From Verrucomicrobiia bacterium (GTDB lineage Bacteria > Verrucomicrobiota > Verrucomicrobiia > Limisphaerales > Fontisphaeraceae), in assembly GCA_026414565.1 (NCBI GenBank), contig JAOAIT010000007.1, forward strand, positions 62,001 to 126,000: DNA of 64,000 nucleotides, read 5' to 3'. The first letter of the stretch is position 1, and each line of letters begins with the position of its first letter. The translations under genes and the position numbers were made by a program. Positions 1 through 64,000 of the stretch are shown one piece after another. A model generated the notes under the pieces. The model was not told the origin of the DNA. It ran no database searches and saw only the letters and a list, made by a program, of their open reading frames with translations.

Positions 1-546
1 AAGGGGGCACGGCTGACGCTGACGGGTTTTGCCATGATTGCTTTGGTGGCGGTGCTGAAGAAGCATCCCATTTTCAACAGCAGCCTGGATGAGGTAACAC
101 AGGAGATTGTCTATAAAAATTATTATCACATTGGCATTGCGGTGGACACCGAGGCCGGCCTGCTGGTGCCGGTGATCCGCGACGCGGATCGCAAGAGTCT
201 CCTGGAGTTGTCCCTGGCGCTGGTGGAAGTGGCCAACAAGGCACGCGAGCGCAAGCTGGCGCCGGCCGACATGCAGGGCGGCACCTGTACCATTTCGAAT
301 CAAGGTCCGCTGGGGGGCGGCCATTTCACGCCGATTGTCAACAAGCCCGAATGCGCCATTTTGGGGTTGGGCCGCGGCGCGTTGAAACCGGTGGTGCAGC
401 CGGATGGCGCGGTGGCGCCACGCACGCTGCTGCCCCTGGCGTTGTCCTACGATCACCGGCTGGTGGATGGCGCGCAGGCGGCGCGATTCATCACCGATTT
501 GCGGGCTTTTCTGGAAAATTTCCCGGCCGAACTGGTGAAGATTTAA
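1..546 (+). CDS. Dihydrolipoamide acyltransferase (E2), C-terminal catalytic part, 5'-truncated
   Basis: Catalytic core of an E2 subunit of a 2-oxoacid dehydrogenase complex, which moves an acyl group from lipoyl-lysine to CoA. The frame is open from base 1, so lipoyl and E1/E3-binding domains lie left of the window; an internal ATG at 34 is not the real start. The active-site motif HxxxDG is present near the C-terminus (SYDHRLVDGA), and the short ending after it is typical of the family. The next gene, about 40 nt downstream on the same strand, is the matching E3. The oxoacid substrate (pyruvate, 2-oxoglutarate or branched-chain) cannot be decided from this fragment. Confidence 0.95.
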   Translation, partial: KGARLTLTGFAMIALVAVLKKHPIFNSSLDEVTQEIVYKNYYHIGIAVDTEAGLLVPVIRDADRKSLLELSLALVEVANKARERKLAPADMQGGTCTISNQGPLGGGHFTPIVNKPECAILGLGRGALKPVVQPDGAVAPRTLLPLALSYDHRLVDGAQAARFITDLRAFLENFPAELVKI

Positions 547-585
547 CCTGCCGGACAATCAACCTGCCGTCGGCAACGATGGCGC

Positions 586-2022
586 ATGTCATTTATGGAA
601 CCGATCAAGACTGATTTAGTCGTCCTGGGCGCCGGCCCGGGCGGATATGCGGCGGCGTTTTATGCCGCTGATCTGGGCAAGAAGGTGATTCTGGTGGATC
701 AATCCCCCCGTTTGGGCGGGGTGTGCTTGAATGAGGGCTGCATCCCTTCCAAGGCGCTGTTGCATGCCACCAAGGTGCTCACGGAGGCTAAAACGTTTGC
801 CGAACACGGCATCGTTTTTGGCGAACCCAAAATTGACGTGAGCAAGCTGCGGGCGTGGAAGGATTCCGTGCTTCAGCGCCTCGGGGCCGGTGTGGCCAGC
901 CTGGCCAAGATGCGGCAGGTCACGGTCATGACCGGCCGGGGTTACTTTGAAAGCTCGGATTTGCTGCGGGTGGAAACGCCCGAAGGCCAGAAATTTCTGA
1001 CCTACGACAAGGCCATCATTGCGGTGGGCAGCAAGCCGGCCATGCCCCGGGCCTTTGATCTGGGCAATCCCCGCGTGATGACCTCGCGCGAGGCGCTGGA
1101 GCTGCCGGACATCCCGGCAGATTTGCTGGTCATAGGCGGGGGCTATATCGGGATGGAGTTGGGGACGGTGTATGCCGCCCTGGGCAGCCGGGTGACGGTG
1201 GTCGAGGCGCTGGACAACATCCTCTCGGGCGCCGATCCGGACCTGGCGCGGCCGGTGGTGAACTACGCCCGGAAAAATTTCCGCGAGCTGCGCGTTAAAA
1301 CGCGGGTGCTCGACATGGCCACCGCCGGCAAACAAATCCGCGTGCTCATGGATGTGAATGGCGAGCGGGTGGAGGAGTTGTACGACCGCGTGCTGGTGTC
1401 GGTGGGCCGGGTGCCCAACGGCGAGGACATCGGGCTGGAAAACACGCGGGTCATCCGCGATGAAAAGGGGTTCATCAAGGTCAACGAGCGGATGGAGACT
1501 ACGGATCCGAAATTGCTGGCGATTGGAGACATTGCCGGCGGTGTGCTCCTGGCGCACAAGGCCCACAAGGAAGCGCGGGTGGCGATCGAGAGCCTGTGCG
1601 GGGAGGCCAGTGTGTTCAAGGATGTGGTCATCCCCGCCGTGGTGTTCACCGAGCCGGAGCTGGCCTGGTGCGGCTTGACGGAAGAGGAGGCCCGCCAGAA
1701 GGGCATCAAGGTGGAGGTGGCCAAATTCCCGTGGGCCGCCAGTGGCCGGGCGATGACGTTCGACAAGACGGAGGGCATGACCAAGTTGATCATTGACCCG
1801 GAAAGCGAGCGCATCCTCGGGGCGGGCATTGTGGGGCACGGGGCGGGGGAGCTGATTGCCGAAGGGGTGCTGGCGGTGGAGATGGGGGCCACGGCGCATG
1901 ATCTGGCGGCATGCATTCATCCGCATCCCACCCTCTCGGAAACTTTCATGGAGGCCGCCGAGGTCTTCTACGGTTACGCCACCCATGCCTATTCCCGGCG
2001 CAAACGGCAGGCGGAGGCATAA
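586..2022 (+). CDS. lpdA: Dihydrolipoyl dehydrogenase (E3)
   Basis: Flavoprotein that reoxidises dihydrolipoamide on E2 and passes electrons to NAD+. At 478 aa it has the usual family length. It shows an N-terminal FAD-binding GAGPGG motif, the redox disulfide GGVCLNEGCIPSK, a second Rossmann motif (GGGYIGMELG) for NAD, the FAD motif ending in AIGD, and the C-terminal interface base HPHPTLSE that supplies the catalytic His-Glu pair. It follows E2 directly, so the two are probably co-transcribed, and an intrinsic terminator lies 22 nt after its stop. A second in-frame ATG at 595 is an alternative start. Confidence 0.96.
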   Translation: MSFMEPIKTDLVVLGAGPGGYAAAFYAADLGKKVILVDQSPRLGGVCLNEGCIPSKALLHATKVLTEAKTFAEHGIVFGEPKIDVSKLRAWKDSVLQRLGAGVASLAKMRQVTVMTGRGYFESSDLLRVETPEGQKFLTYDKAIIAVGSKPAMPRAFDLGNPRVMTSREALELPDIPADLLVIGGGYIGMELGTVYAALGSRVTVVEALDNILSGADPDLARPVVNYARKNFRELRVKTRVLDMATAGKQIRVLMDVNGERVEELYDRVLVSVGRVPNGEDIGLENTRVIRDEKGFIKVNERMETTDPKLLAIGDIAGGVLLAHKAHKEARVAIESLCGEASVFKDVVIPAVVFTEPELAWCGLTEEEARQKGIKVEVAKFPWAASGRAMTFDKTEGMTKLIIDPESERILGAGIVGHGAGELIAEGVLAVEMGATAHDLAACIHPHPTLSETFMEAAEVFYGYATHAYSRRKRQAEA

Positions 2023-2043
2023 CCGGCAGATCATCGGATGTGG

Positions 2044-2075
2044 CAGGCCGATCCCGCGATCGGCCTGTTTTTTTT
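2044..2075 (+). terminator. Rho-independent terminator after lpdA
   Basis: A perfect 10-bp stem (CAGGCCGATC, 2044-2053, with GATCGGCCTG, 2058-2067) closes a 4-nt loop and is followed at once by eight T residues (2068-2075). It ends the E2-E3 transcript. Confidence 0.93.
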
Positions 2076-2108
2076 GTGGGCCTTGGGCCTGTCAGGGCGT
2101 CCAATCTG

Positions 2109-2117
2109 TGGTACAAT
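2109..2117 (+). promoter_or_regulatory. Extended -10 element close to the start codon
   Basis: TGG followed by TACAAT (2112-2117) lies only 9 nt before the ATG at 2127. With normal initiation 6-8 nt after the -10, the transcript would begin 1-3 nt before the start codon, giving a near-leaderless mRNA. No convincing -35 is seen. Confidence 0.4.
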
Positions 2118-2126
2118 AACCGCACT

Positions 2127-3260
2127 ATGAACACATGGCATCGCGTGCAAATGGGGGCATGGGTGGCGTTGGTGGCCGTTGGCCTGGGAAGCGCGGCGGC
2201 AGGCGCGCCCACCGCTGATTCGTGGCCCATGTTTCAAGGCAACCCGGCGTTAACGGGCGCCACCACGGCCCGCCTGCCGGAGCGACCGGAGCTGCTATGG
2301 ACCTTCAAGGCCGGCGGGGACATCAAAGGAGCGGCGGCCATCGCGGAGGGGAAGGTTTTTTTTGGCGCAGGGGATGGCGTTTTCCATGCGTTGTGGCTCA
2401 GCAACGGGGCGCCTGTCTGGAGTTTCAAGGCCAGCAACAGCATTGAGGCGCCGACGCTGTATCACAATGGGGTTTTATACTTTGGCGCGTTTGATGGTTT
2501 TTTATACGCCTTGCGGGCCCGTGACGGCCAGCTCCTCTGGAAATATGCCACCGAGGAAAAAATCACCGGTGGAGCCAATTTCGCCCAGATCCAGAACCGC
2601 ACGGTCATCCTCGTGGGCAGCCATGACAACCGCCTGCATTGTGTGGACGCGGCCACCGGCAAATCCAACTGGGTGTATGAGACCGGCAATTACATCAACG
2701 GCGCCGCGGCGGTGGCGGATGGGCGCGCCTATTTTGGCGGCTGCGATGCCCTGCTGCATGTGGTGGACCTGGCCAGGGGCGAGAAAATTGCCCAGCTCGA
2801 CGCCACGGCGTTTGTGCCCGGGTCAGTGGCGGTGAACGAAAACCGGGCTTATTTCGGGCAGGCGGAAAACTCCTTTTTGTGCATGGACCTGATCCGCCGC
2901 ACGAATCTGTGGACGTACCGGGAGCGGAGTTTTGGGTACTTCGGCTCACCGGCGGTCAGCGGTGACCGGGTAATTTTTGGCGGACGCGATCGCCGGGTGC
3001 ATTGTGCGGACGCCAGGACCGGCAAGGGCCTGTGGACGTTTGCCACCCGTGGCAAGGTGGACTCCTCGCCGGTGGTGGCGGGGGACAAGGTGGTGGTCGG
3101 ATCGGATGATGGCCAGGTGTATTTGCTGACGCTGGCGGACGGCAAGCAGCTCTGGAGCTACGAGATTGGCCGTCCTATTAAAGGCGCCGCCGCCGTGGTG
3201 GAGGGACGTTTTGTCATTGGCGCAGACGACGGCGTCTTGTACTGTTTCGGGGCCAGGTAA
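2127..3260 (+). CDS. Exported PQQ-like beta-propeller repeat protein
   Basis: About 377 aa with an N-terminal signal peptide (hydrophobic stretch ending near SAAAGA). It then carries repeated outer-membrane-assembly/PQQ-type beta-propeller blades with the recurring pattern 'G.VYFG..DG.LYALDA.TG...W', for example DGFLYALRARDGQLLW, NRLHCVDAATGKSNW, RRVHCADARTGKGLW and GQVYLLTLADGKQLW. Such propellers serve as scaffolds or, with a bound quinone, as dehydrogenases. I see no dehydrogenase catalytic signature, so a periplasmic scaffold or binding role is likelier. I placed the start at 2127, where the signal peptide begins; an upstream in-frame extension would overlap lpdA and the terminator. It is probably first in an operon with the next two genes. 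Confidence 0.85.
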   Translation: MNTWHRVQMGAWVALVAVGLGSAAAGAPTADSWPMFQGNPALTGATTARLPERPELLWTFKAGGDIKGAAAIAEGKVFFGAGDGVFHALWLSNGAPVWSFKASNSIEAPTLYHNGVLYFGAFDGFLYALRARDGQLLWKYATEEKITGGANFAQIQNRTVILVGSHDNRLHCVDAATGKSNWVYETGNYINGAAAVADGRAYFGGCDALLHVVDLARGEKIAQLDATAFVPGSVAVNENRAYFGQAENSFLCMDLIRRTNLWTYRERSFGYFGSPAVSGDRVIFGGRDRRVHCADARTGKGLWTFATRGKVDSSPVVAGDKVVVGSDDGQVYLLTLADGKQLWSYEIGRPIKGAAAVVEGRFVIGADDGVLYCFGAR

Positions 3261-3271
3261 TTTTGCCCCGG

Positions 3272-4591
3272 ATGAAAACAGGTTGTCTTCTGGTTTTTAG
3301 TCTGGCCTGGGCTTTGCAAGCTTGGGCGCTTGTCCTGCTCCCCCCCGGTCCTGAGGGGCAGGGCCAGGTGGTGGGCGCCTACCCCAATGGCGTAGTGGTC
3401 CTGGAGCAGACGACGCGACTGGGCGAGGGCACCTCCTGGACGCCCCGGCGCAATTTCTATTCCGTGCAGGAGCGCCTGAGCCTGCCCCTGCCGCTGGATG
3501 GGCCGCAGGGGTTTTACCGGGTGCGGGCGGTGGATATATCCGGTGGCGCCGCCGGATTTGGCCGCTTTACCCGTTGTTATTCCGTCATCCTCACCATCGC
3601 CGGGGCCGGGGGGGTGACGACGGCGGATGTCAACAAGTGGCAGTCTGCTTATGAAAACGGCCCGGCCACGGCGGCCCAGCTTTCCCGGCCGCACATGGCG
3701 ATGGGGGATTTGTGGGGCAATATTTACATTGCGGACAAGGACGCGCATGGCATCCGAAAAATCCGGCCGGACGGCACCATTGTGACGGTGGCCGGCACCG
3801 GGCTGGCGGGACCCAATGCCTGGGGCAACGGCCCGGATTATCTGACCAACGGCACGGCGGTGGCGCTGAGTCATCCCAATGGCTTGTACGTGCTGACCAA
3901 TGGGGTGGTTTATATCCTGGACATGGACAATGGCAAAATCCGGCGGCTGGATACCAACGGCATGATTCGCACGGTGTTCACCGATCCCAATGGCCCCATT
4001 TTCGGCGGCCGCGGCTTATGGGTGAGCGAGGATGAACAGGTGGTTTATTATTGCGCCAGTGACCGCGTGCGACGCTGGACGGCCACGGAGCAGCAGGTCA
4101 CGGATTTTGCGGTGATTGCGCCGGATTTGGGCAACCTTACCGTGGATCCTCAAGGCCGGCTGGTGGTGACGGTGCGCGGGCAGCATCTGGTGTATCGTTT
4201 TTCTGCGGATGGCGCCACCCGCGAAATCATCGCCGGCAACGGCAGCACGGGCTTCATCACCAGCGGCCTGCCGGCCACCAACTGCCCGTTGTATCAGGTG
4301 CGGGGGGTGGCGTTTCTGCCCACGGGCGCTTTTTTGGTGGCCACGGATCGCGGCAGCCAGGTGGGTTATGTGGACACCGAGGGCATCATTTACCGGATGC
4401 TCAACGGGGATGCCGTCAACCAGGCGTGGGAATCGCATGCGGGGGACGGACGGTGGTTCTATGACACCCCCAATGAGTACAAGGTGAGTGAGATTCGCGC
4501 GATTGCCTTGGATCCTTTTGGCAACATTCTCATCACCGAGCATGATGCCGGTTACATTCGGATGATACGCTTCCTGCCTTATGACTTATAA
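3272..4591 (+). CDS. Exported NHL-repeat-like beta-propeller protein
   Basis: About 439 aa. It starts with a signal peptide (MKTGCLLVFSLAWALQAWA) and continues with NHL/SMP-30-like repeats, seen as GNIYIADKDAHGIRKIRPDG, NGVVYILDMDNGKIRRLDTNG and FGNILITEHDAGYIRMI. NHL propellers bind ligands or proteins, and no catalytic residues can be assigned. It lies 11 nt after the PQQ-like propeller gene, and its last codons overlap the next gene's ATG by 11 bp, which suggests translational coupling. An in-frame TTG at 3263 is a less likely start. The first ~110 residues before the repeats match no family I recognise. Confidence 0.8.
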   Translation: MKTGCLLVFSLAWALQAWALVLLPPGPEGQGQVVGAYPNGVVVLEQTTRLGEGTSWTPRRNFYSVQERLSLPLPLDGPQGFYRVRAVDISGGAAGFGRFTRCYSVILTIAGAGGVTTADVNKWQSAYENGPATAAQLSRPHMAMGDLWGNIYIADKDAHGIRKIRPDGTIVTVAGTGLAGPNAWGNGPDYLTNGTAVALSHPNGLYVLTNGVVYILDMDNGKIRRLDTNGMIRTVFTDPNGPIFGGRGLWVSEDEQVVYYCASDRVRRWTATEQQVTDFAVIAPDLGNLTVDPQGRLVVTVRGQHLVYRFSADGATREIIAGNGSTGFITSGLPATNCPLYQVRGVAFLPTGAFLVATDRGSQVGYVDTEGIIYRMLNGDAVNQAWESHAGDGRWFYDTPNEYKVSEIRAIALDPFGNILITEHDAGYIRMIRFLPYDL

Positions 4592-5509
4592 TCGCATTCC
4601 CCGGGGTCGGTCGAAGTTGGCCGCCATTTTCTTGCTGGGCTGCTGGATGGGGGGCGCGTGGCCGGGATTGGCGCAAACCAATCCGGCCGCCAATGCCGTC
4701 CCCGCCACCAATCCGCCAGCGGCATTGGCGCCGGTGGCGGATGAGGAGTTTTATGCCTGGCTCCTGGGACTGGGCGCCGATTCCAACAAGGTGGCAGCGC
4801 TGCGGCAGGCGGCGGAAACCCGGCGCTACTGGGATTGGTTTAAGGACCGCCCTCTGGCCGTGCGCCAGCCGGAGCAACTATTGAATGGGAAGGATTTGGC
4901 GGCTTTTATCCCTGGCTGGAGCGTGACGGCACTTTCGCTGATCGCGATGGAGTGTTTGTTTTGACCAACGGGGTGTTACGCATCAGCGGCCAGCGCACGG
5001 GATACCTGGCCACTCGCCGGAGCTACGCCAATTACCGGCTGGTGGCCGAGTTCAAATGGGGCGAGGCCACCTGGGGCCGGCGCAAGGAGCGCACCCGCAA
5101 CAGCGGCCTGTGCATTCATGGGGTGGGCGAGGACAAGGTGTGGATGCGCGCCATTGAAATCCAAATTGCGGAGGGGCAGACCGGCGATGTGGTGGTGTTG
5201 GAGGGCGCCAAACTGACGGTGGACGGCCAGACCAAGGTGCGGAGCTATGACACCTTCAAGCGGCCCGGGGCGGAGCAGGTGGTGGACAAAACCGGCTTCC
5301 GCGGCAAAGAAGATTTGGAGAAACCGCATGGGGAATGGAATACCCTTGAGATTATTGCGTTGGGAGCCACCTTGCGGGTCAAGGTGAATGACGTGCCGGT
5401 GCTGGCGGGGGAGTCGGCCTATCCCAGCGCGGGGCGCATCTATTTGCAGAGCAACGGGGCGGAAATCTTTTTCCGGCGGCTGGATATTTATCCCCTGGCG
5501 GGCGAGTAG
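4581..5509 (+). pseudogene. DUF1080 (3-keto-disaccharide hydrolase/GH16-like) protein with an apparent frameshift
   Basis: The N-terminal part (signal peptide, then LLNGKDL) is read from 4581, but this frame ends at 4964 in non-family sequence. The family continuation GFYPWLERDG...DGVFVLTNGVLRISG is in a different frame from 4901, which stays open to 5509 and ends in a normal DUF1080 C-terminus (GRIYLQSNGAEIFFRRLDIYPL). The frames join at 4898-4901 (TTG GC|GGC), as if one base, probably a G of a GGG run, had been lost. Both halves are well preserved, so this is either a recent mutation or a single-base sequence error. DUF1080 proteins are exported sugar-binding or sugar-hydrolase-like jelly-rolls that are very common in Verrucomicrobiota and Planctomycetota. 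Confidence 0.8.
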
Positions 5510-5586
5510 GGCTTTATGCCGGGGGGACGGCGTGGGTTGCGGGTGAGTTTTTTGCCTTTTTCTGCATCATTTCTGTGGTAACTTAG

Positions 5587-6579
5587 ATGGCCATGAAGCG
5601 CTGCCTGTTACCCATCTTTTATGCGGTGGTGCTGATCACCGGCTGGGGGCTCCTCAGTCAACCCCAGCCTGCGCCCCAACCCGTGCCGCCTTCCATACCG
5701 CCCCCGCCTCCGCTTCCGGCACAGCCGCCCATTCCGGTCATACCGCCGCCCGCTCCGAATCCGGCTCAGGCACCTGCGCCTGCGCCGGGGCCAACCGTAC
5801 TTCCCTCCACGCCACAGCCGGCCCTGCCCAACTTTCCCCCCAACACGTTGGTTTGGGATGCCATGGCCAAGGAAGTGCGGGCCAAGAGCGGAGATACCAA
5901 TGTCCATTTTGTTTTCCTGTGCACCAATCAAGGGCCGGCGGAGGTTTCCATACTCAACACGCACTCCTCCTGTGGTTGCACAGTGGCCACGCTGCCCAGT
6001 TATCCATATCGCATTCCGCCGGGCGGGACGGGGAAAATTGAAATCAACATGGACGTGCGCGGGAAGTATGGGCTGGTGACCAAAACGGTGACGTTGAATA
6101 CCTCCCATGGGCCGCAATATCTGGTGGTCAGCGCCCGGGTGCCGGATCCGGTGCTGCAAAATCCCAATGCCGGCGGCAACGCCATGACCGCCCAGCAGCG
6201 GCAGATGAACCTTGAGCTGGCCAAGCAGGACCGGCAACTGGTGTTCAAGGGCGGCTGCGCCTCGTGCCATTCGGATCCGGGACGCGGCAAGATGGGGGCG
6301 GAGCTGTTTGCCGCCGTATGCGGTGTCTGTCATGATGCCCCTCACCGCGCCCAGATGGTGCCGGATTTGCGCAATCCCAAACGTCCCGCCCAGCGCGAGT
6401 ACTGGCTGCAATGGGTGATGTTTGGGAAGCCGGGTACGTTGATGCCGGCCTTTGCCCGGAGCCAGGGCGGGCCGCTTACCGATGATCAGATTTTCTCGCT
6501 GGTGGAGTATCTGGTGGGGCCCTTCCAGCAAAGCCAGCCCCCGCAGGCGGCCGCCACACCCACCCAACCCGCACACTAA
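5587..6579 (+). CDS. Exported DUF1573 - cytochrome c fusion protein
   Basis: About 330 aa. It has an N-terminal membrane/signal segment, a proline-rich linker (residues ~25-85), a DUF1573 immunoglobulin-like domain (~90-195, with the typical SSCGC segment and GxGKI motif), then a haem domain. The C-terminal part carries two CxxCH haem-c motifs (CASCH near 222 and CGVCH near 243) and a later LMPAF methionine that could be the axial ligand. It is probably a periplasmic electron carrier or a haem protein tethered by DUF1573. The first CxxCH is followed almost at once by the second, so either a di-haem arrangement or one vestigial site is possible. A second ATG at 5593 fits better with the -10-like TAACTT at 5579-5584. 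tmk follows 5 nt later. Confidence 0.82.
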   Translation: MAMKRCLLPIFYAVVLITGWGLLSQPQPAPQPVPPSIPPPPPLPAQPPIPVIPPPAPNPAQAPAPAPGPTVLPSTPQPALPNFPPNTLVWDAMAKEVRAKSGDTNVHFVFLCTNQGPAEVSILNTHSSCGCTVATLPSYPYRIPPGGTGKIEINMDVRGKYGLVTKTVTLNTSHGPQYLVVSARVPDPVLQNPNAGGNAMTAQQRQMNLELAKQDRQLVFKGGCASCHSDPGRGKMGAELFAAVCGVCHDAPHRAQMVPDLRNPKRPAQREYWLQWVMFGKPGTLMPAFARSQGGPLTDDQIFSLVEYLVGPFQQSQPPQAAATPTQPAH

Positions 6580-6584
6580 GCCCC

Positions 6585-7226
6585 ATGGGCTGGTTTATCA
6601 CCTTCGAGGGGACGGAAGGCAGCGGCAAGTCCACCCAAATTGAGCGGCTGGCGGGGCGATTGCGGAAAGCCGGGAGGGAGGTGGTGGCCTTGCGTGAACC
6701 CGGCGGCACGGCCCTCGGCGAGCGCATTCGCGAGCTGGTCAAACATTTCTTTGCCGGGGGCGCCATGGCAGCGGAGACCGAGCTGCTGCTCATTTGCGCG
6801 GCGCGCGCGCAACTGGTGCGCGAAGTCATCCGCCCCGCCCTGGCGGCGGGCAAATGTGTTTTGTGCGATCGCTTTTATGATTCCACCACGGCTTATCAAG
6901 GGTACGGCCGCCAGTTGGATTTGCGGCAGGTTCAGGCCATTATTGATTTTGCTGTGGGGGATGCCCGGCCGGATTTGACCCTGGTTCTGCATGTGCCCCT
7001 GGAGGTGAGCGAAGCCCGGCGCCTGGCGCGGGGGCGGGTGCCCGCCCGGGATCGCATGGAAGAGGCCGGCCGGGAATTCTTCGCGCGGGTGGAGGAAGGC
7101 TACCGCCAGATTGCCGCGGCCGAGCCGCAGCGGGTCAAGTGGTTGGACGCCACCGGTTCGGTGGAGGCCATCGAGGAGGCCATCTGGCGGGAATGTGGCC
7201 GACTGCCGGGATTGATCCCCGGTTGA
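6585..7226 (+). CDS. tmk: Thymidylate kinase
   Basis: Phosphorylates dTMP to dTDP with ATP, an essential step in dTTP supply. At 213 aa it has normal length. The P-loop EGTEGSGKST is near residue 9, the DR(Y/F) motif is in CDRFYDSTTAYQGYGR, and the LID region is at RLARGRVPARDRME. It sits 5 nt after the cytochrome fusion gene and converges with the downstream minus-strand oxidoreductase. Confidence 0.96.
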   Translation: MGWFITFEGTEGSGKSTQIERLAGRLRKAGREVVALREPGGTALGERIRELVKHFFAGGAMAAETELLLICAARAQLVREVIRPALAAGKCVLCDRFYDSTTAYQGYGRQLDLRQVQAIIDFAVGDARPDLTLVLHVPLEVSEARRLARGRVPARDRMEEAGREFFARVEEGYRQIAAAEPQRVKWLDATGSVEAIEEAIWRECGRLPGLIPG

Positions 7227-7281
7227 AACCAAGGCCAGTCCCGTCTGCAATGGCAACCGGCCCGTCAGCGGCGCCGCATGC

Positions 7282-8568
7282 TTAAACAAACTTGGTCCTG
7301 CCCGGGACGGCCATGGGTTTGATGGGCAGCTTCATGTCCCAGGTAAGATTCTCAGGCACCAGTTGCTCCTGGGAATTGAGCGCCATTTCCCAGGTGATTT
7401 CCTGGCCTGTGTAGGCAGCCATGCGCCCCATGATGGCCATGAGCGTGCTGGTGGCCATCCAATCGCCATCGTTGATGGGCTGGCCTTTGCGGATGGAGGC
7501 AAACAGTTCATCATGCTCCACCTGGTACATGTCCTTGCTTTCGCCCCGATAGCGCCAGAGCTCGTCCGTCTGGATGACCGGCACATTCCAGCCCTTGATG
7601 GTGCCGGTGCCCTTTTCGCCCATGAGGTAATCGGAATTGTCCCCCACGCAGCCGGCGATTTGCCGCTGGGCCATGAAGGCGCGCACGCCGTTGGGGTACT
7701 CGTAAAACACGTCAATGTGATCGTAGATGTTGCCCTCGCCGTTGGGGACATTGCGGCCGCCATTGGCCACGGCCTTGAGCGGGGGCTGGTCTTTCATGGC
7801 CCAGGCGATCTTGTCCACGCTGTGGCAGGCCTGCTCCACCAGGCCATCGCCGGAGAGCCAGACAAAATTGTACCAGTTGCGCAACTGCCACTCCACATCG
7901 CCCATGCCCGGCGGCCGGCTGCTGGCGGGGGGCATGGGTTTGACGGGGCTGGTGAGGTAGGTGGCGTAAATGGCGCGCAGAGCGCCCAGGGCGCCATCGT
8001 GCACGCGCTTGTAAAATTCCCGCCGCGCCTGGTTGTAGCGCCAGCAAAAGCCGGCCACGATGGCCAGTTTCTTTTGACGTGCCAGTTTGGTGGACTCCAT
8101 GATGGAGCGCACGCCGGGGGCATCGGTGGCCATGGGTTTTTCACAGAAGACATGCTTGCCCGCGGCCACGGCGGCAGCCAGGTGTTGCGGGCGGAATCCG
8201 GGCGGGGTGGCCAGCAGGACGACGTCCACGCCGCTCTCGATGACTTTCTTGTAGGCGTCGAGTCCCACAAAGCAATGGTCGGGCGTCACCTTGACCTTGT
8301 CGGCATGTTTTCTTTGCAACTCGGCCAGGGCATTGCGCAAGGGCGCTTCGAAGACATCACCCAGGGCGGTCAACTGCACGTTGGGATCCGCCTTCAACGC
8401 ATTGTCCGCCGCCCCCGAGCCGCGTCCGCCGCAGCCGACCAGCCCGATCTTGAGCGGCGTTTCCATGGCCGCGGCGCGGGCACTGGAAAGAACCCATGGC
8501 GCCACCACCACGGCGGCCGAAGTGGTTTGCAGGAAACGACGGCGGGAAGATTGCGATGCTGTCTTCAT
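7282..8568 (-). CDS. Gfo/Idh/MocA family oxidoreductase with Tat signal
   Basis: NAD(P)-dependent sugar dehydrogenase-like protein of 428 aa. It opens with a twin-arginine signal (SRRRFLQTTS...), so it is probably exported folded with its cofactor. The Rossmann motif is GLVGCGGRGSGAA and the conserved catalytic-core motif is FCEKPMATD, which contains the EKP lysine. The C-terminal domain is of the bacterial Gfo/Idh type with a long substrate-domain insertion. The substrate is unknown; relatives in Verrucomicrobiota and Planctomycetota occur with DUF1080 and ThuA proteins in sugar degradation. A similar paralogue lies at 48474-49841. Confidence 0.9.
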   Translation of the reverse strand: MKTASQSSRRRFLQTTSAAVVVAPWVLSSARAAAMETPLKIGLVGCGGRGSGAADNALKADPNVQLTALGDVFEAPLRNALAELQRKHADKVKVTPDHCFVGLDAYKKVIESGVDVVLLATPPGFRPQHLAAAVAAGKHVFCEKPMATDAPGVRSIMESTKLARQKKLAIVAGFCWRYNQARREFYKRVHDGALGALRAIYATYLTSPVKPMPPASSRPPGMGDVEWQLRNWYNFVWLSGDGLVEQACHSVDKIAWAMKDQPPLKAVANGGRNVPNGEGNIYDHIDVFYEYPNGVRAFMAQRQIAGCVGDNSDYLMGEKGTGTIKGWNVPVIQTDELWRYRGESKDMYQVEHDELFASIRKGQPINDGDWMATSTLMAIMGRMAAYTGQEITWEMALNSQEQLVPENLTWDMKLPIKPMAVPGRTKFV

Positions 8569-8771
8569 AGTGCGCAGGAGTGCGATTTGTGCTTACGGCG
8601 CCAATTTCGCCCGGCGCCGGCACGGCGTCAAGCCTCCGCCACCTGTTTTATTGTGAGACGACAGGCCGGGAGCGTTGTCGCATGGAGCAAATTCAGCCTG
8701 TGTCGTGCGAGGGCTGAACTCTGCAGCAGCCACGGTCTCAGGGGCTGTCCGGGGGGGTGGGCAAACCACCC

Positions 8772-8799
8772 GGGCCGCCCCGGCCGGCTGCGGCGGCCC
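8772..8799. other. GC hairpin in the 8569-8849 intergenic region
   Basis: Perfect 8-bp arms (GGGCCGCC, 8772-8779; GGCGGCCC, 8792-8799) close a 12-nt loop in the gap between two divergent genes. There is no T-run on either side, so it is not an intrinsic terminator. It lies just upstream of the candidate promoter at 8809-8837. I found no B12-box or other riboswitch signature in this gap. Confidence 0.3.
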
Positions 8800-8808
8800 A
8801 TTCCGTCC

Positions 8809-8837
8809 TTGGTGAGCGGGGCAGAATGCACTATGCT
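8809..8837 (+). promoter_or_regulatory. Candidate sigma-70 promoter for the CbiX-like gene
   Basis: TTGGTG (8809-8814) and TATGCT (8832-8837) are separated by 17 nt. The predicted start site (~8844) is only about 6 nt before the ATG at 8850, which implies a very short leader. Confidence 0.45.
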
Positions 8838-8849
8838 TAAGGTTGGGAC

Positions 8850-9701
8850 ATGAAAAATGGCGATTACAGTGACGCCGCCCTGGTGATCTTGGGGCATGGC
8901 TCGACCTTGAACGCGGAGTCGGCCCTGCCCACCTACGAGCATGCCCGGGCGTTGCGGCGGCGGGGTTTGTTTGCGCAGGTGCTGACCGGCTTTTGGAAGC
9001 AGGAACCTTCCATTGCCGGCGTGTTGCGCGGAGCGTTTGCGCCGCGGGTCTTCCTGGTGCCGCTGTTCATTTCCGAAGGGTATTTTACGGAGGAAGTCCT
9101 TCCCCGCGAGCTGGGTTTGCGGCCGCCCGGTCAGAGTGAGTTTGCGCGCATCCAGCGGCGTGGCCGGCAAACCTTGTACTACACCCGGCCTGTGGGAACG
9201 CATGACCGGATGACGGATGTATTATTGGCGCGGGCGCGGGAGGTGGTGGAAGCCCATCCCCCGGCGCCGCCGCCGGCCCAGACGGCCCTTTTCATTGCCG
9301 GCCATGGCACCGGCAACAATGAAAACTCGCGCAAAACCATTGAGCGCCAGGCGGAGTTGATTCGCGCCCAGGGGCACTATGCCGCCGTCCATGCCATCTT
9401 CATGGAGGAAGAGCCGCGCATTGAGGATTGTTACCGGCTGGCCCCGGTTGAAAACATTGTGGTGGTGCCGTTTTTCATCAGTGACGGACTGCACAGTTAC
9501 GAGGATATACCCGTGTTGCTGGGGGAGGCGCCGGAGGCGGTTCGGGAGCGATACCGGGCTGGACGCCCCACGTTTCCCAATCCCACCCTGCGCCACGGCA
9601 GGCGGGTATGGTACGCGGCGAGCATAGGGCGCGAGCCGTTGATGGCGGAGGTGATCCTGGAGCGGGTGCAGGAAATGGCCGGCCTGGAGCCATCCGTTTA
9701 A
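8850..9701 (+). CDS. CbiX/sirohydrochlorin chelatase-like protein (two-repeat)
   Basis: About 283 aa, made of two similar halves. Each begins with the CbiX-type glycine-histidine motif: VILGHGST near residue 12 and FIAGHGTGNN near 150. Each also has a downstream hydrophobic strand with VVPFFISDG/VPLFISEG. This is the layout of the long, internally duplicated class II chelatases that insert Co2+ or Fe2+ into sirohydrochlorin for cobalamin or sirohaem synthesis. A cobalt role would suit an organism that carries the B12-dependent methylmalonyl-CoA mutase encoded at 35.9-40.3 kb, but no other tetrapyrrole genes are adjacent, so the metal and substrate are inferred. Confidence 0.78.
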   Translation: MKNGDYSDAALVILGHGSTLNAESALPTYEHARALRRRGLFAQVLTGFWKQEPSIAGVLRGAFAPRVFLVPLFISEGYFTEEVLPRELGLRPPGQSEFARIQRRGRQTLYYTRPVGTHDRMTDVLLARAREVVEAHPPAPPPAQTALFIAGHGTGNNENSRKTIERQAELIRAQGHYAAVHAIFMEEEPRIEDCYRLAPVENIVVVPFFISDGLHSYEDIPVLLGEAPEAVRERYRAGRPTFPNPTLRHGRRVWYAASIGREPLMAEVILERVQEMAGLEPSV

Positions 9702-9727
9702 CCCCTTTACCTGCCGCCAATCTGGTT

Positions 9728-9733
9728 TACATT
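9728..9733 (+). promoter_or_regulatory. -10-like hexamer close to the start codon
   Basis: TACATT sits exactly 9 nt before the ATG at 9743, the same spacing as the TACAAT at 2112-2117 and TATATT at 43052-43057. No clear -35 is visible. Confidence 0.3.
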
Positions 9734-9742
9734 ATAGCGTTC

Positions 9743-10852
9743 ATGATGCACCTCAAAGATTGCAAGCTGCTGGCCGAACTGCCGCCCGCCGAGCTGGCGC
9801 AGGTGCAGCAAGTGGCGCGCGAGCTGGCCTTTGCGCCCGGCCAGACGATTTTCAAGGAAGGCGATGAGGGGGACGGCGTCTATCTGGTGCGGGCGGGCGA
9901 GGTGGAAATCTCGGCCCTGGTGGGCCAGGGCGAGCGCCGGCCCATCAGCCGGATTGGCCCCGGGGAGATGTTTGGGGAGATGGCGGTGATTGACAGCGAG
10001 CCGCGCTCGGCCAGCGCCGCCGCGGTGGGAGAGGTTCTGGTGTGGTTCATTCCCCGCTCGGAATTGTGGGCGTTGCTGGAGCGCTCGCCGGTGTTGTCGC
10101 GGCAGTTGATGCGGGAGATCAGCCGCCGGTTGCGCGAGTTCAACCGCCAGTACATCCGGGAGGTGATTCAGGCCGAGCGGCTGGCGCTGGTGGGCCGTTT
10201 CGCGCGTTCGATCGTGCACGATTTGAAAAACCCGTTGAACATCATTGGCATTGCGGCCGACATGATGGGGTTGGAGAACGCCACCGCCGAATCCCGCTCC
10301 GTGGCGCGCAAGCGGATTCGCAAACAGGTGGACCGCATCAGCGCGATGGTCAACGAATTGCTGGAATACACCCGGACGGCCCAGACCACCACCGTGCTGG
10401 CGGCGACGGATTATGCGGCTTTTGTCATGCCGTTGCTGGAGGAGATCGCTGCTGAAATCAGTGTGAAGCGCGCCACCCTGAAAGTTCCCGCGCCGGCGCC
10501 CTCGGTCATCATCGCGGCCAATCCGCAGCGCCTGTCGCGGGTGTTTTACAACCTTGTCCACAATGCGACCGATGCCATGCCGCAGGGGGGGGACATCATG
10601 GTGCGTTTTGCGGTGCGGGACGGCAAAATTGTGACCGAGATCCAGGACTCCGGCACGGGTATTCCCGAGGAGGTGTTGCCGCGGCTGTTTGAGCCGTTCT
10701 TCACGCATGGCAAGGCCCAGGGCACGGGTTTGGGGTTGAGCATTTGCAAGCGTATCATCGAAGATCATCAGGGGACCATTGAGGCGCGCAATGCGCCCGA
10801 AGGGGGCGCGGTGTTCTCCTTCAGTTTGCCGGTGCAGGCGGCCAACGCCTGA
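9743..10852 (+). CDS. Soluble histidine kinase with N-terminal cyclic-nucleotide-binding domain
   Basis: About 369 aa. Residues ~10-125 form a Crp-like cNMP-binding domain (KEGDEGDGVYLVRAGEVEIS; phosphate-binding cassette region PGEMFGEMAVIDSEPRSASA). Then follow an HisKA segment with phospho-acceptor H-box VHDLKNPLN (~158) and a complete HATPase_c domain: N-box NLVHNATDAM, G1 DSGTGIPE, F-box LFEPFFT and G2 GTGLGLSICKRI. No membrane segment is present, so it should sense a cytoplasmic ligand such as cAMP or c-di-GMP. No response regulator is adjacent. Two tandem ATGs (9743 and 9746) are possible starts. Confidence 0.9.
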   Translation: MMHLKDCKLLAELPPAELAQVQQVARELAFAPGQTIFKEGDEGDGVYLVRAGEVEISALVGQGERRPISRIGPGEMFGEMAVIDSEPRSASAAAVGEVLVWFIPRSELWALLERSPVLSRQLMREISRRLREFNRQYIREVIQAERLALVGRFARSIVHDLKNPLNIIGIAADMMGLENATAESRSVARKRIRKQVDRISAMVNELLEYTRTAQTTTVLAATDYAAFVMPLLEEIAAEISVKRATLKVPAPAPSVIIAANPQRLSRVFYNLVHNATDAMPQGGDIMVRFAVRDGKIVTEIQDSGTGIPEEVLPRLFEPFFTHGKAQGTGLGLSICKRIIEDHQGTIEARNAPEGGAVFSFSLPVQAANA

Positions 10853-10867
10853 GCGGGGCGGGACGGC

Positions 10868-11935
10868 TCAGGCCTCGGAAAGTTCCAGCCAGTCCGGCCG
10901 CTGTTCCGCGTGCCGGGCGATTTCCTCAAAAATCGCGGCGGGGGGCGTTTGTGGCTGCCAGCCCCAGGCCTGCTGCGCCAGCGTGGCATCGAGCACCACC
11001 CAGGGCAGGTCAAAGGGCCGGGGGCGTGGATCACTGTGCACGGGATGCGGCCCAAAACGGGCATCGCACCAGGCGGTAAGCTGACGCAGGGAGGTGGCGG
11101 AGGCGCGCCCGCCGGAGACGTTGACAAGGCGCGGTTTATCTGCGGTGGGCTGCTCCATCTGGCGGCGCAACAGCGGCAGCAAATCCCGGGGATGCAGGCA
11201 GTCCCGCACCTGATGGCCCTGGCCGTCAAAGCCGAGGTAGCGCAAGGGGCGTCGCCGGCAATGGCTGTGGATCCAGAAGGAGAAAATGCCCTGATCCGGC
11301 CGCCCAAACTGGCCCGCGCCCGCCATGACGCCGCAGCGATTGATCCAGACCGGGAAGCCGAAATCCGCGCCGTATTCCAGGGCGAGGACCTCGGAGGCGA
11401 GTTTGCTGGCGCCGTACACGGAGCGGGGGGCCGCCACGGAAAAGGATTCGCTGATGCCCGCCTCCGTCAAACCGTCCGGCCAGGGGGCGCCGGGTTGGGG
11501 CACGAAAGCCTGGTCTTTGACCACCACCGGCAGCCGCGCCAGGGGTTCGATGGCATACACCCGGCTGGTGCTCAATAGGATCAGCCCCGCCCGGTGGCGC
11601 TTGCAGTACTCCAGCATTTCCACCGTGCCCCAAAGGTTGTGTTCCAGCAACTGGCGGCTGCTGGTCTGGCCGGCGGTACCCGCCAGCACGCTGGCATTGG
11701 CGGCGGCGTCAATGACCCAGTCCACGGCGGGGAGGGCCTCCAGATCGCTGGCTTGACGCAGGTCGCCGGCCTGGACCCGAATTCCCAGGCGACGCAACCG
11801 CGCCCGGTTTTCCTCGCTGCCGGGCCGGGTGAAATTGTCCAGACCCCACACTTCACACGGCCAGCCGGCGGCACGGATGTTTTCCGCCAGGGTCGCCCCC
11901 ACAAACCCGCAAATACCCGTGATGAGGATCTTCAT
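10868..11935 (-). CDS. NAD-dependent epimerase/dehydratase (CDP-paratose 2-epimerase-like)
   Basis: Extended short-chain dehydrogenase of 355 aa. It carries the TGxxGFVG dinucleotide-binding motif at the N-terminus (ITGICGFVGATL), a catalytic YxxxK (VYGASK) and a downstream segment (INRCGVMAGAGQFGRPDQG) resembling the substrate loop of CDP-tyvelose/paratose 2-epimerases. It probably interconverts a nucleotide sugar for surface polysaccharide. No other deoxysugar genes are next to it, so the exact substrate is inferred. It converges with the kinase gene, leaving 15 nt between stops. Confidence 0.8.
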   Translation of the reverse strand: MKILITGICGFVGATLAENIRAAGWPCEVWGLDNFTRPGSEENRARLRRLGIRVQAGDLRQASDLEALPAVDWVIDAAANASVLAGTAGQTSSRQLLEHNLWGTVEMLEYCKRHRAGLILLSTSRVYAIEPLARLPVVVKDQAFVPQPGAPWPDGLTEAGISESFSVAAPRSVYGASKLASEVLALEYGADFGFPVWINRCGVMAGAGQFGRPDQGIFSFWIHSHCRRRPLRYLGFDGQGHQVRDCLHPRDLLPLLRRQMEQPTADKPRLVNVSGGRASATSLRQLTAWCDARFGPHPVHSDPRPRPFDLPWVVLDATLAQQAWGWQPQTPPAAIFEEIARHAEQRPDWLELSEA

Positions 11936-12023
11936 GCGCTGCGGGCTTCATCATCGCGATCCCCCCGCCGGCGGGCAAGCGGAAAGGCGGCGTGGAGCAG
12001 GCGGCGGACAAGTCGTTTGCGCC

Positions 12024-12063
12024 TGAAAACAAAAACCCGGCGTCCAGAGGACTGGACGCCGGG
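12024..12063 (-). terminator. Rho-independent terminator of the RRM gene
   Basis: A perfect 12-bp stem (12036-12047 with 12052-12063, CCCGGCGTCCAG arms) with a 4-nt loop. On the minus strand it is followed by TTTTTGTTTTC. It lies 40 nt past the stop of the RNA-binding protein gene. Confidence 0.92.
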
Positions 12064-12102
12064 CTGAAAGGGTATCAAGTCAGGCGCGCAAGGCGCCGTG
12101 GC

Positions 12103-12426
12103 TTAATAGCGGCCAAAGGAACCGCGATGCTCGCGCCGGCTGCCGCGGCGGGGCCCCTGCGAATTGAAGGGGCGCTCCTCACGCGGGCGGGCGAGGTTGA
12201 CGGTCAGGTTGCGCCCGTCCAGCGACTTGCCGTGCATGGCTTCAATCGCCTTTTGGGCTTCTTCCGGCGTGCTCATGGTGACGAAACCAAACCCGCGCGG
12301 ACGGCCGCTGTTGCGGTCCATCATCAGGGTGGCCTCGACCACCGTGCCGTGCGCCGCAAACGAATCCTGGAGGTCGTTTTCCGTCGTGTTGAAGGAGAGG
12401 TTGCCAACGAATAACTTCGTGCTCAT
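12103..12426 (-). CDS. RRM-type RNA-binding protein
   Basis: Small single-RRM protein of 107 aa. RNP-2 is KLFVGNLSF at the N-terminus and RNP-1 is RGFGFVTM near residue 45. The C-terminus is a short Arg/Gly/Ser-rich tail (REERPF...GSRREHRGSFGRY). Such bacterial RRM proteins resemble eukaryotic glycine-rich RNA-binding proteins and are often cold-induced RNA chaperones. I chose the start at 12426 because MSTKLFVGNL is the family N-terminus; longer in-frame reading upstream gives unrelated sequence. It is monocistronic, with its own strong terminator. Confidence 0.92.
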   Translation of the reverse strand: MSTKLFVGNLSFNTTENDLQDSFAAHGTVVEATLMMDRNSGRPRGFGFVTMSTPEEAQKAIEAMHGKSLDGRNLTVNLARPREERPFNSQGPRRGSRREHRGSFGRY

Positions 12427-12731
12427 GTGATGTTTTCTTTCTGTCCCCAGACCAGTCCTGCCTTTCCCAAACTGTTCCCGACTGCCGGGTTTCAAATCAT
12501 CACTGAACCGAGTTCACCTGAAGATTTACCATGTCTTGGAAGCCTGGAGCTATCTGTCAGACGCGGGAAAGGTACGCGGCCTGGCGCGGAATGCAAATAA
12601 TATTTTCAAATATTTTTTGCGGGGGTGGACTGGCCACCCTTGGAGCAGGATGCAAAACCATGCCTGGCCCCGGGGACTCCCCGCCGGGCCAGCTTGCCCG
12701 GCCCAAGCCCTGCCGTGGAGCGCAAGCGATG
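12427..12731. other. Intergenic region between RRM gene and esterase
   Basis: 305 bp without a supported gene. It must hold the RRM promoter (minus strand), but I could not pick a convincing -35/-10 pair. An AT-rich patch near 12595-12618 contains a 7-bp inverted repeat (AATATTT, 12599-12605; AAATATT, 12608-12614). Confidence 0.5.
12665..12691 (-). terminator. Candidate hairpin terminator of the esterase gene
   Basis: TGGCCC+CGGGG pairs with CCCCG+GGGCCA around a 3-nt loop, with a 2-nt bulge. On the minus strand it is followed by a weak T-run (GGCATGGTTTTGC). It lies about 40 nt beyond the esterase stop. Confidence 0.4.
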
Positions 12732-14288
12732 CTACGGCGCTTTGGGTTTGGGCATGGTGGTCAGCGGAAAGTCATCCGTGCGGAAAGGCGAGGCGGGCAG
12801 GCCATTCTTATTCCACAAATTGCCTTCGGGGAAATTGGCCCAGCCATAGCGCACGGCCACCGGTTTGCTGATATTGGGATGGCTGACGATGACTTCGTCA
12901 TTCTTCCGGCCGCCGATCTGGGCCTGGCCCCATACCCATTGGCGATCTTCGCCGCAAATGGCAAAGCCCTTCAGCTCGCCGCCGCGGGCCTCCAGACCGT
13001 CCCCCACGTGGTCAAACGTCAGCACTGCCTGATTTTTGCGGACGGTCATTTTCTTGAAGACCGGCCCGGAATACACCAGGCCGCGCTCCTTGTAGGCAAT
13101 GCCGCGCGCCGCCAGCGCCAGGCGCTCGCCCACCGGCTGTTTTTTGCGCGGATGGATGTCGTTTTCCTCGCCCACATCGGTGATCACCGCCAGGCCCACG
13201 CCGGGCAGTTTGGTGGCCAGCAACTGGGCTTCGCGCAGCTCGGCCCAGGCGCTTTCCGTGGGCACGTTGGTGCGCGCCATGAAGGGGGCCAGTTGCACGG
13301 CCATGAAATAAAACTCCGGCTGCCCCCAGGTGGCGCGCCAGTTTTTGATCAGGTCGGGAAATAACGTGCGGTACTGCCAGGCGCGGCCGGCGTTGGACTC
13401 GCCCTGGTACCAGATTGCTCCTTTGACGGCATAAGGCGCCAGCGGATACAGCATGCCGTTGTAAAGTTCGGTGGGAATCCAGGGCCGGCCCGGCGCCCGC
13501 CCTTTGGGCTGTTCACCGCGGGCTTTGGCGGCGCGGGAAGCCTCCTGCCATTTTTTCAGGGCCTCCTCGTATTTGGCGAGGGTTTCCTGGCGTTGTTCCC
13601 ATTGCTGGAGGAGGTCGGGATAGGGCTTGAGGGCGTCCAGGCTCATCCACACTTCCGCCGGCGAGCCACCCCAGGAGGTATGGATGATGCCCACCGGGAC
13701 GTTGCGAGCCTGCTGCAGGGCGCGGGCAAAGTAATAGCCCACCGCTGAAAACTTGGGCACGTTGAAGGGGCGGCACTCGAGCCAGCGCGCCTTGGGGCTG
13801 AGGTCTTCCTGGGGCTCGTAGGCGCGCACCTTGTCCACGGTGAACAGGCGGATGTTGTCATTGGTAGCGGTGGCGATGTCTTTTTCCGGCTCGAAGGCGG
13901 CGTCCAGGGGCCATTCCATGTTGGATTGGCCGCTGGCAAGCCACACCTCGCCCACCAGCACATTTTGAAAGCGAATGCGGTTCTTGCCGTCCACGGTAAG
14001 GGTTTCGGGCGCCTCGGCGGTGGCCACCCGCAGATTGTTCAAACGCACCAGCCACCGGCCGTTTTTGGCCACGGTGGTGACGCGCTGGCCCTGGCAGGTC
14101 ACGGTGACCTGCTCGCCTTCATCGGCCCAGCCCCAGACCGGCACACTGGCGCCCTGTTGCAGCACCATGTTGTCACTGAAGATGCGCGGCAGCCGTACAT
14201 CGGCCAGCAGCGACGATCCGCTCCACACGGCCAGGAGACCCAGACAAAACCACCGTCCGCACGAAACCATGGGGTGCAAGTTTTTCAT
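12732..14288 (-). CDS. Sialate O-acetylesterase-like SGNH hydrolase, exported
   Basis: About 518 aa with a signal peptide (hydrophobic run FCLGLLAVWSGSSLLA). It follows the sialate O-acetylesterase layout: an N-terminal beta domain (LPRIFSDNMVLQQ...VPVWGWA), then a split SGNH hydrolase core. The nucleophile block is SGQSNMEWPL (~115), the YQGESN block is at ~285, and the catalytic Asp-His pair is in EENDIHPRKKQPVG. It likely removes acetyl groups from sialic acid or plant/host polysaccharides in the periplasm. I chose the ATG at 14288 over the in-frame ATG at 14303 because it leaves a workable leader after the predicted promoter. Confidence 0.9.
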   Translation of the reverse strand: MKNLHPMVSCGRWFCLGLLAVWSGSSLLADVRLPRIFSDNMVLQQGASVPVWGWADEGEQVTVTCQGQRVTTVAKNGRWLVRLNNLRVATAEAPETLTVDGKNRIRFQNVLVGEVWLASGQSNMEWPLDAAFEPEKDIATATNDNIRLFTVDKVRAYEPQEDLSPKARWLECRPFNVPKFSAVGYYFARALQQARNVPVGIIHTSWGGSPAEVWMSLDALKPYPDLLQQWEQRQETLAKYEEALKKWQEASRAAKARGEQPKGRAPGRPWIPTELYNGMLYPLAPYAVKGAIWYQGESNAGRAWQYRTLFPDLIKNWRATWGQPEFYFMAVQLAPFMARTNVPTESAWAELREAQLLATKLPGVGLAVITDVGEENDIHPRKKQPVGERLALAARGIAYKERGLVYSGPVFKKMTVRKNQAVLTFDHVGDGLEARGGELKGFAICGEDRQWVWGQAQIGGRKNDEVIVSHPNISKPVAVRYGWANFPEGNLWNKNGLPASPFRTDDFPLTTMPKPKAP

Positions 14289-14320
14289 AGCCAGAGAGAT
14301 CATTTATGCTGTGCAACCCT

Positions 14321-14349
14321 ATTAAACCTTCACCCAAGGCGCGGGTCAA
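14321..14349 (-). promoter_or_regulatory. Sigma-70-type promoter of the esterase gene
   Basis: On the minus strand TTGACC (14349-14344) and TTTAAT (14326-14321) are separated by exactly 17 nt. The predicted start near 14314 leaves about 26 nt before the ATG at 14288. Confidence 0.65.
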
Positions 14350-14429
14350 TGCCGATTTGGCTGGCGGATTGCGCCGGGCGGCGCCGGCAGGCTTGATTTT
14401 TGGCGGGATTTCACCGTTGATGGTGGGCG

Positions 14430-14903
14430 GTGAATGTGAAGCAAAAGCATGAAGCAGGCGGCGGGCGGCTGAGCCGGGCCGGGCTGGTGTTGTTGATCGC
14501 CCTGGCGCTGGGAGCCGGTTGTGCACGTGACACCATCGAAAACCGGCGGCATGAGAAGTGGATGGCTTATTCCGCCCTGCCGCAGGAGCAACGCGAGCTG
14601 GTGGACCAGGGACGCATTCGCGTGGGCATGAGCGAGGACGCAGTCTATATCGCGTGGGGCAAACCCAACGAGATCTTGGAGTCGGAAGGGCCGGAAGGGA
14701 TGGAAACGGTGTGGCGGTATTATGGCTCCTGGACGGAGGAGACCCGCTACTGGACGTACCGCGAGATGCGCCGCAACGGGCAGCCGGTGTTGGAGCGGTA
14801 CCTGGCGCGGGACTACCAGCCGCGCTCTTACGTGCGGGCGGAGATTGTGTTTCGCAAAGGGCGGGTGGCCAGTTGGCGGATGTTGCCGCGGCCCTTGCCG
14901 TGA
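14430..14903 (+). CDS. Small lipoprotein, SmpA/BamE-like
   Basis: About 157 aa with a GTG start. The N-terminus is a lipoprotein signal ending in a lipobox-like LGAGC (Cys near residue 30), so it should be lipid-anchored. The mature part has IRVGMSEDAVYIAWGKPNEI, which resembles the 'G.s..eV...lG.P' turn of SmpA/BamE and related outer-membrane lipoproteins, followed by a strand-rich segment ending in EIVFRKGRVASW. A role in the outer membrane is likely; a BamE role in beta-barrel assembly is only a possibility. An alternative GTG lies at 14436. Confidence 0.7.
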   Translation: MNVKQKHEAGGGRLSRAGLVLLIALALGAGCARDTIENRRHEKWMAYSALPQEQRELVDQGRIRVGMSEDAVYIAWGKPNEILESEGPEGMETVWRYYGSWTEETRYWTYREMRRNGQPVLERYLARDYQPRSYVRAEIVFRKGRVASWRMLPRPLP

Positions 14904-14951
14904 AGGAGTTGGGATTATGAGGGGAGGTTTTAACGGCCTGCCTGGTTTCTC

Positions 14952-15734
14952 ATGCCATTAACGTTCATCTTTCTGGGTACGGGCACCTCGATCGGCGTGC
15001 CGGTCATTGGCAAGACGTATCCGCCTGCTTTTCTGGCGAATCCCAAGAATCACCGGACCCGCTGCTCGATGTACCTGGCCACGCCGCAGGTGAAACTGGC
15101 CATTGACACGCCGCCGGACTTCCGCACGCAGATGTTGCGGGAGAATTTGTCGTACCTCGATGCAGTGCTCTTCACCCATGCCCATTCGGATCATGTCATG
15201 GGCCTGGACGATTGCCGCCGGGTGTGTGTGGTGCGGCAGGGGCCGCTGCCAGTGTATGCCGATGCTCCCACCATGGACGCCCTGCGCCGGATTTTTGCGT
15301 ATGCCTTCCATGACGGGCCCCATCCCAACGGTTATTTTGTGCCGGAGCCGCATTTGATCCAGGGGCCATTTCATTTGGGGGATTTGCGGATTGTGCCGGT
15401 GGCCCTGCCGCACGGGCAAATTGGCAGCCTGGGCTTTTTGTTTTATCAAGAGGACGTGCTGCAACTGGCCTACCTCAACGATTGCAAGGCCGTGCCGCCG
15501 GGCGTCATTGAACAGGCCCGGCACGCGCGGGCCCTGGTGTTGGATGCCCTGCAGCGGCGGCCGCACTGGACGCATCTTTCGTTGCCGGAGGCCATCGAGG
15601 TGGTGCGGCAAATTCAGCCGGAGCGCGCTTATTTTACGCACCTGTCGGACGACTACGATCACGACGCCGCCCAGGCGGAGCTGCCGGCGGGGATGATGTT
15701 TGCCTACGACGGCTTGCGGGTGGAGTTGGCTTGA
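14952..15734 (+). CDS. Metallo-beta-lactamase-fold hydrolase (PhnP/RNase Z-like)
   Basis: 260 aa. It begins with the typical LGTGTSIGVPVIG strand-loop and has the metal-binding motif THAHSDHVMGLDD (~74-85). Further ligands are the His in ALPHGQ and the Asp in LNDCK, and FTHLSDDYDH lies near the C-terminus. This pattern fits the PhnP-like/RNase Z-like branch of phosphodiesterases acting on cyclic phosphates or nucleic acids. The C-terminus overlaps the convergent metallophosphoesterase gene by 31 bp. Confidence 0.87.
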   Translation: MPLTFIFLGTGTSIGVPVIGKTYPPAFLANPKNHRTRCSMYLATPQVKLAIDTPPDFRTQMLRENLSYLDAVLFTHAHSDHVMGLDDCRRVCVVRQGPLPVYADAPTMDALRRIFAYAFHDGPHPNGYFVPEPHLIQGPFHLGDLRIVPVALPHGQIGSLGFLFYQEDVLQLAYLNDCKAVPPGVIEQARHARALVLDALQRRPHWTHLSLPEAIEVVRQIQPERAYFTHLSDDYDHDAAQAELPAGMMFAYDGLRVELA

Positions 15735-16552
15735 GGGGCGGCGGTGGGTGGCACCGGCACCTCCACAAAACGCACTTGCACCTCGCCGGCGGCGGCCTCA
15801 CAAATGAAGAATCCCTTTTCCCGGGAGCGATCGTGATTGTTGCGCTTCAAGGCGCAGCAGCGGTTGGTGTAGGCGACCGTTTGCAGCACGGCCTTGCGGG
15901 TGTAACCGTGGAAATGGCCGCAGAAAACTGCCTTCAGGTTCAGGCCCGCCAGCTTGTCCAATAATTCGTCCGCGTTGAGCGGCCGATAGCGCACTCCCGG
16001 CCCCAGGGGGAAATGGGTGAAGACAATGGTGGGGGCGGTGGGGGAAAGCCGCGGGACGGTGTGCTCCACCCAGCGCAACGTCTCCGTGGAAATCCGGGTG
16101 TTTTCGTATTTTAATCCCTCACTGGTATCGAGGCCCAGGAATTGCCAGCCCTTGAAGGTGAAGGTGTAATTCCACCGGCGGGGGAAGAAATATTTGTAAT
16201 AACGCGGGCTGTCGGCGGGGGTGTAATCGTGGTTGCCGATGACCGTGTAATAGCGCAGGCGGGATTCATCCAGGAGCCGCCGCACTGCGGCAAGGTCCTC
16301 ACGGCGGCCGGTTTCCACCAAATCACCCAGCACCAGACACAACTCGGGCCGATGGGCCCCCACCTGCGCGAGCGCGCCGCGCAAAAATTTTCCACAATCC
16401 GGGGAGAGATAATGCAGGTCATTGAGGACGGCGAACGTGAACGTCCCCGGGGCTTCGGTCTCTCGGGCCACCGCGGAGGCGGGCCAAAACCGGGCAGCCA
16501 GAAGTCCCCCCACACTCAGACAGCGCAGCGCTTTGCGTCGTGACCAGGCCAT
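15704..16552 (-). CDS. Calcineurin-like metallophosphoesterase, exported
   Basis: About 282 aa. The N-terminus MAWSRRKALRCLSVGGLLAA looks like a Tat-type signal with a twin-arginine. Metal-binding motifs appear in order: NDLHYL (DxH), GDLVE, GNHD, THFP and GHFHGY (GHxH). It therefore hydrolyses phosphoesters with two metal ions, probably outside the cytoplasm. I took the ATG at 16552 because it begins the signal; a longer in-frame reading to 16639 adds Cys/Pro-rich sequence without family resemblance. Confidence 0.86.
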   Translation of the reverse strand: MAWSRRKALRCLSVGGLLAARFWPASAVARETEAPGTFTFAVLNDLHYLSPDCGKFLRGALAQVGAHRPELCLVLGDLVETGRREDLAAVRRLLDESRLRYYTVIGNHDYTPADSPRYYKYFFPRRWNYTFTFKGWQFLGLDTSEGLKYENTRISTETLRWVEHTVPRLSPTAPTIVFTHFPLGPGVRYRPLNADELLDKLAGLNLKAVFCGHFHGYTRKAVLQTVAYTNRCCALKRNNHDRSREKGFFICEAAAGEVQVRFVEVPVPPTAAPQANSTRKPS

Positions 16553-16657
16553 GCCTGAGCATGGCAGCCAGGCGGGCGGACGGCAAGCGCAAGTGCTCTC
16601 CGGGGCGGAACAACCTGGGGGCCATTTCCACCCTGCCAAACCCGGTGGCCTCTCCCG

Positions 16658-16689
16658 GAAAAAAAGCGGCCCTCGGGGAGAGGGCCGCT
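16658..16689 (-). terminator. Rho-independent terminator after the first prepilin gene
   Basis: A 10-bp perfect stem (16665-16674 with 16680-16689) and 5-nt loop, followed on the minus strand by a run of seven T (complement of 16659-16665, partly in the stem base). It lies about 30 nt past the prepilin stop. Confidence 0.9.
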
Positions 16690-16718
16690 CGGAGGAGGAG
16701 GTAGATGACCGGGAAAGA

Positions 16719-17477
16719 TTACGGCGTCAGCGCGCGCGGCATCTGAGTGCAGTTACTGAGGTTGCCGTCAATGCTGCCGTCAATGTTCTTGGTTTGCAGT
16801 TGGCGCACCAGGCCATTTTGGGTGAACTGCTGCACGCTACCGTCCGTCAGCACGGCGTTGCCCTGGCCCATGTGCATGACGTCGTCCGCCCAGCGGGTGT
16901 TGAAGCTGCCGGCCGGCGGGACTTTCAGTTTAACCACCGCCACGCTCACGTTGGCCGGACCGGCCGGGCCGCCATTGCAGGTGGCGCCCCGCTCGCCGCC
17001 GCGAATGTTGCGGTCAATGGCCATGTGCATCACCGGACCCTTTTCCACCGATTCCAGATGCACGCCGTAGCTCACGGCATTGTCCGCATGGTTGCGCAGG
17101 TTGTCCGCGCTGCCCGAGGAGGGTTCCCAGGTGTTCACGCGCACGGCTTCCGTATCCGTGGGGCATTGAATGACCTTGGGGTTCTGCAATTCATTGGAGG
17201 CCGCCATGAAATGACCCCAGGCTCCGGGCGAAGCGTAGGAGCCGCCGTCCGCGCGAATCACATGCCACGGAAAGCGCCCATTATTGTCGTTGGCCCAAAT
17301 CTTGAAGGCCAGACCCACCTGCTTCAGATTGTTGGCGCAGGCGATACGTTGGGCGCGCTTCTTGGCCTGGGCCAGGGCCGGCAGCAACAGCGCGGCCAGA
17401 ATCGCAATGATGGCAATCACCACCAGCAGTTCGATGAGGGTGAAAGCCCCGCGGGAGGACTGGGTTGTGCGTTTCAT
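16719..17477 (-). CDS. Prepilin-type N-terminal cleavage/methylation protein
   Basis: About 252 aa. A short basic leader ([12 protein letters not shown]) precedes the type IV prepilin/pseudopilin helix [23 protein letters not shown], with Glu+5 present, followed by [18 protein letters not shown]. The C-terminal part carries the 'LTDGSV' segment typical of the DUF1559-like family expanded in Verrucomicrobiota and Planctomycetota. It should be cleaved after Gly and inserted in the inner membrane; its partners in secretion or pilus assembly are not in the window. It is paralogous to the gene at 17816-18439 and has its own terminator and a sigma-54-type promoter. Confidence 0.9.
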
Positions 17478-17540
17478 AAAACGGTAGTTGTTTGATGTCT
17501 TCACTGTATCAGCAATCTCTACTGCCACGCAATCAAAAAT

Positions 17541-17556
17541 AGCAAGTCATGTACCA
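17541..17556 (-). promoter_or_regulatory. Sigma-54-type (-24/-12) promoter of the first prepilin gene
   Basis: On the minus strand TGGTAC (17556-17551), five bases, then TTGCT (17545-17541). GG and GC are 10 nt apart, as sigma-54 requires. It lies about 64 nt upstream of the start codon at 17477. Consensus is TGGCAC-N5-TTGCW, so there is one mismatch in the -24 block. Confidence 0.55.
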
Positions 17557-17741
17557 GTTTTTTGGGCCGTGGCTGGCAGGGTGGGCGGGGCTTTATCCCT
17601 TGTTACCAGTGCTGGTCTTCCTCGTAGGGAAAAGGTTTGAGCCTTCCCTGCGCGCAGCGGCGCTGGAGTGGCGTCAGCCGTTGTTTGTGTGGCTAATGAT
17701 GGATGGCCCCCAAGTCAGGTCAGCCGTCCGGTTTGTGCCCT

Positions 17742-17779
17742 AAAAAGCCGACAGGCATCCGCGGGGGGCGGATGCCTGT
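17742..17779 (-). terminator. Rho-independent terminator after the second prepilin gene
   Basis: A perfect 12-bp stem (ACAGGCATCCGC, 17751-17762; partner 17768-17779) with a 5-nt loop. On the minus strand it is followed by CGGCTTTTTA. It lies 36 nt past the stop at 17816. Confidence 0.85.
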
Positions 17780-17815
17780 GGCCGTCAAGACCTGCTCTGA
17801 AACTCGCTGTGTCGG

Positions 17816-18439
17816 TTACGGTTTGACCACGTCAATCTTGTATCCAGCCTGGAGGGCGGATTCCACCGATTTCTGGAGGCTGCGGGCGGTCAGTTGTTGC
17901 ACGCTGCCGTCGCTCAAAGCGGCATTGCCGTTGGCCTCATGGAGATCCACATTGGCCGAATCCCAAGAGAGGTTGTTCCACGTGGTGATGGTGCCGGTGC
18001 CGCTGAAGTCACGGTCGCCCAGCATCAGGTTGTTGGCCTCGGAGTCGCGCGACTGGCGGTTCACAAAGTAGCTCAGGTGCTGGTTGGCCACAAAGGTGGT
18101 GTTGTTGGAGAAGCTCTGCGACGGGTTGCGTCCCATGTCCGCCGGGCAGACGCAAATCTTGGGATTGGCCAGCTCGTTGCCCGCCCAAATGAAGTAATTG
18201 CCGATGGGGGCATTGTTGGTCAACTGCCAGGGGAACCGGTCTTCGTTGTCATTGGCGAAGATGCGGAAGCCCAAGCTGACCTGCTTGAGGTTGTTCACGC
18301 AGGAGATGCGTTGGGCACGCTTCTTGGCCTGGGCCAGCGCCGGCAGCAGCAGAGCGGCCAGGATGGCGATGATGGCGATGACGACCAGCAGCTCGATCAG
18401 AGTGAAGGCCCCGAATTTTTTAGTGCGCGTTTGCTTCAT
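17816..18439 (-). CDS. Prepilin-type N-terminal cleavage/methylation protein
   Basis: 207 aa. It has a basic leader ([12 protein letters not shown]) and then a prepilin helix identical in its core to that of the gene at 16719-17477, including [10 protein letters not shown]. The globular C-terminal part has CPADMGRNP, the 'LSDGSVQQL' segment and a helix-rich end. The near-identity of the first ~45 residues with the neighbour suggests tandem duplication followed by divergence of the head domain. Each copy has its own terminator and sigma-54-like promoter, so the two are transcribed separately but probably under common control. Confidence 0.9.
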
Positions 18440-18486
18440 AAAACCGTTGTTGTCTTCTGTTCGTTATGTCCGACGTTCTAGGTACT

Positions 18487-18502
18487 AGCAAGCATGATGC
18501 CA
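18487..18502 (-). promoter_or_regulatory. Sigma-54-type (-24/-12) promoter of the second prepilin gene
   Basis: On the minus strand TGGCAT (18502-18497), five bases, then TTGCT (18491-18487), a near-consensus sigma-54 element with correct spacing. It lies about 48 nt upstream of the ATG at 18439. Confidence 0.65.
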
Positions 18503-18649
18503 GAAATGAAGCACTTTTTTTGGTTGAAAGTCATGATTTTTAGGGTGCCGCCAGCGTGAAGAATGCACAGTTTGCGCGGAATTGACGCACTGTGACCACC
18601 GGGCTGGTTGGTTTTTTATCTGGCGACACCAGCCGACAGGAAAACCGCC

Positions 18650-18763
18650 ATGATGAAATTTGCTAAGTTGTTTGGAATCAATGAATTACCCAAATTCCTC
18701 GCGCTGCAGACGGAGTCTTTGCCCCAGTGGTCATCGTTTATGCGCCTCGAGTTCAAGGATTAA
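18650..18763 (+). CDS. Possible small protein of 37 aa
   Basis: A short frame with a purine-rich ribosome-binding site (AGGA, 8 nt before the tandem ATG at 18650/18653). The product is MMKFAKLFGINEL..., ending MRLEFKD. It lies in a 517-bp gap (18440-18956) and is followed, 57 nt after its stop, by a good plus-strand intrinsic terminator, so some plus-strand transcript probably exists. I recognise no family. It could equally be part of a small non-coding RNA or a remnant of a longer gene. Confidence 0.35.
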   Translation: MMKFAKLFGINELPKFLALQTESLPQWSSFMRLEFKD

Positions 18764-18819
18764 CCAGCCCTCTTTCCCCATCGGAGGATGGAGCAGGGAG
18801 CCCACCAAGGCTCATCTTT

Positions 18820-18853
18820 CAACCCGCCGGACGTTTCCGGCTGGGGTTGTTTT
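18820..18853 (+). terminator. Rho-independent terminator (plus strand)
   Basis: CAACCC+GCCGGA pairs with TCCGGC+GGGTTG (2-nt bulge, CGTT loop), followed by TTTT (18850-18853). On the minus strand the hairpin is followed by AAAG, not T, so it works only for plus-strand transcription. The only candidate upstream is the small ORF at 18650. Confidence 0.65.
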
Positions 18854-18956
18854 ACAGGCAGGGAGGCACCGCAGCCGGCTGGGACGCCAGGCTGGTAGTG
18901 CGTGAAAAATTTTTACGTCCTGCGCCAAAAGCCTCCCCTCGGGCCAGGGCCGGCGT

Positions 18957-19460
18957 TTAGAAACCCATTTTTTCCAGCTCTTGTTGCAAGCGCATCTGGA
19001 AGGCCTGAATGTCTCCAGGGGAAGGACGGTAACCTTTATTGGTGGGGGCAATGCCCAGACGGCCGTACTGGTCCAGATACCATTGGGCCTTTTGGCCGTC
19101 GCTGAAGGTGACCTTGCCGCTGAGGGCGGCTCCGGGCATGGCCACGGTGTCCAAGGAGACGCTCACCTGGCCGGTGCCGGGCGGTGCAGGGGAAGCATCC
19201 TCGGCCTCATCCGTATCTTCTTCGGCCGCCTCCTCGGCGGTGGGGGAGGGCTGGGCTGGGGGAGGCATGGTCGCGGGCGGGGGGGCGGGGGGTTCGGCGT
19301 CCTTGGGCATGACCTGCAAATCAGAGATGAGCAGCCGCACCTCCATGTACGTCAGATGCACCCCCAGCTCGCTGGCCAGCCGTTTTTGGATGTCGGAGAG
19401 TTTGAGGCCTTCATCAATCCACTGCCTGACAACGGCCTTTTGGTCATCGGTCAAATTCAT
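18957..19460 (-). CDS. Hypothetical protein with N-terminal helix-turn-helix-like part and C-terminal conserved part
   Basis: About 167 aa, no family recognised. The N-terminal ~45 residues (MNLTDDQKAVVRQWIDEGLK, then LSDIQKRLASELGVHLTYMEVRLL) are helical and resemble a small DNA-binding or recruitment helical bundle. A Pro/Ala and acidic linker follows (residues ~55-100). A compact C-terminal segment has VSLDTVAMPGAALSGKVTFS, then DGQKAQWYLDQYGRLGI, and the protein ends in a helix (QLELEK-like). It carries no signal peptide, so it is probably cytoplasmic. I chose the start at 19460 because the in-frame upstream extension is unlike protein sequence. Confidence 0.7.
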   Translation of the reverse strand: MNLTDDQKAVVRQWIDEGLKLSDIQKRLASELGVHLTYMEVRLLISDLQVMPKDAEPPAPPPATMPPPAQPSPTAEEAAEEDTDEAEDASPAPPGTGQVSVSLDTVAMPGAALSGKVTFSDGQKAQWYLDQYGRLGIAPTNKGYRPSPGDIQAFQMRLQQELEKMGF

Positions 19461-19686
19461 GTGAGTAAAATAGCAAGAGTCAATCGCCGGCGGCAATGTT
19501 GCCCCGGCGGTCCCAAAGTTTCAACCACGCTTTTTGCTCGCCCCGTCGGCGGCGGGAGCCGGCCCCAACTGGGGACTTGCAAAGCGGCGGGCTTGAGGTA
19601 AGTTGTCGCCCCTGTTGCGTCGGGCGGGGCAAGGTGTCAAAATACCTCTGAGGACGCGAAACGATAACAATTGACGAGAATATCTT

Positions 19687-20244
19687 ATGGCAAGCGCAAA
19701 CGATTTACGCCGGGGCATGGCCATTGATTACAATGGCGATATTTGTGTGGTTCTGGATACCCAGCATCGCACGCCGGGCAACCTGCGTGCTTTCGTGCAG
19801 GCCACCCTGCGCAGCATCCGCACGGGCAAATCCTCCGACGTCCGCTTCTCTTCCACGCAGCGGATCGAGGTGGTGCCCATGGTCACCCGCAAAATGGAGT
19901 TCAGCTATAAGGACGGCGAGGACTATGTCTTCACCGACCCGGAGACCTACGAAACGGTGAATCTCTCGCCCGAGCTGCTGGGCGACGCTGTGAATTACCT
20001 CACCGAAAACGCGCCGGTGACGGTCACCTTTGTGGAGGGCAAGGCGGTGTTGGTGGAATTGCCCGCCAGTGTGGTGCTGACAGTGGTGGACGCGCCGGAA
20101 GGCATCCGGGGCGACTCGGCCAACAACGTGATGAAGCCCGTGACCCTGGAAACAGGGCTGGTGGTGCAGGCGCCCCTGTTCATCAAGACCGGCGAGAAAA
20201 TCAAAATTGACAGCCGGACGGGCAAGTACATCGAGCGCGCCTGA
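19687..20244 (+). CDS. efp: Translation elongation factor P
   Basis: 185 aa, the normal EF-P length, with three OB-like domains. EF-P enters the ribosomal E site and helps peptide-bond formation at polyproline stretches. The window encodes several proteins with long proline runs, for example the biotin carrier at 31735 and the cytochrome fusion at 5587. The C-terminal signature is TGEKIKIDSRTGKYIERA. The domain I loop that touches the P-site tRNA reads TPGNLRAF where E. coli has KPGKGQAF, so the modified Lys34 is replaced by Asn32. The usual beta-lysylation, rhamnosylation or aminopentanol modification is therefore impossible at that position. Confidence 0.96.
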   Translation: MASANDLRRGMAIDYNGDICVVLDTQHRTPGNLRAFVQATLRSIRTGKSSDVRFSSTQRIEVVPMVTRKMEFSYKDGEDYVFTDPETYETVNLSPELLGDAVNYLTENAPVTVTFVEGKAVLVELPASVVLTVVDAPEGIRGDSANNVMKPVTLETGLVVQAPLFIKTGEKIKIDSRTGKYIERA

Positions 20245-20255
20245 GCCGCCACGCC

Positions 20256-21095
20256 TCAAAGCACCGGCTCGCCATTGGCTTTGAGCCAGGCCAGAATCTG
20301 GCTGGCGGACGTGCGGGGTTGAAACCCGAGGATGTTGTGCTCGCTGTTCCAGACCAGCCGCCAGCCGCGGTACCCCGGGCAATGTCGCCGCAGCCAGGGT
20401 TGCACCAAAAACCAGGGCACGATCAAATCCCAAAAGCCGGTTAAATAAAACACCGGCAAAGTGGTGCGCTGCGCCAGGGGGCGGTGATCATGGGCCAGGA
20501 TGATGTCGTACCGGCTGAGAATGGCCTGCCGGGCCAGCTCCTGGAGTTGAAAATCCTGATGCGCCTGGAGACTTTGGCGCACGTGCGGCGCCTGCCGATG
20601 CCGCCAGCGCAGCAGACGCAAATAGCCGCGCAGGAGCGCCGCCACGGCCGCCATGGGCAGACTTTGATGCGTGCCCCGCACCAGGCGCACCCCCCACATC
20701 AAGGGGTAACGCACAAACCCGCCCGCCAGAATGAGTCCTTTGGGCTGAAAATGAGGTTGTCCCGCCGCTCTTTGGGTCTCGGCCCGGCCGATCATTCCCC
20801 AAGCCACCTGGGAGCCAAAAGATTCGCCTAAAAGCCAGCCCTCCCGAAAACCCGCGGCCAACAAGGCGGCCTCAATGGCTTGCACGTAATCCTCCAATTT
20901 CCAGGAAGGCTCGCGCGGATAAGCCAGCTCGACCAATTGCACATGGCCTTTGAGTGCATCACGCAGACCGGCATTGTAATGCCAGTCTCCATGCAACCCG
21001 GGCAGATAAACCAGACGCGGCGCTGAAGCATCCCCCTGAACTTGCATCTGCAATGACTCGGCCATGTCGGCAAGATACCTGGCTTTGACTGCCAA
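20256..21095 (-). CDS. Alpha/beta-hydrolase
   Basis: About 279 aa. The nucleophile elbow is LLGESFGSQVAWG (GxSxG, Ser near 95). The acid is probably the Asp in GFWDLIVPW (~230) and the base the His in NSEHNILGF near the C-terminus. The oxyanion region is YLPGLHGDW. No signal peptide is seen, so it is likely a cytoplasmic esterase or thioesterase of unknown substrate. ATGs at 21065 and 21047 are alternative starts. It converges with efp with only 11 nt between stops. Confidence 0.82.
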   Translation of the reverse strand: MAVKARYLADMAESLQMQVQGDASAPRLVYLPGLHGDWHYNAGLRDALKGHVQLVELAYPREPSWKLEDYVQAIEAALLAAGFREGWLLGESFGSQVAWGMIGRAETQRAAGQPHFQPKGLILAGGFVRYPLMWGVRLVRGTHQSLPMAAVAALLRGYLRLLRWRHRQAPHVRQSLQAHQDFQLQELARQAILSRYDIILAHDHRPLAQRTTLPVFYLTGFWDLIVPWFLVQPWLRRHCPGYRGWRLVWNSEHNILGFQPRTSASQILAWLKANGEPVL

Positions 21096-21195
21096 ATAAA
21101 TGGAGAAATGCCTGCCGCCGAGGCCAAGACCCCGCCCGGCTCATTGTGCTCCTGCCTAAATGCCTGCTACCCATGATGCGGTTTATGGAACACAC

Positions 21196-21220
21196 GGAGC
21201 GCACACCCGCGCGGGCGGCC
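21196..21220 (+). repeat. Short GC-rich repeat-like motif, left of the RHS fragment
   Basis: GGAGCGCAC...CCCGCG...GGCGGC. Its imperfect inverted counterpart lies at 22635-22663, so the two face each other around the RHS fragment and the small membrane ORF. Confidence 0.35.
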
Positions 21221-21241
21221 TTTGGAACTGCCGAAGCCATA

Positions 21242-21281
21242 CCAATCCGGCAGGGATTACAAACCAATCCAACAGGGATTA
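21242..21281. repeat. Tandem 18-nt direct repeat
   Basis: CCAATCCNNCAGGGATTA occurs at 21242-21259 and 21264-21281 with a 22-nt period; only the two N positions differ. It lies in the ~280-bp region between the hydrolase start and the RHS fragment, which otherwise shows no gene. Confidence 0.7.
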
Positions 21282-21373
21282 ACAATTAGGACTGATGCCC
21301 ACCATTTTACACATCCGCCTGCGACAATTCTCCGGTTTTGCACTTTGCATTTTGCATTTACCTCTCCCCATGT

Positions 21374-22315
21374 ATGGCCTTGAACGAACAGAGGTTTCGG
21401 GGGATATTGGCTCCGGGTCGGCCGGAAACCATGCAAGCGTGGGGAACCATCGGCACGTATGAGGCCAGGGAGGAGCCAAATCCCATCCCGCAGGATTCCT
21501 CTCCTCAGAATGATGATTGCAACGTGGGCGGGTTGTTGGCGACGGTGATTCATAATGGGCCGGATGCGGGGGTGTATTTTCCGGTTTATGATGGGAATGG
21601 GAACGTGATGGGGTATGTGCGGGGGGCGGATGGTTTGTTGGTGGCGCAATATGAATACGGCCCCTTTGGCGAACTCCTCCGCGCCACCGGCCCCCTCTCC
21701 CAGACCTTCAACTACCTTTTCTCCACCAAATACCATGACTGGGAAACCGGCCTCCTCTACTACGGCCACCGCTACTACAATCCCACCACTGGAAGGTGGC
21801 CAAATAGAGACCCGTTGGGCGAGCCAGGACATCAGCTACTCGTTCAGGCTGGAAGCAGCGCGAATCTCGTGCCGAAAGAGACCCAAGCAGGCAACCGCTC
21901 AGTCCGTGGCAGTGCCCCTTGCCGCAGCGGTAGTTGCCGGGGACCGCGTGACGGAGAACTCATGCTTTACCAGTTCTGCAAGAACGAGCCGGTTAACTAC
22001 TTCGACATCGACGGACGCGACTTCAAGGTTCCTAGGCCAATCAAGCAGTGGTACAAACTGCAAGCCGGGGTTGGTGTCGCCGTGCTGATTGCCGACTCGT
22101 GTATCCTTTACATGGCGTGCAAACGCTTGAACGTCGACGAAGAGACGTTCGTTCGAACGCCAGGCACAAGAATCCTCAGCATCCCGCTTCTCCCTGTCAT
22201 TACCTCACTCTGTCCGGAAGGTGGGGTGCTTTACTACCGGGTGTGGAAGCCGAGCACGGCAGGATGCGATAATGAACTTGTCGTCTTCTGCTTCGGATCT
22301 GGTGGAGGAGCGTAG
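21374..22315 (+). pseudogene. Truncated RHS-repeat core protein with variable C-terminal tip
   Basis: About 313 aa if read from the ATG at 21374. From ~21518 it shows the last YD repeats (YDGNGNVMGYV, AQYEYGPFGELLR) and the RHS hyperconserved core (LFSTKYHDWETGLLYYGHRY, NPTTGRW.NRDPLGE, LYQFCKNEPVNYFDIDG). Full RHS proteins are thousands of residues with long repeat shells; here no shell, signal peptide or PAAR/TcB part is present, so this is a displaced 3' end. The core is interrupted by ~46 extra residues at 21827-21964. The tip after DGRD (~95 aa) has a hydrophobic segment (VGVAVLIADSCILYMAC) and matches no toxin family I know. Base composition in the tip is visibly lower in GC than in the neighbours. 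Confidence 0.75.
21827..21964 (+). other. In-frame ~138-nt insertion within the RHS core
   Basis: RHS cores normally run from DPLGE straight to NLYQFC, but here about 46 codons intervene. The insert contains an imperfect palindrome (GGCAACCGCT, 21890-21899; AGCGGTAGTTGCC, 21926-21938, 3-nt bulge) and keeps the frame. It could be a small palindromic mobile element that is tolerated inside proteins. Confidence 0.45.
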
Positions 22316-22323
22316 GAGGGAAA

Positions 22324-22446
22324 TTGAGCGAACTCCCGAAGAACTCAAAGTGGCCACACCCGTTGGCGAAAATCATTTTGGTGACGCTTGGCATGGCCAT
22401 TCTCTTGGTTTTGCTCACACGTCTCGTGTTGCGGCTAGCAAGTTGA
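22324..22446 (+). CDS. Tiny single-pass membrane protein downstream of the RHS tip
   Basis: A 40-aa frame starting at TTG, with AGGAGGG overlapping the RHS stop and only 4 nt from the TTG. The product has a hydrophilic N-terminus (SELPKNSKWPHPLAK) and then one strong transmembrane helix (IILVTLGMAILLVLLTRLVL). Small membrane proteins directly behind RHS tips often serve as immunity partners, but that role is inferred only from position. No family is recognised and its size makes the call uncertain. Confidence 0.4.
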   Translation: MSELPKNSKWPHPLAKIILVTLGMAILLVLLTRLVLRLAS

Positions 22447-22805
22447 ACCGTCGGTGTCCCGCACAAACGGTGAAAAGGAAATCTGGCGCCGCTCAGGCCG
22501 CGGCGGAGTTGGGCGGCCACGCGTGCTTGCCAGAGCGCTGGTTTCGCGGTGCGGGATAACGGTGGTGAACTGGGCTGGGGCGGAGGTGAATCAACGGCAA
22601 GTTGGTGGCGGGGAGGAAGGCTTCGTTGGGGGCCGGAGCCGCCACGCGGGACGCGTGCGCTCCACGAGGCCGAGGGGATAGGCAAGATGGGAGGGAGCGG
22701 TTCCGGCTGGGGCGGGATGGGCCACGGTGGGCCGCGAGCGGGCTTTGTTGGCAAGTCGTTCTGGCCAGGGGCGTTTTTTTCCATTAGAAACATCGGCACA
22801 CAGGC
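22447..22805. other. Intergenic region before the VWA gene
   Basis: 359 bp with no supported gene. Several plus-strand frames are open, but they are Gly/Arg/Trp-rich and without ribosome-binding sites. It contains the hairpin repeat at 22635-22663 and a GTTTTTTTCC tract near 22775-22784 shortly before the VWA start. Confidence 0.4.
22635..22663 (-). repeat. GC hairpin repeat, right of the RHS fragment
   Basis: GGAGC/GCTCC outer and CACGCG/CGCGTG inner arms around a GGA loop. Its reverse complement aligns with the motif at 21196-21220 (GGAGCGCAC then CCCGCG then GGCGGC). Confidence 0.4.
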
Positions 22806-25727
22806 ATGCGTTTCCAATGGACCAATCCGTCCTGGCTGTGGCTGTTGATTCCGGCCCTGGCGTGGACGTTTTGGTGGTTTTGGCGCAGTGATGTCAGCCT
22901 GTCGCCGTGGCGGCGGTGGACGGCTTTCGTTGTCCGGTGGTTGATCGTGGTGGCGGTGGTGCTGGCGCTGGCCGGGCTGCAATGGCGGCGGCCGGTGGAG
23001 GGGGTGAATGTCATTTTTGTGCTGGATCGTTCCGATAGTGTGCCGGCGGCGCAGCAGGAGGCGGCGCGTCGCTACGTGAACGAGGCGGCGGCGGCGCGCA
23101 AGAAGAATGACCGGGTGGGGCTGGTGGTGTTTGCCAATGAAGCGGCGCTGGAATTCACCGCCTCCGACAAATGGGATCCCAACCAGACGAAAGTGCTGGC
23201 GGTGATCAGTCCGGATCGGACGGATCTGGCTGCCGCCCTGCGGCTGGGCGCGGCCGCTTTCCCAGAGCATGGGCAGAAGCGGCTGGTGGTGGTGTCGGAT
23301 GGCAACGAAAACGTCGGTGACGCGCTGGCGGCGGCAATGAGCTTGCGGCCCCTGGGGGTCACGGTGGATGTGATTCCGCTGGGGACGCAGGGGGGACAGG
23401 ATGCGGCGGTGCAGCGGCTGGGCCTGCCGCCGCGCATCAAGGAGGGCCAGGCTTTTGACGCCAAAATATTCATCACGGCTGATGCCCCGCGGGCGGGCAT
23501 TTTGCGCTTTTTCCGCAATGACGAATACCTGGGCGAAGCGCCGGTGCAGCTTGAGCCGGGCAAGAATCTTTTTTCTTTTCCACAGAAACTGGAGCAGCCC
23601 GGCTTTTACAGCTATCGGGTGGCGCTGGAGGTGGAGGGGGATCAGGTGCCGCAAAACAACCGCGCCAGCGCGTTTGTGCAGGTGCGCGGCCGGCCGCGTG
23701 TTCTGTTGATCTCGCACCAGCCGGCCGAGGATGCGCCGCTGCAGGCGGCGCTGCGCAGCGCGGATTTTGAGGTGCGCCACATTGCGGCCGACAGCGCACC
23801 CGATGCGCTGGTGGAATGGCAGAGCTATGATGCCATTTTGCTGAGCAACGTGGCGGCGGGGGATCTGGGTTTGGACCGCATGCGGTTGCTGGAGAGCGCG
23901 GTGCGTGATTTGGGGGTGGGGCTGGTGTGCGTGGGCGGGGATCAGACTTATGCGGCGGGCAGTTACCGCGGCACGCCGCTGGAGGCGGTACTGCCGGTGA
24001 ACATGGAACTGGACAGCAAGAAAGTGCTGCCCAAGGGGGCGCTGGTGCTCATCATGCACGGGATGGAATTTACCGGCGCCAACCAGACGGCCCGCCAGAC
24101 GGCGCTGGCGGCGCTGGATAATCTGGGGCCACGGGATGAGATGGGGGTGCTGTTGTGGGATGGCTCGGAGCGATGGCTGTTTCCCTTGCGCGAGGTGGGC
24201 GACAAGCGCGAGATGGGGCGGTTGATTGCCGGCATGAATCAGGGGGATTTGCCGAGTTTTCAGAATTTGATGATGCAGGCTTATTCGGCGCTGAAGGCGT
24301 CGAAGGCCAGTCTCAAACATATCATTGTTTTCAGCGATGGCGATCCGGCCCCCCCGTCGAATGAATTGCTGGAGCAGATTGTGGCGGAGCGCATCACCAT
24401 CAGCACGGTGATGATTGGCGGCCATGTCATGCCGGACACGATGGTGCGCATCGCCAATGCCGGCGGGGGGCGTTTTTATGAGGTGCCAGTCAACCAGGCG
24501 GGTGCGCTGCCGGACATTTTCATCAAGGAATCCGCCGTGATCCTCAAGTCGGCCATCATAGAGGACCCGTTCAAGCCGCGGCAGGCCGCCGCCAGCGAGG
24601 TGGTACGCGGCATGGCGGCCGCGGATTATCCCGCGCTCTATGGATATGTGGGCACCACGCCCAAGGACCGGGCGGAAACGCCGCTGGTGACGGACAAGGG
24701 CGATCCTCTGCTGGCGCACTGGCAGTTTGGCCTGGGGCGGGCGGTGGCTTTCACGTCGGATGCCAAAGCGCGCTGGGCGCGCGAATGGCTGGGCTGGGAG
24801 CGTTACCGCCAGTTTTGGACGCAGGTGGCCCAGTGGAGCCTGCGCCGGCTGGAGAACGCGGATTTCACCGCGGACATCACCCTGGAAAAGGGCCAGGGGC
24901 ATCTGGCGGTGGAAGCGGTGGATGAACAGGGGAATTACCGCAATTTCCTTGCGCTGCGGGCGCTGGTCATCAGTCCCAAGGGCGACCGCCAGATGGTGGT
25001 TTTGGAGCAGACCGGCCCGGGACGTTATGAGGCCCAATTTCCCACGCGCGAAATCGGGGCCTACACGGTGCATGTCATGGAGTGGAGCAGCGGCCAGCCG
25101 CGCGGCTCGCTGGTGATGGGGGCGAGTGTCAACTACTCACCGGAGTTTGCCGACAGCGCGCCCAATCATGTGTTGTTGCGCCGTCTGGCCGAGGTGGGCG
25201 GCGGCAAGGTGCTCGATCCCCGCCAGCCGGCCGACAATCCTTTCCTGCATGACCGCCAGCGCACTTACCAGCCGGTGGATTGGTTTGAATGGCTGCTGCG
25301 GCTGGCGATAGTGCTGTTTGTGGCCGATGTGGGGGTGCGGCGGATTCAGATTGATCGCGAAGAATGGCTCAAGGCCACCGCCACCCTGCGGCGCTGGCTG
25401 TTTTTCTGGAAGCCCGCCCCCGCCGCCGCAGCCACGGATGAATCGCTGGCGGCTTTGCTGGCCCGCCGGGAGCAGGTCCGCGCCCGGACAACCGCCCCCG
25501 CCGAAACTGCGCCCTCCCCGCGCGCGCCTGCCCAACCGAGGGCCGAGCTGTTTCAACCGAAGGTCGCGCCTGCGTCTCCCCCGCCGACACCGTCCACACC
25601 GCAAGCCCCGCCGCCTTCTGCCTCCGGTGGGGCCGCCCCAGCCGGGGAAGGGCCTCCCGCGGCACCGGGCAGCATTACCGATCGCCTGCTGGAAGCCAAA
25701 CGGCGGGCGCAGCGGAAGAAATCATAG
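22806..25727 (+). CDS. Large membrane protein with two VWA regions and a glutamine-amidotransferase-like domain
   Basis: 973 aa. Two N-terminal transmembrane helices (~8-25 and ~40-58) are followed by a VWA domain with the MIDAS motif DRSDS (~76-80) and VVSDGNENVG. Residues ~300-390 resemble the type-1 glutamine-amidotransferase-like fold (LLISHQPAEDAPLQAAL, then DAILLSNV; GVGLVCVGGDQTYAAGSY). A second VWA-like stretch has IIVFSDGDPAPP. One more helix lies near ~835, before a proline/alanine-rich cytoplasmic tail. Such proteins belong to the BatA/BatB-like or YegL-like periplasmic VWA group common in PVC bacteria and are thought to aid assembly or stress resistance of envelope proteins. MoxR and BatA-like partners are not adjacent. 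The 3' end overlaps rdgB by 6 bp. Confidence 0.85.
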   Translation: MRFQWTNPSWLWLLIPALAWTFWWFWRSDVSLSPWRRWTAFVVRWLIVVAVVLALAGLQWRRPVEGVNVIFVLDRSDSVPAAQQEAARRYVNEAAAARKKNDRVGLVVFANEAALEFTASDKWDPNQTKVLAVISPDRTDLAAALRLGAAAFPEHGQKRLVVVSDGNENVGDALAAAMSLRPLGVTVDVIPLGTQGGQDAAVQRLGLPPRIKEGQAFDAKIFITADAPRAGILRFFRNDEYLGEAPVQLEPGKNLFSFPQKLEQPGFYSYRVALEVEGDQVPQNNRASAFVQVRGRPRVLLISHQPAEDAPLQAALRSADFEVRHIAADSAPDALVEWQSYDAILLSNVAAGDLGLDRMRLLESAVRDLGVGLVCVGGDQTYAAGSYRGTPLEAVLPVNMELDSKKVLPKGALVLIMHGMEFTGANQTARQTALAALDNLGPRDEMGVLLWDGSERWLFPLREVGDKREMGRLIAGMNQGDLPSFQNLMMQAYSALKASKASLKHIIVFSDGDPAPPSNELLEQIVAERITISTVMIGGHVMPDTMVRIANAGGGRFYEVPVNQAGALPDIFIKESAVILKSAIIEDPFKPRQAAASEVVRGMAAADYPALYGYVGTTPKDRAETPLVTDKGDPLLAHWQFGLGRAVAFTSDAKARWAREWLGWERYRQFWTQVAQWSLRRLENADFTADITLEKGQGHLAVEAVDEQGNYRNFLALRALVISPKGDRQMVVLEQTGPGRYEAQFPTREIGAYTVHVMEWSSGQPRGSLVMGASVNYSPEFADSAPNHVLLRRLAEVGGGKVLDPRQPADNPFLHDRQRTYQPVDWFEWLLRLAIVLFVADVGVRRIQIDREEWLKATATLRRWLFFWKPAPAAAATDESLAALLARREQVRARTTAPAETAPSPRAPAQPRAELFQPKVAPASPPPTPSTPQAPPPSASGGAAPAGEGPPAAPGSITDRLLEAKRRAQRKKS

Positions 25728-26402
25728 CCATCCCTGCCCCTGCAAAAAATTGCGCAGGGCCGCCAGGGCGTGCGCGCGGTGACTGAGGCGGTTTTTGATG
25801 TCCTCCCCCAGTTCGGCAAAGGACTGGTCATGCCCCAGCGGAAAAAAGAGCGGGTCATAACCAAATCCGTGTTTGCCCCGCGGCGCAAAACCGATGCGGC
25901 CCTCGCATTTGCCGGTAAATACCCGGATTTCGCCCGGTTCACGCCCGCGGCTCACGGGGGCCAGGGCCAGGGCGCAGCGGAAGCGGGCGGTGCGTTGCTC
26001 CCATGGCACCGCAGCGAGCAGGCGCAACAGCTTGGCATTGTTGTCGGCGTCGGGGGTATTGGCCAGCGAAGGGGCCTGTCCCGTGGTGTCATCTACGGCG
26101 GCGAACCGCGCCGAGGCCACCCCCGGGGCGCCGTTGAGCGCGTCCACCTCCAGCCCGGAATCATCTCCCAGAGCAAACCACGGGCCGGGCGGCTGCAAGT
26201 GGGCCAGTCCCTCCTGCAGCAACCAGTCCGCCAGGACGGCGGCTTTTTGCGTGGCATTGCCTTCAAAGGTGGACGCGTCCTCCACCGCCGCCGGCGCGCC
26301 CGGCAACGCGGCCAAATCCCGCACGCGGGCTGCGGCGCCCAGGATGGCGGCGATTTCCTGCGTCTTGTGCCGGTTGCGCGTGGCCACAAACAAGGTAAGC
26401 AT
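25722..26402 (-). CDS. rdgB: Non-canonical purine NTP pyrophosphatase (RdgB/HAM1)
   Basis: About 226 aa. It hydrolyses dITP, XTP and similar triphosphates to monophosphates, keeping deaminated purines out of DNA. Family motifs are clear: ATRNRHKTQEI at the N-terminus, FALGDDSGLEVDAL, GKHGFGYDPLF and NRLSHRAHA near the C-terminus. I chose the ATG at 26402 because MLTLFVATRN is the family start; the upstream in-frame extension is not conserved. Confidence 0.95.
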   Translation of the reverse strand: MLTLFVATRNRHKTQEIAAILGAAARVRDLAALPGAPAAVEDASTFEGNATQKAAVLADWLLQEGLAHLQPPGPWFALGDDSGLEVDALNGAPGVASARFAAVDDTTGQAPSLANTPDADNNAKLLRLLAAVPWEQRTARFRCALALAPVSRGREPGEIRVFTGKCEGRIGFAPRGKHGFGYDPLFFPLGHDQSFAELGEDIKNRLSHRAHALAALRNFLQGQGWL

Positions 26403-26580
26403 GGGCTGACCCTGCCACAAGCCGGCCGGGCTGACAATCCTGTTGGCCATCCGCAGGCGAGGCGCCTGGGGCGCTCAGCCGGGCAGGCCGGCCCGAGGGA
26501 AATCACCCGTAAAGATCATTAGAAACCGCGGCTGGCAGGGAGGATTTGCCTCGGTTCCCTTGCATCTCCCCTTGGAAGGA

Positions 26581-27294
26581 TCAAGGAAGAGAAGGAGCGG
26601 AGGGAAGCGGGAACAAGGTGAGGGCGTATAACTCTTGATTGTCCCGAAAAAGGAGGCTGCCTTGGCAGAACCCGGCCTGCTGCGCCATACGGCTGAGCAC
26701 GGAAAAACGCTCATGCCGCCCATGGCGCGACCAATGACGATACAAACTGCGCCGGTCAGCGGGGGACAAAGCCACCCATTGACGCCGGCAAACGCCCGCC
26801 AGCCGCCGCAGATAGTCCTGGCGGCTTTCGTCCTCGCGTGGCAGGGGGTCATGCGCGAGGAGACACCCCCCAGGCCGCAATATCTGACGAGCCAGGCCAA
26901 ACAGCTCGCGTTTCAGGGGGCGCGAGAAGTGATGCAGGAACAAGCCCATCCAAATCACGTCCACCGGCTCGCGGCTGTGGCGCAGATACTCCAGCGCGTC
27001 GGCCGCGACAAGGTTACAGGGGCAGGCCAGGCGGGAGAGATGCTGGCGTGCGCGTGTCAACTTGGGGGAGGAGGTATCCACGCCGGTGTAGTGGGCCACC
27101 GGCAAGTTCCGCAGGGTGGCGGCGATTTCCCGGGCATCGCCGCAACCCAGGTCCAACAGGTGAAGCGGGCGGGAGAACGAGCGGCGTAAAAAACTCCGCA
27201 GCGCGTGGTGCGCCTGCCGATGGCACAAGTAATTGCGGGCGCGAGCCAGGTTGAACACCTGTTCGCGGTCAAAGTGAGCGTGAATCACGGCCAT
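26581..27294 (-). CDS. Class I SAM-dependent methyltransferase
   Basis: 237 aa. Motif I is LLDLGCGDAREIA (~47-59), followed by the acidic residue of VDTSS, motif II-like AADALEYL, motif IV-like VDVIWMGLFLHHF and the post-motif LRPGGCLLAHD. The C-terminal half (FSVLSRMAQQAGFCQGSLLF) matches the small-molecule methyltransferase layout. The substrate is unknown. It lies 9 nt downstream of the deoxyhypusine-synthase-like gene and is probably co-transcribed with it, which might link it to polyamine metabolism, but this is only positional. Confidence 0.85.
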   Translation of the reverse strand: MAVIHAHFDREQVFNLARARNYLCHRQAHHALRSFLRRSFSRPLHLLDLGCGDAREIAATLRNLPVAHYTGVDTSSPKLTRARQHLSRLACPCNLVAADALEYLRHSREPVDVIWMGLFLHHFSRPLKRELFGLARQILRPGGCLLAHDPLPREDESRQDYLRRLAGVCRRQWVALSPADRRSLYRHWSRHGRHERFSVLSRMAQQAGFCQGSLLFRDNQELYALTLFPLPSAPSLP

Positions 27295-27303
27295 ACGTGA
27301 ACG

Positions 27304-28332
27304 TTACCAGCCCAGCACGTAACCGAAGAGCAAGGGAGCCACAATGGTGGCGTCTGATTCAATCATATATTTGGGCGTGCGCCGGCCCAGCTTGCCCCAG
27401 GTGATTTTTTCATTGGGAACGGCGCCGGAATAGCTGCCGTAGCTGGTGGTGGAATCGCTGATCTGGCAGAAATAGGACCACCGCCGCACCCGGCGGCGCA
27501 AGTCCTGGTGCAGCATGGGCACCACACAAATGGGGAAATCGCCGGCGATGCCCCCGCCGATTTGCAGCATGCCCAGCCCGTGTCGCCGGGTCAGGGTTTG
27601 ATACAGTGAGGCCAGCCACAGCATGTATTCAATGCCCGTGCGCACGGTATGCACGTGCTTGATTTCCCCGCGGATCACTGCGGCGGCATACATGTTGCCC
27701 AAGGTCGAGTCCTCCCAGCCGGGCACCATCAACGGCAGATTCTTCTCGGCGGCCGCCAGCACCCAACTGTGGCGGGGGTCAATTTGATAATACCGTTGGT
27801 AACGCCCGCTTTGCAGAACCTGATAAAAAAATTCGTGGGGAAAATAACGCTCCCCTTTTTGGTCGGCTTGAGTCCAGACCTCCAGCATGGCCTTTTCCAT
27901 GCGGCGCATGGCTTCGGCTTCCGGAATGCAGGTGTCAGTCACCCGGTTCAAATGGCGGCGCAACAATTGTTCCTCATCACGGCTGGATAACTCCCGATAA
28001 TGCGGCAGGCGGACATAGTGGCGGTGCGCCACCAAATTAAAGACGTCCTCCTCCAAATTGGCGCCGGTGCAGCAGATCAAATGCACTTTATCCTGCCGGA
28101 TCATCTCCGCCAGGGAAAGGCCAAGCTCCGCCGTGCTCATGGCACCGGCCAGGGTGATCATCATGCGATTGCCCAGCGCAAGCTGGCGCCGGTATTCGCG
28201 CGCCGCGTCCAGCAGGCTGGCGGCGTTGAAGTGCCGGTAATGATGCTCCATGAAGTGGCTGAGAGCTCCCGTTGCCACAGCGCCGGTTGCCTCACGCCGC
28301 CGTGAGGTGGTGGGTGATGAGGTGACCTTCAT
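27304..28332 (-). CDS. Deoxyhypusine synthase-family protein (possible homospermidine synthase)
   Basis: About 342 aa. The family's NAD-binding and active-site features are present: TLAGAMSTAELG, CCTGANLEEDVFN, GGGIAGDF and, near the C-terminus, EKITWGKL, in which the Lys matches the catalytic lysine that forms the enzyme-substrate imine in eukaryotic enzymes. Bacteria lack eIF5A, and bacterial members are thought to act in polyamine metabolism, some as homospermidine synthases. The EF-P encoded here has no lysine at the loop tip, which argues against it as a substrate. I took the ATG at 28332; an upstream in-frame extension to 28416 is not family-like. Confidence 0.85.
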   Translation of the reverse strand: MKVTSSPTTSRRREATGAVATGALSHFMEHHYRHFNAASLLDAAREYRRQLALGNRMMITLAGAMSTAELGLSLAEMIRQDKVHLICCTGANLEEDVFNLVAHRHYVRLPHYRELSSRDEEQLLRRHLNRVTDTCIPEAEAMRRMEKAMLEVWTQADQKGERYFPHEFFYQVLQSGRYQRYYQIDPRHSWVLAAAEKNLPLMVPGWEDSTLGNMYAAAVIRGEIKHVHTVRTGIEYMLWLASLYQTLTRRHGLGMLQIGGGIAGDFPICVVPMLHQDLRRRVRRWSYFCQISDSTTSYGSYSGAVPNEKITWGKLGRRTPKYMIESDATIVAPLLFGYVLGW

Positions 28333-28836
28333 AAAATGTCCTTCAGATTTATAGCCTCCCACAAGCCTGCTGCCGGCGGAGAGTATTCCGCCGCGGGACA
28401 GGCGGCCCGTGGACACAGCCCGCCGCCATATTAAGCCGCCTCAGTATTACGTAAATATAAAATCGTGTGAACAATAAAGTTATTGGCTATAAACAAACTG
28501 ATGAGTCGTGGAGGAAAGAGGGCAAACAGTGATGACTCGGAGCCGCCGTGCCGGGAAACAAGGTGTGCTTTTCAATGCCCGGCCAACCGCAACGCTGGTC
28601 GGGTTTTCCTGCCTGGGGTTGTCGGCAACGGACCGAATCCAGCCCCCGCGGCGGAGCCCGCTCCCGAAGGTGGCAAAAAGGAGGCGCGCCCCTTTTGATA
28701 AAGGCCGGGCCGCAAGGAATTACTGCTTGCCGACTCCCTCCGAAAAGCCATACTGTTTACGGCCAGCATGACTTATTGTGTTTGGATGTGAAGGGCGCCC
28801 GCCTGCGGGTGGAAGCGCCGGCAGTTGGATATTGTT
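28333..28836. other. Divergent intergenic region
   Basis: 504 bp between the deoxyhypusine-synthase-like gene (minus) and the response-regulator kinase gene (plus). An AT-rich stretch at ~28440-28500 probably holds minus-strand promoter elements (TTCACA, 16 nt, TAATAC on the minus strand), but the match is weak. Short open frames (28483-28698, 28508-28771) look non-coding. Confidence 0.4.
28578..28607 (+). terminator. Candidate plus-strand terminator hairpin
   Basis: CCCGGCCA (28578-28585) pairs with TGGTCGGG (28596-28603) with one G-U pair and a 10-nt loop, followed by TTTT. No gene is supported upstream on the plus strand, so it may end a small unannotated transcript or be fortuitous. Confidence 0.35.
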
Positions 28837-30138
28837 ATGCGCGGCTCGAAAACTGAACAACCGCTGACACCGGAAGGAGACGCCGGCGTTGCTGCCGGTC
28901 GGGATTCCATCCTGGCGGAGCGTCCGCGGTTGTTGATTGTGGATGATGATGAAGGGCCGCGGAAATCGTTGCGGATCATTTTCAGTGAGGATTACTCGGT
29001 TTTGACCGCCGCCAGCGGGGAGGAGGCCCTGGAAATACTCAAGCGGCAGGCGGAGGCACAATTGCCGGTGAATGTGGCTATTTTGGACATCCGCATGACG
29101 GGGATGACAGGGATTGATTTGCTGGGGCGGATGAAGACGCAGGAGCCGGATGTGGCGGTGATTATGCTGACGGCCTACGAGACGCTGGAGACGGCGCGGC
29201 AGGCCTTGCGGCTGGGGGCGTGTGATTACCTGACCAAGCCGTTTGATTTGTTGACGATGCGGGCGGCGGTGGCCAAGGCCGTGGAGCGCAACCGCTGTGC
29301 GCGACAGTTTCGCAACAATGAGGAGGTCCTGAAACAAATCCAAGAGCAGTTGCGGGAGTATCAGGTGCGGGAGGAGATGGCCCGCAAGCAGGGGGAGATT
29401 TACAGCATGGTGCTGCACGACATCAACAACCCCCTGACGGTGATCAGCGGGCTGGCGGTGATGGCCAACGAGCGCCTGCGGCGGTTGCAGGTGCCCTACA
29501 CACAGGATTTATCCTCGGTGAGGGAGGATTTGGCGCAGATCGAGCAGCAGGTCTTCAAATGCCTGGAGGTCTCCCGGCGGTATCTGGGCTTTGCGCGGCG
29601 GCGGCCGGGGGAAATCCCGCAGGTGAATGTGAACCGGGTGTTGGAGGACATGCGCACCTTGTTGCGGCCCAACCCGGCCCTGGAAGGGCATGAGCTGCGC
29701 GTGCAGCCGCCGCCCACGGAGATTTTTGCCCGCATCAATGGCACGGATTTAATCCAGATTCTCTTGAACCTGGTGATCAATGCGCTGCAGGCGACGGATC
29801 AGCCGCATCAAGTCTATGTGACGGCCGCCCTGGCGCCGCAGCCGGTGCCGGGGGCCCTGATGCAGGAAACCAACCAGGCCTTTTTTGCCAACCGGGCGGG
29901 ATTCAACAATGAGCCGCCGTTGGTGGAAATCCGGGTGGAGGACAACGGCCCCGGGATATCCGCCGTGCCGGTAAAAAGGATTTTTGAGGCCTACTACACC
30001 ACCAAGCAACCGGGCAAGGGCACGGGACTGGGATTGACCATCGTCCTCCACCTGCTGGAGCAGTCGCATGGCGGGTTGCGGGTGGAAACCCGGCCGGGCC
30101 TGGGCACCACCTTTACCTTGTGGTTCCCGGCCCGTTGA
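28837..30138 (+). CDS. Response regulator - histidine kinase hybrid (soluble)
   Basis: About 433 aa. An N-terminal receiver domain (~30-150) has the acidic pocket LLIVDDDEG, phospho-acceptor Asp in AILDIRMTG and the Lys in LTKPFD. A coiled-coil linker (~160-195) leads to a kinase core with H-box VLHDINNPLT (~197), N-box NLVINALQAT, G1 EDNGPGIS and G2 GKGTGLGLTIV. No membrane segment is present. The order (receiver first, kinase second) suggests that phosphorylation of the receiver controls kinase output. I chose the ATG at 28837; a TTG at 28825 is also in frame. Confidence 0.9.
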   Translation: MRGSKTEQPLTPEGDAGVAAGRDSILAERPRLLIVDDDEGPRKSLRIIFSEDYSVLTAASGEEALEILKRQAEAQLPVNVAILDIRMTGMTGIDLLGRMKTQEPDVAVIMLTAYETLETARQALRLGACDYLTKPFDLLTMRAAVAKAVERNRCARQFRNNEEVLKQIQEQLREYQVREEMARKQGEIYSMVLHDINNPLTVISGLAVMANERLRRLQVPYTQDLSSVREDLAQIEQQVFKCLEVSRRYLGFARRRPGEIPQVNVNRVLEDMRTLLRPNPALEGHELRVQPPPTEIFARINGTDLIQILLNLVINALQATDQPHQVYVTAALAPQPVPGALMQETNQAFFANRAGFNNEPPLVEIRVEDNGPGISAVPVKRIFEAYYTTKQPGKGTGLGLTIVLHLLEQSHGGLRVETRPGLGTTFTLWFPAR

Positions 30139-30312
30139 CCGACAAACCGGCTGGAGGTGAAGAAGCCCACGGCCGGCAGCCGGGGACGGATTTGAGCGGC
30201 AGAGACCAAAGCATGCTAGTTTACCACGTGGGGTGGTGCGCCAAAACGGGATTTTGCTGGGGGGTTAGGGGGGTGATTTGAACAAGGCCAGGCAACAGAC
30301 ACAGGCAAAACG

Positions 30313-30996
30313 ATGGATGAAGTAAAAACAGGTGCCCGCTGGCCGGAAGCTCCCGGGGAGCTTCCCGGAGCTGGCCTGCCGGGCCTGGCCCATGATCTGA
30401 GTAGCTGGCTGACGCCGGTCAAAACCTGTCTGCAGCTTTGGGAAACCGGTCAGGTGGAAAAGGCCGCCGCTCTGCGGTCCACTGCCCTGCAAAACTTGCG
30501 CACAGTGATGGATTGTTTGGCGTGGGTGCGCGAGGGAGCAGCCGGCCGCCCGGCGGCCATGGCACCGGTCAAACTGCGGGCTTTGCTGAAGCAGGCAGTG
30601 GCGGATTGTGACGGATTGCTGCGGGACAAGCAGCTTGAGGTGGATCTGGCACCCGGGCCGGAGGTGGAGGTTTTAGGCGATTCTTGGTTGCTGCGGCGGC
30701 TGTTTCTCAATCTGTTCAACAATGCGGCGCATGCCTCGCCGGCCGGGGGCCGGGTGGCGGTGCAGGTGGAAACGTCCGCCACAGCAGCCGGAGGCGTGCA
30801 GGTGAGTCTCCGCAATGCGTGCCTGCCTGCCGCGGCCGGCGGGATTGGAGAAGAGGCCATGCGGCAACGCCTGGGGCTGCGGATCAGCCAGGAAATATGC
30901 CGGTTGCATCAGGGGCAAATGGATTTGGTATGTGAGGAGGCGGCGCAGGCCGTGACCGTAATCGTGAGTCTTCCGCGAGCGCAGGCGGACGCTTAA
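30313..30996 (+). CDS. Degenerate histidine-kinase-like protein
   Basis: 227 aa. An H-box-like LAHDLSSWLTPVKT (~26) and N-box-like NLFNNAAHASPAGG (~137) are present. The G1 box is lost, however: the region after the N-box reads SLRNACLPAAAGGIG, without DxGxG. G2 is reduced to RLGLRISQEI. It has no membrane or sensor domain. It may bind or phosphotransfer without full kinase activity, for example as a phosphatase or scaffold for the nearby receiver proteins. It lies between the receiver-kinase hybrid (28837) and a convergent single-domain receiver (31010). Confidence 0.75.
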   Translation: MDEVKTGARWPEAPGELPGAGLPGLAHDLSSWLTPVKTCLQLWETGQVEKAAALRSTALQNLRTVMDCLAWVREGAAGRPAAMAPVKLRALLKQAVADCDGLLRDKQLEVDLAPGPEVEVLGDSWLLRRLFLNLFNNAAHASPAGGRVAVQVETSATAAGGVQVSLRNACLPAAAGGIGEEAMRQRLGLRISQEICRLHQGQMDLVCEEAAQAVTVIVSLPRAQADA

Positions 30997-31009
30997 GGAG
31001 GCAACCGGG

Positions 31010-31453
31010 TCAGGGTGAGGCGGGGCTGGAGGCTGGCACCCCCGCCTGCCGGCGCAATTCCAAGGCCCGCTCGATGGCACCGCTGAGGGCTTCGACGGAA
31101 AAAGGTTTCTGCAGAAAAGCCACCACGCCCAAGGCCAGCAAACTCTCGATGTCCGAGGGGGAGGCGTTGCCACTGATGGCGATGGCGGGGAGGCTGGGGA
31201 CGATCTCCTTCACGCGCTGAATCAGTTGGCGGCCATCCATTTCCGGCATGGCAAAGTCGGTGACCAACACATCAATGAGCCCCGGCTGGCTTTGGAGGAG
31301 CTGCAGGGCTTCCGGTCCGGAGCGGGCGCCCAAGACATGGTAGCCCCGCAATCTGAGCGTCAACTGCAGGGCAGCCAACACCTCGGCCTGGTCATCCACA
31401 ATCAAAATGGTTGGCCGTGGCGGCTCCGGGCGGCTGTTCGTTGAAAGATTCAT
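31010..31453 (-). CDS. Single-domain response regulator (CheY-like receiver)
   Basis: 147 aa consisting of one receiver domain. The acidic pocket is LIVDDQAE, the phospho-acceptor Asp is in LVTDFAMPEMDG and the conserved Lys is in LQKPFS. There is no output domain, so it probably acts by protein contact or in a phosphorelay. It converges with the degenerate kinase gene, leaving 13 nt between stops. Confidence 0.92.
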   Translation of the reverse strand: MNLSTNSRPEPPRPTILIVDDQAEVLAALQLTLRLRGYHVLGARSGPEALQLLQSQPGLIDVLVTDFAMPEMDGRQLIQRVKEIVPSLPAIAISGNASPSDIESLLALGVVAFLQKPFSVEALSGAIERALELRRQAGVPASSPASP

Positions 31454-31691
31454 GCGTTGGTTTATGGCCGTGGCAGGGCAATAGGGGGTCGGGCATCAGT
31501 GGCTCGAACTGGCCCACCTCCGCTATCACCCGGGGGGCAGTTCACGACGAAGCGGCCCCCCTGTCAAGGGGATTCTGGGGAAAAGTTATCCACAAGGTCC
31601 CGCGGTGGGAGCCGCAGACCCTCATTCTCCAACATGCCCGTTGTCTGGATCAGCCGGGCTGCCTTCCTCCCAGTAAAGTCGGGAGGCCGCA

Positions 31692-31721
31692 GGGCGGGAC
31701 GGCGGGAGGCTCGTCCCGCCC
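31692..31721 (-). terminator. Hairpin downstream of the methylmalonyl operon
   Basis: A perfect 10-bp stem (GGGCGGGACG, 31692-31701; CGTCCCGCCC, 31712-31721) with a 10-nt loop, 13 nt past the biotin carrier stop. The T-run on the minus strand is poor (GACTTTACTG), so it may be a weak terminator or an mRNA 3' stabiliser. Confidence 0.45.
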
Positions 31722-31734
31722 GCAGCAAATGGTC

Positions 31735-32166
31735 TTACTCCAAGGTCATCAGCGGCTGGCCTTCTTCGGCGGCGTCGCCCACCGCCACTTTGATGGCTTT
31801 CACCACGCCATCGCGCGGGGCGAAGACGTTGGTGTTCATCTTCATGGCTTCGAGCACCAGTACGCAGTCCCCGGCTTTGACGGCCTGGCCCACCTGCACG
31901 TTGATGGCCACCACGCGGCCGGTGAGGGGGCTGGGGATGTCGCCCGGGCCGGCCGGAGCGCCTGCGGCAGCCGGGGCCGGAGCGGGGGAGGCCGTGGGAG
32001 CCGGCGCGGGCGCGGGTGGGGGCGGTGGAGGCGGAGGTGGAGGCGGGGCGGCCACCGGCACCGCCGGAGCGGGCGCGGACACCGCGGCGCGGCCGCTGTC
32101 ATCCAGGACTTCCACCAGGACATCGTATTGTTTGCCGTCAATCGTGATGAGGAGTCGTTTGGTCAT
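31735..32166 (-). CDS. Biotin carrier protein (1.3S-like subunit)
   Basis: 143 aa. A short N-terminal beta part (KRLLITIDGKQYDVLVEVLDD) is joined by a long Ala/Pro-rich linker (~28-75, including a run of 11 prolines) to a biotinyl domain with the biotinylation motif EAMKMN (Lys109). The layout matches the 1.3S subunit of transcarboxylase and the gamma/biotin subunit of decarboxylases. It is the last gene of the operon and supplies the biotin arm that the 5S-type protein at 40321 lacks. The linker should need EF-P for efficient translation. Confidence 0.93.
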   Translation of the reverse strand: MTKRLLITIDGKQYDVLVEVLDDSGRAAVSAPAPAVPVAAPPPPPPPPPPPAPAPAPTASPAPAPAAAGAPAGPGDIPSPLTGRVVAINVQVGQAVKAGDCVLVLEAMKMNTNVFAPRDGVVKAIKVAVGDAAEEGQPLMTLE

Positions 32167-32196
32167 GAAAAATCCAAGGGGTTGGAGGTTGTGACT

Positions 32197-32655
32197 TTAG
32201 CGAATGCGGTGCGAGGCGAAGTGCTGGACGCGGCCTTCAATGGCCCAGGTATTGAGCACGGCACCCAGCGGCCACGGGCCGAAGGACGGCGTGCGCACCG
32301 GTTCCACGCCCACGATGCGGTGGGGGCCGTCAATGACCATCGCCACGGCCGCGGCGATGGTGGCGGCGATCTCCGCGTCAATCGGGTCGGCGCCGGGCCG
32401 GCTGCGCAGCGGCGGGGCCACCGGGGTGTCATCCCCGGCGCCCGCCGTGAGTTGCGCGCCCGCCAGCCGGGCGACGGAGGCGTAGGTGCGGGGGGTGAAC
32501 TCTCCGCAGAACGTGTCGGCGCGCACCAGCGGAAACGCGGCCGCGCGGGGGGGGAAACGATGGCAGCGTCCGTAATTGTACTTGAGTTCGGCGCCGATTT
32601 TGACGCCGGCTTCTTCATGCTGCCACCACAGGCAATGTTCGCAACTAAGCTGCAT
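32197..32655 (-). CDS. CxxC-domain / OadG-like small protein
   Basis: 152 aa, in two parts. Residues ~1-55 form a cysteine-rich module, CEHCLWW...GRCHRFPP...FCGEF (Cys 5, 8, 31, 50), which resembles small metal- or FeS-binding proteins. Residues ~90-152 (EIAATIAAAVAMVIDGPHRI, then a WAIEGR and a SHRIR ending) resemble the OadG-related subunit found in biotin-dependent decarboxylase clusters. It sits between the carboxyltransferase and biotin carrier genes, so it probably belongs to that complex. The fusion of the two modules is unusual, and what the metal site would do is unknown. Confidence 0.65.
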   Translation of the reverse strand: MQLSCEHCLWWQHEEAGVKIGAELKYNYGRCHRFPPRAAAFPLVRADTFCGEFTPRTYASVARLAGAQLTAGAGDDTPVAPPLRSRPGADPIDAEIAATIAAAVAMVIDGPHRIVGVEPVRTPSFGPWPLGAVLNTWAIEGRVQHFASHRIR

Positions 32656-32721
32656 ACAATCAGTTTGTGCCGGGGCTCATCATGCGCCGGGCGCGCGGGA
32701 TGTGCCAGCCGGAAGTGAGGG

Positions 32722-34275
32722 TTACAGCGGAATGGTGCCGTGCTTCTTGGGCGGCCGGGTTTCGCGCTTGCTTAGGGTGTTGCGCAGGGCCATGGCCACT
32801 GCGGCGCGGGTTTCGGCCGGTTCAATGACGTCGGTGATCATGGCCTTGGAGGCGGCCTCGTAGGGCGAGCAGAATTTGTCGCGGTACTCGGCCTGCAACT
32901 CCGCTTCGCGGGCCTTGGGATCGGCGGCGGCGGCGATTTCCTTTTTGTAAAGCACCTTCACGGCGCCTTCCGCGCCCATGACGGCAATTTCCGCCGTGGG
33001 CCAGGCATAGACGAAGTCCGCGCCCATGTCCTGGCTGCACATGGCCAGATAGGCGCCGCCGTAGGCCTTGCGCATGATCACGGTGATCTTGGGCACCGTG
33101 GCCGAGGCGTAGGCAAAGAGCATCTTCGCGCCATGGCGGATGATGCCACCACGTTCCTGTTGCAGGCCGGGCAGGAAGCCGGGCACGTCCACCAGCGTCA
33201 CCAGCGGGATGTTAAACACGTTGCAGAAGCGGATGAACCGCGCCGCCTTGTCGGAGGAGTCAATGTCCAGAGTGCCGGCCTTGACCATGGGCTGGTTGGC
33301 CACAATGCCCACCACAATGCCCTGGATGCGGGCGAAGCCCACCACGATGTTCTTGGCGAATTCTTTGGCGACTTCAAAGAAATCACCCGCGTCCACCAGC
33401 CGCTGGATGACCTCGAGCACGTTGTAGGCCTGTTTGGGGTCGGCCGGCACCAGCTCGTTCATGCCGGGGTCCGGCGTCATGTCCACCACCGGCGTGGGAT
33501 GGTGCGGCGGGTCCATGAGGTTGTTGGGGGGGAGGTAGGAGAGCAGCTTGCGCACCAGCTCCACGGCGTGGGCGTCGTTTTCGGCGATGAAATGGATGTT
33601 GCCGCTCACGGCCGCATGCGCCTCGGCGGTGGCAAAGTCCTCCAGGGCCGCCTTCTGGCCGGTGGCCGCCTTGATGACCTCGGGGCCGCAGATGAACATG
33701 TTGGCCGTCTTGCGCACCATGATCAAAAAGTCCATGAGCGCCGGGGAGTAGGCCGCGCCGCCGGCGCAGGGGCCGGCAATGACCGCGATTTGCGGCACCA
33801 CACCGGAGAGGAGGACGTTGCGGAAAAACACCTGCCCATAACCGGCCAGGGATTCCACGCCTTCCTGAATGCGCGCGCCGCCGGAGTCATTGAAGCCCAC
33901 CACGGGCATGCCGCAGCGCAGGGCGTATTCCATCATATCGCTGATCTTGCGGGAGTGAATGCGCCCCAGCGCCCCGCCGCCCACGGTGAAATCCTGGCTG
34001 AAAACAGCCACCGGCCGGCCGTCCACCAGGCCCACGCCGGTGATGACGCCGTCGCCCGGCATGGGTTTGCCTTCCATGCCGAAGTTGTGGCAATCGTGCT
34101 GGGCATGCTGCCCCATCTCCAGGAAGGTGCCGGGTTGGAAGAGCGCCTCGACGCGATCGCGGGCCGTCATCAGCCCCTTGGCGCGGCGGGCTTCCAGTTT
34201 GTCCGTGCCCCCAGCCGCCCGGGCAACCGCCCGGCGGTGGGCCAGGTTCTTCAACAATTTGGGATCAATAGGCAT
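32722..34275 (-). CDS. Methylmalonyl/propionyl-CoA carboxyltransferase subunit (12S-like)
   Basis: 517 aa, the usual length. It moves CO2 between methylmalonyl-CoA (or propionyl-CoA) and biotin. Both oxyanion-hole segments are present: FNDSGGARIQEGVESLAGYG with AGPCAGGAAYSPAL in the N-terminal half, and LVDVPGFLPGLQQE with MRKAYGGAYLAM in the C-terminal half. The gene lies between methylmalonyl-CoA epimerase and the CxxC/OadG-like protein. With the 5S-type and biotin carrier genes of the same operon it makes a full transcarboxylase set; a role in methylmalonyl-CoA decarboxylase is the alternative. Confidence 0.93.
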   Translation of the reverse strand: MPIDPKLLKNLAHRRAVARAAGGTDKLEARRAKGLMTARDRVEALFQPGTFLEMGQHAQHDCHNFGMEGKPMPGDGVITGVGLVDGRPVAVFSQDFTVGGGALGRIHSRKISDMMEYALRCGMPVVGFNDSGGARIQEGVESLAGYGQVFFRNVLLSGVVPQIAVIAGPCAGGAAYSPALMDFLIMVRKTANMFICGPEVIKAATGQKAALEDFATAEAHAAVSGNIHFIAENDAHAVELVRKLLSYLPPNNLMDPPHHPTPVVDMTPDPGMNELVPADPKQAYNVLEVIQRLVDAGDFFEVAKEFAKNIVVGFARIQGIVVGIVANQPMVKAGTLDIDSSDKAARFIRFCNVFNIPLVTLVDVPGFLPGLQQERGGIIRHGAKMLFAYASATVPKITVIMRKAYGGAYLAMCSQDMGADFVYAWPTAEIAVMGAEGAVKVLYKKEIAAAADPKAREAELQAEYRDKFCSPYEAASKAMITDVIEPAETRAAVAMALRNTLSKRETRPPKKHGTIPL

Positions 34276-34321
34276 AGGTCAAAGTGCGTTAAACCACGTG
34301 GTCAAGACAGTCTCCGGCCGT

Positions 34322-34759
34322 TTAATGGCCGCTGCAGCAACAGCCGCCGCCGTTGTTTTTGGGCATGCAAAACTCCGTCAGCACGCCGTAGGTGGACTTG
34401 GGATGCAGGAAGGCCACCAGCTTGTTGGCCGCGCCTTCAAACGGCTTTTCATGGATGAGCTTGCAGCCCGCCGCGGCCGCCTGTTGCAACTGGGCCTCGA
34501 TGTTGTCCGTCCCAAACGCGACATGGTGAATGCCGCCATGGGGATTTTTTTCCAGAAACTTGGCAATGGGGCTTTCGGGGTCCGTTGGCTCCAGCAGCTC
34601 GATGTGGACCTCGCCCACGCTGAAGAAGGCCACCCGCACTTTTTGGGAGGCCACTTCCTCGCGTTTTTCGCATTTCAGGCCGAGGGCCTTTTCGTAGTAG
34701 TTCACCACTTCATCGAGGTTTCTGACCGCGATGCCCAGATGGTCAATTTTTTTGATCAT
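34322..34759 (-). CDS. mce: Methylmalonyl-CoA epimerase
   Basis: 145 aa, VOC (glyoxalase) fold. It interconverts (R)- and (S)-methylmalonyl-CoA, linking the mutase product to the carboxyltransferase. Family features are IDHLGIAVRNLDE at the N-terminus, the metal ligands in VHIELLEP and GGIHHVAF, and the catalytic Glu in GVLTEFC. An odd C-terminal tail (GGGCCCSGH) with three consecutive cysteines follows the domain. It lies 15 nt after meaB. Confidence 0.95.
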   Translation of the reverse strand: MIKKIDHLGIAVRNLDEVVNYYEKALGLKCEKREEVASQKVRVAFFSVGEVHIELLEPTDPESPIAKFLEKNPHGGIHHVAFGTDNIEAQLQQAAAAGCKLIHEKPFEGAANKLVAFLHPKSTYGVLTEFCMPKNNGGGCCCSGH

Positions 34760-34774
34760 AACGTTCCATTTCGT

Positions 34775-35941
34775 TCAAGGATGGGGGGGAGATGGCGCCG
34801 GGCCGTGCACCGGGGCGGTTTCGGCCAGCGCCAAAAGTTCCTGGGCCGCCTGCGGGGCGGTGATTTCCCCGCGCAGCAGGGCGGCCTCGAGCCGGGCGTG
34901 GGCGGCGGCGATGCCGGGCAGGCGGTAGAACCGCGCCTCCAGCTCCTCGCGTATCAAGTCCGCCAGCCATTGACGGGACTGCTCCTGCCGCAACTGGCGG
35001 AGGATGCCCGGCGGCTCGAGCAGGGCGTAAAAATTCTGGATCATTTCCCAGACGGCGGGAATGCCCTCGCCGGTGAGTGCCGAGCAGGCGGCGACGGGTG
35101 TTTTCCAGGGCGGGGTGGCCGGCGCCAGGTAATGCAGCGCGGTGGCGTACTCCTGGCGGGTTTGCTCGGCCCGCTGGCGCAGCGGGCCGTCGGCCTTGGT
35201 GACGAGCACCGCATCGGCATTTTCCACAATGCCCTTCTTGATGCCCTGCAACTCGTCGCCCGCTCCGGGCAGCAGGAGCAGCAGAAAAAAATCCACCATC
35301 GAGCGCACGGCCACCTCGCTTTGTCCCACGCCCACGGTCTCCACAATCACCACCTCGAAGCCAGCGGCTTCGCACAGCAGCATGGTTTCGCGGGTTTTGC
35401 GGGCCACCCCCCCGAGGGTTTTGCCGGAAGGGGAGGGCCGGATGAACGCGTTGGGCTGGCGGCAAAGCTGCTCCATGCGCGTTTTATCGCCGAGGATGCT
35501 GCCGCCGGCGCGGTTGCTCGAAGGGTCCACCGCCAGCACGGCCACGTGCAATCCCTGCCGGCACAAATGGCAGCCCAACGCCTCGATAAAGGTGCTCTTG
35601 CCCACGCCCGGCGCGCCCGTGATACCGATGCGCCGCGCCTTGCCGGTATGGGGCAACAACTGCCGCAGGACGGCCTGGGCGGTGACTTGATGCGCGGGGG
35701 CGGAGCTTTCGATGAGGGTGATGGCGCGGGCCAGAATTGTGCGATCCCCGCGCCGCACGCCCTCCACATAATCCTCCACGCTCAACCGCCGCAATTTGGG
35801 CCGGGCGGCGCGGGCGGGCGCCCCGGGCGGCGGCACCACCGGCGGCAGCACCCGCAAGGTCTCCGAGACCTGCTCGGGCGGCACGCTGGCCGCTGCGGCA
35901 GGCGAGGAGGCCCCCGGCATGTCTTCCGCGCAGGTGGTCAT
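34775..35941 (-). CDS. meaB: Methylmalonyl-CoA mutase-associated GTPase MeaB
   Basis: 388 aa. A G3E-type GTPase that gates adenosylcobalamin loading of the mutase and protects it from inactivation. Motifs: Walker A GITGAPGVGKST (~110), switch region DPSSNRAGGSILGDKTRM, ETVGVGQSE (Walker B/switch III) and VLVTKADG for guanine specificity. The first ~50 residues are a Pro/Ala-rich extension not typical of the family. It starts 3 nt after the large mutase subunit stop, so the two are tightly coupled. Confidence 0.95.
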   Translation of the reverse strand: MTTCAEDMPGASSPAAAASVPPEQVSETLRVLPPVVPPPGAPARAARPKLRRLSVEDYVEGVRRGDRTILARAITLIESSAPAHQVTAQAVLRQLLPHTGKARRIGITGAPGVGKSTFIEALGCHLCRQGLHVAVLAVDPSSNRAGGSILGDKTRMEQLCRQPNAFIRPSPSGKTLGGVARKTRETMLLCEAAGFEVVIVETVGVGQSEVAVRSMVDFFLLLLLPGAGDELQGIKKGIVENADAVLVTKADGPLRQRAEQTRQEYATALHYLAPATPPWKTPVAACSALTGEGIPAVWEMIQNFYALLEPPGILRQLRQEQSRQWLADLIREELEARFYRLPGIAAAHARLEAALLRGEITAPQAAQELLALAETAPVHGPAPSPPHP

Positions 35942-35944
35942 GAT

Positions 35945-38131
35945 TTATTCGGCGTGGGCGTGAGCGCGCTCAAGCTGGTTGAGGATTTCCATGGCGGCCT
36001 CGGTGATGACCGTGCCCGGCCCAAAGATGGCGGCCGCGCCGTGCTCGCGCAAGAACGGATAATCCTGCGCCGGGATGACGCCGCCCACCACCACCAGGAT
36101 GTCTTCGCGGCCCAGTTTCTTCAACTCGGCCACCAGCTCGGGCAGGAGGGCCTTGTGCCCGCCGGCCAGGGAGCTGATGCCCACCACATGGACATCGTTT
36201 TCCACCGCCATGCGGGCGGTCTCCTCCGGCGACTGGAAGAGCGGGCCAATGTCCACATCAAAGCCCATGTCGGCATAGGCGGTGGCCACCACCTTGGCGC
36301 CGCGGTCGTGGCCGTCCTGGCCCATTTTGGCCACCAGGATGCGCGGCCGCCGGCCTTCGCGCTGGGCAAAGGCTTCGACGCGCCGGCGCACCTCGGCCAG
36401 TTGATCGGGCTGGCCGTACTCGGAGGTGTACACGCCGGAGATGGAGCGGATCAACGCCTTGTGCCGGCCAAAGTGTTTTTCGAGCGCGGCGGAGATTTCG
36501 CCCAGCGTGGCGCGATGCCGCGCGGCCTCGATGGCCAGCTCCAGCAGGTTGCCCTCGCCGGTTTCGGCGGCGCGGGACAGGGCGGCCAGGGCGGCCTCGA
36601 CCCGGGCCTGGTTGCGGGTGGCGCGGATGTGGGCCAGCCGTTTGATCTGGGCCTCGCGCACGGCGGCGTTGTCCACCTCCAGCACGGGGATCGGCTCCGA
36701 TTGTTCCAGGCGGTAGGCGTTGACGCCCACAATGATTTCCTTGCCGGAATCAATGCGCGCCTGCCGGCGGGCGGCGGCCTCCTCGATGCGCAGCTTGGGC
36801 AGGCCGGTTTCAATGGCCTTGGCCATGCCGCCGAGCGACTCGATCTCCTGCAGGTGCGCCCAGGCCTTTTCCATGAGGGCCTGGGTGAGAGCCTCCACGT
36901 AGAAGGAGCCGGCCCAGGGATCAATTACCTTGCAAATGCCGGTTTCCTCCTGCAGGAAAAGCTGGGTGTTGCGGGCGATGCGGGCCGAGAAATCGGTCGG
37001 CAGCGCAATGGCCTCGTCCAGCGAATTGGTGTGGAGGGATTGCGTATGTCCCAGGGCGGCGGCCATGGCCTCGACGCAGGTGCGGGCCACGTTGTTGAAG
37101 GGATCCTGTTCCGTCAGGCTCCAGCCCGAGGTCTGCGAGTGCGTGCGCAGCGCCATGGACTTGGGATTTTTGGGGTGGAACTGCTTGATGAGTTTGGCCC
37201 ACAACAGGCGCGCCGCGCGCATCTTGGCCACCTCCATGAAGTAATTTTTGCCCTGCGCCCAGAAGAACGAGAGCCGCGGCGCAAAGGCGTCAATGTCAAT
37301 GCCCGCCTGCAAACCGGTGCGCACATATTCCAGGCCGTCGGCCAGGGTGTAGGCCAGCTCCAAATCCACCGTGGCCCCGGCCTCCTGCATGTGATAGCCG
37401 GAGATGGAGATGGAGTTGAACTTGGGCATGTTTTTGGACGTGAAGGCAAAGATGTCCGCGATGATGCGCATCGAGGGCTTGGGCGGATAAATGTAGGTGT
37501 TCCGCACCAGGTACTCCTTGAGGATGTCATTTTGAATGGTGCCGGAGAGCTGTGCCATCGGCACGCCCTGCTCCTCGGCCGCCACGATGTAAAAGGCCAT
37601 GATGGGCAGCACCGCGCCGTTCATGGTCATGGAGACCGAGATGCGGTCCAGCGGGATGCCGTCGAAAAGGATTTTGGCATCCTCCACGCTGCAGACGGCC
37701 ACGCCGGCCTTGCCCACATCGGCAAAGGCGCGCGGATGATCGGAGTCATAGCCGCGATGGGTGGGCAGGTCGAAGGCCACCGAAAGCCCCTGCTGGCCGG
37801 CGGCGATGTTGCGGCGGTAGAAGGCGTTGCTTTCCTCGGCGGTGGAGAAGCCGGCGTACTGCCGCACCGTCCACGGTTTGACCACGTACATGGAGGCGTA
37901 AGGCCCGCGCAGAAAGGGCGGCAGGCCCGGCAGATAATCCAGGTGCAGGGCGGCGTCCAGATCGCGGCGCGTATAGAGGGGTTTCACCTCGATCTGCTCC
38001 ATCGTCTGCCAGAGCAGCTCCTTGAGCGGGCGCCCCGTCTCGCGCTCCACCTGCTGCTGCCATTGTTCAAAGGTGACGGCCGCCTGCGGCGGTTGAAACG
38101 GCACTTGAGTGAAATCAGGCAAGGTTTTCAC
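35945..38131 (-). CDS. Methylmalonyl-CoA mutase, large (catalytic) subunit
   Basis: 728 aa. It interconverts succinyl-CoA and methylmalonyl-CoA with adenosylcobalamin. The N-terminal TIM barrel holds the substrate-binding block [20 protein letters not shown] and [12 protein letters not shown] with the active-site His. The C-terminal cobalamin domain has the DxHxxG motif (GQDGHDRGA, about residues 606-611), SSLAGGH and VVVGGVIP. The start is GTG at 38131 and overlaps the stop of the small subunit by 4 nt (GTGA), which implies translational coupling and equal expression. Confidence 0.97.
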
Positions 38132-40293
38132 AGAGCAACTCCCATTTGTTTGGCTAATTGAGTCAAAAAGGCGGCGGCCTCGAGGCGGAGGTGCACAAAG
38201 TCATCCACGCCGGCCTGTTTGTGCGCCTCAATTTGATCCGGCGGATAACCGGCCAGGATCACCTTCCGCCGCGCATCGGCGGTTTTCACCGCCTTCACCA
38301 GCGGCGGCACCAGCTCCGGATAGGTCTCATCCGTGCTGCAAATCACGATGACCGGCGCGCCGGATTCCACCGCCGCCCTGGCGGCGTCCTCCGGGGTCTT
38401 GAAGCCGGCGGGGTAAATGATTTCCCAGCCGCCCGTCTCAAGGAAAGCGCGGCAAAAGTCGGCCCGGGCCTTGTGCTGTTTGAGGGGGCCCAGATTGGCA
38501 AGGAAGACCTTGAGCGGCCCGTGCTGCGCGGCGTGGGCGCGCATGGCCGCGCGCAATTTCTCGAAGGCTTCCGCGGCGCGCACCAGGGGCACCGGCTGCC
38601 ACCCGGTTTCGGGCGTGTCATTGGCCCGGAGGGCGCGGGTGATTTCCCCCAGCGTGGCACCGGCCAGGGCGGCCTCGATGGCGGCCTCCACCACGCCCGC
38701 CTCGCCGCCGTTCACAATGCGGTTGAGGCGTTCGAGAATGGCCGTGCTCTGGGTTTCATCGGCCCCGCTGCGGTAATCCTCAATCTGCCGGGCGCGCTGC
38801 CGGTGGAAGTCGGCCGGCACGGCCGGCGTAACCGGCAGCGGCTCTTCTTTGACATTGGCGTATTGATTGACACCCACCAGGGTGTCGCGCCGCTGCGCCA
38901 CCGCCTTGAGGCGGGCGGCACGGGTTTTGGCCACTTCTTCCTGGGGGAAGCCCTGGCGCATGGCGGCGGCCAGGCCACCGCGTTTTTCGATGTCCTGGAA
39001 GAACGCCCAGGCGCGGCGGGCGATCTCGTGCGTCAGCCATTCCACGTAGTAAGCGCCGCCGGCGGGGTCAATGACCTTGTCCAAATCACATTCCTTTTGC
39101 AGGATGAGCTGGATGTTGCGGGCCAGGCGGCGGGAGAAATCATCCGGCGGCCGGATGACCTCGTCAAACGCGCCCACCTGCAGGCTTTGCACGCCCCCCA
39201 CCACGGCGCTGAAGGCCTCCACGGTGGTGCGCAGGAGATTGACGTAGGGGTCCAGCTTGCTCTTGTTAAAGTGCGCGGTGCGCACGTGCAGGGTGAGTTG
39301 CTGCGCCTCCGCCGAGCCGCCCAGGGCGGCCACGGCATTGGCCCAGAGCATGCGGGCGGCGCGCAGCTTGGCGATTTCCATGAAGAAGTGCGAGCCGACC
39401 GTCAGCGCAAAGCGCAGGTGGCGGGCCACGGTGTTGATGTCCAGCCCGCGCTGATGCATCTGGCGGAGGTATTCCACGCCGGCGGCCAGCGCCAGGCCCA
39501 GCTCCTGCACGGCGCTGGCGCCGCTTTCATGCCAGGCGCGGCTGTGCACGCAGATGGTCTGGAGGCGTGGCGCATGTTGGGCGGCCCAGCGGGTGAGCAG
39601 GGCCATCTCCCGGTAGGCCCCCTCCAGGGACTGCGGCAGCCGGCCTTCGTGGGCCAGAATGCCCAGCGGATCCATTTCAATGCAGCCGCTCAGCTCGCTG
39701 ATGGGTTTGCCCTGCCGCCGCCGCCAGGCGGCCAGCAGCGCGGCAAACGGCAGCGCCGAAGCGCCCGTGCGCACAAACAACGGCACTTGCGCCACTTCAA
39801 TCCCCTCCAGGGCTTTGGCCACGTCCTCCAGGGTGGCGATGGAGACGCCACCTGCGCCCACATCCTCGTGCGCCAGCACGCGGTCCGGGTCCTGGCCGTT
39901 GCGGGTGGCATGGTCCACCACCATGTTCAGACTCGTCAACCCGCGCGCCAGGGCCGCCCGGGCCAGGCGGTTGAACTCGGCGGGCGCCGGCGCGTATAAT
40001 TCCTGTGAGACCTGCCAGCTCTCCGCCCGGTAGCCGGCGGCGCGGATGCCGCGCACATAGGGAGCGAAACCGGGGAAACTGTCCACATGGCCCAGCCCTT
40101 CGAGGTCCTCCCGCCGGTACAACGGCTGGAGCGTGATGCCCTCGTAGGTGGGGGTGAGCATCTTTTTGTCGAAAGGCGCCCCTTTCAGCTCGGCTTCCAC
40201 GGCTGCCTTCCAGTCGGCGTAGGACGGCGGCGGGAAATCGCTCCGGAACTCCAGCGGCGGCCAGGTAGGGGTGGGGGTGGATTTTTGTTCCAT
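38128..40293 (-). CDS. Methylmalonyl-CoA mutase, small (non-catalytic) subunit
   Basis: About 721 aa. It is homologous to the large subunit but its C-terminal domain has lost the cobalamin-ligating DxHxxG motif: the equivalent reads [15 protein letters not shown]. It therefore serves as the structural partner in an alpha/beta heterodimer of the Propionibacterium type. I favour the ATG at 40293, preceded by AAGGTG; an in-frame GTG at 40299 is possible. The gene starts 27 nt after the stop of the 5S-type carboxyltransferase. Confidence 0.95.
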
Positions 40294-40320
40294 AGTCACC
40301 TTATTAAGGAGAGACCCAGG

Positions 40321-41853
40321 TTACGCTTCGCGCACGGTCACCATGCGGCGCACGCCATTCACGGTAATGGCAAAATGCCGGGTATGGCCATTGGTCCGCG
40401 GGGCCGCGGCTGCCACAGGCGCGGGCGCCGGTGCGGGTGCCGGCGGGGCCGCAGGCTTGGGCGCGGGCGGCGGAGCGGCCGTCGCTGCGGGGGCCGCGAC
40501 GGGCGCGGGCGCCTTGGGTTTCAAGAGGGCCTCGACTTGTTGCGGGAACATGGCGTACAGCACCGCAATCTCATCGGTATCCGGCAGTCCTTTGGCCCGC
40601 AGTTGCTCGCGCAACTTGGGCATGCCCGGATCCAGCAGATCGGCGGGCCGCTCGGTGATGGGTTTCTTGCCGGTTTGCTTCTCCACCTGGGCCAGCACCT
40701 CCGGCGCAATCGGGCCGGGCGTCTTGCCGTATTTTCCGAGGGCGATGTCCGCGGCCGGCTGTGAGATGTTCTTCCAGCGCCCGAACTTGACGTTGAGCAT
40801 GGCCTGCGTGCCCACGATCTGGGAGGTCGGCGTCACCAGAGGAACATAGCCCAAACAGGCGCGGACGTAAGGGATTTCTTTGAGCACTTCCTGGAACTTG
40901 TCGGCCATGCCCTGTTCCTTGAGCTGGGTGCGGAAGTTGCTCAGCATACCGCCCGGCACCTGGTAGGTGAGGATGTCCGCATCCACCTTTTCGTTGGCGG
41001 GGCTGGTGAACTTGGACAGCTCCTGATACACGCCCGTGAAGTATTCCTGCAACTTGTAGAGGCGCTCTTCATCAAAGCTGGGCCGGCGCGGATGACCGTC
41101 GAGCAGCGCCAGCATCCGCAGGGTGTCGGGCTGCGCGGTGCCGTTGGCAAAGGGCGCAATGGAGGTTTCCACCGCGTCCACGCCGGCGTCAATGGCCGCC
41201 AGGTAGGAGGCCGCGGCCAGGCCGGCGGTATCGTGGCTGTGGAGCACGATGGGGATTTTGACCCGTTTCTTCAGTTCACGGATGAGGGTGGCCGCCACCC
41301 CCGGCTTGATGAGGCCGGCCATGTCCTTGATGCCAATGGAGTGGCAGCCCATGGCCTCCAGCTCCACGCCCATTTGCACAAACGCCTCCAGCGTGTGCAC
41401 GGGGCTGGTGGTGTAGCAAATCTCGCCCCGGGCATGTTTGCCGGCCTTGATGACGCATTGCACGGCATGGCGGAGGTTGCGCACATCGTTCAAGGCGTCA
41501 AAAATCCGAAAGATATCCATCCCCGCCCGGGCGGAGCAGTTCACAAACGCCTCCACCACGTCATCCGGAAAACTGGCATATTGCACGATGTTCTGTCCGC
41601 GCAGCAACATGATGTGCGGGGTTTTGGGCGCGGCCTTTTTCAGCGCCCGCAGCCGGTCAAAGGGATTTTCATTGAGATACCGCAGGCAGGAGTCAATGGT
41701 GGCACCCCCCCAGGTTTCCAGACCGGCAAAACCCAGCTCGTCCAGCTCCGGGGCCACGGGCAGCATTTGAGCGGTGGTCATCCGCGTGGCGGCCAGCGAT
41801 TGATGGCCGTCCCGCAGCACAGTGTTGTTGAACTGCACGGTTTTCACGTTCAT
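40321..41853 (-). CDS. Pyruvate/oxaloacetate carboxyltransferase (5S-like subunit)
   Basis: About 510 aa. The N-terminal HMGL-like TIM barrel has LRDGHQSLAATRM (metal-binding Asp), a carboxylatable Lys in GIKDMAGLIKPG and the metal-binding LHSHDTAG. The PYC_OADA conserved domain follows (~290-450). The C-terminus has an Ala/Pro linker and a beta-strand stub (HFAITVNGVRRMVTVREA) but stops before any biotin-accepting AMKM motif. Biotin must come from the separate carrier at 31735, as in transcarboxylase, rather than from a fused domain as in oxaloacetate decarboxylase. It is first in the operon. A TTG at 41871 is an alternative start. Confidence 0.92.
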   Translation of the reverse strand: MNVKTVQFNNTVLRDGHQSLAATRMTTAQMLPVAPELDELGFAGLETWGGATIDSCLRYLNENPFDRLRALKKAAPKTPHIMLLRGQNIVQYASFPDDVVEAFVNCSARAGMDIFRIFDALNDVRNLRHAVQCVIKAGKHARGEICYTTSPVHTLEAFVQMGVELEAMGCHSIGIKDMAGLIKPGVAATLIRELKKRVKIPIVLHSHDTAGLAAASYLAAIDAGVDAVETSIAPFANGTAQPDTLRMLALLDGHPRRPSFDEERLYKLQEYFTGVYQELSKFTSPANEKVDADILTYQVPGGMLSNFRTQLKEQGMADKFQEVLKEIPYVRACLGYVPLVTPTSQIVGTQAMLNVKFGRWKNISQPAADIALGKYGKTPGPIAPEVLAQVEKQTGKKPITERPADLLDPGMPKLREQLRAKGLPDTDEIAVLYAMFPQQVEALLKPKAPAPVAAPAATAAPPPAPKPAAPPAPAPAPAPVAAAAPRTNGHTRHFAITVNGVRRMVTVREA

Positions 41854-41929
41854 TCCGATTTCAAGGCTCAAGTTGCTTCGTCCGCCGGGTCATCCTGGGG
41901 ACACCCCACCGGCCGAAGGTCGGTTAGGA

Positions 41930-41956
41930 ATTCTTCTTAATCCAACTAAGAAGAAT
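41930..41956. promoter_or_regulatory. Perfect 10-bp inverted repeat, likely operator of the methylmalonyl operon
   Basis: ATTCTTCTTA (41930-41939) and TAAGAAGAAT (41947-41956) with a 7-nt spacer, centred ~90 nt upstream of the first start codon. There is no T-run on the minus strand, so a protein-binding site is more likely than a terminator. Confidence 0.55.
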
Positions 41957-42000
41957 AAAAGAAACTAAACGTAATAAAGTCCATGCCCGGCCATTTGTCG

Positions 42001-42022
42001 AGACAAAAATTGTCTTTTTTTT
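42001..42022. promoter_or_regulatory. Palindrome with adjacent T-run
   Basis: AGACAA-AAA-TTGTCT (42001-42015) followed by seven T. It could be an operator for the operon or a weak plus-strand terminator, though no plus-strand gene precedes it. Confidence 0.35.
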
Positions 42023-42352
42023 AACTTTTTTGGTCTTAATAGGACAAGATTTGTTAGGGTTTATCAAGCCGATAAGTATTTTTTATTATTTTGCAACATT
42101 AAATCATATAATATGGTTATCTAATATATTTGTAAGTATTTGTTTTACAGTTAGTTATGCAGATTTTATGGCCACTGTGCACGTTGCCCATAAACCACCA
42201 CCCTTAAGAATCGAGCAAGCGGCCTTGGCCGTCAAGTGAGGCTGGTGCGGTACCTCATGGCGGCAAGGCAGCGCAGGCGGTGGCGCCTGTGGGCAGGTTG
42301 GCTTGAAAAAAATCCTTGGCCCCCCTCCCCCTGCTGGGCCTAAATGAGGTGG

Positions 42353-42976
42353 ATGATTGCATTATTGGATTACGGCTCGGGCAATCTCCGGAGCGTGGAA
42401 AAAGCCCTGCAGAAGGTGGGGGCGGAGGTCCGGCTGGTGACCCGGCCGGAAGGGATGCGCGAGGCGCGGGCGGTGGTGCTGCCCGGGGTGGGGGCGTTTG
42501 ATGACTGCATCCACGCCTTGAGCCGCCAGGAACTGCTGGCGGCGGTGCCGGAGTTTATTGCCAGCGGCCGGCCCTTTTTGGGGATTTGTGTGGGCTATCA
42601 GGCGTTGTTTGAGCGCAGCGAGGAGTTCAACAGTTGCGCGGCGGGGTTGTCGCTGTTCAAAGGCAGGGTGGTGCGCCTGAGCGGCGCCGGGGGGTTGAAA
42701 GTGCCGCAAATCGGGTGGAATCAAGTCTGGCAGGCGCAAAGCGGTTGTCCGCTGTTTGCGGGCATCCCTGACGGCAGTTATTTCTATTTTGTCCACAGCT
42801 ATTACCCGCAACCGGAGGATGCCTCCCTGATTGCCGGCCGGACGAGCTATGGCGAAACCTTCGCCTCGGCCATTGCCTGGCAAAACGTGTATGCCACGCA
42901 ATTTCATCCGGAAAAAAGCCAGGTGGTGGGCCTTCAACTGCTGAGCAACTTTGTGCGCCTGGCGCAGAGATCATAA
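42353..42976 (+). CDS. hisH: Imidazole glycerol phosphate synthase glutaminase subunit HisH
   Basis: About 207 aa. It releases ammonia from glutamine for HisF during histidine synthesis. The start MIALLDYGSGNLRSVEKAL is typical. The nucleophile is Cys in FLGICVGYQALF, and the His-Glu pair is in ATQFHPEKSQ. VPQIGWNQV is also characteristic. hisF and other his genes are not adjacent, so the gene is isolated from its pathway here. An in-frame ATG at 42344 is an alternative start. Confidence 0.95.
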   Translation: MIALLDYGSGNLRSVEKALQKVGAEVRLVTRPEGMREARAVVLPGVGAFDDCIHALSRQELLAAVPEFIASGRPFLGICVGYQALFERSEEFNSCAAGLSLFKGRVVRLSGAGGLKVPQIGWNQVWQAQSGCPLFAGIPDGSYFYFVHSYYPQPEDASLIAGRTSYGETFASAIAWQNVYATQFHPEKSQVVGLQLLSNFVRLAQRS

Positions 42977-43048
42977 TTCGCCTCCGGCGGCGCTGGGGAG
43001 CGGCTTATCGGGCGGATTTCCCTGGGAGGCGCTGTTGCCTTCGGTTGA

Positions 43049-43057
43049 TGCTATATT
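43049..43057 (+). promoter_or_regulatory. Extended -10 element of trxB
   Basis: TGC followed by TATATT (43052-43057), 9 nt before the ATG at 43067. No good -35. It predicts an almost leaderless transcript, as at 2112 and 9728. Confidence 0.4.
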
Positions 43058-43066
43058 AGGTGCTTT

Positions 43067-43993
43067 ATGGAAAATGTGGTGATTATTGGAACCGGCTGCG
43101 CGGGTTTGACGGCAGCCATCTACACGGCACGGGCCAACTTGAATCCGGTGGTTTTGACCGGCAGCCTGCCCGGGGGGTTGTTGACCACCACCAGCGTGGT
43201 GGAGAACTATCCGGGGTTTCCGGAGGGCGTGGACGGTTTTGAGCTGATGGAGCGGATGCAGAAGCAGGCCGAGCGCTTTGGCGCGCGTCTGCGTTATGCC
43301 AGCGTGGTGGATTTGGACGTGAGCCGCCGGCCCTTTGTGCTGACCCTGGACGACGGCACGCTGGAAGCGCGCTCGGTGATCATCGCCAGCGGGGCGGGGC
43401 ATCGGCGGCTGGGCCTGCCCAGTGAGGACAAGCTGGAAAAGAAAGGGGTGACTTACTGCGCCACGTGCGACGGCGCGCTGCCGGTGTTTCGCCACCGGCC
43501 GCTGGTGGTGGTGGGCGGCGGCGATTCCGCCTGTGAGGAGGCGCTGTACCTGACCCGCTTCGGTTCGGTGGTGTATCTGGTGCATCGGCGGGATCAATTG
43601 CGCGCCTCCAAAATCATGGCCCAGCGCGCCCTGGCCCACCCCAAAATCCAGCCCGTGTGGGACTCGGTCATCACCGAGATTCTGGATGTGGCGCAGGACA
43701 AGGTGACCGGCGTGCGATTGAAGAACGTCAAGACTGGCGCCGAGCAAACGCTGGAATGCGCCGGGGTGTTTGTGGCCATTGGGCATGTGCCCAACACGGC
43801 GGCTTTCAAGGGCAAAATCCAGATGGACGCCGAGGGATACATCGTGCCGGTGCGCGGCACGGCCACCAATGTGGAGGGGATTTTTGCGGCCGGGGACTGC
43901 GTGGATCGCGTGTATCGCCAGGCCATCACCGCCGCCGGCCAGGGCTGTGCCGCGGCCATCGAATGCGAGCGCTTTCTTTCGGCGCAAGCCTGA
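43067..43993 (+). CDS. trxB: Thioredoxin reductase
   Basis: 308 aa, the normal low-molecular-weight type. It reduces thioredoxin with NADPH through FAD and a redox disulfide. FAD motif: IIGTGCAGLTAA (Cys where most have Pro). Redox centre: TYCATCDGAL. NADPH motif: VVGGGDSACEEA, then HRRDQLRAS. C-terminal FAD contact: GIFAAGDCVD. A rhodanese gene follows after 11 nt and may use the same thiol chemistry. Confidence 0.95.
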   Translation: MENVVIIGTGCAGLTAAIYTARANLNPVVLTGSLPGGLLTTTSVVENYPGFPEGVDGFELMERMQKQAERFGARLRYASVVDLDVSRRPFVLTLDDGTLEARSVIIASGAGHRRLGLPSEDKLEKKGVTYCATCDGALPVFRHRPLVVVGGGDSACEEALYLTRFGSVVYLVHRRDQLRASKIMAQRALAHPKIQPVWDSVITEILDVAQDKVTGVRLKNVKTGAEQTLECAGVFVAIGHVPNTAAFKGKIQMDAEGYIVPVRGTATNVEGIFAAGDCVDRVYRQAITAAGQGCAAAIECERFLSAQA

Positions 43994-44004
43994 CGGCACC
44001 GGCT

Positions 44005-44331
44005 GTGAAACTGCAAATCACGCCCCGCGAGCTGGCCGAGCAGCTCCAATCCCCGCACCCGCCCAAACTCCTGGATGTGCGCGAGCCGGAGGAATACGCC
44101 ATTGTCCGGCTGGAGGGGGCGCGGCTGATTCCGCTGGGCGAATTGCTGCTGCGTCATGCGGAGCTGGCGGACTGGAAGGACGAGGAAATCGTGGTGTACT
44201 GCCATCATGGCCTGCGCAGCCTGAGCGCCATCAGCCAACTGCGGCATTTGGGCTTTGCGAAATTGCGCAACCTGGCCGGCGGCATTGACCGCTGGTCTCG
44301 CGAAGTGGATCCCTCCGCCCCGCGTTATTGA
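44005..44331 (+). CDS. Rhodanese-like domain protein
   Basis: About 108 aa with a GTG start, a single rhodanese domain. Features are ITPRELAEQL, LLDVREPEEY, the active-site loop VVYCHHGLRS with the catalytic Cys, and LAGGIDRW at the end. It likely moves sulfane sulfur or reduces thiols in the cytoplasm and is probably co-transcribed with trxB. The 3' end overlaps the convergent glycoside hydrolase gene by 7 bp. Confidence 0.88.
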   Translation: MKLQITPRELAEQLQSPHPPKLLDVREPEEYAIVRLEGARLIPLGELLLRHAELADWKDEEIVVYCHHGLRSLSAISQLRHLGFAKLRNLAGGIDRWSREVDPSAPRY

Positions 44332-45329
44332 GGGGGCGCCGCGCCGCTGGGGGTTTCCTCGGTCACCCTGGGCCAGCCATCAGCCCCCCATTCCAGGCGG
44401 CGCAGGCCCAACGTGGCCGTGCCCCGGCGGCGGGCGTCATAAAAATGGAAGTTCAGCCAGTCCCGCCCGCCCACGGTAATGATGCCGGCATGGCCGGGGC
44501 CAATAACGTGTCCCCGGCTCTCCAGCAGCAAAGTGCCGCCGCCCTGATTCATGTCCACCCCCGCCTGGTCACGGTAGGGGCCGGTGATGCGCGGGCTGCG
44601 GCCGACGCGCAGGTTGTAAGTGCTGTTGGTGCCGCGGCAGCACAGGTTCCAGTTCACGAACAAATAATAATACTCTCCGCGCCGGTGGATGTAGGGGGCC
44701 TCAATTTCCGGGGCGCGGGCGAGCGCATAAAGCGGCGCATGGGGGGCGCGGCGTTTGCCGGTGGCGGGATCCAATTCCACCAGCTTGATGCCGCTCCAGA
44801 AGGAGCCAAAACTCATCCACAAGCGGCCCTCAGCATCGCGGGTCACGGCGGGGTCAATGGCGTTGAAATCATTGGTGGGGAACGATTCGAGGACCACCCC
44901 TTCATCTTTCCACTGAAAACGCCCGTCCTGCGGGTCCAGGGTGGCGTTGCTCGCCAGCGCAATGGCGGAGCGGTTTTTCCCCCAGCTTGAAATCGAGTAA
45001 TAAAGCAGAAAGCGGTTGGAGACGGCGATGATATCGGGCGCCCAGAAATGGCCGCGGTGTCCGGGCACGATGTTGGTCACCCAGGCGGGCATCTGCGGCC
45101 AGACGCGCGGGCCTTCCTGCCAGGAGACAAGGTTGCTGGAAAACCACGAGCGCAGCCCCACGCCGGTGGCAAAAAACCAGTAGTACGGGCCACATTGAAT
45201 GATGGTGGAGGGATCATGCGCCGGCGGCTCGGCGCCGCCCTCCCACCGCGGGCCGGCCCCGGCCCGGAGGGTTGAAACTCCGGCCCCGGCCAGGGCGGCC
45301 AGGAGAACCGCCAGAATCCAGCGTTGCAT
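44325..45329 (-). CDS. Exported glycoside hydrolase family 43, arabinanase-like
   Basis: About 334 aa with a signal peptide (MQRWILAVLLAALAGAGVSTLRA). It is a five-bladed propeller of GH43 type. The general base is Asp in AHDPSTI (~32), the pKa-modulating Asp is in NAIDPAVT, and the acid Glu is in EIEAPYIHRRG. GHFWAPDIIAV and PGHAGI are also characteristic of endo-1,5-alpha-L-arabinanases. It would act on arabinan outside the inner membrane. I chose the start at 45329 because it begins the signal peptide. Confidence 0.88.
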   Translation of the reverse strand: MQRWILAVLLAALAGAGVSTLRAGAGPRWEGGAEPPAHDPSTIIQCGPYYWFFATGVGLRSWFSSNLVSWQEGPRVWPQMPAWVTNIVPGHRGHFWAPDIIAVSNRFLLYYSISSWGKNRSAIALASNATLDPQDGRFQWKDEGVVLESFPTNDFNAIDPAVTRDAEGRLWMSFGSFWSGIKLVELDPATGKRRAPHAPLYALARAPEIEAPYIHRRGEYYYLFVNWNLCCRGTNSTYNLRVGRSPRITGPYRDQAGVDMNQGGGTLLLESRGHVIGPGHAGIITVGGRDWLNFHFYDARRRGTATLGLRRLEWGADGWPRVTEETPSGAAPPQ

Positions 45330-45405
45330 GGGGGCATCATGCCCCCGGCCATCCTGTTGGACAAGCAGAAGCGGCAAGGCCCGGCCGGGCCGGATGCCGT
45401 GGGTT

Positions 45406-46473
45406 TTACCCGGCGGCCGCCTGCCGGCGTTGTTCCACCTGGGCGTGTATGGCCCGGGCCACGGCGATGAAGGCCTGGGCGGCGGCGGTGCCGGGACGGC
45501 CCACCACCACCGGGATGCCTTGATCGCCACCTTCACGAATCTCAATGAAAATGGGGATTTCGCCTAAAAAGGGCAGGCCTTTGCGCTGGGCCTCCTGGCG
45601 GCCGCCCCCGTGCCCAAAGATTTCCAGACGCCGGCCATCGGGGGCGAGAAAGTAGCTCATGTTTTCAATGAGGCCGAGCACGGGGACATGGACTTTATCA
45701 AACATGGCGATGCCCTTGCGGACGACTCCCAACGAAGCCTCTTGCGGGGTGGTGACCACCACGCCGCCATCGAGGGGCACGGTCTGGCAGAGCGTGAGCT
45801 GGGCGTCGCCCGTGCCAGGAGGCAGGTCCACGATGAGATAATCCAGCGTGCCCCACTCCACTTGAACCAGGAATTGCTGGATGGTTTTGACGATCATCGG
45901 GCCGCGCCAAATGACGGGCTGGTCGTCATCGAGGAGAAAACCGATGGACATGAGTTTGACGCCATGCGCGGCGGGCGGCAGGAGCTTCTCATCCGGAGTG
46001 ATGGTGGGGCGCTGGCGGGTGCCCATCATCAGGGGGATGGTGGGGCCGTAGATGTCACAATCCAGCAGGCCCACCCGCAATCCCTCGCGTTGGAGGGCGC
46101 AGGCGAGATTGGCGGAGCAGGTGGATTTGCCCACGCCGCCCTTGCCACTGGCCACGGCCACAATGCGTTCGATGCCGGGGACGCGGGCCTGACCCGCCCA
46201 AGGATTGGCCGGCGCACCGGTGCCGCCGCCGCCGGCCATGCGCACATCCACGGCAACGGTCCGGATGCCGGGAAGCTGTTGCAGCACGCGCTCGCAGTCG
46301 GCCTTGAGCTGGGCGGCCACGTCCGGGCGGGCGGAGGTCATTTCCAGATGCACGGCCACGGCCTCCGGGGTGACCTGCAGGTGCTTGACCAGGCCAAAGG
46401 AGACAATGTCGCGCGAGTAGCCGGGGTATTTCACCGCTTTCAGCGCCTTGAGCACGTCGTCTTGTGTCAACAT
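45406..46473 (-). CDS. Mrp/NBP35-family P-loop ATPase (iron-sulfur carrier)
   Basis: 355 aa. An N-terminal MIP18/DUF59 domain (~1-85) is joined to the Mrp ATPase. The deviant Walker A is VASGKGGVGKST (~107), followed by LLDCDIYGPTIP, the Walker B region YLIVDLPPGTGDAQL and ENMSYF. The family usually bears a CPxC that bridges an Fe-S cluster between subunits right after ENMSYF, but here the segment reads LAPDGRRLEIFG with no cysteine. Cluster transfer may therefore use other ligands, or the protein has another role. Confidence 0.9.
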   Translation of the reverse strand: MLTQDDVLKALKAVKYPGYSRDIVSFGLVKHLQVTPEAVAVHLEMTSARPDVAAQLKADCERVLQQLPGIRTVAVDVRMAGGGGTGAPANPWAGQARVPGIERIVAVASGKGGVGKSTCSANLACALQREGLRVGLLDCDIYGPTIPLMMGTRQRPTITPDEKLLPPAAHGVKLMSIGFLLDDDQPVIWRGPMIVKTIQQFLVQVEWGTLDYLIVDLPPGTGDAQLTLCQTVPLDGGVVVTTPQEASLGVVRKGIAMFDKVHVPVLGLIENMSYFLAPDGRRLEIFGHGGGRQEAQRKGLPFLGEIPIFIEIREGGDQGIPVVVGRPGTAAAQAFIAVARAIHAQVEQRRQAAAG

Positions 46474-46630
46474 AAGCCGTATGAGTAAAACCGGAGCCGC
46501 GCCGGTTCAGAAGCTAAAAGTGTGCCCAATCCGGGCGGGCGGCAAGGAGGACGGCAGCCCTGGCCCCTGCTCCATGCTGCGGCCTAAGCCGACCCCAAGG
46601 CTCCCCAGGGCTGTATTCACAGCGTGAAAT

Positions 46631-46669
46631 GTCAAAAGCCAAACGCCCGGCCGGAGGGCGGCCGGGCGT
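46631..46669 (-). terminator. Hairpin terminator after the DUF1080 gene
   Basis: An 11-bp perfect stem (ACGCCCGGCCG, 46643-46653; partner 46659-46669) with a 5-nt loop, followed on the minus strand by TTGGCTTTTGAC. It lies 30 nt past the stop. The T-run is interrupted, but the stem is strong. Confidence 0.65.
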
Positions 46670-46698
46670 GGCAGGCTGAAGTGCAAGGCTGGGGACGT

Positions 46699-47316
46699 TT
46701 ATTCCGCCGGCAATTCCTTGATGCGCAGGTTGCGGAACCAGACGGTGCCATGATCCCCCTGCAGGAGGATGGGGCCGGGTTCCTTGACCTTGTTGTCAAT
46801 TTCGCCGCCCGTCGGGCGATCGCACACCACGTTGTCATGGATTTTCTTGCCGTTGAGGATCACCGTGATTTTGTTGCCGATGATGGTGGCCTCACAGGTC
46901 TGCCATTCGTTGCCGGGTTTGCTGGCAAAGACATCCGGCGCTTTGAAGGCGTAGAGCGCGCCATTGCCGCCGGGGGCGGGCTTGCCGCTTTTGTAATCGC
47001 CGAGGATTTGGATTTCGTGCCGTCCCCGGAGGTAGAAGCCGCTGTTGGAGCCATCGGGCACCAGGTACTCGAAGCGCACGGTGAAGTTCCAGAACTTCTT
47101 TTCCGTGAGCAAATCCACGCCGTGATCGCCCTGTTTGATGGTGTTTTTGAGGATGCTGTCCTCCACGGTCCAATAACTCTTGGCGTTGGGATTGCGGAGC
47201 TTCCAGCCGGTGAGGTCTTTGCCATTGAAGAGCGGCACAAAACCTTCCTCGGCGTCGGCGGCCCAAACCTGGCCGGCCAGAGCCAGCCCCAGGATCAAAG
47301 TGCACAAGGTTTTCAT
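46699..47316 (-). CDS. Exported DUF1080 (3-keto-disaccharide hydrolase-like) protein
   Basis: 205 aa with a signal peptide (MKTLCTLILGLALAGQVWA). The DUF1080 jelly-roll shows the usual marks: FVPLFNGKDLTGWK, SNSGFYLRGRHEIQILGDY, GALYAFKAPDVFASKPGNEWQ reduced in pairs, and QGDHGTVWFRNLRIKEL at the end. Such proteins are linked to 3-keto-glycoside chemistry together with Gfo/Idh/MocA oxidoreductases. It lies 18 nt downstream of the ThuA gene in the same orientation, and a MocA-like gene is divergent just beyond. Confidence 0.9.
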   Translation of the reverse strand: MKTLCTLILGLALAGQVWAADAEEGFVPLFNGKDLTGWKLRNPNAKSYWTVEDSILKNTIKQGDHGVDLLTEKKFWNFTVRFEYLVPDGSNSGFYLRGRHEIQILGDYKSGKPAPGGNGALYAFKAPDVFASKPGNEWQTCEATIIGNKITVILNGKKIHDNVVCDRPTGGEIDNKVKEPGPILLQGDHGTVWFRNLRIKELPAE

Positions 47317-47334
47317 GGAATGCAGGGAAGCGTT

Positions 47335-48249
47335 TTACTTCTGTTGGGTTTTGGGTTCACAGCTTTCCAGTCCCAAGGCCCACTTGATGCCGCCCAGAAT
47401 GTGCTTCTGGTAGTCCCGCGCCACTTCCGGCGGATTCCGGCGGTCTTTCCATTCCGGGTCCCAGACATCCTCGCGGTGCCCCAGGGAGGTGTAGAACACC
47501 CGCCCCTTGCCATAGGTCTTGTTCCAGGAAATCGGATAGTACCCCGGGGTTTTGTTATTAGGATGATTATTCAGCGAGAGCAGGTTGTGCACCTTGGTGC
47601 GATCATAGCTCTTGAACAAATAGATTTCGTCATACACCGTGAACTGGCTCGTTTTGAAATGCCGGCAGGCTGAGCACTCGCGGTCTTCGACGTTGGCGTC
47701 CACGCTCACCTGGGCGCCGTGGGATTCAAACTCGCCGCCAATCATCTCGATGAACGGCCGGAAACCGTGGAAGGTGTCGGTGGCGCTGTGCATGCCCACA
47801 AAGCCGCCGCCGGCGGCGATCCAATCCAGGAAGCCCTGCCGGTCCGGGATGGGCAGATCGCCCGTGGTATTGGCAAAGATCACCGCGTCGTAGTTTTTCA
47901 AATTCTGCGGGCTGAGCTTGGTCAACACTTTCCGCATTTCTTCGTTCCAGGCCTTCCGCGCGGCCTCGTAGGCGGCCTGCTCCTGTTTATACTTCTCTTT
48001 TTCGGCGTCGGAGGCGTCATTGCCGGGCCGCTTGGGCGCCCGCGGTTCGTTGGGGGGCTGGCTCACATACTCCACCGTAAAGGCGCCGCTTTCCTTGGCC
48101 AGTTGGCCGATGACCTTTTCCGCCACGGGAATGGAGCTGTGGCGGAAGCCGGTGGTGGTGGTGACGACGAGGACTTTTTTGCCCTGGGCGGCAGCAGGCA
48201 AAGCTATGCCCGCCGCCAACAACGCGGTCAAAAGAATGGATTTTTTCAT
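47335..48249 (-). CDS. Exported ThuA-like protein
   Basis: About 304 aa with a signal peptide (MKKSILLTALLAAGIALPAAAQ). The ThuA fold (class I glutamine-amidotransferase-like, no catalytic Cys) is recognised by VLVVTTTTGFRHSSIPVAEK, YDAVIFANTTGDLP, GGGFVGMHSATDTFH and KGRVFYTSLGHREDVW. ThuA was first seen in trehalose utilisation (3-keto-trehalose) and co-occurs with DUF1080 and MocA-like proteins, as here. I chose the ATG at 48249 to start the signal peptide. Confidence 0.9.
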   Translation of the reverse strand: MKKSILLTALLAAGIALPAAAQGKKVLVVTTTTGFRHSSIPVAEKVIGQLAKESGAFTVEYVSQPPNEPRAPKRPGNDASDAEKEKYKQEQAAYEAARKAWNEEMRKVLTKLSPQNLKNYDAVIFANTTGDLPIPDRQGFLDWIAAGGGFVGMHSATDTFHGFRPFIEMIGGEFESHGAQVSVDANVEDRECSACRHFKTSQFTVYDEIYLFKSYDRTKVHNLLSLNNHPNNKTPGYYPISWNKTYGKGRVFYTSLGHREDVWDPEWKDRRNPPEVARDYQKHILGGIKWALGLESCEPKTQQK

Positions 48250-48473
48250 AATTAAACGTCGCGGTACTCTATCCAGAGGACGCCCCAAAGGCCAGAACTA
48301 TTCAACGAGAGTTAAGGCCGGGCTGGGGCCGTCCCCGGGCGCTTTCCCCGCCAGCGATGCAGGCTGGGGCGGCGGCCCATCAGCATTTGCCACTTGCCAC
48401 ACGCCGGGGGGCGGCGCATGTTTGGGGCGAAATTCCAACAGCCATGAGCAAAAGTGAAGCGCACTGTGCGGCC

Positions 48474-49841
48474 ATGAAAACTCCGTCCTCCAACCCTCCC
48501 CGGAAACGCGGCGTAAGCCGGCGTGAATTTCTGAATACCACCACCACGGCGGCGGCGGTGTCCGCGCTGGCCGGCGTGGCGCTGCCCCATGTGCATGCGG
48601 CGGAGGACAGCACCATCCAGATGGCCCTCATCGGCTGCGGAGGGCGGGGGAGCGGCGCGGCGGCCGATGCCCTGCGCTCGACAACGGGGCCGACCAAACT
48701 GGTGGCGATGGCCGATTTGTTTGAAGACCGGCTCACCAGCGCCCACCGCAACTTGAGCCAGGCCTTTGGCGAGCGGGCGGATGTCCCGCCGGATCACCGG
48801 TTTGTGGGTTTCGACGCCTACCGCCATGCCATTGACAGCCTGCGTCCCGGCAGTGTGGTGCTGCAATGCACCCATGCGGCGTTTCGGGCGCAACATCTGG
48901 AATATGCCATCCAGAAGGGCATGCATGTGTTCATGGAGAAAACGTTTGCCGCCGATCCCGTGGGCATCCGGCGCATCCTCAAGGCGGGCGAAGCGGCCGC
49001 GGCCAAAAACTTGAAAATTGCCTGCGGCCTCATGTGCCGCCATTCCTCCGCCCGCCAGGCGCTCATCGAGAAAATCCGGCGGGGCGACCTGGGGGAGATT
49101 CATCTCATCCGGGCCTATCGCATGGACAGCGGCTACCTCATGGGACCGTACAACGGCAAGGAAAACGAGCTGCTGTGGCAAATTCGCCGGCCGTACCAGT
49201 TTTTTTGGGCGTCGTCCGGCATTTTCATCGAGCTGATGATTCATCAGGTGGATGAATGTTGCTGGATCAAGGACGCCTGGCCCATCAGTGCCCATGGCGT
49301 GGGAGGGCGCGCCCCCGGGGTGGCCGACGCCAGCCAGAACCTGCACTCCTACGGCATTGAATACACTTTTGCCGATGGCGCCCGGGCCTTTGTCACCGGC
49401 CGTTATCTGCCCAAATGCCACAGTGATTTTTCGACTTACCTGCATGGCACAAAGGCCGCCGCGCAATTCAGCGGCGACATTCACGCCCCCACCGTGCGCG
49501 TCTATAAGGACCAGCGCATCACCGGTGACAACGTCGCGTGGCGGCCGGATAAAGAGACCAAAAGCCCCTACCAGGCGGAATGGGACGTCCTGCTCACGGC
49601 CATCCGGGAGGACCGCCCGCACAACGAGGTGCAGCGGGCGGCCTACTCCAACCTCGCGGCCATCATGGGCCGCGCCGCAGTGCACATGGGGCGCATCATC
49701 ACGTGGGAGGAAGCCCTCAACTCCACTTTTTCGTTCTATCCGGATGTGGATAAACTCACTGCCGACAGCCCGGCACCGGTGCGCGCCAACGCCCAGGGCT
49801 ACTATCCCGTGCCCGTGCCTGGCCAGTGGAGTGAAATCTAA
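48474..49841 (+). CDS. Gfo/Idh/MocA family oxidoreductase with Tat signal
   Basis: About 455 aa. It has a twin-arginine signal, RKRGVSRREFLNTTTTAAAV, then the Rossmann motif ALIGCGGRGSGAAAD. The catalytic block is HVFMEKTFAADPVG (EKT where most have EKP), and the histidine/aspartate region is in IELMIHQVDECCWI. It is likely an exported NAD(P)-linked sugar oxidoreductase, divergent from the ThuA-DUF1080 pair and probably working with them. The ATG at 48474 puts the signal at the N-terminus; an ATG at 48444 is also in frame. Confidence 0.88.
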   Translation: MKTPSSNPPRKRGVSRREFLNTTTTAAAVSALAGVALPHVHAAEDSTIQMALIGCGGRGSGAAADALRSTTGPTKLVAMADLFEDRLTSAHRNLSQAFGERADVPPDHRFVGFDAYRHAIDSLRPGSVVLQCTHAAFRAQHLEYAIQKGMHVFMEKTFAADPVGIRRILKAGEAAAAKNLKIACGLMCRHSSARQALIEKIRRGDLGEIHLIRAYRMDSGYLMGPYNGKENELLWQIRRPYQFFWASSGIFIELMIHQVDECCWIKDAWPISAHGVGGRAPGVADASQNLHSYGIEYTFADGARAFVTGRYLPKCHSDFSTYLHGTKAAAQFSGDIHAPTVRVYKDQRITGDNVAWRPDKETKSPYQAEWDVLLTAIREDRPHNEVQRAAYSNLAAIMGRAAVHMGRIITWEEALNSTFSFYPDVDKLTADSPAPVRANAQGYYPVPVPGQWSEI

Positions 49842-49845
49842 GACC

Positions 49846-49867
49846 TGCGGCCCCGCGCGCGGCCGCA
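49846..49867 (+). terminator. GC hairpin after the MocA-like gene
   Basis: TGCGGCC (49846-49852) and GGCCGCA (49861-49867) with an 8-nt loop, just past the stop codon. There is no T-run, so termination is uncertain. Confidence 0.3.
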
Positions 49868-49912
49868 ACAATGGCATAGGCAAAGGGGCAATTTGGGGCT
49901 AGAGTAGAAAGG

Positions 49913-51082
49913 ATGATTGGGTTGTGGAAGCAACATCCTTTGCGCGACATTGCAGAGCGGGTGGACGCCGGCCGGCGCCTGACGGAGGCGGAGGCCCTGC
50001 GGCTTTTTCAGTCGCGTGACTTGCATGCCTTGTCCGCTCTGGCCACGCAGGTGCGGGAGCGGTTGAACGGCCTGCGCGCCAGCTATATCGTCAACCGCTA
50101 CATCAATTACTCGAATTACTGCATTCTCTCCTGCCAGTTTTGCGCCTTTGCCCGCAAGAAACGCAACGGCGACGGTTTCGAGCTGACGGTGGAGGAAATC
50201 GTGGCCAAGGCGCGGGAGGCGCTGGGCCTGGGCATCACCGAGCTGCATATCGTGGGGGGGCTGCATCCGAGCCTGCCCTACAGTTATTACCTGGAAATGT
50301 TGCGCGCGCTCAAGGCGCTGGACCCGCGGCTGCACCTCAAATGTTTTACCGCCATCGAGGTGTTGCATCTGGCCATGCTCGCCAAAAAACCGATGGAAAA
50401 AGTGCTCGAAGATTTGAAAGCCGCCGGCTTGGACTCCCTGACCGGCGGAGGCGCGGAGATTTTCCGGCCCGCCGTGCGCGAGGCCATCGCCCGGGGCAAG
50501 GAGCCGGCGGCGGATTACCTGCATGTGCATCGCACCTGGCACCGGATGGGGGGGCGGAGCACCTGCACCATGTTGTATGGGCACGTGGAAACGTTGGAGG
50601 ACCGGGTGGATCACCTGCGGCAGTTGCGGGCGTTGCAGGACGAAACCGGCGGATTCTGCGGCTTCATCCCGCTGCCCTATCAGCCGGAAAACAACGCCAT
50701 CCCGGTGGCGCATCCGCCGTCGGGATTTGATACTCTGCGGACCATGGCGGTGAGCCGGCTGTATCTGGACAACATCCCCCACCTGACCGCCTACTGGGTG
50801 GGGCTGGGGTTGAAACTGGCGCAACTGGCGTTGAGCTACGGCGCGGATGATCTGCACGGCACCATCGTAGAGGAGCACATTTTTCGCATGGCGGGCGCCA
50901 AGACGCCGCAGTTGCAAACCGAGCTGGCCATGGTCAAGGCAATCCGCGAGGCCGGGCTGGTGCCGGTGCAGCGCGACACGTTTTATCAGCCCCTCAAAGT
51001 GTGGGACGGCCCCACGCCGCGGGTGGTCACGCCCACGGCGGCGGCAGCCTCGATTCTGCAAAACAATCTGGCCACGGCCTGA
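49913..51082 (+). CDS. mqnE: Aminofutalosine synthase MqnE (menaquinone synthesis)
   Basis: 389 aa radical SAM enzyme. It joins 3-[(1-carboxyvinyl)oxy]benzoate (from MqnA) with SAM to give 6-amino-6-deoxyfutalosine in the futalosine route to menaquinone. The cluster motif is YCILSCQFCAF (Cys 70, 74, 77). FCGFIPLPYQPENNAIPV and DDLHGTIVEEHI are typical of the MqnE/MqnC family. mqnA follows 3 nt later. An AAAGG ribosome-binding site precedes the ATG. Confidence 0.94.
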   Translation: MIGLWKQHPLRDIAERVDAGRRLTEAEALRLFQSRDLHALSALATQVRERLNGLRASYIVNRYINYSNYCILSCQFCAFARKKRNGDGFELTVEEIVAKAREALGLGITELHIVGGLHPSLPYSYYLEMLRALKALDPRLHLKCFTAIEVLHLAMLAKKPMEKVLEDLKAAGLDSLTGGGAEIFRPAVREAIARGKEPAADYLHVHRTWHRMGGRSTCTMLYGHVETLEDRVDHLRQLRALQDETGGFCGFIPLPYQPENNAIPVAHPPSGFDTLRTMAVSRLYLDNIPHLTAYWVGLGLKLAQLALSYGADDLHGTIVEEHIFRMAGAKTPQLQTELAMVKAIREAGLVPVQRDTFYQPLKVWDGPTPRVVTPTAAAASILQNNLATA

Positions 51083-51085
51083 ACC

Positions 51086-51973
51086 ATGAGCGGCGATGCT
51101 CCCATTCCCCGGCTGCGCCTGGCGCCGCGTGAGACGCTGGAAGAGTTGATTCACCGCGAGGAGCGCATTCACCGCGCCGAGCAGCTTCAACGGGAGGCCG
51201 GACTGGAAAACTCCCTGGCCCCTTTTCGCGTGGGCACGGTGCCCTATCTCAACGGCGTGCCGTTGACGCGGGGGCTGGAGGAGCAGGTGATTTACGCCAC
51301 GCCCGCCAAACTGGCGGAAATGCTGCGGCGCGAGGAGCTGGACGCGGCTTTGGTCAGCGTCACCGAAGTGCTGTTGACCGGGCGTTATGATGTGCTGGAC
51401 GGGATTGCGATTGCCTCGCTGGGCGAGGTGTTGAGTGTGCTGCTGGCGCATCGGGTGCCCCTGGAGGAGGTGCGGGAGGTGCATTGCGATCCGGCCTCGC
51501 TGACCAGCGTCAACCTGCTCAAGGTGCTGCTGGCGGAGCGGGGATTGCGGCCCGCCTTTGTGCCGTTGGCGGACTATGCGGCCGCCGCCCATAAGGAGGC
51601 GGTATTGCTGATTGGCGATGCCGCGCTGGAGTTTTTGCTGGGGCCGCATGAGCATCAAATCTGGGATTTGGGCGCCGCATGGATGGAGCTGACGGGCAAG
51701 CCGTTTGTGTACGCCGTCTGGGCGCTGCGGCGGGGGGTGGAAAATGAGCGCCTGCGCCGCCTCCTGCGCGAAGCCAGGGCGTTCGGCATGGAAACGCTGG
51801 ATTACATCATCACCAGCCGCACCGAGTTCAATTACAACTTCCGCAAGGATTACCTGACCTGGCATCTGCACTATCACCTGGGCAGCGACGAAAAGGCCGG
51901 CCTGGCGCGGTTTGGCGAGCTGCTGGAAAAGCACGGCCTGGGGCCGGTGTACGCGCCGGTGTACGTGTATTGA
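51086..51973 (+). CDS. mqnA: Chorismate dehydratase MqnA (menaquinone synthesis)
   Basis: 295 aa. It converts chorismate to 3-[(1-carboxyvinyl)oxy]benzoate, the first step of the futalosine pathway. The core starts at FRVGTVPYLNGVPLTRGL and includes the ligand-binding hinge (ALVSVTEVL), the TSVNLLKVLL strand and AALEFLLGPHEHQIWDLGAAW. The ~45 residues before it (MSGDAPIPRLRLAPRETLEE...) are a charged helical extension not usual in MqnA. The pair mqnE-mqnA shows that this organism makes menaquinone by the futalosine route; other steps are outside the window. Confidence 0.9.
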   Translation: MSGDAPIPRLRLAPRETLEELIHREERIHRAEQLQREAGLENSLAPFRVGTVPYLNGVPLTRGLEEQVIYATPAKLAEMLRREELDAALVSVTEVLLTGRYDVLDGIAIASLGEVLSVLLAHRVPLEEVREVHCDPASLTSVNLLKVLLAERGLRPAFVPLADYAAAAHKEAVLLIGDAALEFLLGPHEHQIWDLGAAWMELTGKPFVYAVWALRRGVENERLRRLLREARAFGMETLDYIITSRTEFNYNFRKDYLTWHLHYHLGSDEKAGLARFGELLEKHGLGPVYAPVYVY

Positions 51974-52127
51974 GTTAGTCCCACTTCCGGCTTTGAACCT
52001 TTGCATGCCTTGGCTTCCGGCCTGGGCGCGCGACTTCAACCAGGGGCTTTTTGCGTGCCGGGGGGGGTGACGCACTGCCTTCCAAAGGGGGGCCGGGATT
52101 CTCGGGGCTTTTCTGCGCAAACTTTTT

Positions 52128-52155
52128 TTGCGGAATCCGTACGCATAGGTAATAA
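52128..52155 (+). promoter_or_regulatory. Candidate promoter of the aromatic-acid operon
   Basis: TTGCGG (52128-52133) and TAATAA (52150-52155) with 16-nt spacing, in a local AT-rich patch within the 270-bp gap 51974-52243. The predicted start lies about 80 nt before the ATG at 52244. Confidence 0.5.
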
Positions 52156-52243
52156 TTGGGGTAATGATGGCTATTAGCAGAACAGATAAATGCCTCGCGG
52201 TACCGCCCAGCCGGAGCGGGGCCGGACGGCACGGCATGGTCCT

Positions 52244-53596
52244 ATGAATACGACGATTGCCGCCCCCGCGCGCCCGGCTGCGCCGCCGTTGGAAAAGGCG
52301 ACGACGGCCGGCAACTATTTTGTTTCGAATTATCCACCCTTCTCGTGCTGGAAGCCGGAGCGGGTGGCCGAGGCGCTGGCGGCCATTGGCCGTCCCCCGC
52401 AGCCCGGCACGCCGCTGGGGTTGTATGTGCACATCCCGTTTTGCCGCAAGCGGTGCCACTTCTGTTATTTCAAGGTGTACACAGACAAGGATTCTGCCGA
52501 AATCCGGCACTATCTGGACGCGGTGGGGCGGGAGCTGGAGCTGTACGCCCGCCAGCCTTTCGTTGGCGGCCGCAAACCGTTGTTTGTTTATTTCGGCGGC
52601 GGCACCCCTTCCTACCTGTCGGTGGAGCAGTTGCGGCATCTGGTGGGCCATTTGCAGCGGCTGCTGCCGTGGGACGAAGTGCAGGAGGTGACCTTCGAAT
52701 GTGAGCCGGGGACGCTGACGGATCACAAGCTGGCAGCCATCCGTGAGCTGGGCGTCACGCGGCTGAGCCTGGGCATTGAGAATTTCGATGATCACATTTT
52801 GGAGATCAACGGCCGGGCGCATCGGTCCCGGGAAATTGAACGCGCCTACCGGTACGCGCGGCAGATCGGTTTTCCGCAGATCAACATTGATCTGATTGCC
52901 GGCATGGTGGAGGAGACGGAGGAAAACTGGCGGCAGTGCGTGCGGCGCACCCTCGAGCTGGCGCCCGACAGTGTGACCATCTATCAGATGGAAATACCCT
53001 ACAACACCACCATTTACCAGCGCATGAAGGCCGAGGGCAAACTGGTGGCGCCGGTGGCTGATTGGGAAACCAAACGGGCGTGGGTCAAGTACGCTTTTGC
53101 CGAGCTGGAGGCCGCGGGGTACACCGTGGCCAGCGCGTACACGGCCGTCCGCGAGCCCGCGCGCACGCGCTTCATTTACCGCGATGCCCTCTGGCAGGGG
53201 GCGGACATGCTGGCGCTGGGGGTGGCCTCCTTCTCGCACATTGGCGGGACCCATTTTCAAAACCTGCACGATTTCGAGCCGTATCTGGCCCGGCTGGACG
53301 CCGGCGAGCTGCCCATCTACCGGGCCTTGACGCCTACGTCGCAGGAACGGCTCATTCGCGAGCTGGTGTTGCAATTTAAGCTGGGACGGGTGCGCCGCAG
53401 TTATTTTCAGCAGAAGTACGGGGTGGACATTGCGGCGGCCTTCGTGGAAGCCTTGCAACGCCTGGAGGGATGGGGGTTCCTGGAGCGGGCGCCGGACGGC
53501 GATGAACTGCGTTTCAACCGCGACGGCCTGTTGCAGGTGGACCGCCTGATTCACGAGTTTTTCCTGCCGGAGCACCGGCAGGTGCGTTATGCCTGA
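52244..53596 (+). CDS. HemN-like radical SAM enzyme (not clearly a coproporphyrinogen oxidase)
   Basis: About 450 aa. The radical SAM motif is FCRKRCHFCYF (Cys 67, 71, 74), with YVHIPFC before it, the GGGTPSYLS motif and a HemN_C-type C-terminal winged region (ERLIRELVLQFKLGRV...). Authentic HemN oxidises coproporphyrinogen III and HemW is a haem chaperone, but this branch has an FCYFKVYTDKD continuation and sits with aromatic-acid genes rather than haem genes. I suspect a carbon-skeleton or methyl-type radical reaction on the pathway product. It is first in the operon; I chose the ATG at 52244. Confidence 0.8.
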   Translation: MNTTIAAPARPAAPPLEKATTAGNYFVSNYPPFSCWKPERVAEALAAIGRPPQPGTPLGLYVHIPFCRKRCHFCYFKVYTDKDSAEIRHYLDAVGRELELYARQPFVGGRKPLFVYFGGGTPSYLSVEQLRHLVGHLQRLLPWDEVQEVTFECEPGTLTDHKLAAIRELGVTRLSLGIENFDDHILEINGRAHRSREIERAYRYARQIGFPQINIDLIAGMVEETEENWRQCVRRTLELAPDSVTIYQMEIPYNTTIYQRMKAEGKLVAPVADWETKRAWVKYAFAELEAAGYTVASAYTAVREPARTRFIYRDALWQGADMLALGVASFSHIGGTHFQNLHDFEPYLARLDAGELPIYRALTPTSQERLIRELVLQFKLGRVRRSYFQQKYGVDIAAAFVEALQRLEGWGFLERAPDGDELRFNRDGLLQVDRLIHEFFLPEHRQVRYA

Positions 53597-53608
53597 AGCC
53601 GCTTTGAT

Positions 53609-54277
53609 ATGCCTGCCCTGCTAAACCATCCGCCAGTCCTCCCCGATACGGCCGCGTGGAAGCGCGGGCCGGTCACGGCCTTGGAATGGTGGCGGTGGTT
53701 TGGGCAGCAGCAGGGGGTGGAGTTTCCGCGGCCGCAAGCTGTGCCGCCGGCGGCACTGCCCGCGCCGTATCGGCAGTTGCTGGCGCACGGGCAGGACATG
53801 ACCTCCACCCTGGAGCGGTTTTATCAAACGCGGCTGGCCCTGCGCCCGCTGCGCCGGGAACGGCACGGGCCGTTTTACGTGCGCGAGGTGTTGCTGCTCA
53901 CGGCGGCGGGGGTGCCGGTGGAATATGGGGTGATCTGCGTGCGCTTAAACGCCTTCCCACCGGCGGTGCAGGAGGAGATTCTGTCGGAGCGGCTGCCGCT
54001 GGGACGGCTGTTGCAGGATCACGAGCAGCCCTGTGTGTGCCGGCCCCAGGAGTTTTACCGGCTGGCGCCGCATCCCTATCTGGAGGCGCAGTTGGGCATC
54101 CGCCCGGCGCCGGAAGCCTACCATGGGCGGCGCAATTTGCTGTTAAACAGCGAGCACCGGCTGCTGGCTGACGTGCTGGAGATACTTTCCCCGGTGGCGG
54201 AGCGGACCCCGGGCCCGCTGCCGGTGGATTATAGCGCCCAGTTTGGGCAATGGATGACGGAGGAGAAGTCCCTATGA
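53609..54277 (+). CDS. Chorismate lyase-like protein (UbiC/DUF98 family)
   Basis: 222 aa. The core has the pattern of chorismate pyruvate-lyases: AHGQDMTSTLERFY (the 'G.MT..L' start), REVLLLTAAGVPVEYG, then a strand and PLGRLLQDH, where the family has a Leu-Gly-Gln/Arg-hydrophobic turn. Such enzymes cleave chorismate to 4-hydroxybenzoate (or 3-hydroxybenzoate in some lineages) and pyruvate. The organism evidently uses menaquinone, so the product is unlikely to go to ubiquinone; the CoA ligase and thioesterase of the operon suggest another aromatic use. The 3' end overlaps the next gene by 4 nt (ATGA). Confidence 0.72.
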   Translation: MPALLNHPPVLPDTAAWKRGPVTALEWWRWFGQQQGVEFPRPQAVPPAALPAPYRQLLAHGQDMTSTLERFYQTRLALRPLRRERHGPFYVREVLLLTAAGVPVEYGVICVRLNAFPPAVQEEILSERLPLGRLLQDHEQPCVCRPQEFYRLAPHPYLEAQLGIRPAPEAYHGRRNLLLNSEHRLLADVLEILSPVAERTPGPLPVDYSAQFGQWMTEEKSL

Positions 54278-55545
54278 AAACGGAAACCACTTACGATGCG
54301 TTGGTGGTGGGCGCCGGTCCCGCTGGCTCCACCGCGGCGGCGCTGCTGGCGGAATATGGGCATCGCGTGCTGGTGCTCGAACGCGAGAAATTTCCGCGCT
54401 ACCACATTGGCGAGTCGCTGCTGCCGTTCACCTTTTACCCGCTGCAACGGCTGGGGCTGATTCCGGCGATGCGCCAGTCGGCCTTCGTCAAGAAATACAG
54501 CGTGCAGTTCATCAGCACCTCCGGCAAGGCCGCGCAGCCGTTTTACTTCTTCACCCGTTACGACGCGGACGTGGCGCAGACGTGGCAGGTGTTGCGCAGC
54601 GAGTTTGATTTGTTGCTCATGAACAACGCCCGCGCGCGGGGGGCGGAGGTGCGGGAGCAAACCACCGTGCTGGATCTGCTCCGCGAAGGGGAGCGCGTGG
54701 TGGGCGTGCGCGCCGCCGGACCGGACGGCCGGGAATACACCGTGCGCGCGCGGCTCACTCTGGATGCCACCGGGCGCGACGCCCTGGCGGCCGGGCGCTT
54801 CAACTGGCGCGTGCGCGATCCGTACCTGAAAAAGTTTGCGGTGTGGACGTATTATGAGGGCATCCCGCGCCCGGAGGGCATTGACGCCGGCGCCACCACG
54901 GTGGCGTTTCTGCCCCAGAAAGGATGGTTCTGGTACATCCCGCTGCACGGGGACCGCATCAGCGTGGGCGCGGTGGCCGAGGGGCCGTACCTCACCCGCG
55001 ACGGCGTGCGCGAGCCGGAGAAGATGTTTCAGCGCGAAATCCAGAACAACGCCTGGATTGCCGAGCAGCTCAGCAAGGGCCGGCAGGTGGGGCCCTACTA
55101 TCTGACCAATGAATTCTCCTATCGCTCGCGTTATTGCGCGGTGGACGGGCTGGTGATGCTGGGGGATGCCTTCGGTTTTCTGGATCCGGTGTTTTCCTCC
55201 GGGGTCATGCTTGCGCTCAAGAGCGGCATGCTCGCAGCCGACGCCGGGCACGCGGCGCTGGTGGCGGGGGATGTCTCGGCCGGGCGATTTGCGGAGTACA
55301 GCCAGATGATGCGGCAGGGCATTGAGAACATGCGCAAGCTGGTGTACGCATTCTATCAGGAGGGCTTCAGCTTCCGTGATCTGACCGACAAATACCCGGA
55401 GGTGCAGGGGGACATCACCGACTGCCTCTCCGGCGACGTGAACAAGGACTTGAGCCGTCTGTTTGAACGCGTGGCCGAGTTTGCCCAGGTGCCTGAACCG
55501 CTGCCGTATGGCGAAGTCCTGGCGCCCGAAATGGCGGCCGTCTGA
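54274..55545 (+). CDS. FAD-dependent oxidoreductase of the flavin halogenase/monooxygenase family
   Basis: About 423 aa. The FAD motif GAGPAGS is at residues 13-19. HIGESLLP and the halogenase-type WxWxIP (GWFWYIPL, Trp 218 and 220) follow, along with FAD-contact GDAFGFLDPVFSSG. WxWxIP distinguishes flavin-dependent halogenases from simple hydroxylases, and FVKKYSVQF carries lysines near where halogenases place their catalytic Lys, but a hydroxylase, dehydrogenase or geranylgeranyl-reductase-like role cannot be excluded. The ATG at 54274 overlaps the stop of the chorismate-lyase-like gene, so the two are translationally coupled. It probably acts on a hydroxybenzoyl compound. Confidence 0.8.
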   Translation: MKTETTYDALVVGAGPAGSTAAALLAEYGHRVLVLEREKFPRYHIGESLLPFTFYPLQRLGLIPAMRQSAFVKKYSVQFISTSGKAAQPFYFFTRYDADVAQTWQVLRSEFDLLLMNNARARGAEVREQTTVLDLLREGERVVGVRAAGPDGREYTVRARLTLDATGRDALAAGRFNWRVRDPYLKKFAVWTYYEGIPRPEGIDAGATTVAFLPQKGWFWYIPLHGDRISVGAVAEGPYLTRDGVREPEKMFQREIQNNAWIAEQLSKGRQVGPYYLTNEFSYRSRYCAVDGLVMLGDAFGFLDPVFSSGVMLALKSGMLAADAGHAALVAGDVSAGRFAEYSQMMRQGIENMRKLVYAFYQEGFSFRDLTDKYPEVQGDITDCLSGDVNKDLSRLFERVAEFAQVPEPLPYGEVLAPEMAAV

Positions 55546-55555
55546 CGCCCCGGCC

Positions 55556-56047
55556 ATGCGTTACACCATGCCCTCAGAATTCGTTCATCGCCGCCGCGTG
55601 GAATTTGCCGAGACCGACATGGCCGGCATCATGCACTTCAGCCATTTTTTCCGCTTCATGGAAAGCGCCGAGCATGCGTTTTTCCGCTCGCTGGGCTTTT
55701 CTGTGGCGCGGCCGGGCGGGGATGACCGCCTGGGGCTGCCGCGGGTCCATGCGCGGTGTGATTTCCTGGCCCCGCTGCGGTTTGAGGATGAAGTGGAGAT
55801 CCGCCTGCGGGTGGCCAAAAAAACCCGCCGCAGCCTGACCTACCAATTTACCCTGCGCCGCGTGCAGCCGGCGCCCGAAGTGGACGCGGCGCGGGGGGAA
55901 ATCACGGTGGTTTGCGTGGAACATCGCGCGGACGGCACCCTTAAAGCGGTGCCGCTGCCCGAGGTGATTGCGCGGGCCATCGAAGCTGCGCCGCCGGAGG
56001 AAAGCCCCGGGCGTGCCGGGGCGGCCGGCGCCAAACCACGTCGTTAA
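55556..56047 (+). CDS. Hotdog-fold acyl-CoA thioesterase (4HBT-like)
   Basis: About 163 aa. The active-site block is ETDMAGIMHFSHFFRFMESAEH, split in two by its loop: the Asp in DMAGI and the His nearby are typical of the 4-hydroxybenzoyl-CoA thioesterase branch. FLAPLRFEDEVEIRLRV is the usual second conserved strand. It would release an aromatic acid from CoA, which fits with the CoA ligase two genes further on. It starts 10 nt after the flavin enzyme gene. A second ATG at 55568 is possible. Confidence 0.88.
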   Translation: MRYTMPSEFVHRRRVEFAETDMAGIMHFSHFFRFMESAEHAFFRSLGFSVARPGGDDRLGLPRVHARCDFLAPLRFEDEVEIRLRVAKKTRRSLTYQFTLRRVQPAPEVDAARGEITVVCVEHRADGTLKAVPLPEVIARAIEAAPPEESPGRAGAAGAKPRR

Positions 56048-56056
56048 CCTTGTTCC

Positions 56057-56626
56057 ATGTCCATGCCACAATCGAATAGCTCAACGGATTCCACCTGGTT
56101 GGTGTTTGCCCTGATGACGGTGCTGTGCTGGGGGTTGTATGGCATCTTTCTGCACCACGGCCAACTGGCCATGCAAGACCCCGCCCACGGCCGCATGAAA
56201 GCCTTCCTCTGTGTGGGGCTGGCGTATTTTCTCACTGCCGTGCTTGCGCCGCTGGCCCTGCTCATGGCCCAGGGCGCTTCATGGCATTACCCGCTCAAAG
56301 GTTTTTCGTGGTCCCTGCTGGCGGGGGTCGTGGGGGCGGCAGGCGCGCTGGGGGTGTTGCTCGCCTTCGGGGCGCGCGGCACGCCGGCGGTGGTGATGTC
56401 CATCGTTTTTGCGGGCGCGCCCATTGTCAACGCCGTCGTGGGGCTGCTGTTGCATCCCCCGGCCGGCGGATGGGCAAAATTGCCGCTGCCGTTTTTGCTG
56501 GGCATTGTGCTGGCCGCCACGGGAGGCGCCCTGGTGACGTTGTACAAACCCGCCCCGGCGCCGGCCAAGCCCGCGGTCACCACCACGGCGTCGGCGTCTT
56601 CTGCTGCCAAACCCCTGGCTCCATGA
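56057..56626 (+). CDS. Five-helix EamA/DMT-like membrane protein
   Basis: 189 aa, with five predicted transmembrane helices (~12-33, 49-72, 84-105, 109-131, 143-163) and a short Ala/Pro/Thr-rich tail. This is one half of the usual ten-helix drug/metabolite transporter, with GVVGAAGALGVLLAFGARG and GAPIVNAVVG as the recognisable repeats. It may dimerise and export a pathway product or move an intermediate. It begins 9 nt after the thioesterase stop and its stop overlaps the CoA ligase start by 4 nt. Confidence 0.78.
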   Translation: MSMPQSNSSTDSTWLVFALMTVLCWGLYGIFLHHGQLAMQDPAHGRMKAFLCVGLAYFLTAVLAPLALLMAQGASWHYPLKGFSWSLLAGVVGAAGALGVLLAFGARGTPAVVMSIVFAGAPIVNAVVGLLLHPPAGGWAKLPLPFLLGIVLAATGGALVTLYKPAPAPAKPAVTTTASASSAAKPLAP

Positions 56627-57999
56627 GTGCCTGGCCGGCCATGGCCCTGCCCGCCGAAGAGCCGCTCCCGGAATACCTGACGCGGCCGGAGCTGCAACGC
56701 CTCCAGTGCGAGAAGCTGCGGGCCTTGCTCCAGTTGGCGCGCGCGCAAAATCCTTTTTACCGGCGCAAGTGGGAGGGGTTGGACATGCCCGAAGCCGGGG
56801 AGGATGCGCGGGCGTTGTTGCAACTGCTGCCTTTCACCACCAAGGCCGAGTTGCTGGCTGATCAGCAGGCCGCCCCGCCCTACGGCACCAACCTCACTTT
56901 TCCCCCCGAGCACTACTTCCGCTGCCATCAGACCAGCGGCAGCACCGGCGCCACGCTGCGCTGGCCCGACACCCGCGAAAGCTGGCTGGCCATGCTGGAC
57001 GCGTGGGCGCAGATTTTCCGCGCGGCGCAGGTCACGCCGCGCGACCGCCTCTTCTTTGCGTTTTCCTTTGGGCCCTTCATCGGTTTTTGGAGCGCGTTTG
57101 AGGCGGCCGAGCGCCTGGGTTGTTTCTGTTTCCCCGGCGGCGCGATGAACAGCGAAGCCCGCCTGCGGGCGTTATTGGACAACCATTGCACGGTGCTGCT
57201 CTGCACCCCCACCTATGCCCTGCACCTGGGGCAGGAGGCGCGCGCGGCGGGTCTGGACCTTGCCGCCAGCCGCATCCGGCTCATCATCACGGCGGGGGAG
57301 CCCGGCGGCAGCGTGCCGGCGGTGCGGGCACGTTTGAGCAGTTTGTGGAACGGGGCGCGTGTCTTTGATCATCATGGCATGACTGAAACGGGGCCGGTGA
57401 CGTATGAATGTCCCGCCCGCCCCGGGGTGTTGCACGTGATGGAAAACCTGTTTGTGGCGGAGGTGGTGGATCCAGCCACCGGCCAGCCCGGCGTGACCGA
57501 GGGCGAGCTGGTGTTGACCACCCTGAACCGGGTGGGCTCTCCGGCGATCCGCTACCGCACCGGGGATCGCGTGCGCGTGGCGCCCGAGGGCGTGTGCGCC
57601 TGCGGCCGCCATCTGCTGGCGCTGGAAGGCGGCATCATCGGGCGGGCCGATGACATGGTCATTGTGCGCGGGGTCAACGTTTATCCGGCCGCGGTGGACA
57701 ACTTGATCCGGGGCTTCAAGGACGTGGCCGAGTATCGGGTGCATTTGGTGCAGTCCGGCGCCCTGCCGGAGCTGCTGGTGGAGATTGAACCGGCGCCCGG
57801 AGTTTTGTATCCCGAAACCCTGGCCCAACGCCTGCGTTGCGCTTTTCACACGGCGCTGGGCTTGCGCGTGCCGGTGCGGCTGGCGGCTCCGGGCACGCTG
57901 CCGCGCTTCGAGATGAAAAGCCGGCGGTGGGTCAAAACCCTGGGGGAGCCGTTGACCTCGGGCGAATCCCCGGACAAATTTCCCGTCTTTCCCGTTTAA
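56623..57999 (+). CDS. PaaK-like aryl/acyl-CoA ligase (AMP-forming)
   Basis: About 458 aa of the phenylacetate-CoA ligase type. Adenylation motifs run in order: TSGSTGATL (~105), HGMTETGPVTYEC, YRTGDRV and GRADDMVIVRGVNVYP; the C-terminal Lys region reads FEMKSRRWVK. It activates a carboxylic acid, most likely the benzoate-type acid made by the chorismate-lyase-like enzyme, to its CoA thioester using ATP. The ATG overlaps the previous stop by 4 nt. It ends the operon, about 200 bp before rpmH. Confidence 0.88.
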   Translation: MSAWPAMALPAEEPLPEYLTRPELQRLQCEKLRALLQLARAQNPFYRRKWEGLDMPEAGEDARALLQLLPFTTKAELLADQQAAPPYGTNLTFPPEHYFRCHQTSGSTGATLRWPDTRESWLAMLDAWAQIFRAAQVTPRDRLFFAFSFGPFIGFWSAFEAAERLGCFCFPGGAMNSEARLRALLDNHCTVLLCTPTYALHLGQEARAAGLDLAASRIRLIITAGEPGGSVPAVRARLSSLWNGARVFDHHGMTETGPVTYECPARPGVLHVMENLFVAEVVDPATGQPGVTEGELVLTTLNRVGSPAIRYRTGDRVRVAPEGVCACGRHLLALEGGIIGRADDMVIVRGVNVYPAAVDNLIRGFKDVAEYRVHLVQSGALPELLVEIEPAPGVLYPETLAQRLRCAFHTALGLRVPVRLAAPGTLPRFEMKSRRWVKTLGEPLTSGESPDKFPVFPV

Positions 58000-58098
58000 G
58001 CCAGGCGAGCGGGTGGGGCTGATGGCCTCGCCACCGGCCCCTTGGCCCCTCGGCAGCACCAGGCTGGCCATTTCCGCGGCTTGACATGAGAATCTTCA

Positions 58099-58128
58099 TT
58101 GTTAGGCTCGCCGGCTCCATGTTATAGT
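58099..58128 (+). promoter_or_regulatory. Promoter of the rpmH operon
   Basis: Extended -10 TGT-TATAGT (hexamer 58123-58128) with TTGTTA (58099-58104) 18 nt upstream. The predicted start near 58135 leaves a ~69-nt leader before the ATG at 58204. A TTGACA at 58081-58086 is further upstream but lacks a good partner. Confidence 0.6.
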
Positions 58129-58203
58129 ATGGGCTTGCGGCGCGGGCGCCGTCCGGCATCGGCGGGATGAGGCGGGGCGTCGCAGGCAAGGCAAACACTA
58201 AAT

Positions 58204-58341
58204 ATGAAACGGACTCTTCAACCGTCGAAAATACGCCGGAAGCGGCAACATGGTTTTCTGGCCCGCAATTCTTCCAAGAGCGGGCGCAAAGTACTGGCCA
58301 ACCGCCGGCGGGTGGGGCGCAAGCGTTTGACCCCCGTCTAA
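58204..58341 (+). CDS. rpmH: Ribosomal protein L34
   Basis: 45 aa: [20 protein letters not shown], followed by a basic tail that ends KRLTPV. This is the full standard L34, a small basic component of the large ribosomal subunit. It is too short to stand out by length, but the sequence is unmistakable. It heads the rpmH-rnpA-yidD-yidC-khpB cluster that often lies near the chromosome origin; dnaA, its usual neighbour, is not here. Confidence 0.97.
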
Positions 58342-58357
58342 GCCCCGGGAGGCCGGC

Positions 58358-58726
58358 ATGATTCCAGCCGCGTCCCAAGGGTTGCCGCGGGAACGGCGAC
58401 TGCGCCGCCCGGGTGAGTTTGCCCGGTTGCGGGAGGAAGGCCGCCGCCTGGTGGTGGGCTGCCTCATTATGAACTGGCAGCCCGCTCCGGAGGGCGCCGG
58501 CAGCCGGCTGGGGGTGGTGACCTCGCGGGCGCTGGGCGAGGCCGTGGTGCGCAACCGCGGCCGGCGCCTGATGCGCGAGGTATGGCGGCGGCATCAAAAC
58601 GATCTGCGCCAGCCGGTGCACATGGTGCTGGTGGCGCGGCCGTCGCTGGCCACCAAATCTTTTGGGCAGGTGGAGGCCGATTTTATGCAGGCCCTCCGCC
58701 TGGCCCGTTTGTTGAAAGACTTGTGA
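58358..58726 (+). CDS. rnpA: Ribonuclease P protein component
   Basis: 122 aa. It binds the catalytic RNA of RNase P and helps tRNA 5'-end maturation. The RNR motif is clear ([15 protein letters not shown]), together with the N-terminal [18 protein letters not shown] and [12 protein letters not shown]. It lies 16 nt after rpmH, and its stop overlaps the yidD start (GTGA). Confidence 0.93.
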
Positions 58727-58992
58727 ACCTGGCCCAGGCCATCGTGTGCGGGGGCATCCGGCTGTATCGCGCCGTGATGTCGCCCCTGCTGCATGCGTTG
58801 TTGGGGCCGGCCTGTGGCTGCCGTTTTACGCCCACCTGCTCCGAATATGCCCTGCGGGCGGTGGAGCAGCATGGGGCGGCCCGCGGCGGCTGGCTGGCGT
58901 TGCGGCGCGTGTGCCGGTGTCATCCATGGGGCGGGGCGGGGCTGGATCCGGTGCCGCCTGTCGGCCGGCCGGCCGCGAGTGGGAAAGCTTAA
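58723..58992 (+). CDS. yidD: Membrane protein insertion efficiency factor YidD
   Basis: About 89 aa with a GTG start overlapping rnpA by 4 nt. The family signature [19 protein letters not shown] is present, followed by [18 protein letters not shown]. YidD is a small membrane-associated helper of YidC-dependent insertion. It is 3 nt upstream of yidC. Confidence 0.94.
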
Positions 58993-58995
58993 AGC

Positions 58996-60774
58996 ATGGA
59001 TCGCAAAGCTGTCATTGTTCTCATTGTTTCGTTTCTTCTGCTGGTGGCGTGGTATCCGCTGGTCAATCTGATTTACCCGCCCAAGCCGCTGCCGGAGCAG
59101 ACCAATGCCGTCAGCCGCGCCAGCCAGACCCATGGGGTGACCGTCGCAACCTCGGCCCCACCCTCGGCCTTTTTATCCGCGGCGCCCACCAATCTGCCCC
59201 CGCGGCCGAAGCCCGGGCCGGAGGCGCCGGAAAAGCTCGAGCGCCTGGTGCATGAGGGTATCACCTACATCTTCACCTCGCACGGCGGCGGGTTGAAGGC
59301 CATCGAGCTGGACCCGAAGAAATATCCGCAAACCATCCGCCGCAAGAAAGGTGAACAGGCCCAGGAGCCGGGCGTGGTGTTGAATCGCGGCGCGCTGGCG
59401 CCGGTGCTGGCGCTGGGCGGGCATCCCGCGCTCGAGGAGGACGGCATTTACGAGCTGCAGCGCGTGGGGCCGGGGGTGCGCGCCGAAAAAACCCTCAGCA
59501 ACGGCCTGCACATCGTCAAGGAATTCCTGCCTTCCACCAATTACCTGGTCAAGGCCCTGGTGCGCATTGAAAACCGCGGCCCTCAGCCGGCCATACTGCC
59601 CACGCATGAAGTGCTGGCGGGCACGGCGTCCCTGGTGCATTCCCGGGAGGAGGTGATGCAGTTGGGCGTGTTTGTGCGGGATCCCAAACGCACCAAGCAC
59701 CTGGACGAGGGCTGGTTTGCCAACCGCACGCTGGGCTGTTTTCCCGGCACGCCGCGGCTGGTCTATCGCTCCGAGGGCGAGCCGGTCACCTGGGTGGCAG
59801 CCCACAACCGTTTCTTTGCCCTGGCCGCCATTCCGGCCCAGCCGGCCGCCGAGGCCGTGGCGCGCAAGGTGGACCTGCCGTTGGGGGAAAAAGACCCCGT
59901 AAAGAACACCGGGTTTGAGGCCGCGCTGGTCTTTCGCGGCCAGACGGTGGAGCCGGGCACCTCGGTGGTGCATCACATCACGCTCTATGTCGGCCCGAAG
60001 GAGTACAACGGCCTGGCCCGGCTGGCCGAGCAGATGAAGAATGACCTGGACCACCTGATGAAGTTCAACGGGTTCTTCGGGTTCTTCTCCAAGGTGCTGC
60101 TGCTCTCCATGAACGGGCTGCATGACGCCTTCAAGCTGCCCTACGGCCTGGCCATCATCGTCATTACCATCATCATCAAGCTGCTTTTCTGGCCGCTCAC
60201 CAAGGCCAGCACCCGCTCCATGAAACGGCTGGCCGAGCTGCAGCCGGAGATGAACAAGATCCGGGAAAAATACAAGGATGACCCGCAGAAGATGAACCGG
60301 AAGATGATGGAATTCATGAAGGAGCACAAGGTCAGCCCGTTGGGCGGCTGCCTGCCGATGCTCATTCAGATTCCGGTGTTTTTCGGGTTTTATTTCATGA
60401 TCCAGAGCGCCATTGAGCTGCGCGGCGCCTCCTTTCTGTGGGCGTGGGATTTGTCGGTGCCGGACACTGTGGCCACGCTGGCGGGCTTCCCCATCAACCC
60501 GCTGCCGCTGATCATGGGCGCCACGATGTTCTGGCAGGCCAAACTGACGCCGCCCTCGCCGGGAATGGATCCCACCCAGCAGAAGATCATGCAATACATG
60601 CCGCTGATCTTCCTCTTTGTGCTTTATAACATGTCCTCCGGCTTGACTTTGTATTGGACGGTGCAGAACATCCTCACGATCGTGCAGACCAAAATCACCA
60701 AGACCCAGGACGCGAAAAATCAACCGTCCACCCCCGCGCCGGCGCCGGCGGCGCCCGGGCGCCGCAAACCCTGA
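58996..60774 (+). CDS. yidC: Membrane protein insertase YidC
   Basis: 592 aa, the Gram-negative type. An N-terminal transmembrane helix (~5-25) is followed by a large periplasmic beta domain (~70-330) and the conserved insertase core with four helices. The core includes YGLAIIVITIIIKLLFWPLT (conserved Lys in the groove region), MKRLAELQPEMNKIREKYKDD reduced in pairs by a coiled-coil hairpin, and LGGCLPMLIQIPVFFGFY. It inserts and folds inner-membrane proteins, alone or with SecYEG. Confidence 0.95.
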   Translation: MDRKAVIVLIVSFLLLVAWYPLVNLIYPPKPLPEQTNAVSRASQTHGVTVATSAPPSAFLSAAPTNLPPRPKPGPEAPEKLERLVHEGITYIFTSHGGGLKAIELDPKKYPQTIRRKKGEQAQEPGVVLNRGALAPVLALGGHPALEEDGIYELQRVGPGVRAEKTLSNGLHIVKEFLPSTNYLVKALVRIENRGPQPAILPTHEVLAGTASLVHSREEVMQLGVFVRDPKRTKHLDEGWFANRTLGCFPGTPRLVYRSEGEPVTWVAAHNRFFALAAIPAQPAAEAVARKVDLPLGEKDPVKNTGFEAALVFRGQTVEPGTSVVHHITLYVGPKEYNGLARLAEQMKNDLDHLMKFNGFFGFFSKVLLLSMNGLHDAFKLPYGLAIIVITIIIKLLFWPLTKASTRSMKRLAELQPEMNKIREKYKDDPQKMNRKMMEFMKEHKVSPLGGCLPMLIQIPVFFGFYFMIQSAIELRGASFLWAWDLSVPDTVATLAGFPINPLPLIMGATMFWQAKLTPPSPGMDPTQQKIMQYMPLIFLFVLYNMSSGLTLYWTVQNILTIVQTKITKTQDAKNQPSTPAPAPAAPGRRKP

Positions 60775-60800
60775 AGCCGGCCGGCGCGCTCCCTTTGCTT

Positions 60801-61256
60801 ATGCCTGCACAACCCAAACTCATCCTGGAAACCCTGCTTCAAACCCTGGGCTTCGAGGCCACCGTCGAGGAACATCAGCTCGACGACGGCCTGCTGCTGG
60901 ACGTCAAAACGGACGATTCCGGCCGGCTCATTGGACGGCAGGGGCAAACCCTCTCCAGCCTCCAATACCTGACCAACCGGCTGATTTTCCAGCAAGATCC
61001 GCACGCGCCCAAGGTCACCGTGGATGTCGCGGGTTACCGCAGCCAGGCCCGCGAAGCCCTGGTCAAAAAGGCGCTCGCCGCGGCGGAAAAAGTGCATCGC
61101 TGGGGCGATGTGGTGGAGCTGGAGCCGATGAATGCCTTTGATCGCCGGATCGTTCACAACGCGCTGAAAAACGATCCGCGCATTGAGACCAGATCCGTCG
61201 AGGTCGAGGGCACCGACAAGAAGGCCATCCTGCTCCGCCCCAAGGCCCAAGCCTAG
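60801..61256 (+). CDS. khpB: KH/R3H RNA-binding protein (Jag/KhpB-like)
   Basis: About 151 aa. A KH domain with GRLIGRQGQTLSSLQYL (GxxG loop ~39-42) is followed by an R3H domain (EPMNAFDRRIVHNALKNDPRI; RxxxH). The N-terminal Jag domain of the Bacillus/Thermotoga protein is absent, as in many short members. It binds RNA and is nearly always encoded next to yidC. I chose the ATG at 60801. Confidence 0.88.
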   Translation: MPAQPKLILETLLQTLGFEATVEEHQLDDGLLLDVKTDDSGRLIGRQGQTLSSLQYLTNRLIFQQDPHAPKVTVDVAGYRSQAREALVKKALAAAEKVHRWGDVVELEPMNAFDRRIVHNALKNDPRIETRSVEVEGTDKKAILLRPKAQA

Positions 61257-61273
61257 GGCCGCGTTTTCCGGCT

Positions 61274-62134
61274 TCACCGCGGCGGCAGACCCGCGCGCGC
61301 CTTGACTTCACGCAGCATGCGCTGCCAGTGCCGGCGCAAAAACGGCGGATGGCACAGGCTGTCCAGCACATACGCCCGGTCCGCCCGCGCCAGATCCAGC
61401 GTGGCGGTGATCATTTCCTCCTGATACCATCCGGCCTGGGCCAGCGGCAGGCCGTGGGGTTCACGAATGAACGAATCCCCGCTTGATGTCTGCAAACCAT
61501 CCGGCGATTCCCCCACCGTGTTGGCCACGCAATGAAAGATTTTGGTGTTGGGGCCCACGGGCTGTTGCGCCCGTCCCGAGGTGCGCTTCCACGTCACCGC
61601 CTCGATTTCGTCCGAGCTGCACGAAGGATGAAAGAGAATCTGCGCTCCCGCCATGGCCGGCAGGCGGTACAACTCCGGGTGTCGTCCATCCCGGCAGATC
61701 ACCAGCGTGCACCAGAGGCCGTCCAGTTGAAACAGCGCCAGTTTGTTTCCGCCCCGGCAGTATTTCTTTTCATCACGCCCGGCCATGTTGACCTTGGCAT
61801 ATTCATAGGTGATGCGTCCCTCCGGGTTGATCACGTGGGCCAGATTCAGATAGCGCGCCCCCGCTTTTTTCAGGGTGCCCACGATGGCCCAGAGACCCGC
61901 CTGCCGCACCGCCTGGCAGACGGTTTCCAGGGCCGCCTCCACCTGCGCCGGACGCAGGGTAATCGCATAAGGGAAATAGTAACTGGTCAGACACGCCTCC
62001 GGAAACAGGACCACCCGGCTGCCGGCCGCCGCCGCGGCCTTCAGATAATGGAGGATGCGCTCCAAATTGTACTCCAGCGGTTTGGCCCAATGCAGTTGGA
62101 CGCACGAAACTTGCAGGGTTTTGGGAGGTTGCAT
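61274..62134 (-). CDS. Carbon-nitrogen hydrolase (nitrilase superfamily)
   Basis: 286 aa. The catalytic triad is visible: Glu in LFPEACLTSYY (~46), Lys in EYAKVNMAG (~114) and Cys in LVICRDGRHPEL (~149). Members cleave C-N bonds in amides or N-carbamoyl compounds, or make amidase-type reactions, in the cytoplasm. The exact class (beta-ureidopropionase-like, N-carbamoylputrescine amidase-like) is not clear. It converges with the khpB gene. Confidence 0.86.
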   Translation of the reverse strand: MQPPKTLQVSCVQLHWAKPLEYNLERILHYLKAAAAAGSRVVLFPEACLTSYYFPYAITLRPAQVEAALETVCQAVRQAGLWAIVGTLKKAGARYLNLAHVINPEGRITYEYAKVNMAGRDEKKYCRGGNKLALFQLDGLWCTLVICRDGRHPELYRLPAMAGAQILFHPSCSSDEIEAVTWKRTSGRAQQPVGPNTKIFHCVANTVGESPDGLQTSSGDSFIREPHGLPLAQAGWYQEEMITATLDLARADRAYVLDSLCHPPFLRRHWQRMLREVKARAGLPPR

Positions 62135-62517
62135 AATTCAGCGAGCCAGAGCGTAAGCCTGAAAAACCCCGCTGCCAAGTCTGCTTGTGGGAATGTTTTC
62201 GGAAGTACGCCCCGCGTGTGGAGGGCGGCCAGTTTGCCCGGGCAGGGGAGACGGGGCCTGGGCGGGCCGGGCGCGTAATAAATGGGGCCCTCCGAGGCGC
62301 TCTGGCCGTCGGGAAATAGCCTTTTTTCGGGGGGCTTGCCTTGGAGAAATGACTTTGGCTTGGAAATTGCTTTCTCAAAGTTGCGATTGGTGTGTCCTTG
62401 TGGCACTTTATCGGCGGCTGGAGTAGCAAGCCTGCCTTCTACTCGCCCACAACCTGGGGTTGGCAACGCGGCCCCGGTGGTGTATAAACGTACGTGAATA
62501 GTTTAATATTTATTAAA
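62135..62517. other. Divergent intergenic region
   Basis: 383 bp between the hydrolase (minus) and the terminal exported protein gene (plus). It holds the promoter at 62460-62488. Open frames here (for example 62187-62426) look non-coding. Confidence 0.5.
62460..62488 (+). promoter_or_regulatory. Sigma-70-type promoter of the terminal gene
   Basis: TTGGCA (62460-62465) and TATAAA (62483-62488) with a 17-nt spacer. The predicted start near 62495 leaves about 23 nt before the ATG at 62518. Confidence 0.7.
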
Positions 62518-64000
62518 ATGCGCCCGCTCCACTGCCTCGATCCAGGCCGGAATAGCAGCCTTGTTGCATTTCTGCTCACGCTCCTGCTGGCTGCTCCTCT
62601 GGTCGCCCAGACCCATTCCCAGGCCATCGTCCGGTTGCTGCCGGCCGCGGAGGGATGGCGGGTCAGCCTGGATGGCAAGGCGTCCATGCCCCTGAAGGAT
62701 TTGGCAGCCGGGGTTTTAATCAATGGTGTTCAAGTAACCCCCCCCGGGGCGGAGGGCATGGCCAGCGTGACGGCGGCCGAGCGGGACGTGGTGCTGGAGG
62801 TGGAAGGTTTCAAGGATTGGACGGCGCAGTTGCCCAAGGGGCAGGCGTTGCAGGTGCGACCGAACCCCAAAATGCAATGGTTGGACGCGCAGACCCCCAG
62901 CGAGAATACTGGCGAGGTGACCTTAAATCTGCCCGATGGCGCCAGGGCCGTCCTGCGCGGGGCGTCCAGCGCACGGTTTGATCTGTTCAAGGATGGTTCT
63001 TACTACCTGGCGGGCCGGGGACGGATTACGGCCACGGATGCCGACGGCTTGAGCCGGGAGTTGTCCCCGTTTGTGCCCCCCATGGTGGGAGGGCCGTTGC
63101 AGCGCACATCGGCCAATGGCAAGTCGGCGGGGCGCCTGCAACGGCTCACACCCTTGCTGGAAGTGGCGATGGGCGGCAAGGCGGACAGCGCGGTGGAAAT
63201 TTACATCGGCAAACAGCGCTACACCCTCAACGCCCAGACGCCGCAGGTGGTGGAACTGCCCAACGGCACGCAACTGGAGCTGGCGCAGAATCCTGGCTCG
63301 CGTGTGGTGGAATGGCGGCTGCGCAAAGGCATGTGCCGGGTGTGGGTGGCGGGTTTTGATTGCTGGAGCGCGTTTCTGATTTCCGAGCAAAGCCTGGGCT
63401 CCCTGTGGAATCTGGACAAGGGGGCGGTGGACACCGCTAACACGACGGCCACCAATCTTTTTCCCACGGCGCGCGAGGTGCTGGTGCGGATTGCCAACCG
63501 GTTCTCGGCCAGTGTGCCCGGCGGCACCACCTTCCAGTATATTAATGTACAGAACTGCTCCACCTTCGTGGCCTCGGCGGATGGGCCGGTGGATTTCTTC
63601 AATCCCATTTCCCGCCAGATCACCCGGATTGGGAGCGAGAGCAGCGCCACCTTCCGCAGCGGCGTGGTGGCGGCCAGTCCCAACGCGCCGTTCAATTCGA
63701 TTACCATGAACTGGGACGACGGCGGCGAATTGCGCATCAGCGGGACGGCGGGCGATTTCAAGGTGGCCCCCAAGACCCGGCAGGTGTTGCGGGGGGACAA
63801 TGACAGCCAGTTGGCGGTCAACTACACTGACACCGGCCTGATTGAAATCCAGTCGGTCAGCAGCGCTTATCAAATTGATTTGCGGCCTTTGAAAGACTGG
63901 CAGGTGCGGATGGGCGAGGGGGACGGCCTGGGAGTGATTTACGACAGCAAGACCGGCGTGTTTTATGGCACCGCCAACCCGGCCAACAGCGCGCCAGTGG
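62518..64000 (+). CDS. Large exported protein with FecR-like repeats, 3'-truncated
   Basis: Open from the ATG at 62518 to the right edge (494 codons), so the C-terminus is missing. A signal peptide (hydrophobic run LVAFLLTLLLAAPLVA) is followed by strand-rich segments. VTLNLPDGARAVLRGASSAR, VVELPNGTQLELAQNPGSR and ITMNWDDGGELRISGTAG share a 'polar-strand, L/N-P/D-D/N-G' turn reminiscent of FecR or surface-repeat proteins. I recognise no full domain. It is probably a periplasmic or surface protein of PVC type. Confidence 0.75.
   Translation, partial: MRPLHCLDPGRNSSLVAFLLTLLLAAPLVAQTHSQAIVRLLPAAEGWRVSLDGKASMPLKDLAAGVLINGVQVTPPGAEGMASVTAAERDVVLEVEGFKDWTAQLPKGQALQVRPNPKMQWLDAQTPSENTGEVTLNLPDGARAVLRGASSARFDLFKDGSYYLAGRGRITATDADGLSRELSPFVPPMVGGPLQRTSANGKSAGRLQRLTPLLEVAMGGKADSAVEIYIGKQRYTLNAQTPQVVELPNGTQLELAQNPGSRVVEWRLRKGMCRVWVAGFDCWSAFLISEQSLGSLWNLDKGAVDTANTTATNLFPTAREVLVRIANRFSASVPGGTTFQYINVQNCSTFVASADGPVDFFNPISRQITRIGSESSATFRSGVVAASPNAPFNSITMNWDDGGELRISGTAGDFKVAPKTRQVLRGDNDSQLAVNYTDTGLIEIQSVSSAYQIDLRPLKDWQVRMGEGDGLGVIYDSKTGVFYGTANPANSAPV

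Follow-up and report, generated by a model that had tools for sequence, protein, structure and literature searches.

Introduction

Most known halogenases come from natural-product clusters that are specific to particular strains. The solved enzymes closest to the flavoprotein described here are FasV (8zop), CndH (3e1t), ChlB4 (7fco), PltA (5dbj), Mpy16 (5buk) and Bmp2 (5bva). No paper on FasV as a flavin halogenase was found in the open-licence PMC literature. A further point of comparison is the marine bmp pathway, whose chorismate lyase we take to be Bmp6 and in which we know of no HemN-like protein, GT4 glycosyltransferase or LolD/FtsX exporter.

In the portions of PMC8407142 and PMC10696468 available to us, Lys-to-Ala replacement ends activity in RebH, PrnA and Rdc2, the WxWxIP motif is proposed to keep monooxygenation from occurring, and the halogenase tunnel is lined by Fx.Px.Sx.G. 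The same portion of PMC8407142 describes Bmp5 of the bmp pathway as converting p-hydroxybenzoic acid to 2,4-dibromophenol and as having neither WxWxIP nor a variant of it. It also gives 6-methylsalicylate as the postulated substrate of ChlB4 in chlorothricin biosynthesis, a polyketide pathway of Streptomyces that uses an ACP and a KSIII-like acyltransferase (available part of PMC9573744). MenK enzymes, which methylate menaquinone, are of the HemN-like radical-SAM type and carry six MKMT motifs (Table 2 in the accessible part of PMC10320005). Searches of the open-licence PMC literature for the gene set reported below or for its hosts yielded no paper whose title or abstract start describes this set.

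The locus

The window analysed is a stretch of 64,000 nucleotides from a Verrucomicrobiia bacterium (contig JAOAIT010000007.1). The flavoprotein gene lies in the following neighborhood:

49913..51082, + strand, MqnE (aminofutalosine synthase), upstream; TIGR03700 at 464 bits, above its cut-off of 434.55
51086..51973, + strand, MqnA-like protein (Pfam VitK2_biosynth), upstream; ends 270 bp before the likely HemN-like start
52244..53596, + strand, HemN-like radical-SAM protein with CxxxCxxC; likely start 52244; Pfam, NCBIfam
53609..54277, + strand, chorismate-lyase-like protein (DUF98/UbiC fold), 222 aa; model fold, conserved residues
54274..55545, + strand, FAD-dependent halogenase-family protein, 423 aa (the flavoprotein); ORF, Pfam, PDB matches, motifs, alignments
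55568..56047, + strand, 4HBT/YbgC-like thioesterase; likely start 55568 by orthologue comparison
56057..56626, + strand, small membrane protein; membrane nature judged by eye
56623..57999, + strand, PaaK/FlxY-like AMP-forming aryl-acid ligase; likely start 56623

A promoter and terminator scan of positions 49700-58500 performed no better than on shuffled sequences, so operon limits are drawn by gene spacing only. MqnE probably serves menaquinone synthesis rather than the flavoprotein module. The small membrane protein had no Pfam or NCBIfam match.

The HemN-like protein is 58-73% identical to eight aligned orthologues. Its top NCBIfam models are HutW, HemN and STM4012, each under its cut-off. 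It resembles the MenK/MqnK menaquinone methyltransferases in its HemN-like type and in the Fe-S motif, the one of the six MKMT motifs that it contains (in its exact form in 5 of 9 aligned rows). Unlike them, it lacks the remaining five, which occur in 0 of 9 aligned rows of HemN-like proteins. The protein is therefore not classed as MenK or MqnK, and that identity was rejected.

The flavoprotein belongs to the halogenase family and is nearest to the non-tryptophan type

The flavoprotein contains a GAGPAG dinucleotide motif (residues 13-18), FVKKYS with K73 and K74, and GWFWYIP (217-223). The first-pass annotation had read the last of these as the WxWxIP signature of flavin-dependent halogenases, and WFWYIP at 218-223 is that signature. 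A further halogenase motif, FxxPxxSxG, which was not listed there, is present as FLDPVFSSG at 302-310.

The top Pfam family is Trp_halogenase (E=1e-29), and the first seven matches of a PDB sequence search are all named halogenases, followed in eighth place by 3nix, a protein of unknown function; the halogenase-family match is therefore far beyond chance. E-values were 6.9e-62 for 8zop (FasV in the Foldseek listing), 2.5e-57 for CndH (3e1t), 2.3e-55 for ChlB4, 3.2e-49 for PltA and 3.5e-48 for CmlS. A profile search against PDB sequences again placed halogenases nearest. The distant halogenase PltM (6.4e-12) matches more weakly than the reductase-like 3oz2 (2.3e-14), so rank by itself does not assign function. 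The top NCBIfam model is CmlS (NF033113), at 203.3 bits far under its cut-off of 900.

An AlphaFold2 model was built from the orthologue alignment A1 described below (mean pLDDT 89.4; residues 304-307 below 50). In VIA-align comparisons, FasV 8zop was closest (Z 48.1, rmsd 1.9 over 385 residues), followed by Bmp2 (46.4), Mpy16 (45.2), PltA (44.9), ChlB4 (44.7), CndH (41.6), RadH (41.1) and CmlS (35.9); 3nix fell amid the halogenases at 44.6. Geranylgeranyl-reductase-like 3oz2 (Z 34.3, rmsd 3.4), kynurenine monooxygenase (33.7) and p-hydroxybenzoate hydroxylase (PHBH, 31.8-32.0) scored lower, with a Z gap of only 1.6 between CmlS and 3oz2. The nearest Foldseek matches were also halogenases, with PltM ranking under a flavin monooxygenase. 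The flavoprotein thus belongs to the halogenase family, as had been proposed, and lies closest to the non-tryptophan type, with FasV, CndH, ChlB4 and PltA among the nearest by both sequence and fold. The six solved relatives named in the Introduction share 28-35% identity with it at Z 41-48.

The catalytic-type lysine and halogenase motifs are conserved

Our first reading of the sequence placed the FVKKYS lysines near the catalytic position without aligning them exactly. K74 aligns with the lysine of FasV, CndH, PltA, ChlB4 and Mpy16, and the WxW..P-type strand and FxxPxxSxG of these five enzymes align with the flavoprotein as well. In the printed alignments, the segments opposite K74 are FQRKYG in FasV, FPIKRG in CndH, FPKKYG in ChlB4 and FPKKFG in PltA and Mpy16; the CmlS segment, YVKKPS, was compared via the alignment of a paralogue. 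The first-pass annotation had named a missing tunnel lysine and closer similarity to geranylgeranyl reductases or hydroxylases as evidence against a halogenase. Instead, the lysine is aligned and halogenases are nearest.

Conservation was followed in two alignments. A1 comprises the window and 28 of 30 orthologue loci and leaves out L030 (split over two frames), L031 (a fragment) and two extra L014 paralogues. A wider motif set reaches down to 39% identity in 27 rows, which represent 24 distinct sequences, four of them also in A1. K74, the whole of WxWxIP and G13 of the GxGxxG motif are each unchanged in 29/29 rows of A1 and 27/27 rows of the wider set. FxxPxxSxG is intact in 29/29 rows of A1; in the wider set S308 is kept in 26/27 (Cys in L181) and the remaining positions in 27/27. 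This retention matters because, in the available text of PMC8407142 and PMC10696468, lysine mutants of RebH, PrnA and Rdc2 are inactive, WxWxIP is proposed to oppose monooxygenation and the tunnel is lined by Fx.Px.Sx.G. The motifs are marks and not proof of halogenation: the protein hydroxylase QhpG keeps two channel tryptophans, Trp181 and Trp183, in its re-face channel (PMC7876137, in the part available), and 3nix ranks among the halogenases.

The residues after the lysine set the flavoprotein apart. Its subfamily reads K-x-S-V-x-F there, with L181 as the exception, whereas known halogenases in the printed alignments read K-x-G. On sequence grounds, the flavoprotein is a new subfamily within a known kind of enzyme. 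It differs from FasV, CndH, ChlB4, PltA, Mpy16 and Bmp2 in this signature, in its HemN-like radical-SAM partner across phyla, and in that no carrier protein or ketosynthase was recognised near it in the stretches read.

The chorismate-lyase-like protein

A chorismate-lyase-like gene had been noted beside the flavoprotein gene. The two adjoin with a 4-bp overlap at the flavoprotein start, and the DUF98/UbiC fold match upholds the label. The lyase-like model (pLDDT 83.4) matches DUF98 protein 2nwi (Z 15.7) and, with 21% identity, chorismate lyase 1g81 (Z 11.6), the latter a score that HutC-type sensor domains equal (Z up to 11.9). Searches of Pfam and NCBIfam gave no match, and the sole match of a profile search against PDB sequences was 2nwi (E 0.007). 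R92, G132, G173, R174 and E191 are unchanged in 30/30 sequences (window plus 29 matches); we take R92 and E191 to be the counterparts of UbiC R76 and E155. The protein thus resembles the UbiC/DUF98 chorismate lyases in fold and in this Arg and Glu, and is unlike them in its 16-21% identity, the lack of a Pfam match and the equal scores of HutC-type domains. A viral_contigs scan with the lyase-like query gave no match.

Partner genes co-occur with the flavoprotein

A flavoprotein scan with one genome per species recovered 31 loci, 30 of which are orthologues at 46-75% identity; L033, a 28% match from Bacillus, is excluded from all family counts. The 30 orthologue genomes are nearly all metagenome bins, and their records are mostly labelled Verrucomicrobia, the others Planctomycetota, Acidobacteria, Bryobacteraceae and Hinthialibacteria. 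The lyase is present in 28/30 (G208 and G219 lack it) and the HemN-like protein in 27/30 (G196, G204 and G208 lack it). Brevifollis gellanilyticus NBRC 108608 (L014) is one host whose genome carries the flavoprotein gene along with genes for the lyase and the HemN-like protein. The acidobacterial record L029 has the lyase and ligase within its cluster, while the lyase lies elsewhere in the L025 genome and is absent from that of L028.

Within an even sample of 194 genomes from the window's phylum, a flavoprotein orthologue (E <1e-160) occurs in six (G000, G059, G066, G160, G187 and G190). Another 15 of the 21 flavoprotein-matching genomes have weaker matches (E 9e-92 to 5e-62, 32-38% identical) and are excluded from this count. 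The lyase (E <1e-8), the HemN-like protein (E <1e-100) and the small membrane protein (E <1e-15) are each found in exactly these six genomes and in 0/188 others. The ligase (E <1e-150) is found in the six plus G086, and the GT4 glycosyltransferase (E <1e-60) in the six plus 19 others; in the window's own genome the GT4 gene is located elsewhere (C38). In G066, G187 and G190 the flavoprotein gene does not share a contig with those for the lyase and the HemN-like protein, which indicates co-occurrence beyond mere linkage. The E-value cuts were chosen after the gaps were visible. Fisher values of 1.5e-11 for the six genomes of the window's phylum, and of 6e-29, ignore genome kinship and overstate the case, the former because the six genomes come from four families, with three from f8.

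A second sample consisted of 199 genomes from the phylum to which L029, a record labelled Acidobacteria, belongs. The flavoprotein (E <=1e-125) is present in 32/199, the HemN-like protein (1e-90) in 34/199 and both in 30/199; 14 of 46 flavoprotein-matching genomes, with E above 1e-125, are not counted among the 32. G280 and G313 have the flavoprotein without the HemN-like protein, and G292, G303, G340 and G395 the reverse, G340 with a flavoprotein fragment that starts at base 9 of a contig. The flavoprotein and HemN-like pairing therefore recurs in another phylum.

Fuller clusters include a beta-propeller (PQQ_2/BamB-like), an AMP-binding protein, an aldehyde-dehydrogenase-like protein, an Fe-alcohol dehydrogenase, the HemN-like protein, the lyase or a TonB receptor, the flavoprotein, a sodium:solute symporter, GT4, the thioesterase, the small membrane protein, the ligase, a LolD-type ATPase and an FtsX-domain permease of ~1100 aa. 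No single stretch (up to 20 kb each) held this entire set. Two cluster genes carry the labels LuxC and LuxE on our own reading; their Pfam results are an aldehyde-dehydrogenase match (2.9e-13, 2.5e-09) and an AMP-binding match under the cut-off. In the part of the ORFs covered in the stretches read, we recognised neither a flavin reductase nor a carrier protein or ketosynthase. A polyketide or aryl-polyene cluster was set aside since the loci read held no recognised ketosynthase or carrier protein, a judgement on part of the ORFs and not a proof.

Twelve stretches from 11 genomes of the Acidobacteriota sample were also searched with profiles in six frames. GT4 was found in 9/12, the ligase in 2/12 (L223 and L226) and the small membrane protein in 2/12 (L224 and L225). 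The association of flavoprotein and lyase suggested by their adjacency stands for the window's phylum (the same 6/194) and for the orthologue genomes (28/30), but not for these stretches, where the lyase appeared in 1/12 (L226). Overall, partner genes travelling with the flavoprotein in several groups of environmental bacteria point to a shared pathway.

Alternative functions of the flavoprotein

The main rival to halogenation is hydroxylation on a halogenase fold, as in QhpG. The C4a-hydroperoxide would then hydroxylate or oxidatively couple an aromatic intermediate, with K74 serving in substrate binding or acid catalysis. Halogenases of secondary metabolism are not usually conserved across phyla, which counts against the halogenase reading, and a gene pair kept across phyla resembles a core pathway. 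The K-x-S-V-x-F of the subfamily, set against the K-x-G of known halogenases, favors a monooxygenase as well, and so does the precedent of QhpG, closest to CmlS in structure yet a hydroxylase of peptidyl Trp (available portion of PMC7876137). Against it stand the retained Lys, WxWxIP and FxxPxxSxG and the solved structures, of which halogenases come ahead of the listed hydroxylases. Identity with a QhpG-type monooxygenase was rejected, as NF049967 gave 125.6 bits, below its curated cut-off of 240. We consider a monooxygenase rather unlikely, though a serious contender.

Two other readings concern isoprenoids. The flavoprotein and HemN-like protein might modify menaquinone or another isoprenoid quinone, which we hold to be improbable. 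The mqnE and mqnA genes lie directly upstream in the window, the L015 flavoprotein gene is near an mqnA match, in G000 a polyprenyl synthase sits next to the GT4 gene and in G187 one is near the ligase, and MenK enzymes are HemN-like in what is available of PMC10320005. However, the MKMT motifs other than the Fe-S motif are missing from the HemN-like protein, and an mqnA neighbor at two loci, the window and L015, did not recur in the other loci read. A geranylgeranyl-reductase-like flavoenzyme reducing a prenyl chain is very improbable. TIGR02032 does match (E=4.4e-33), but its 115.2 bits are below the curated cut-off of 158.8, for which this identity was rejected; 3oz2 is also a far poorer fit to the model than FasV, and the flavoprotein has WxWxIP and, by alignment, a tunnel-type lysine.

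A proposed halogenation pathway

Our preferred reading is that the flavoprotein is an FADH2-dependent non-tryptophan halogenase of the PltA/CndH/ChlB4/FasV kind, with a hydroxybenzoyl-type unit of a conserved pathway as its substrate (probability roughly 0.55). Halogenation as such is the somewhat better bet, with the odds modestly in its favor, and halogenation of a hydroxybenzoyl-type unit is a little less probable. In the window's lineage, where the lyase and aryl-acid ligase co-occur with the flavoprotein, the natural candidate for the ring, and the most likely one, is a hydroxybenzoyl unit derived from chorismate. Because the lyase and ligase were recovered from so few of the Acidobacteriota stretches, this substrate, like the halogenation itself, the step order and the product, is one that we infer.

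In the proposed reaction, FADH2 would come from a separate flavin reductase and react with O2 to form the flavin C4a-hydroperoxide, and this would oxidise halide to HOX. HOX would pass through the WxWxIP-shielded tunnel to K74, which would present it to an electron-rich ring. Along the pathway, the lyase would convert chorismate to hydroxybenzoate, the HemN-like enzyme may alter this by radical chemistry, perhaps C-methylation, and the AMP-forming ligase would form the CoA ester of the hydroxybenzoate-type acid. The flavoprotein would then halogenate the hydroxybenzoyl-CoA ester and the thioesterase would release or transfer the halogenated unit, whose product may be glycosylated by GT4 and exported by the LolD/FtsX-type exporter. 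Radical C-methylation, glycosylation and export are plausible from family names.

Such a pathway would share with the marine bmp pathway a chorismate-derived 4-hydroxybenzoate as halogenation substrate, unlike which the enzyme here has the WxWxIP that Bmp5 lacks in the available part of PMC8407142. The comparison with ChlB4 is similar: it is among the closest relatives of the flavoprotein and has a postulated methyl-hydroxybenzoate-type substrate, whereas chlorothricin formation is of the Streptomyces polyketide type with ACP and KSIII-like acyltransferase.

More tentatively, and with the balance somewhat against it, a halogenation pathway may be common to Verrucomicrobiota, Acidobacteriota and at least one Planctomycetota genome. 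It would be dispersed yet co-inherited, and a small aromatic acid would be halogenated and radical-SAM-modified, glycosylated and exported. Its product would be kept more in the manner of a core metabolite than as a strain-specific antibiotic, and the pathway could be one bacterial source of natural organohalogens. If the flavoprotein instead hydroxylates, it would be equally useful, as a way to test if halogenation can be predicted from the Lys and WxWxIP marks. If the halogenase reading is true, a subfamily with the same partners across phyla would imply a halogenated metabolite of general role among bacteria including Acidobacteriota and Verrucomicrobiota and would offer a genetic handle on the origin of natural organohalogens.

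Flavoprotein copies and paralogues

Several loci (L-numbers, each with its own internal coordinates) carry more than one relative of the window's halogenase-family flavoprotein, or an unusual copy of it. Three halogenase-like flavoprotein genes lie in close proximity in L014 (7566-13368), with 36%, 59% and 27% identity to the window's protein, and a comparable trio is found in L072 (7643-11933). One searched genome, G206, holds two copies, at L015 9001-10230 (63% identity to the window's flavoprotein) and at L181 4646-5872 (45%), the latter situated within the HemN-like cluster. The copy in L030 (9001-10183) is broken across two frames, with pieces that are 66% and 61% identical, reflecting either a frameshift or an assembly error. 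The record containing L032 is labelled Akkermansia muciniphila; its genome, G223, is approximately 6.5 Mb, far exceeding the usual genome size of that species, and the label is probably wrong.

Genes neighbouring the flavoprotein and its cluster

Immediately upstream of the cluster, the window contains mqnE and mqnA (49913-51973). An mqnA-like gene (6951-7763) is also positioned near the flavoprotein gene of L015, together with UbiA-like and UbiX-like genes assigned by eye only. A polyprenyl synthase adjoins the unlinked glycosyltransferase (GT4) gene on contig C38 of the window's own genome (L117 9388-11809), and another is located near the ligase gene in genome G187 (L107 2651-3661).

Some FtsX-domain permeases are unusually long, at approximately 1100-1180 aa, each with a LolD-type ATPase partner:

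L005 7389-10928, long FtsX-domain permease
L022 9109-12399, long FtsX-domain permease; no NCBIfam model above cut-off
L115 3855-7238, long FtsX-domain permease

Transporters of differing kinds adjoin or neighbour the flavoprotein gene across loci, and are Na/H-exchanger-family proteins, an NMT1-type ABC importer or sodium:solute symporters:

Next to the flavoprotein gene or in its vicinity: L008, L014, L019, L024, L032, L069, L074
Further transporter loci: L073-L075; L215, L216, L218-L221, L225

These varied transporters are non-homologous, and their placement around the flavoprotein gene may point to transport of a precursor or an ion.
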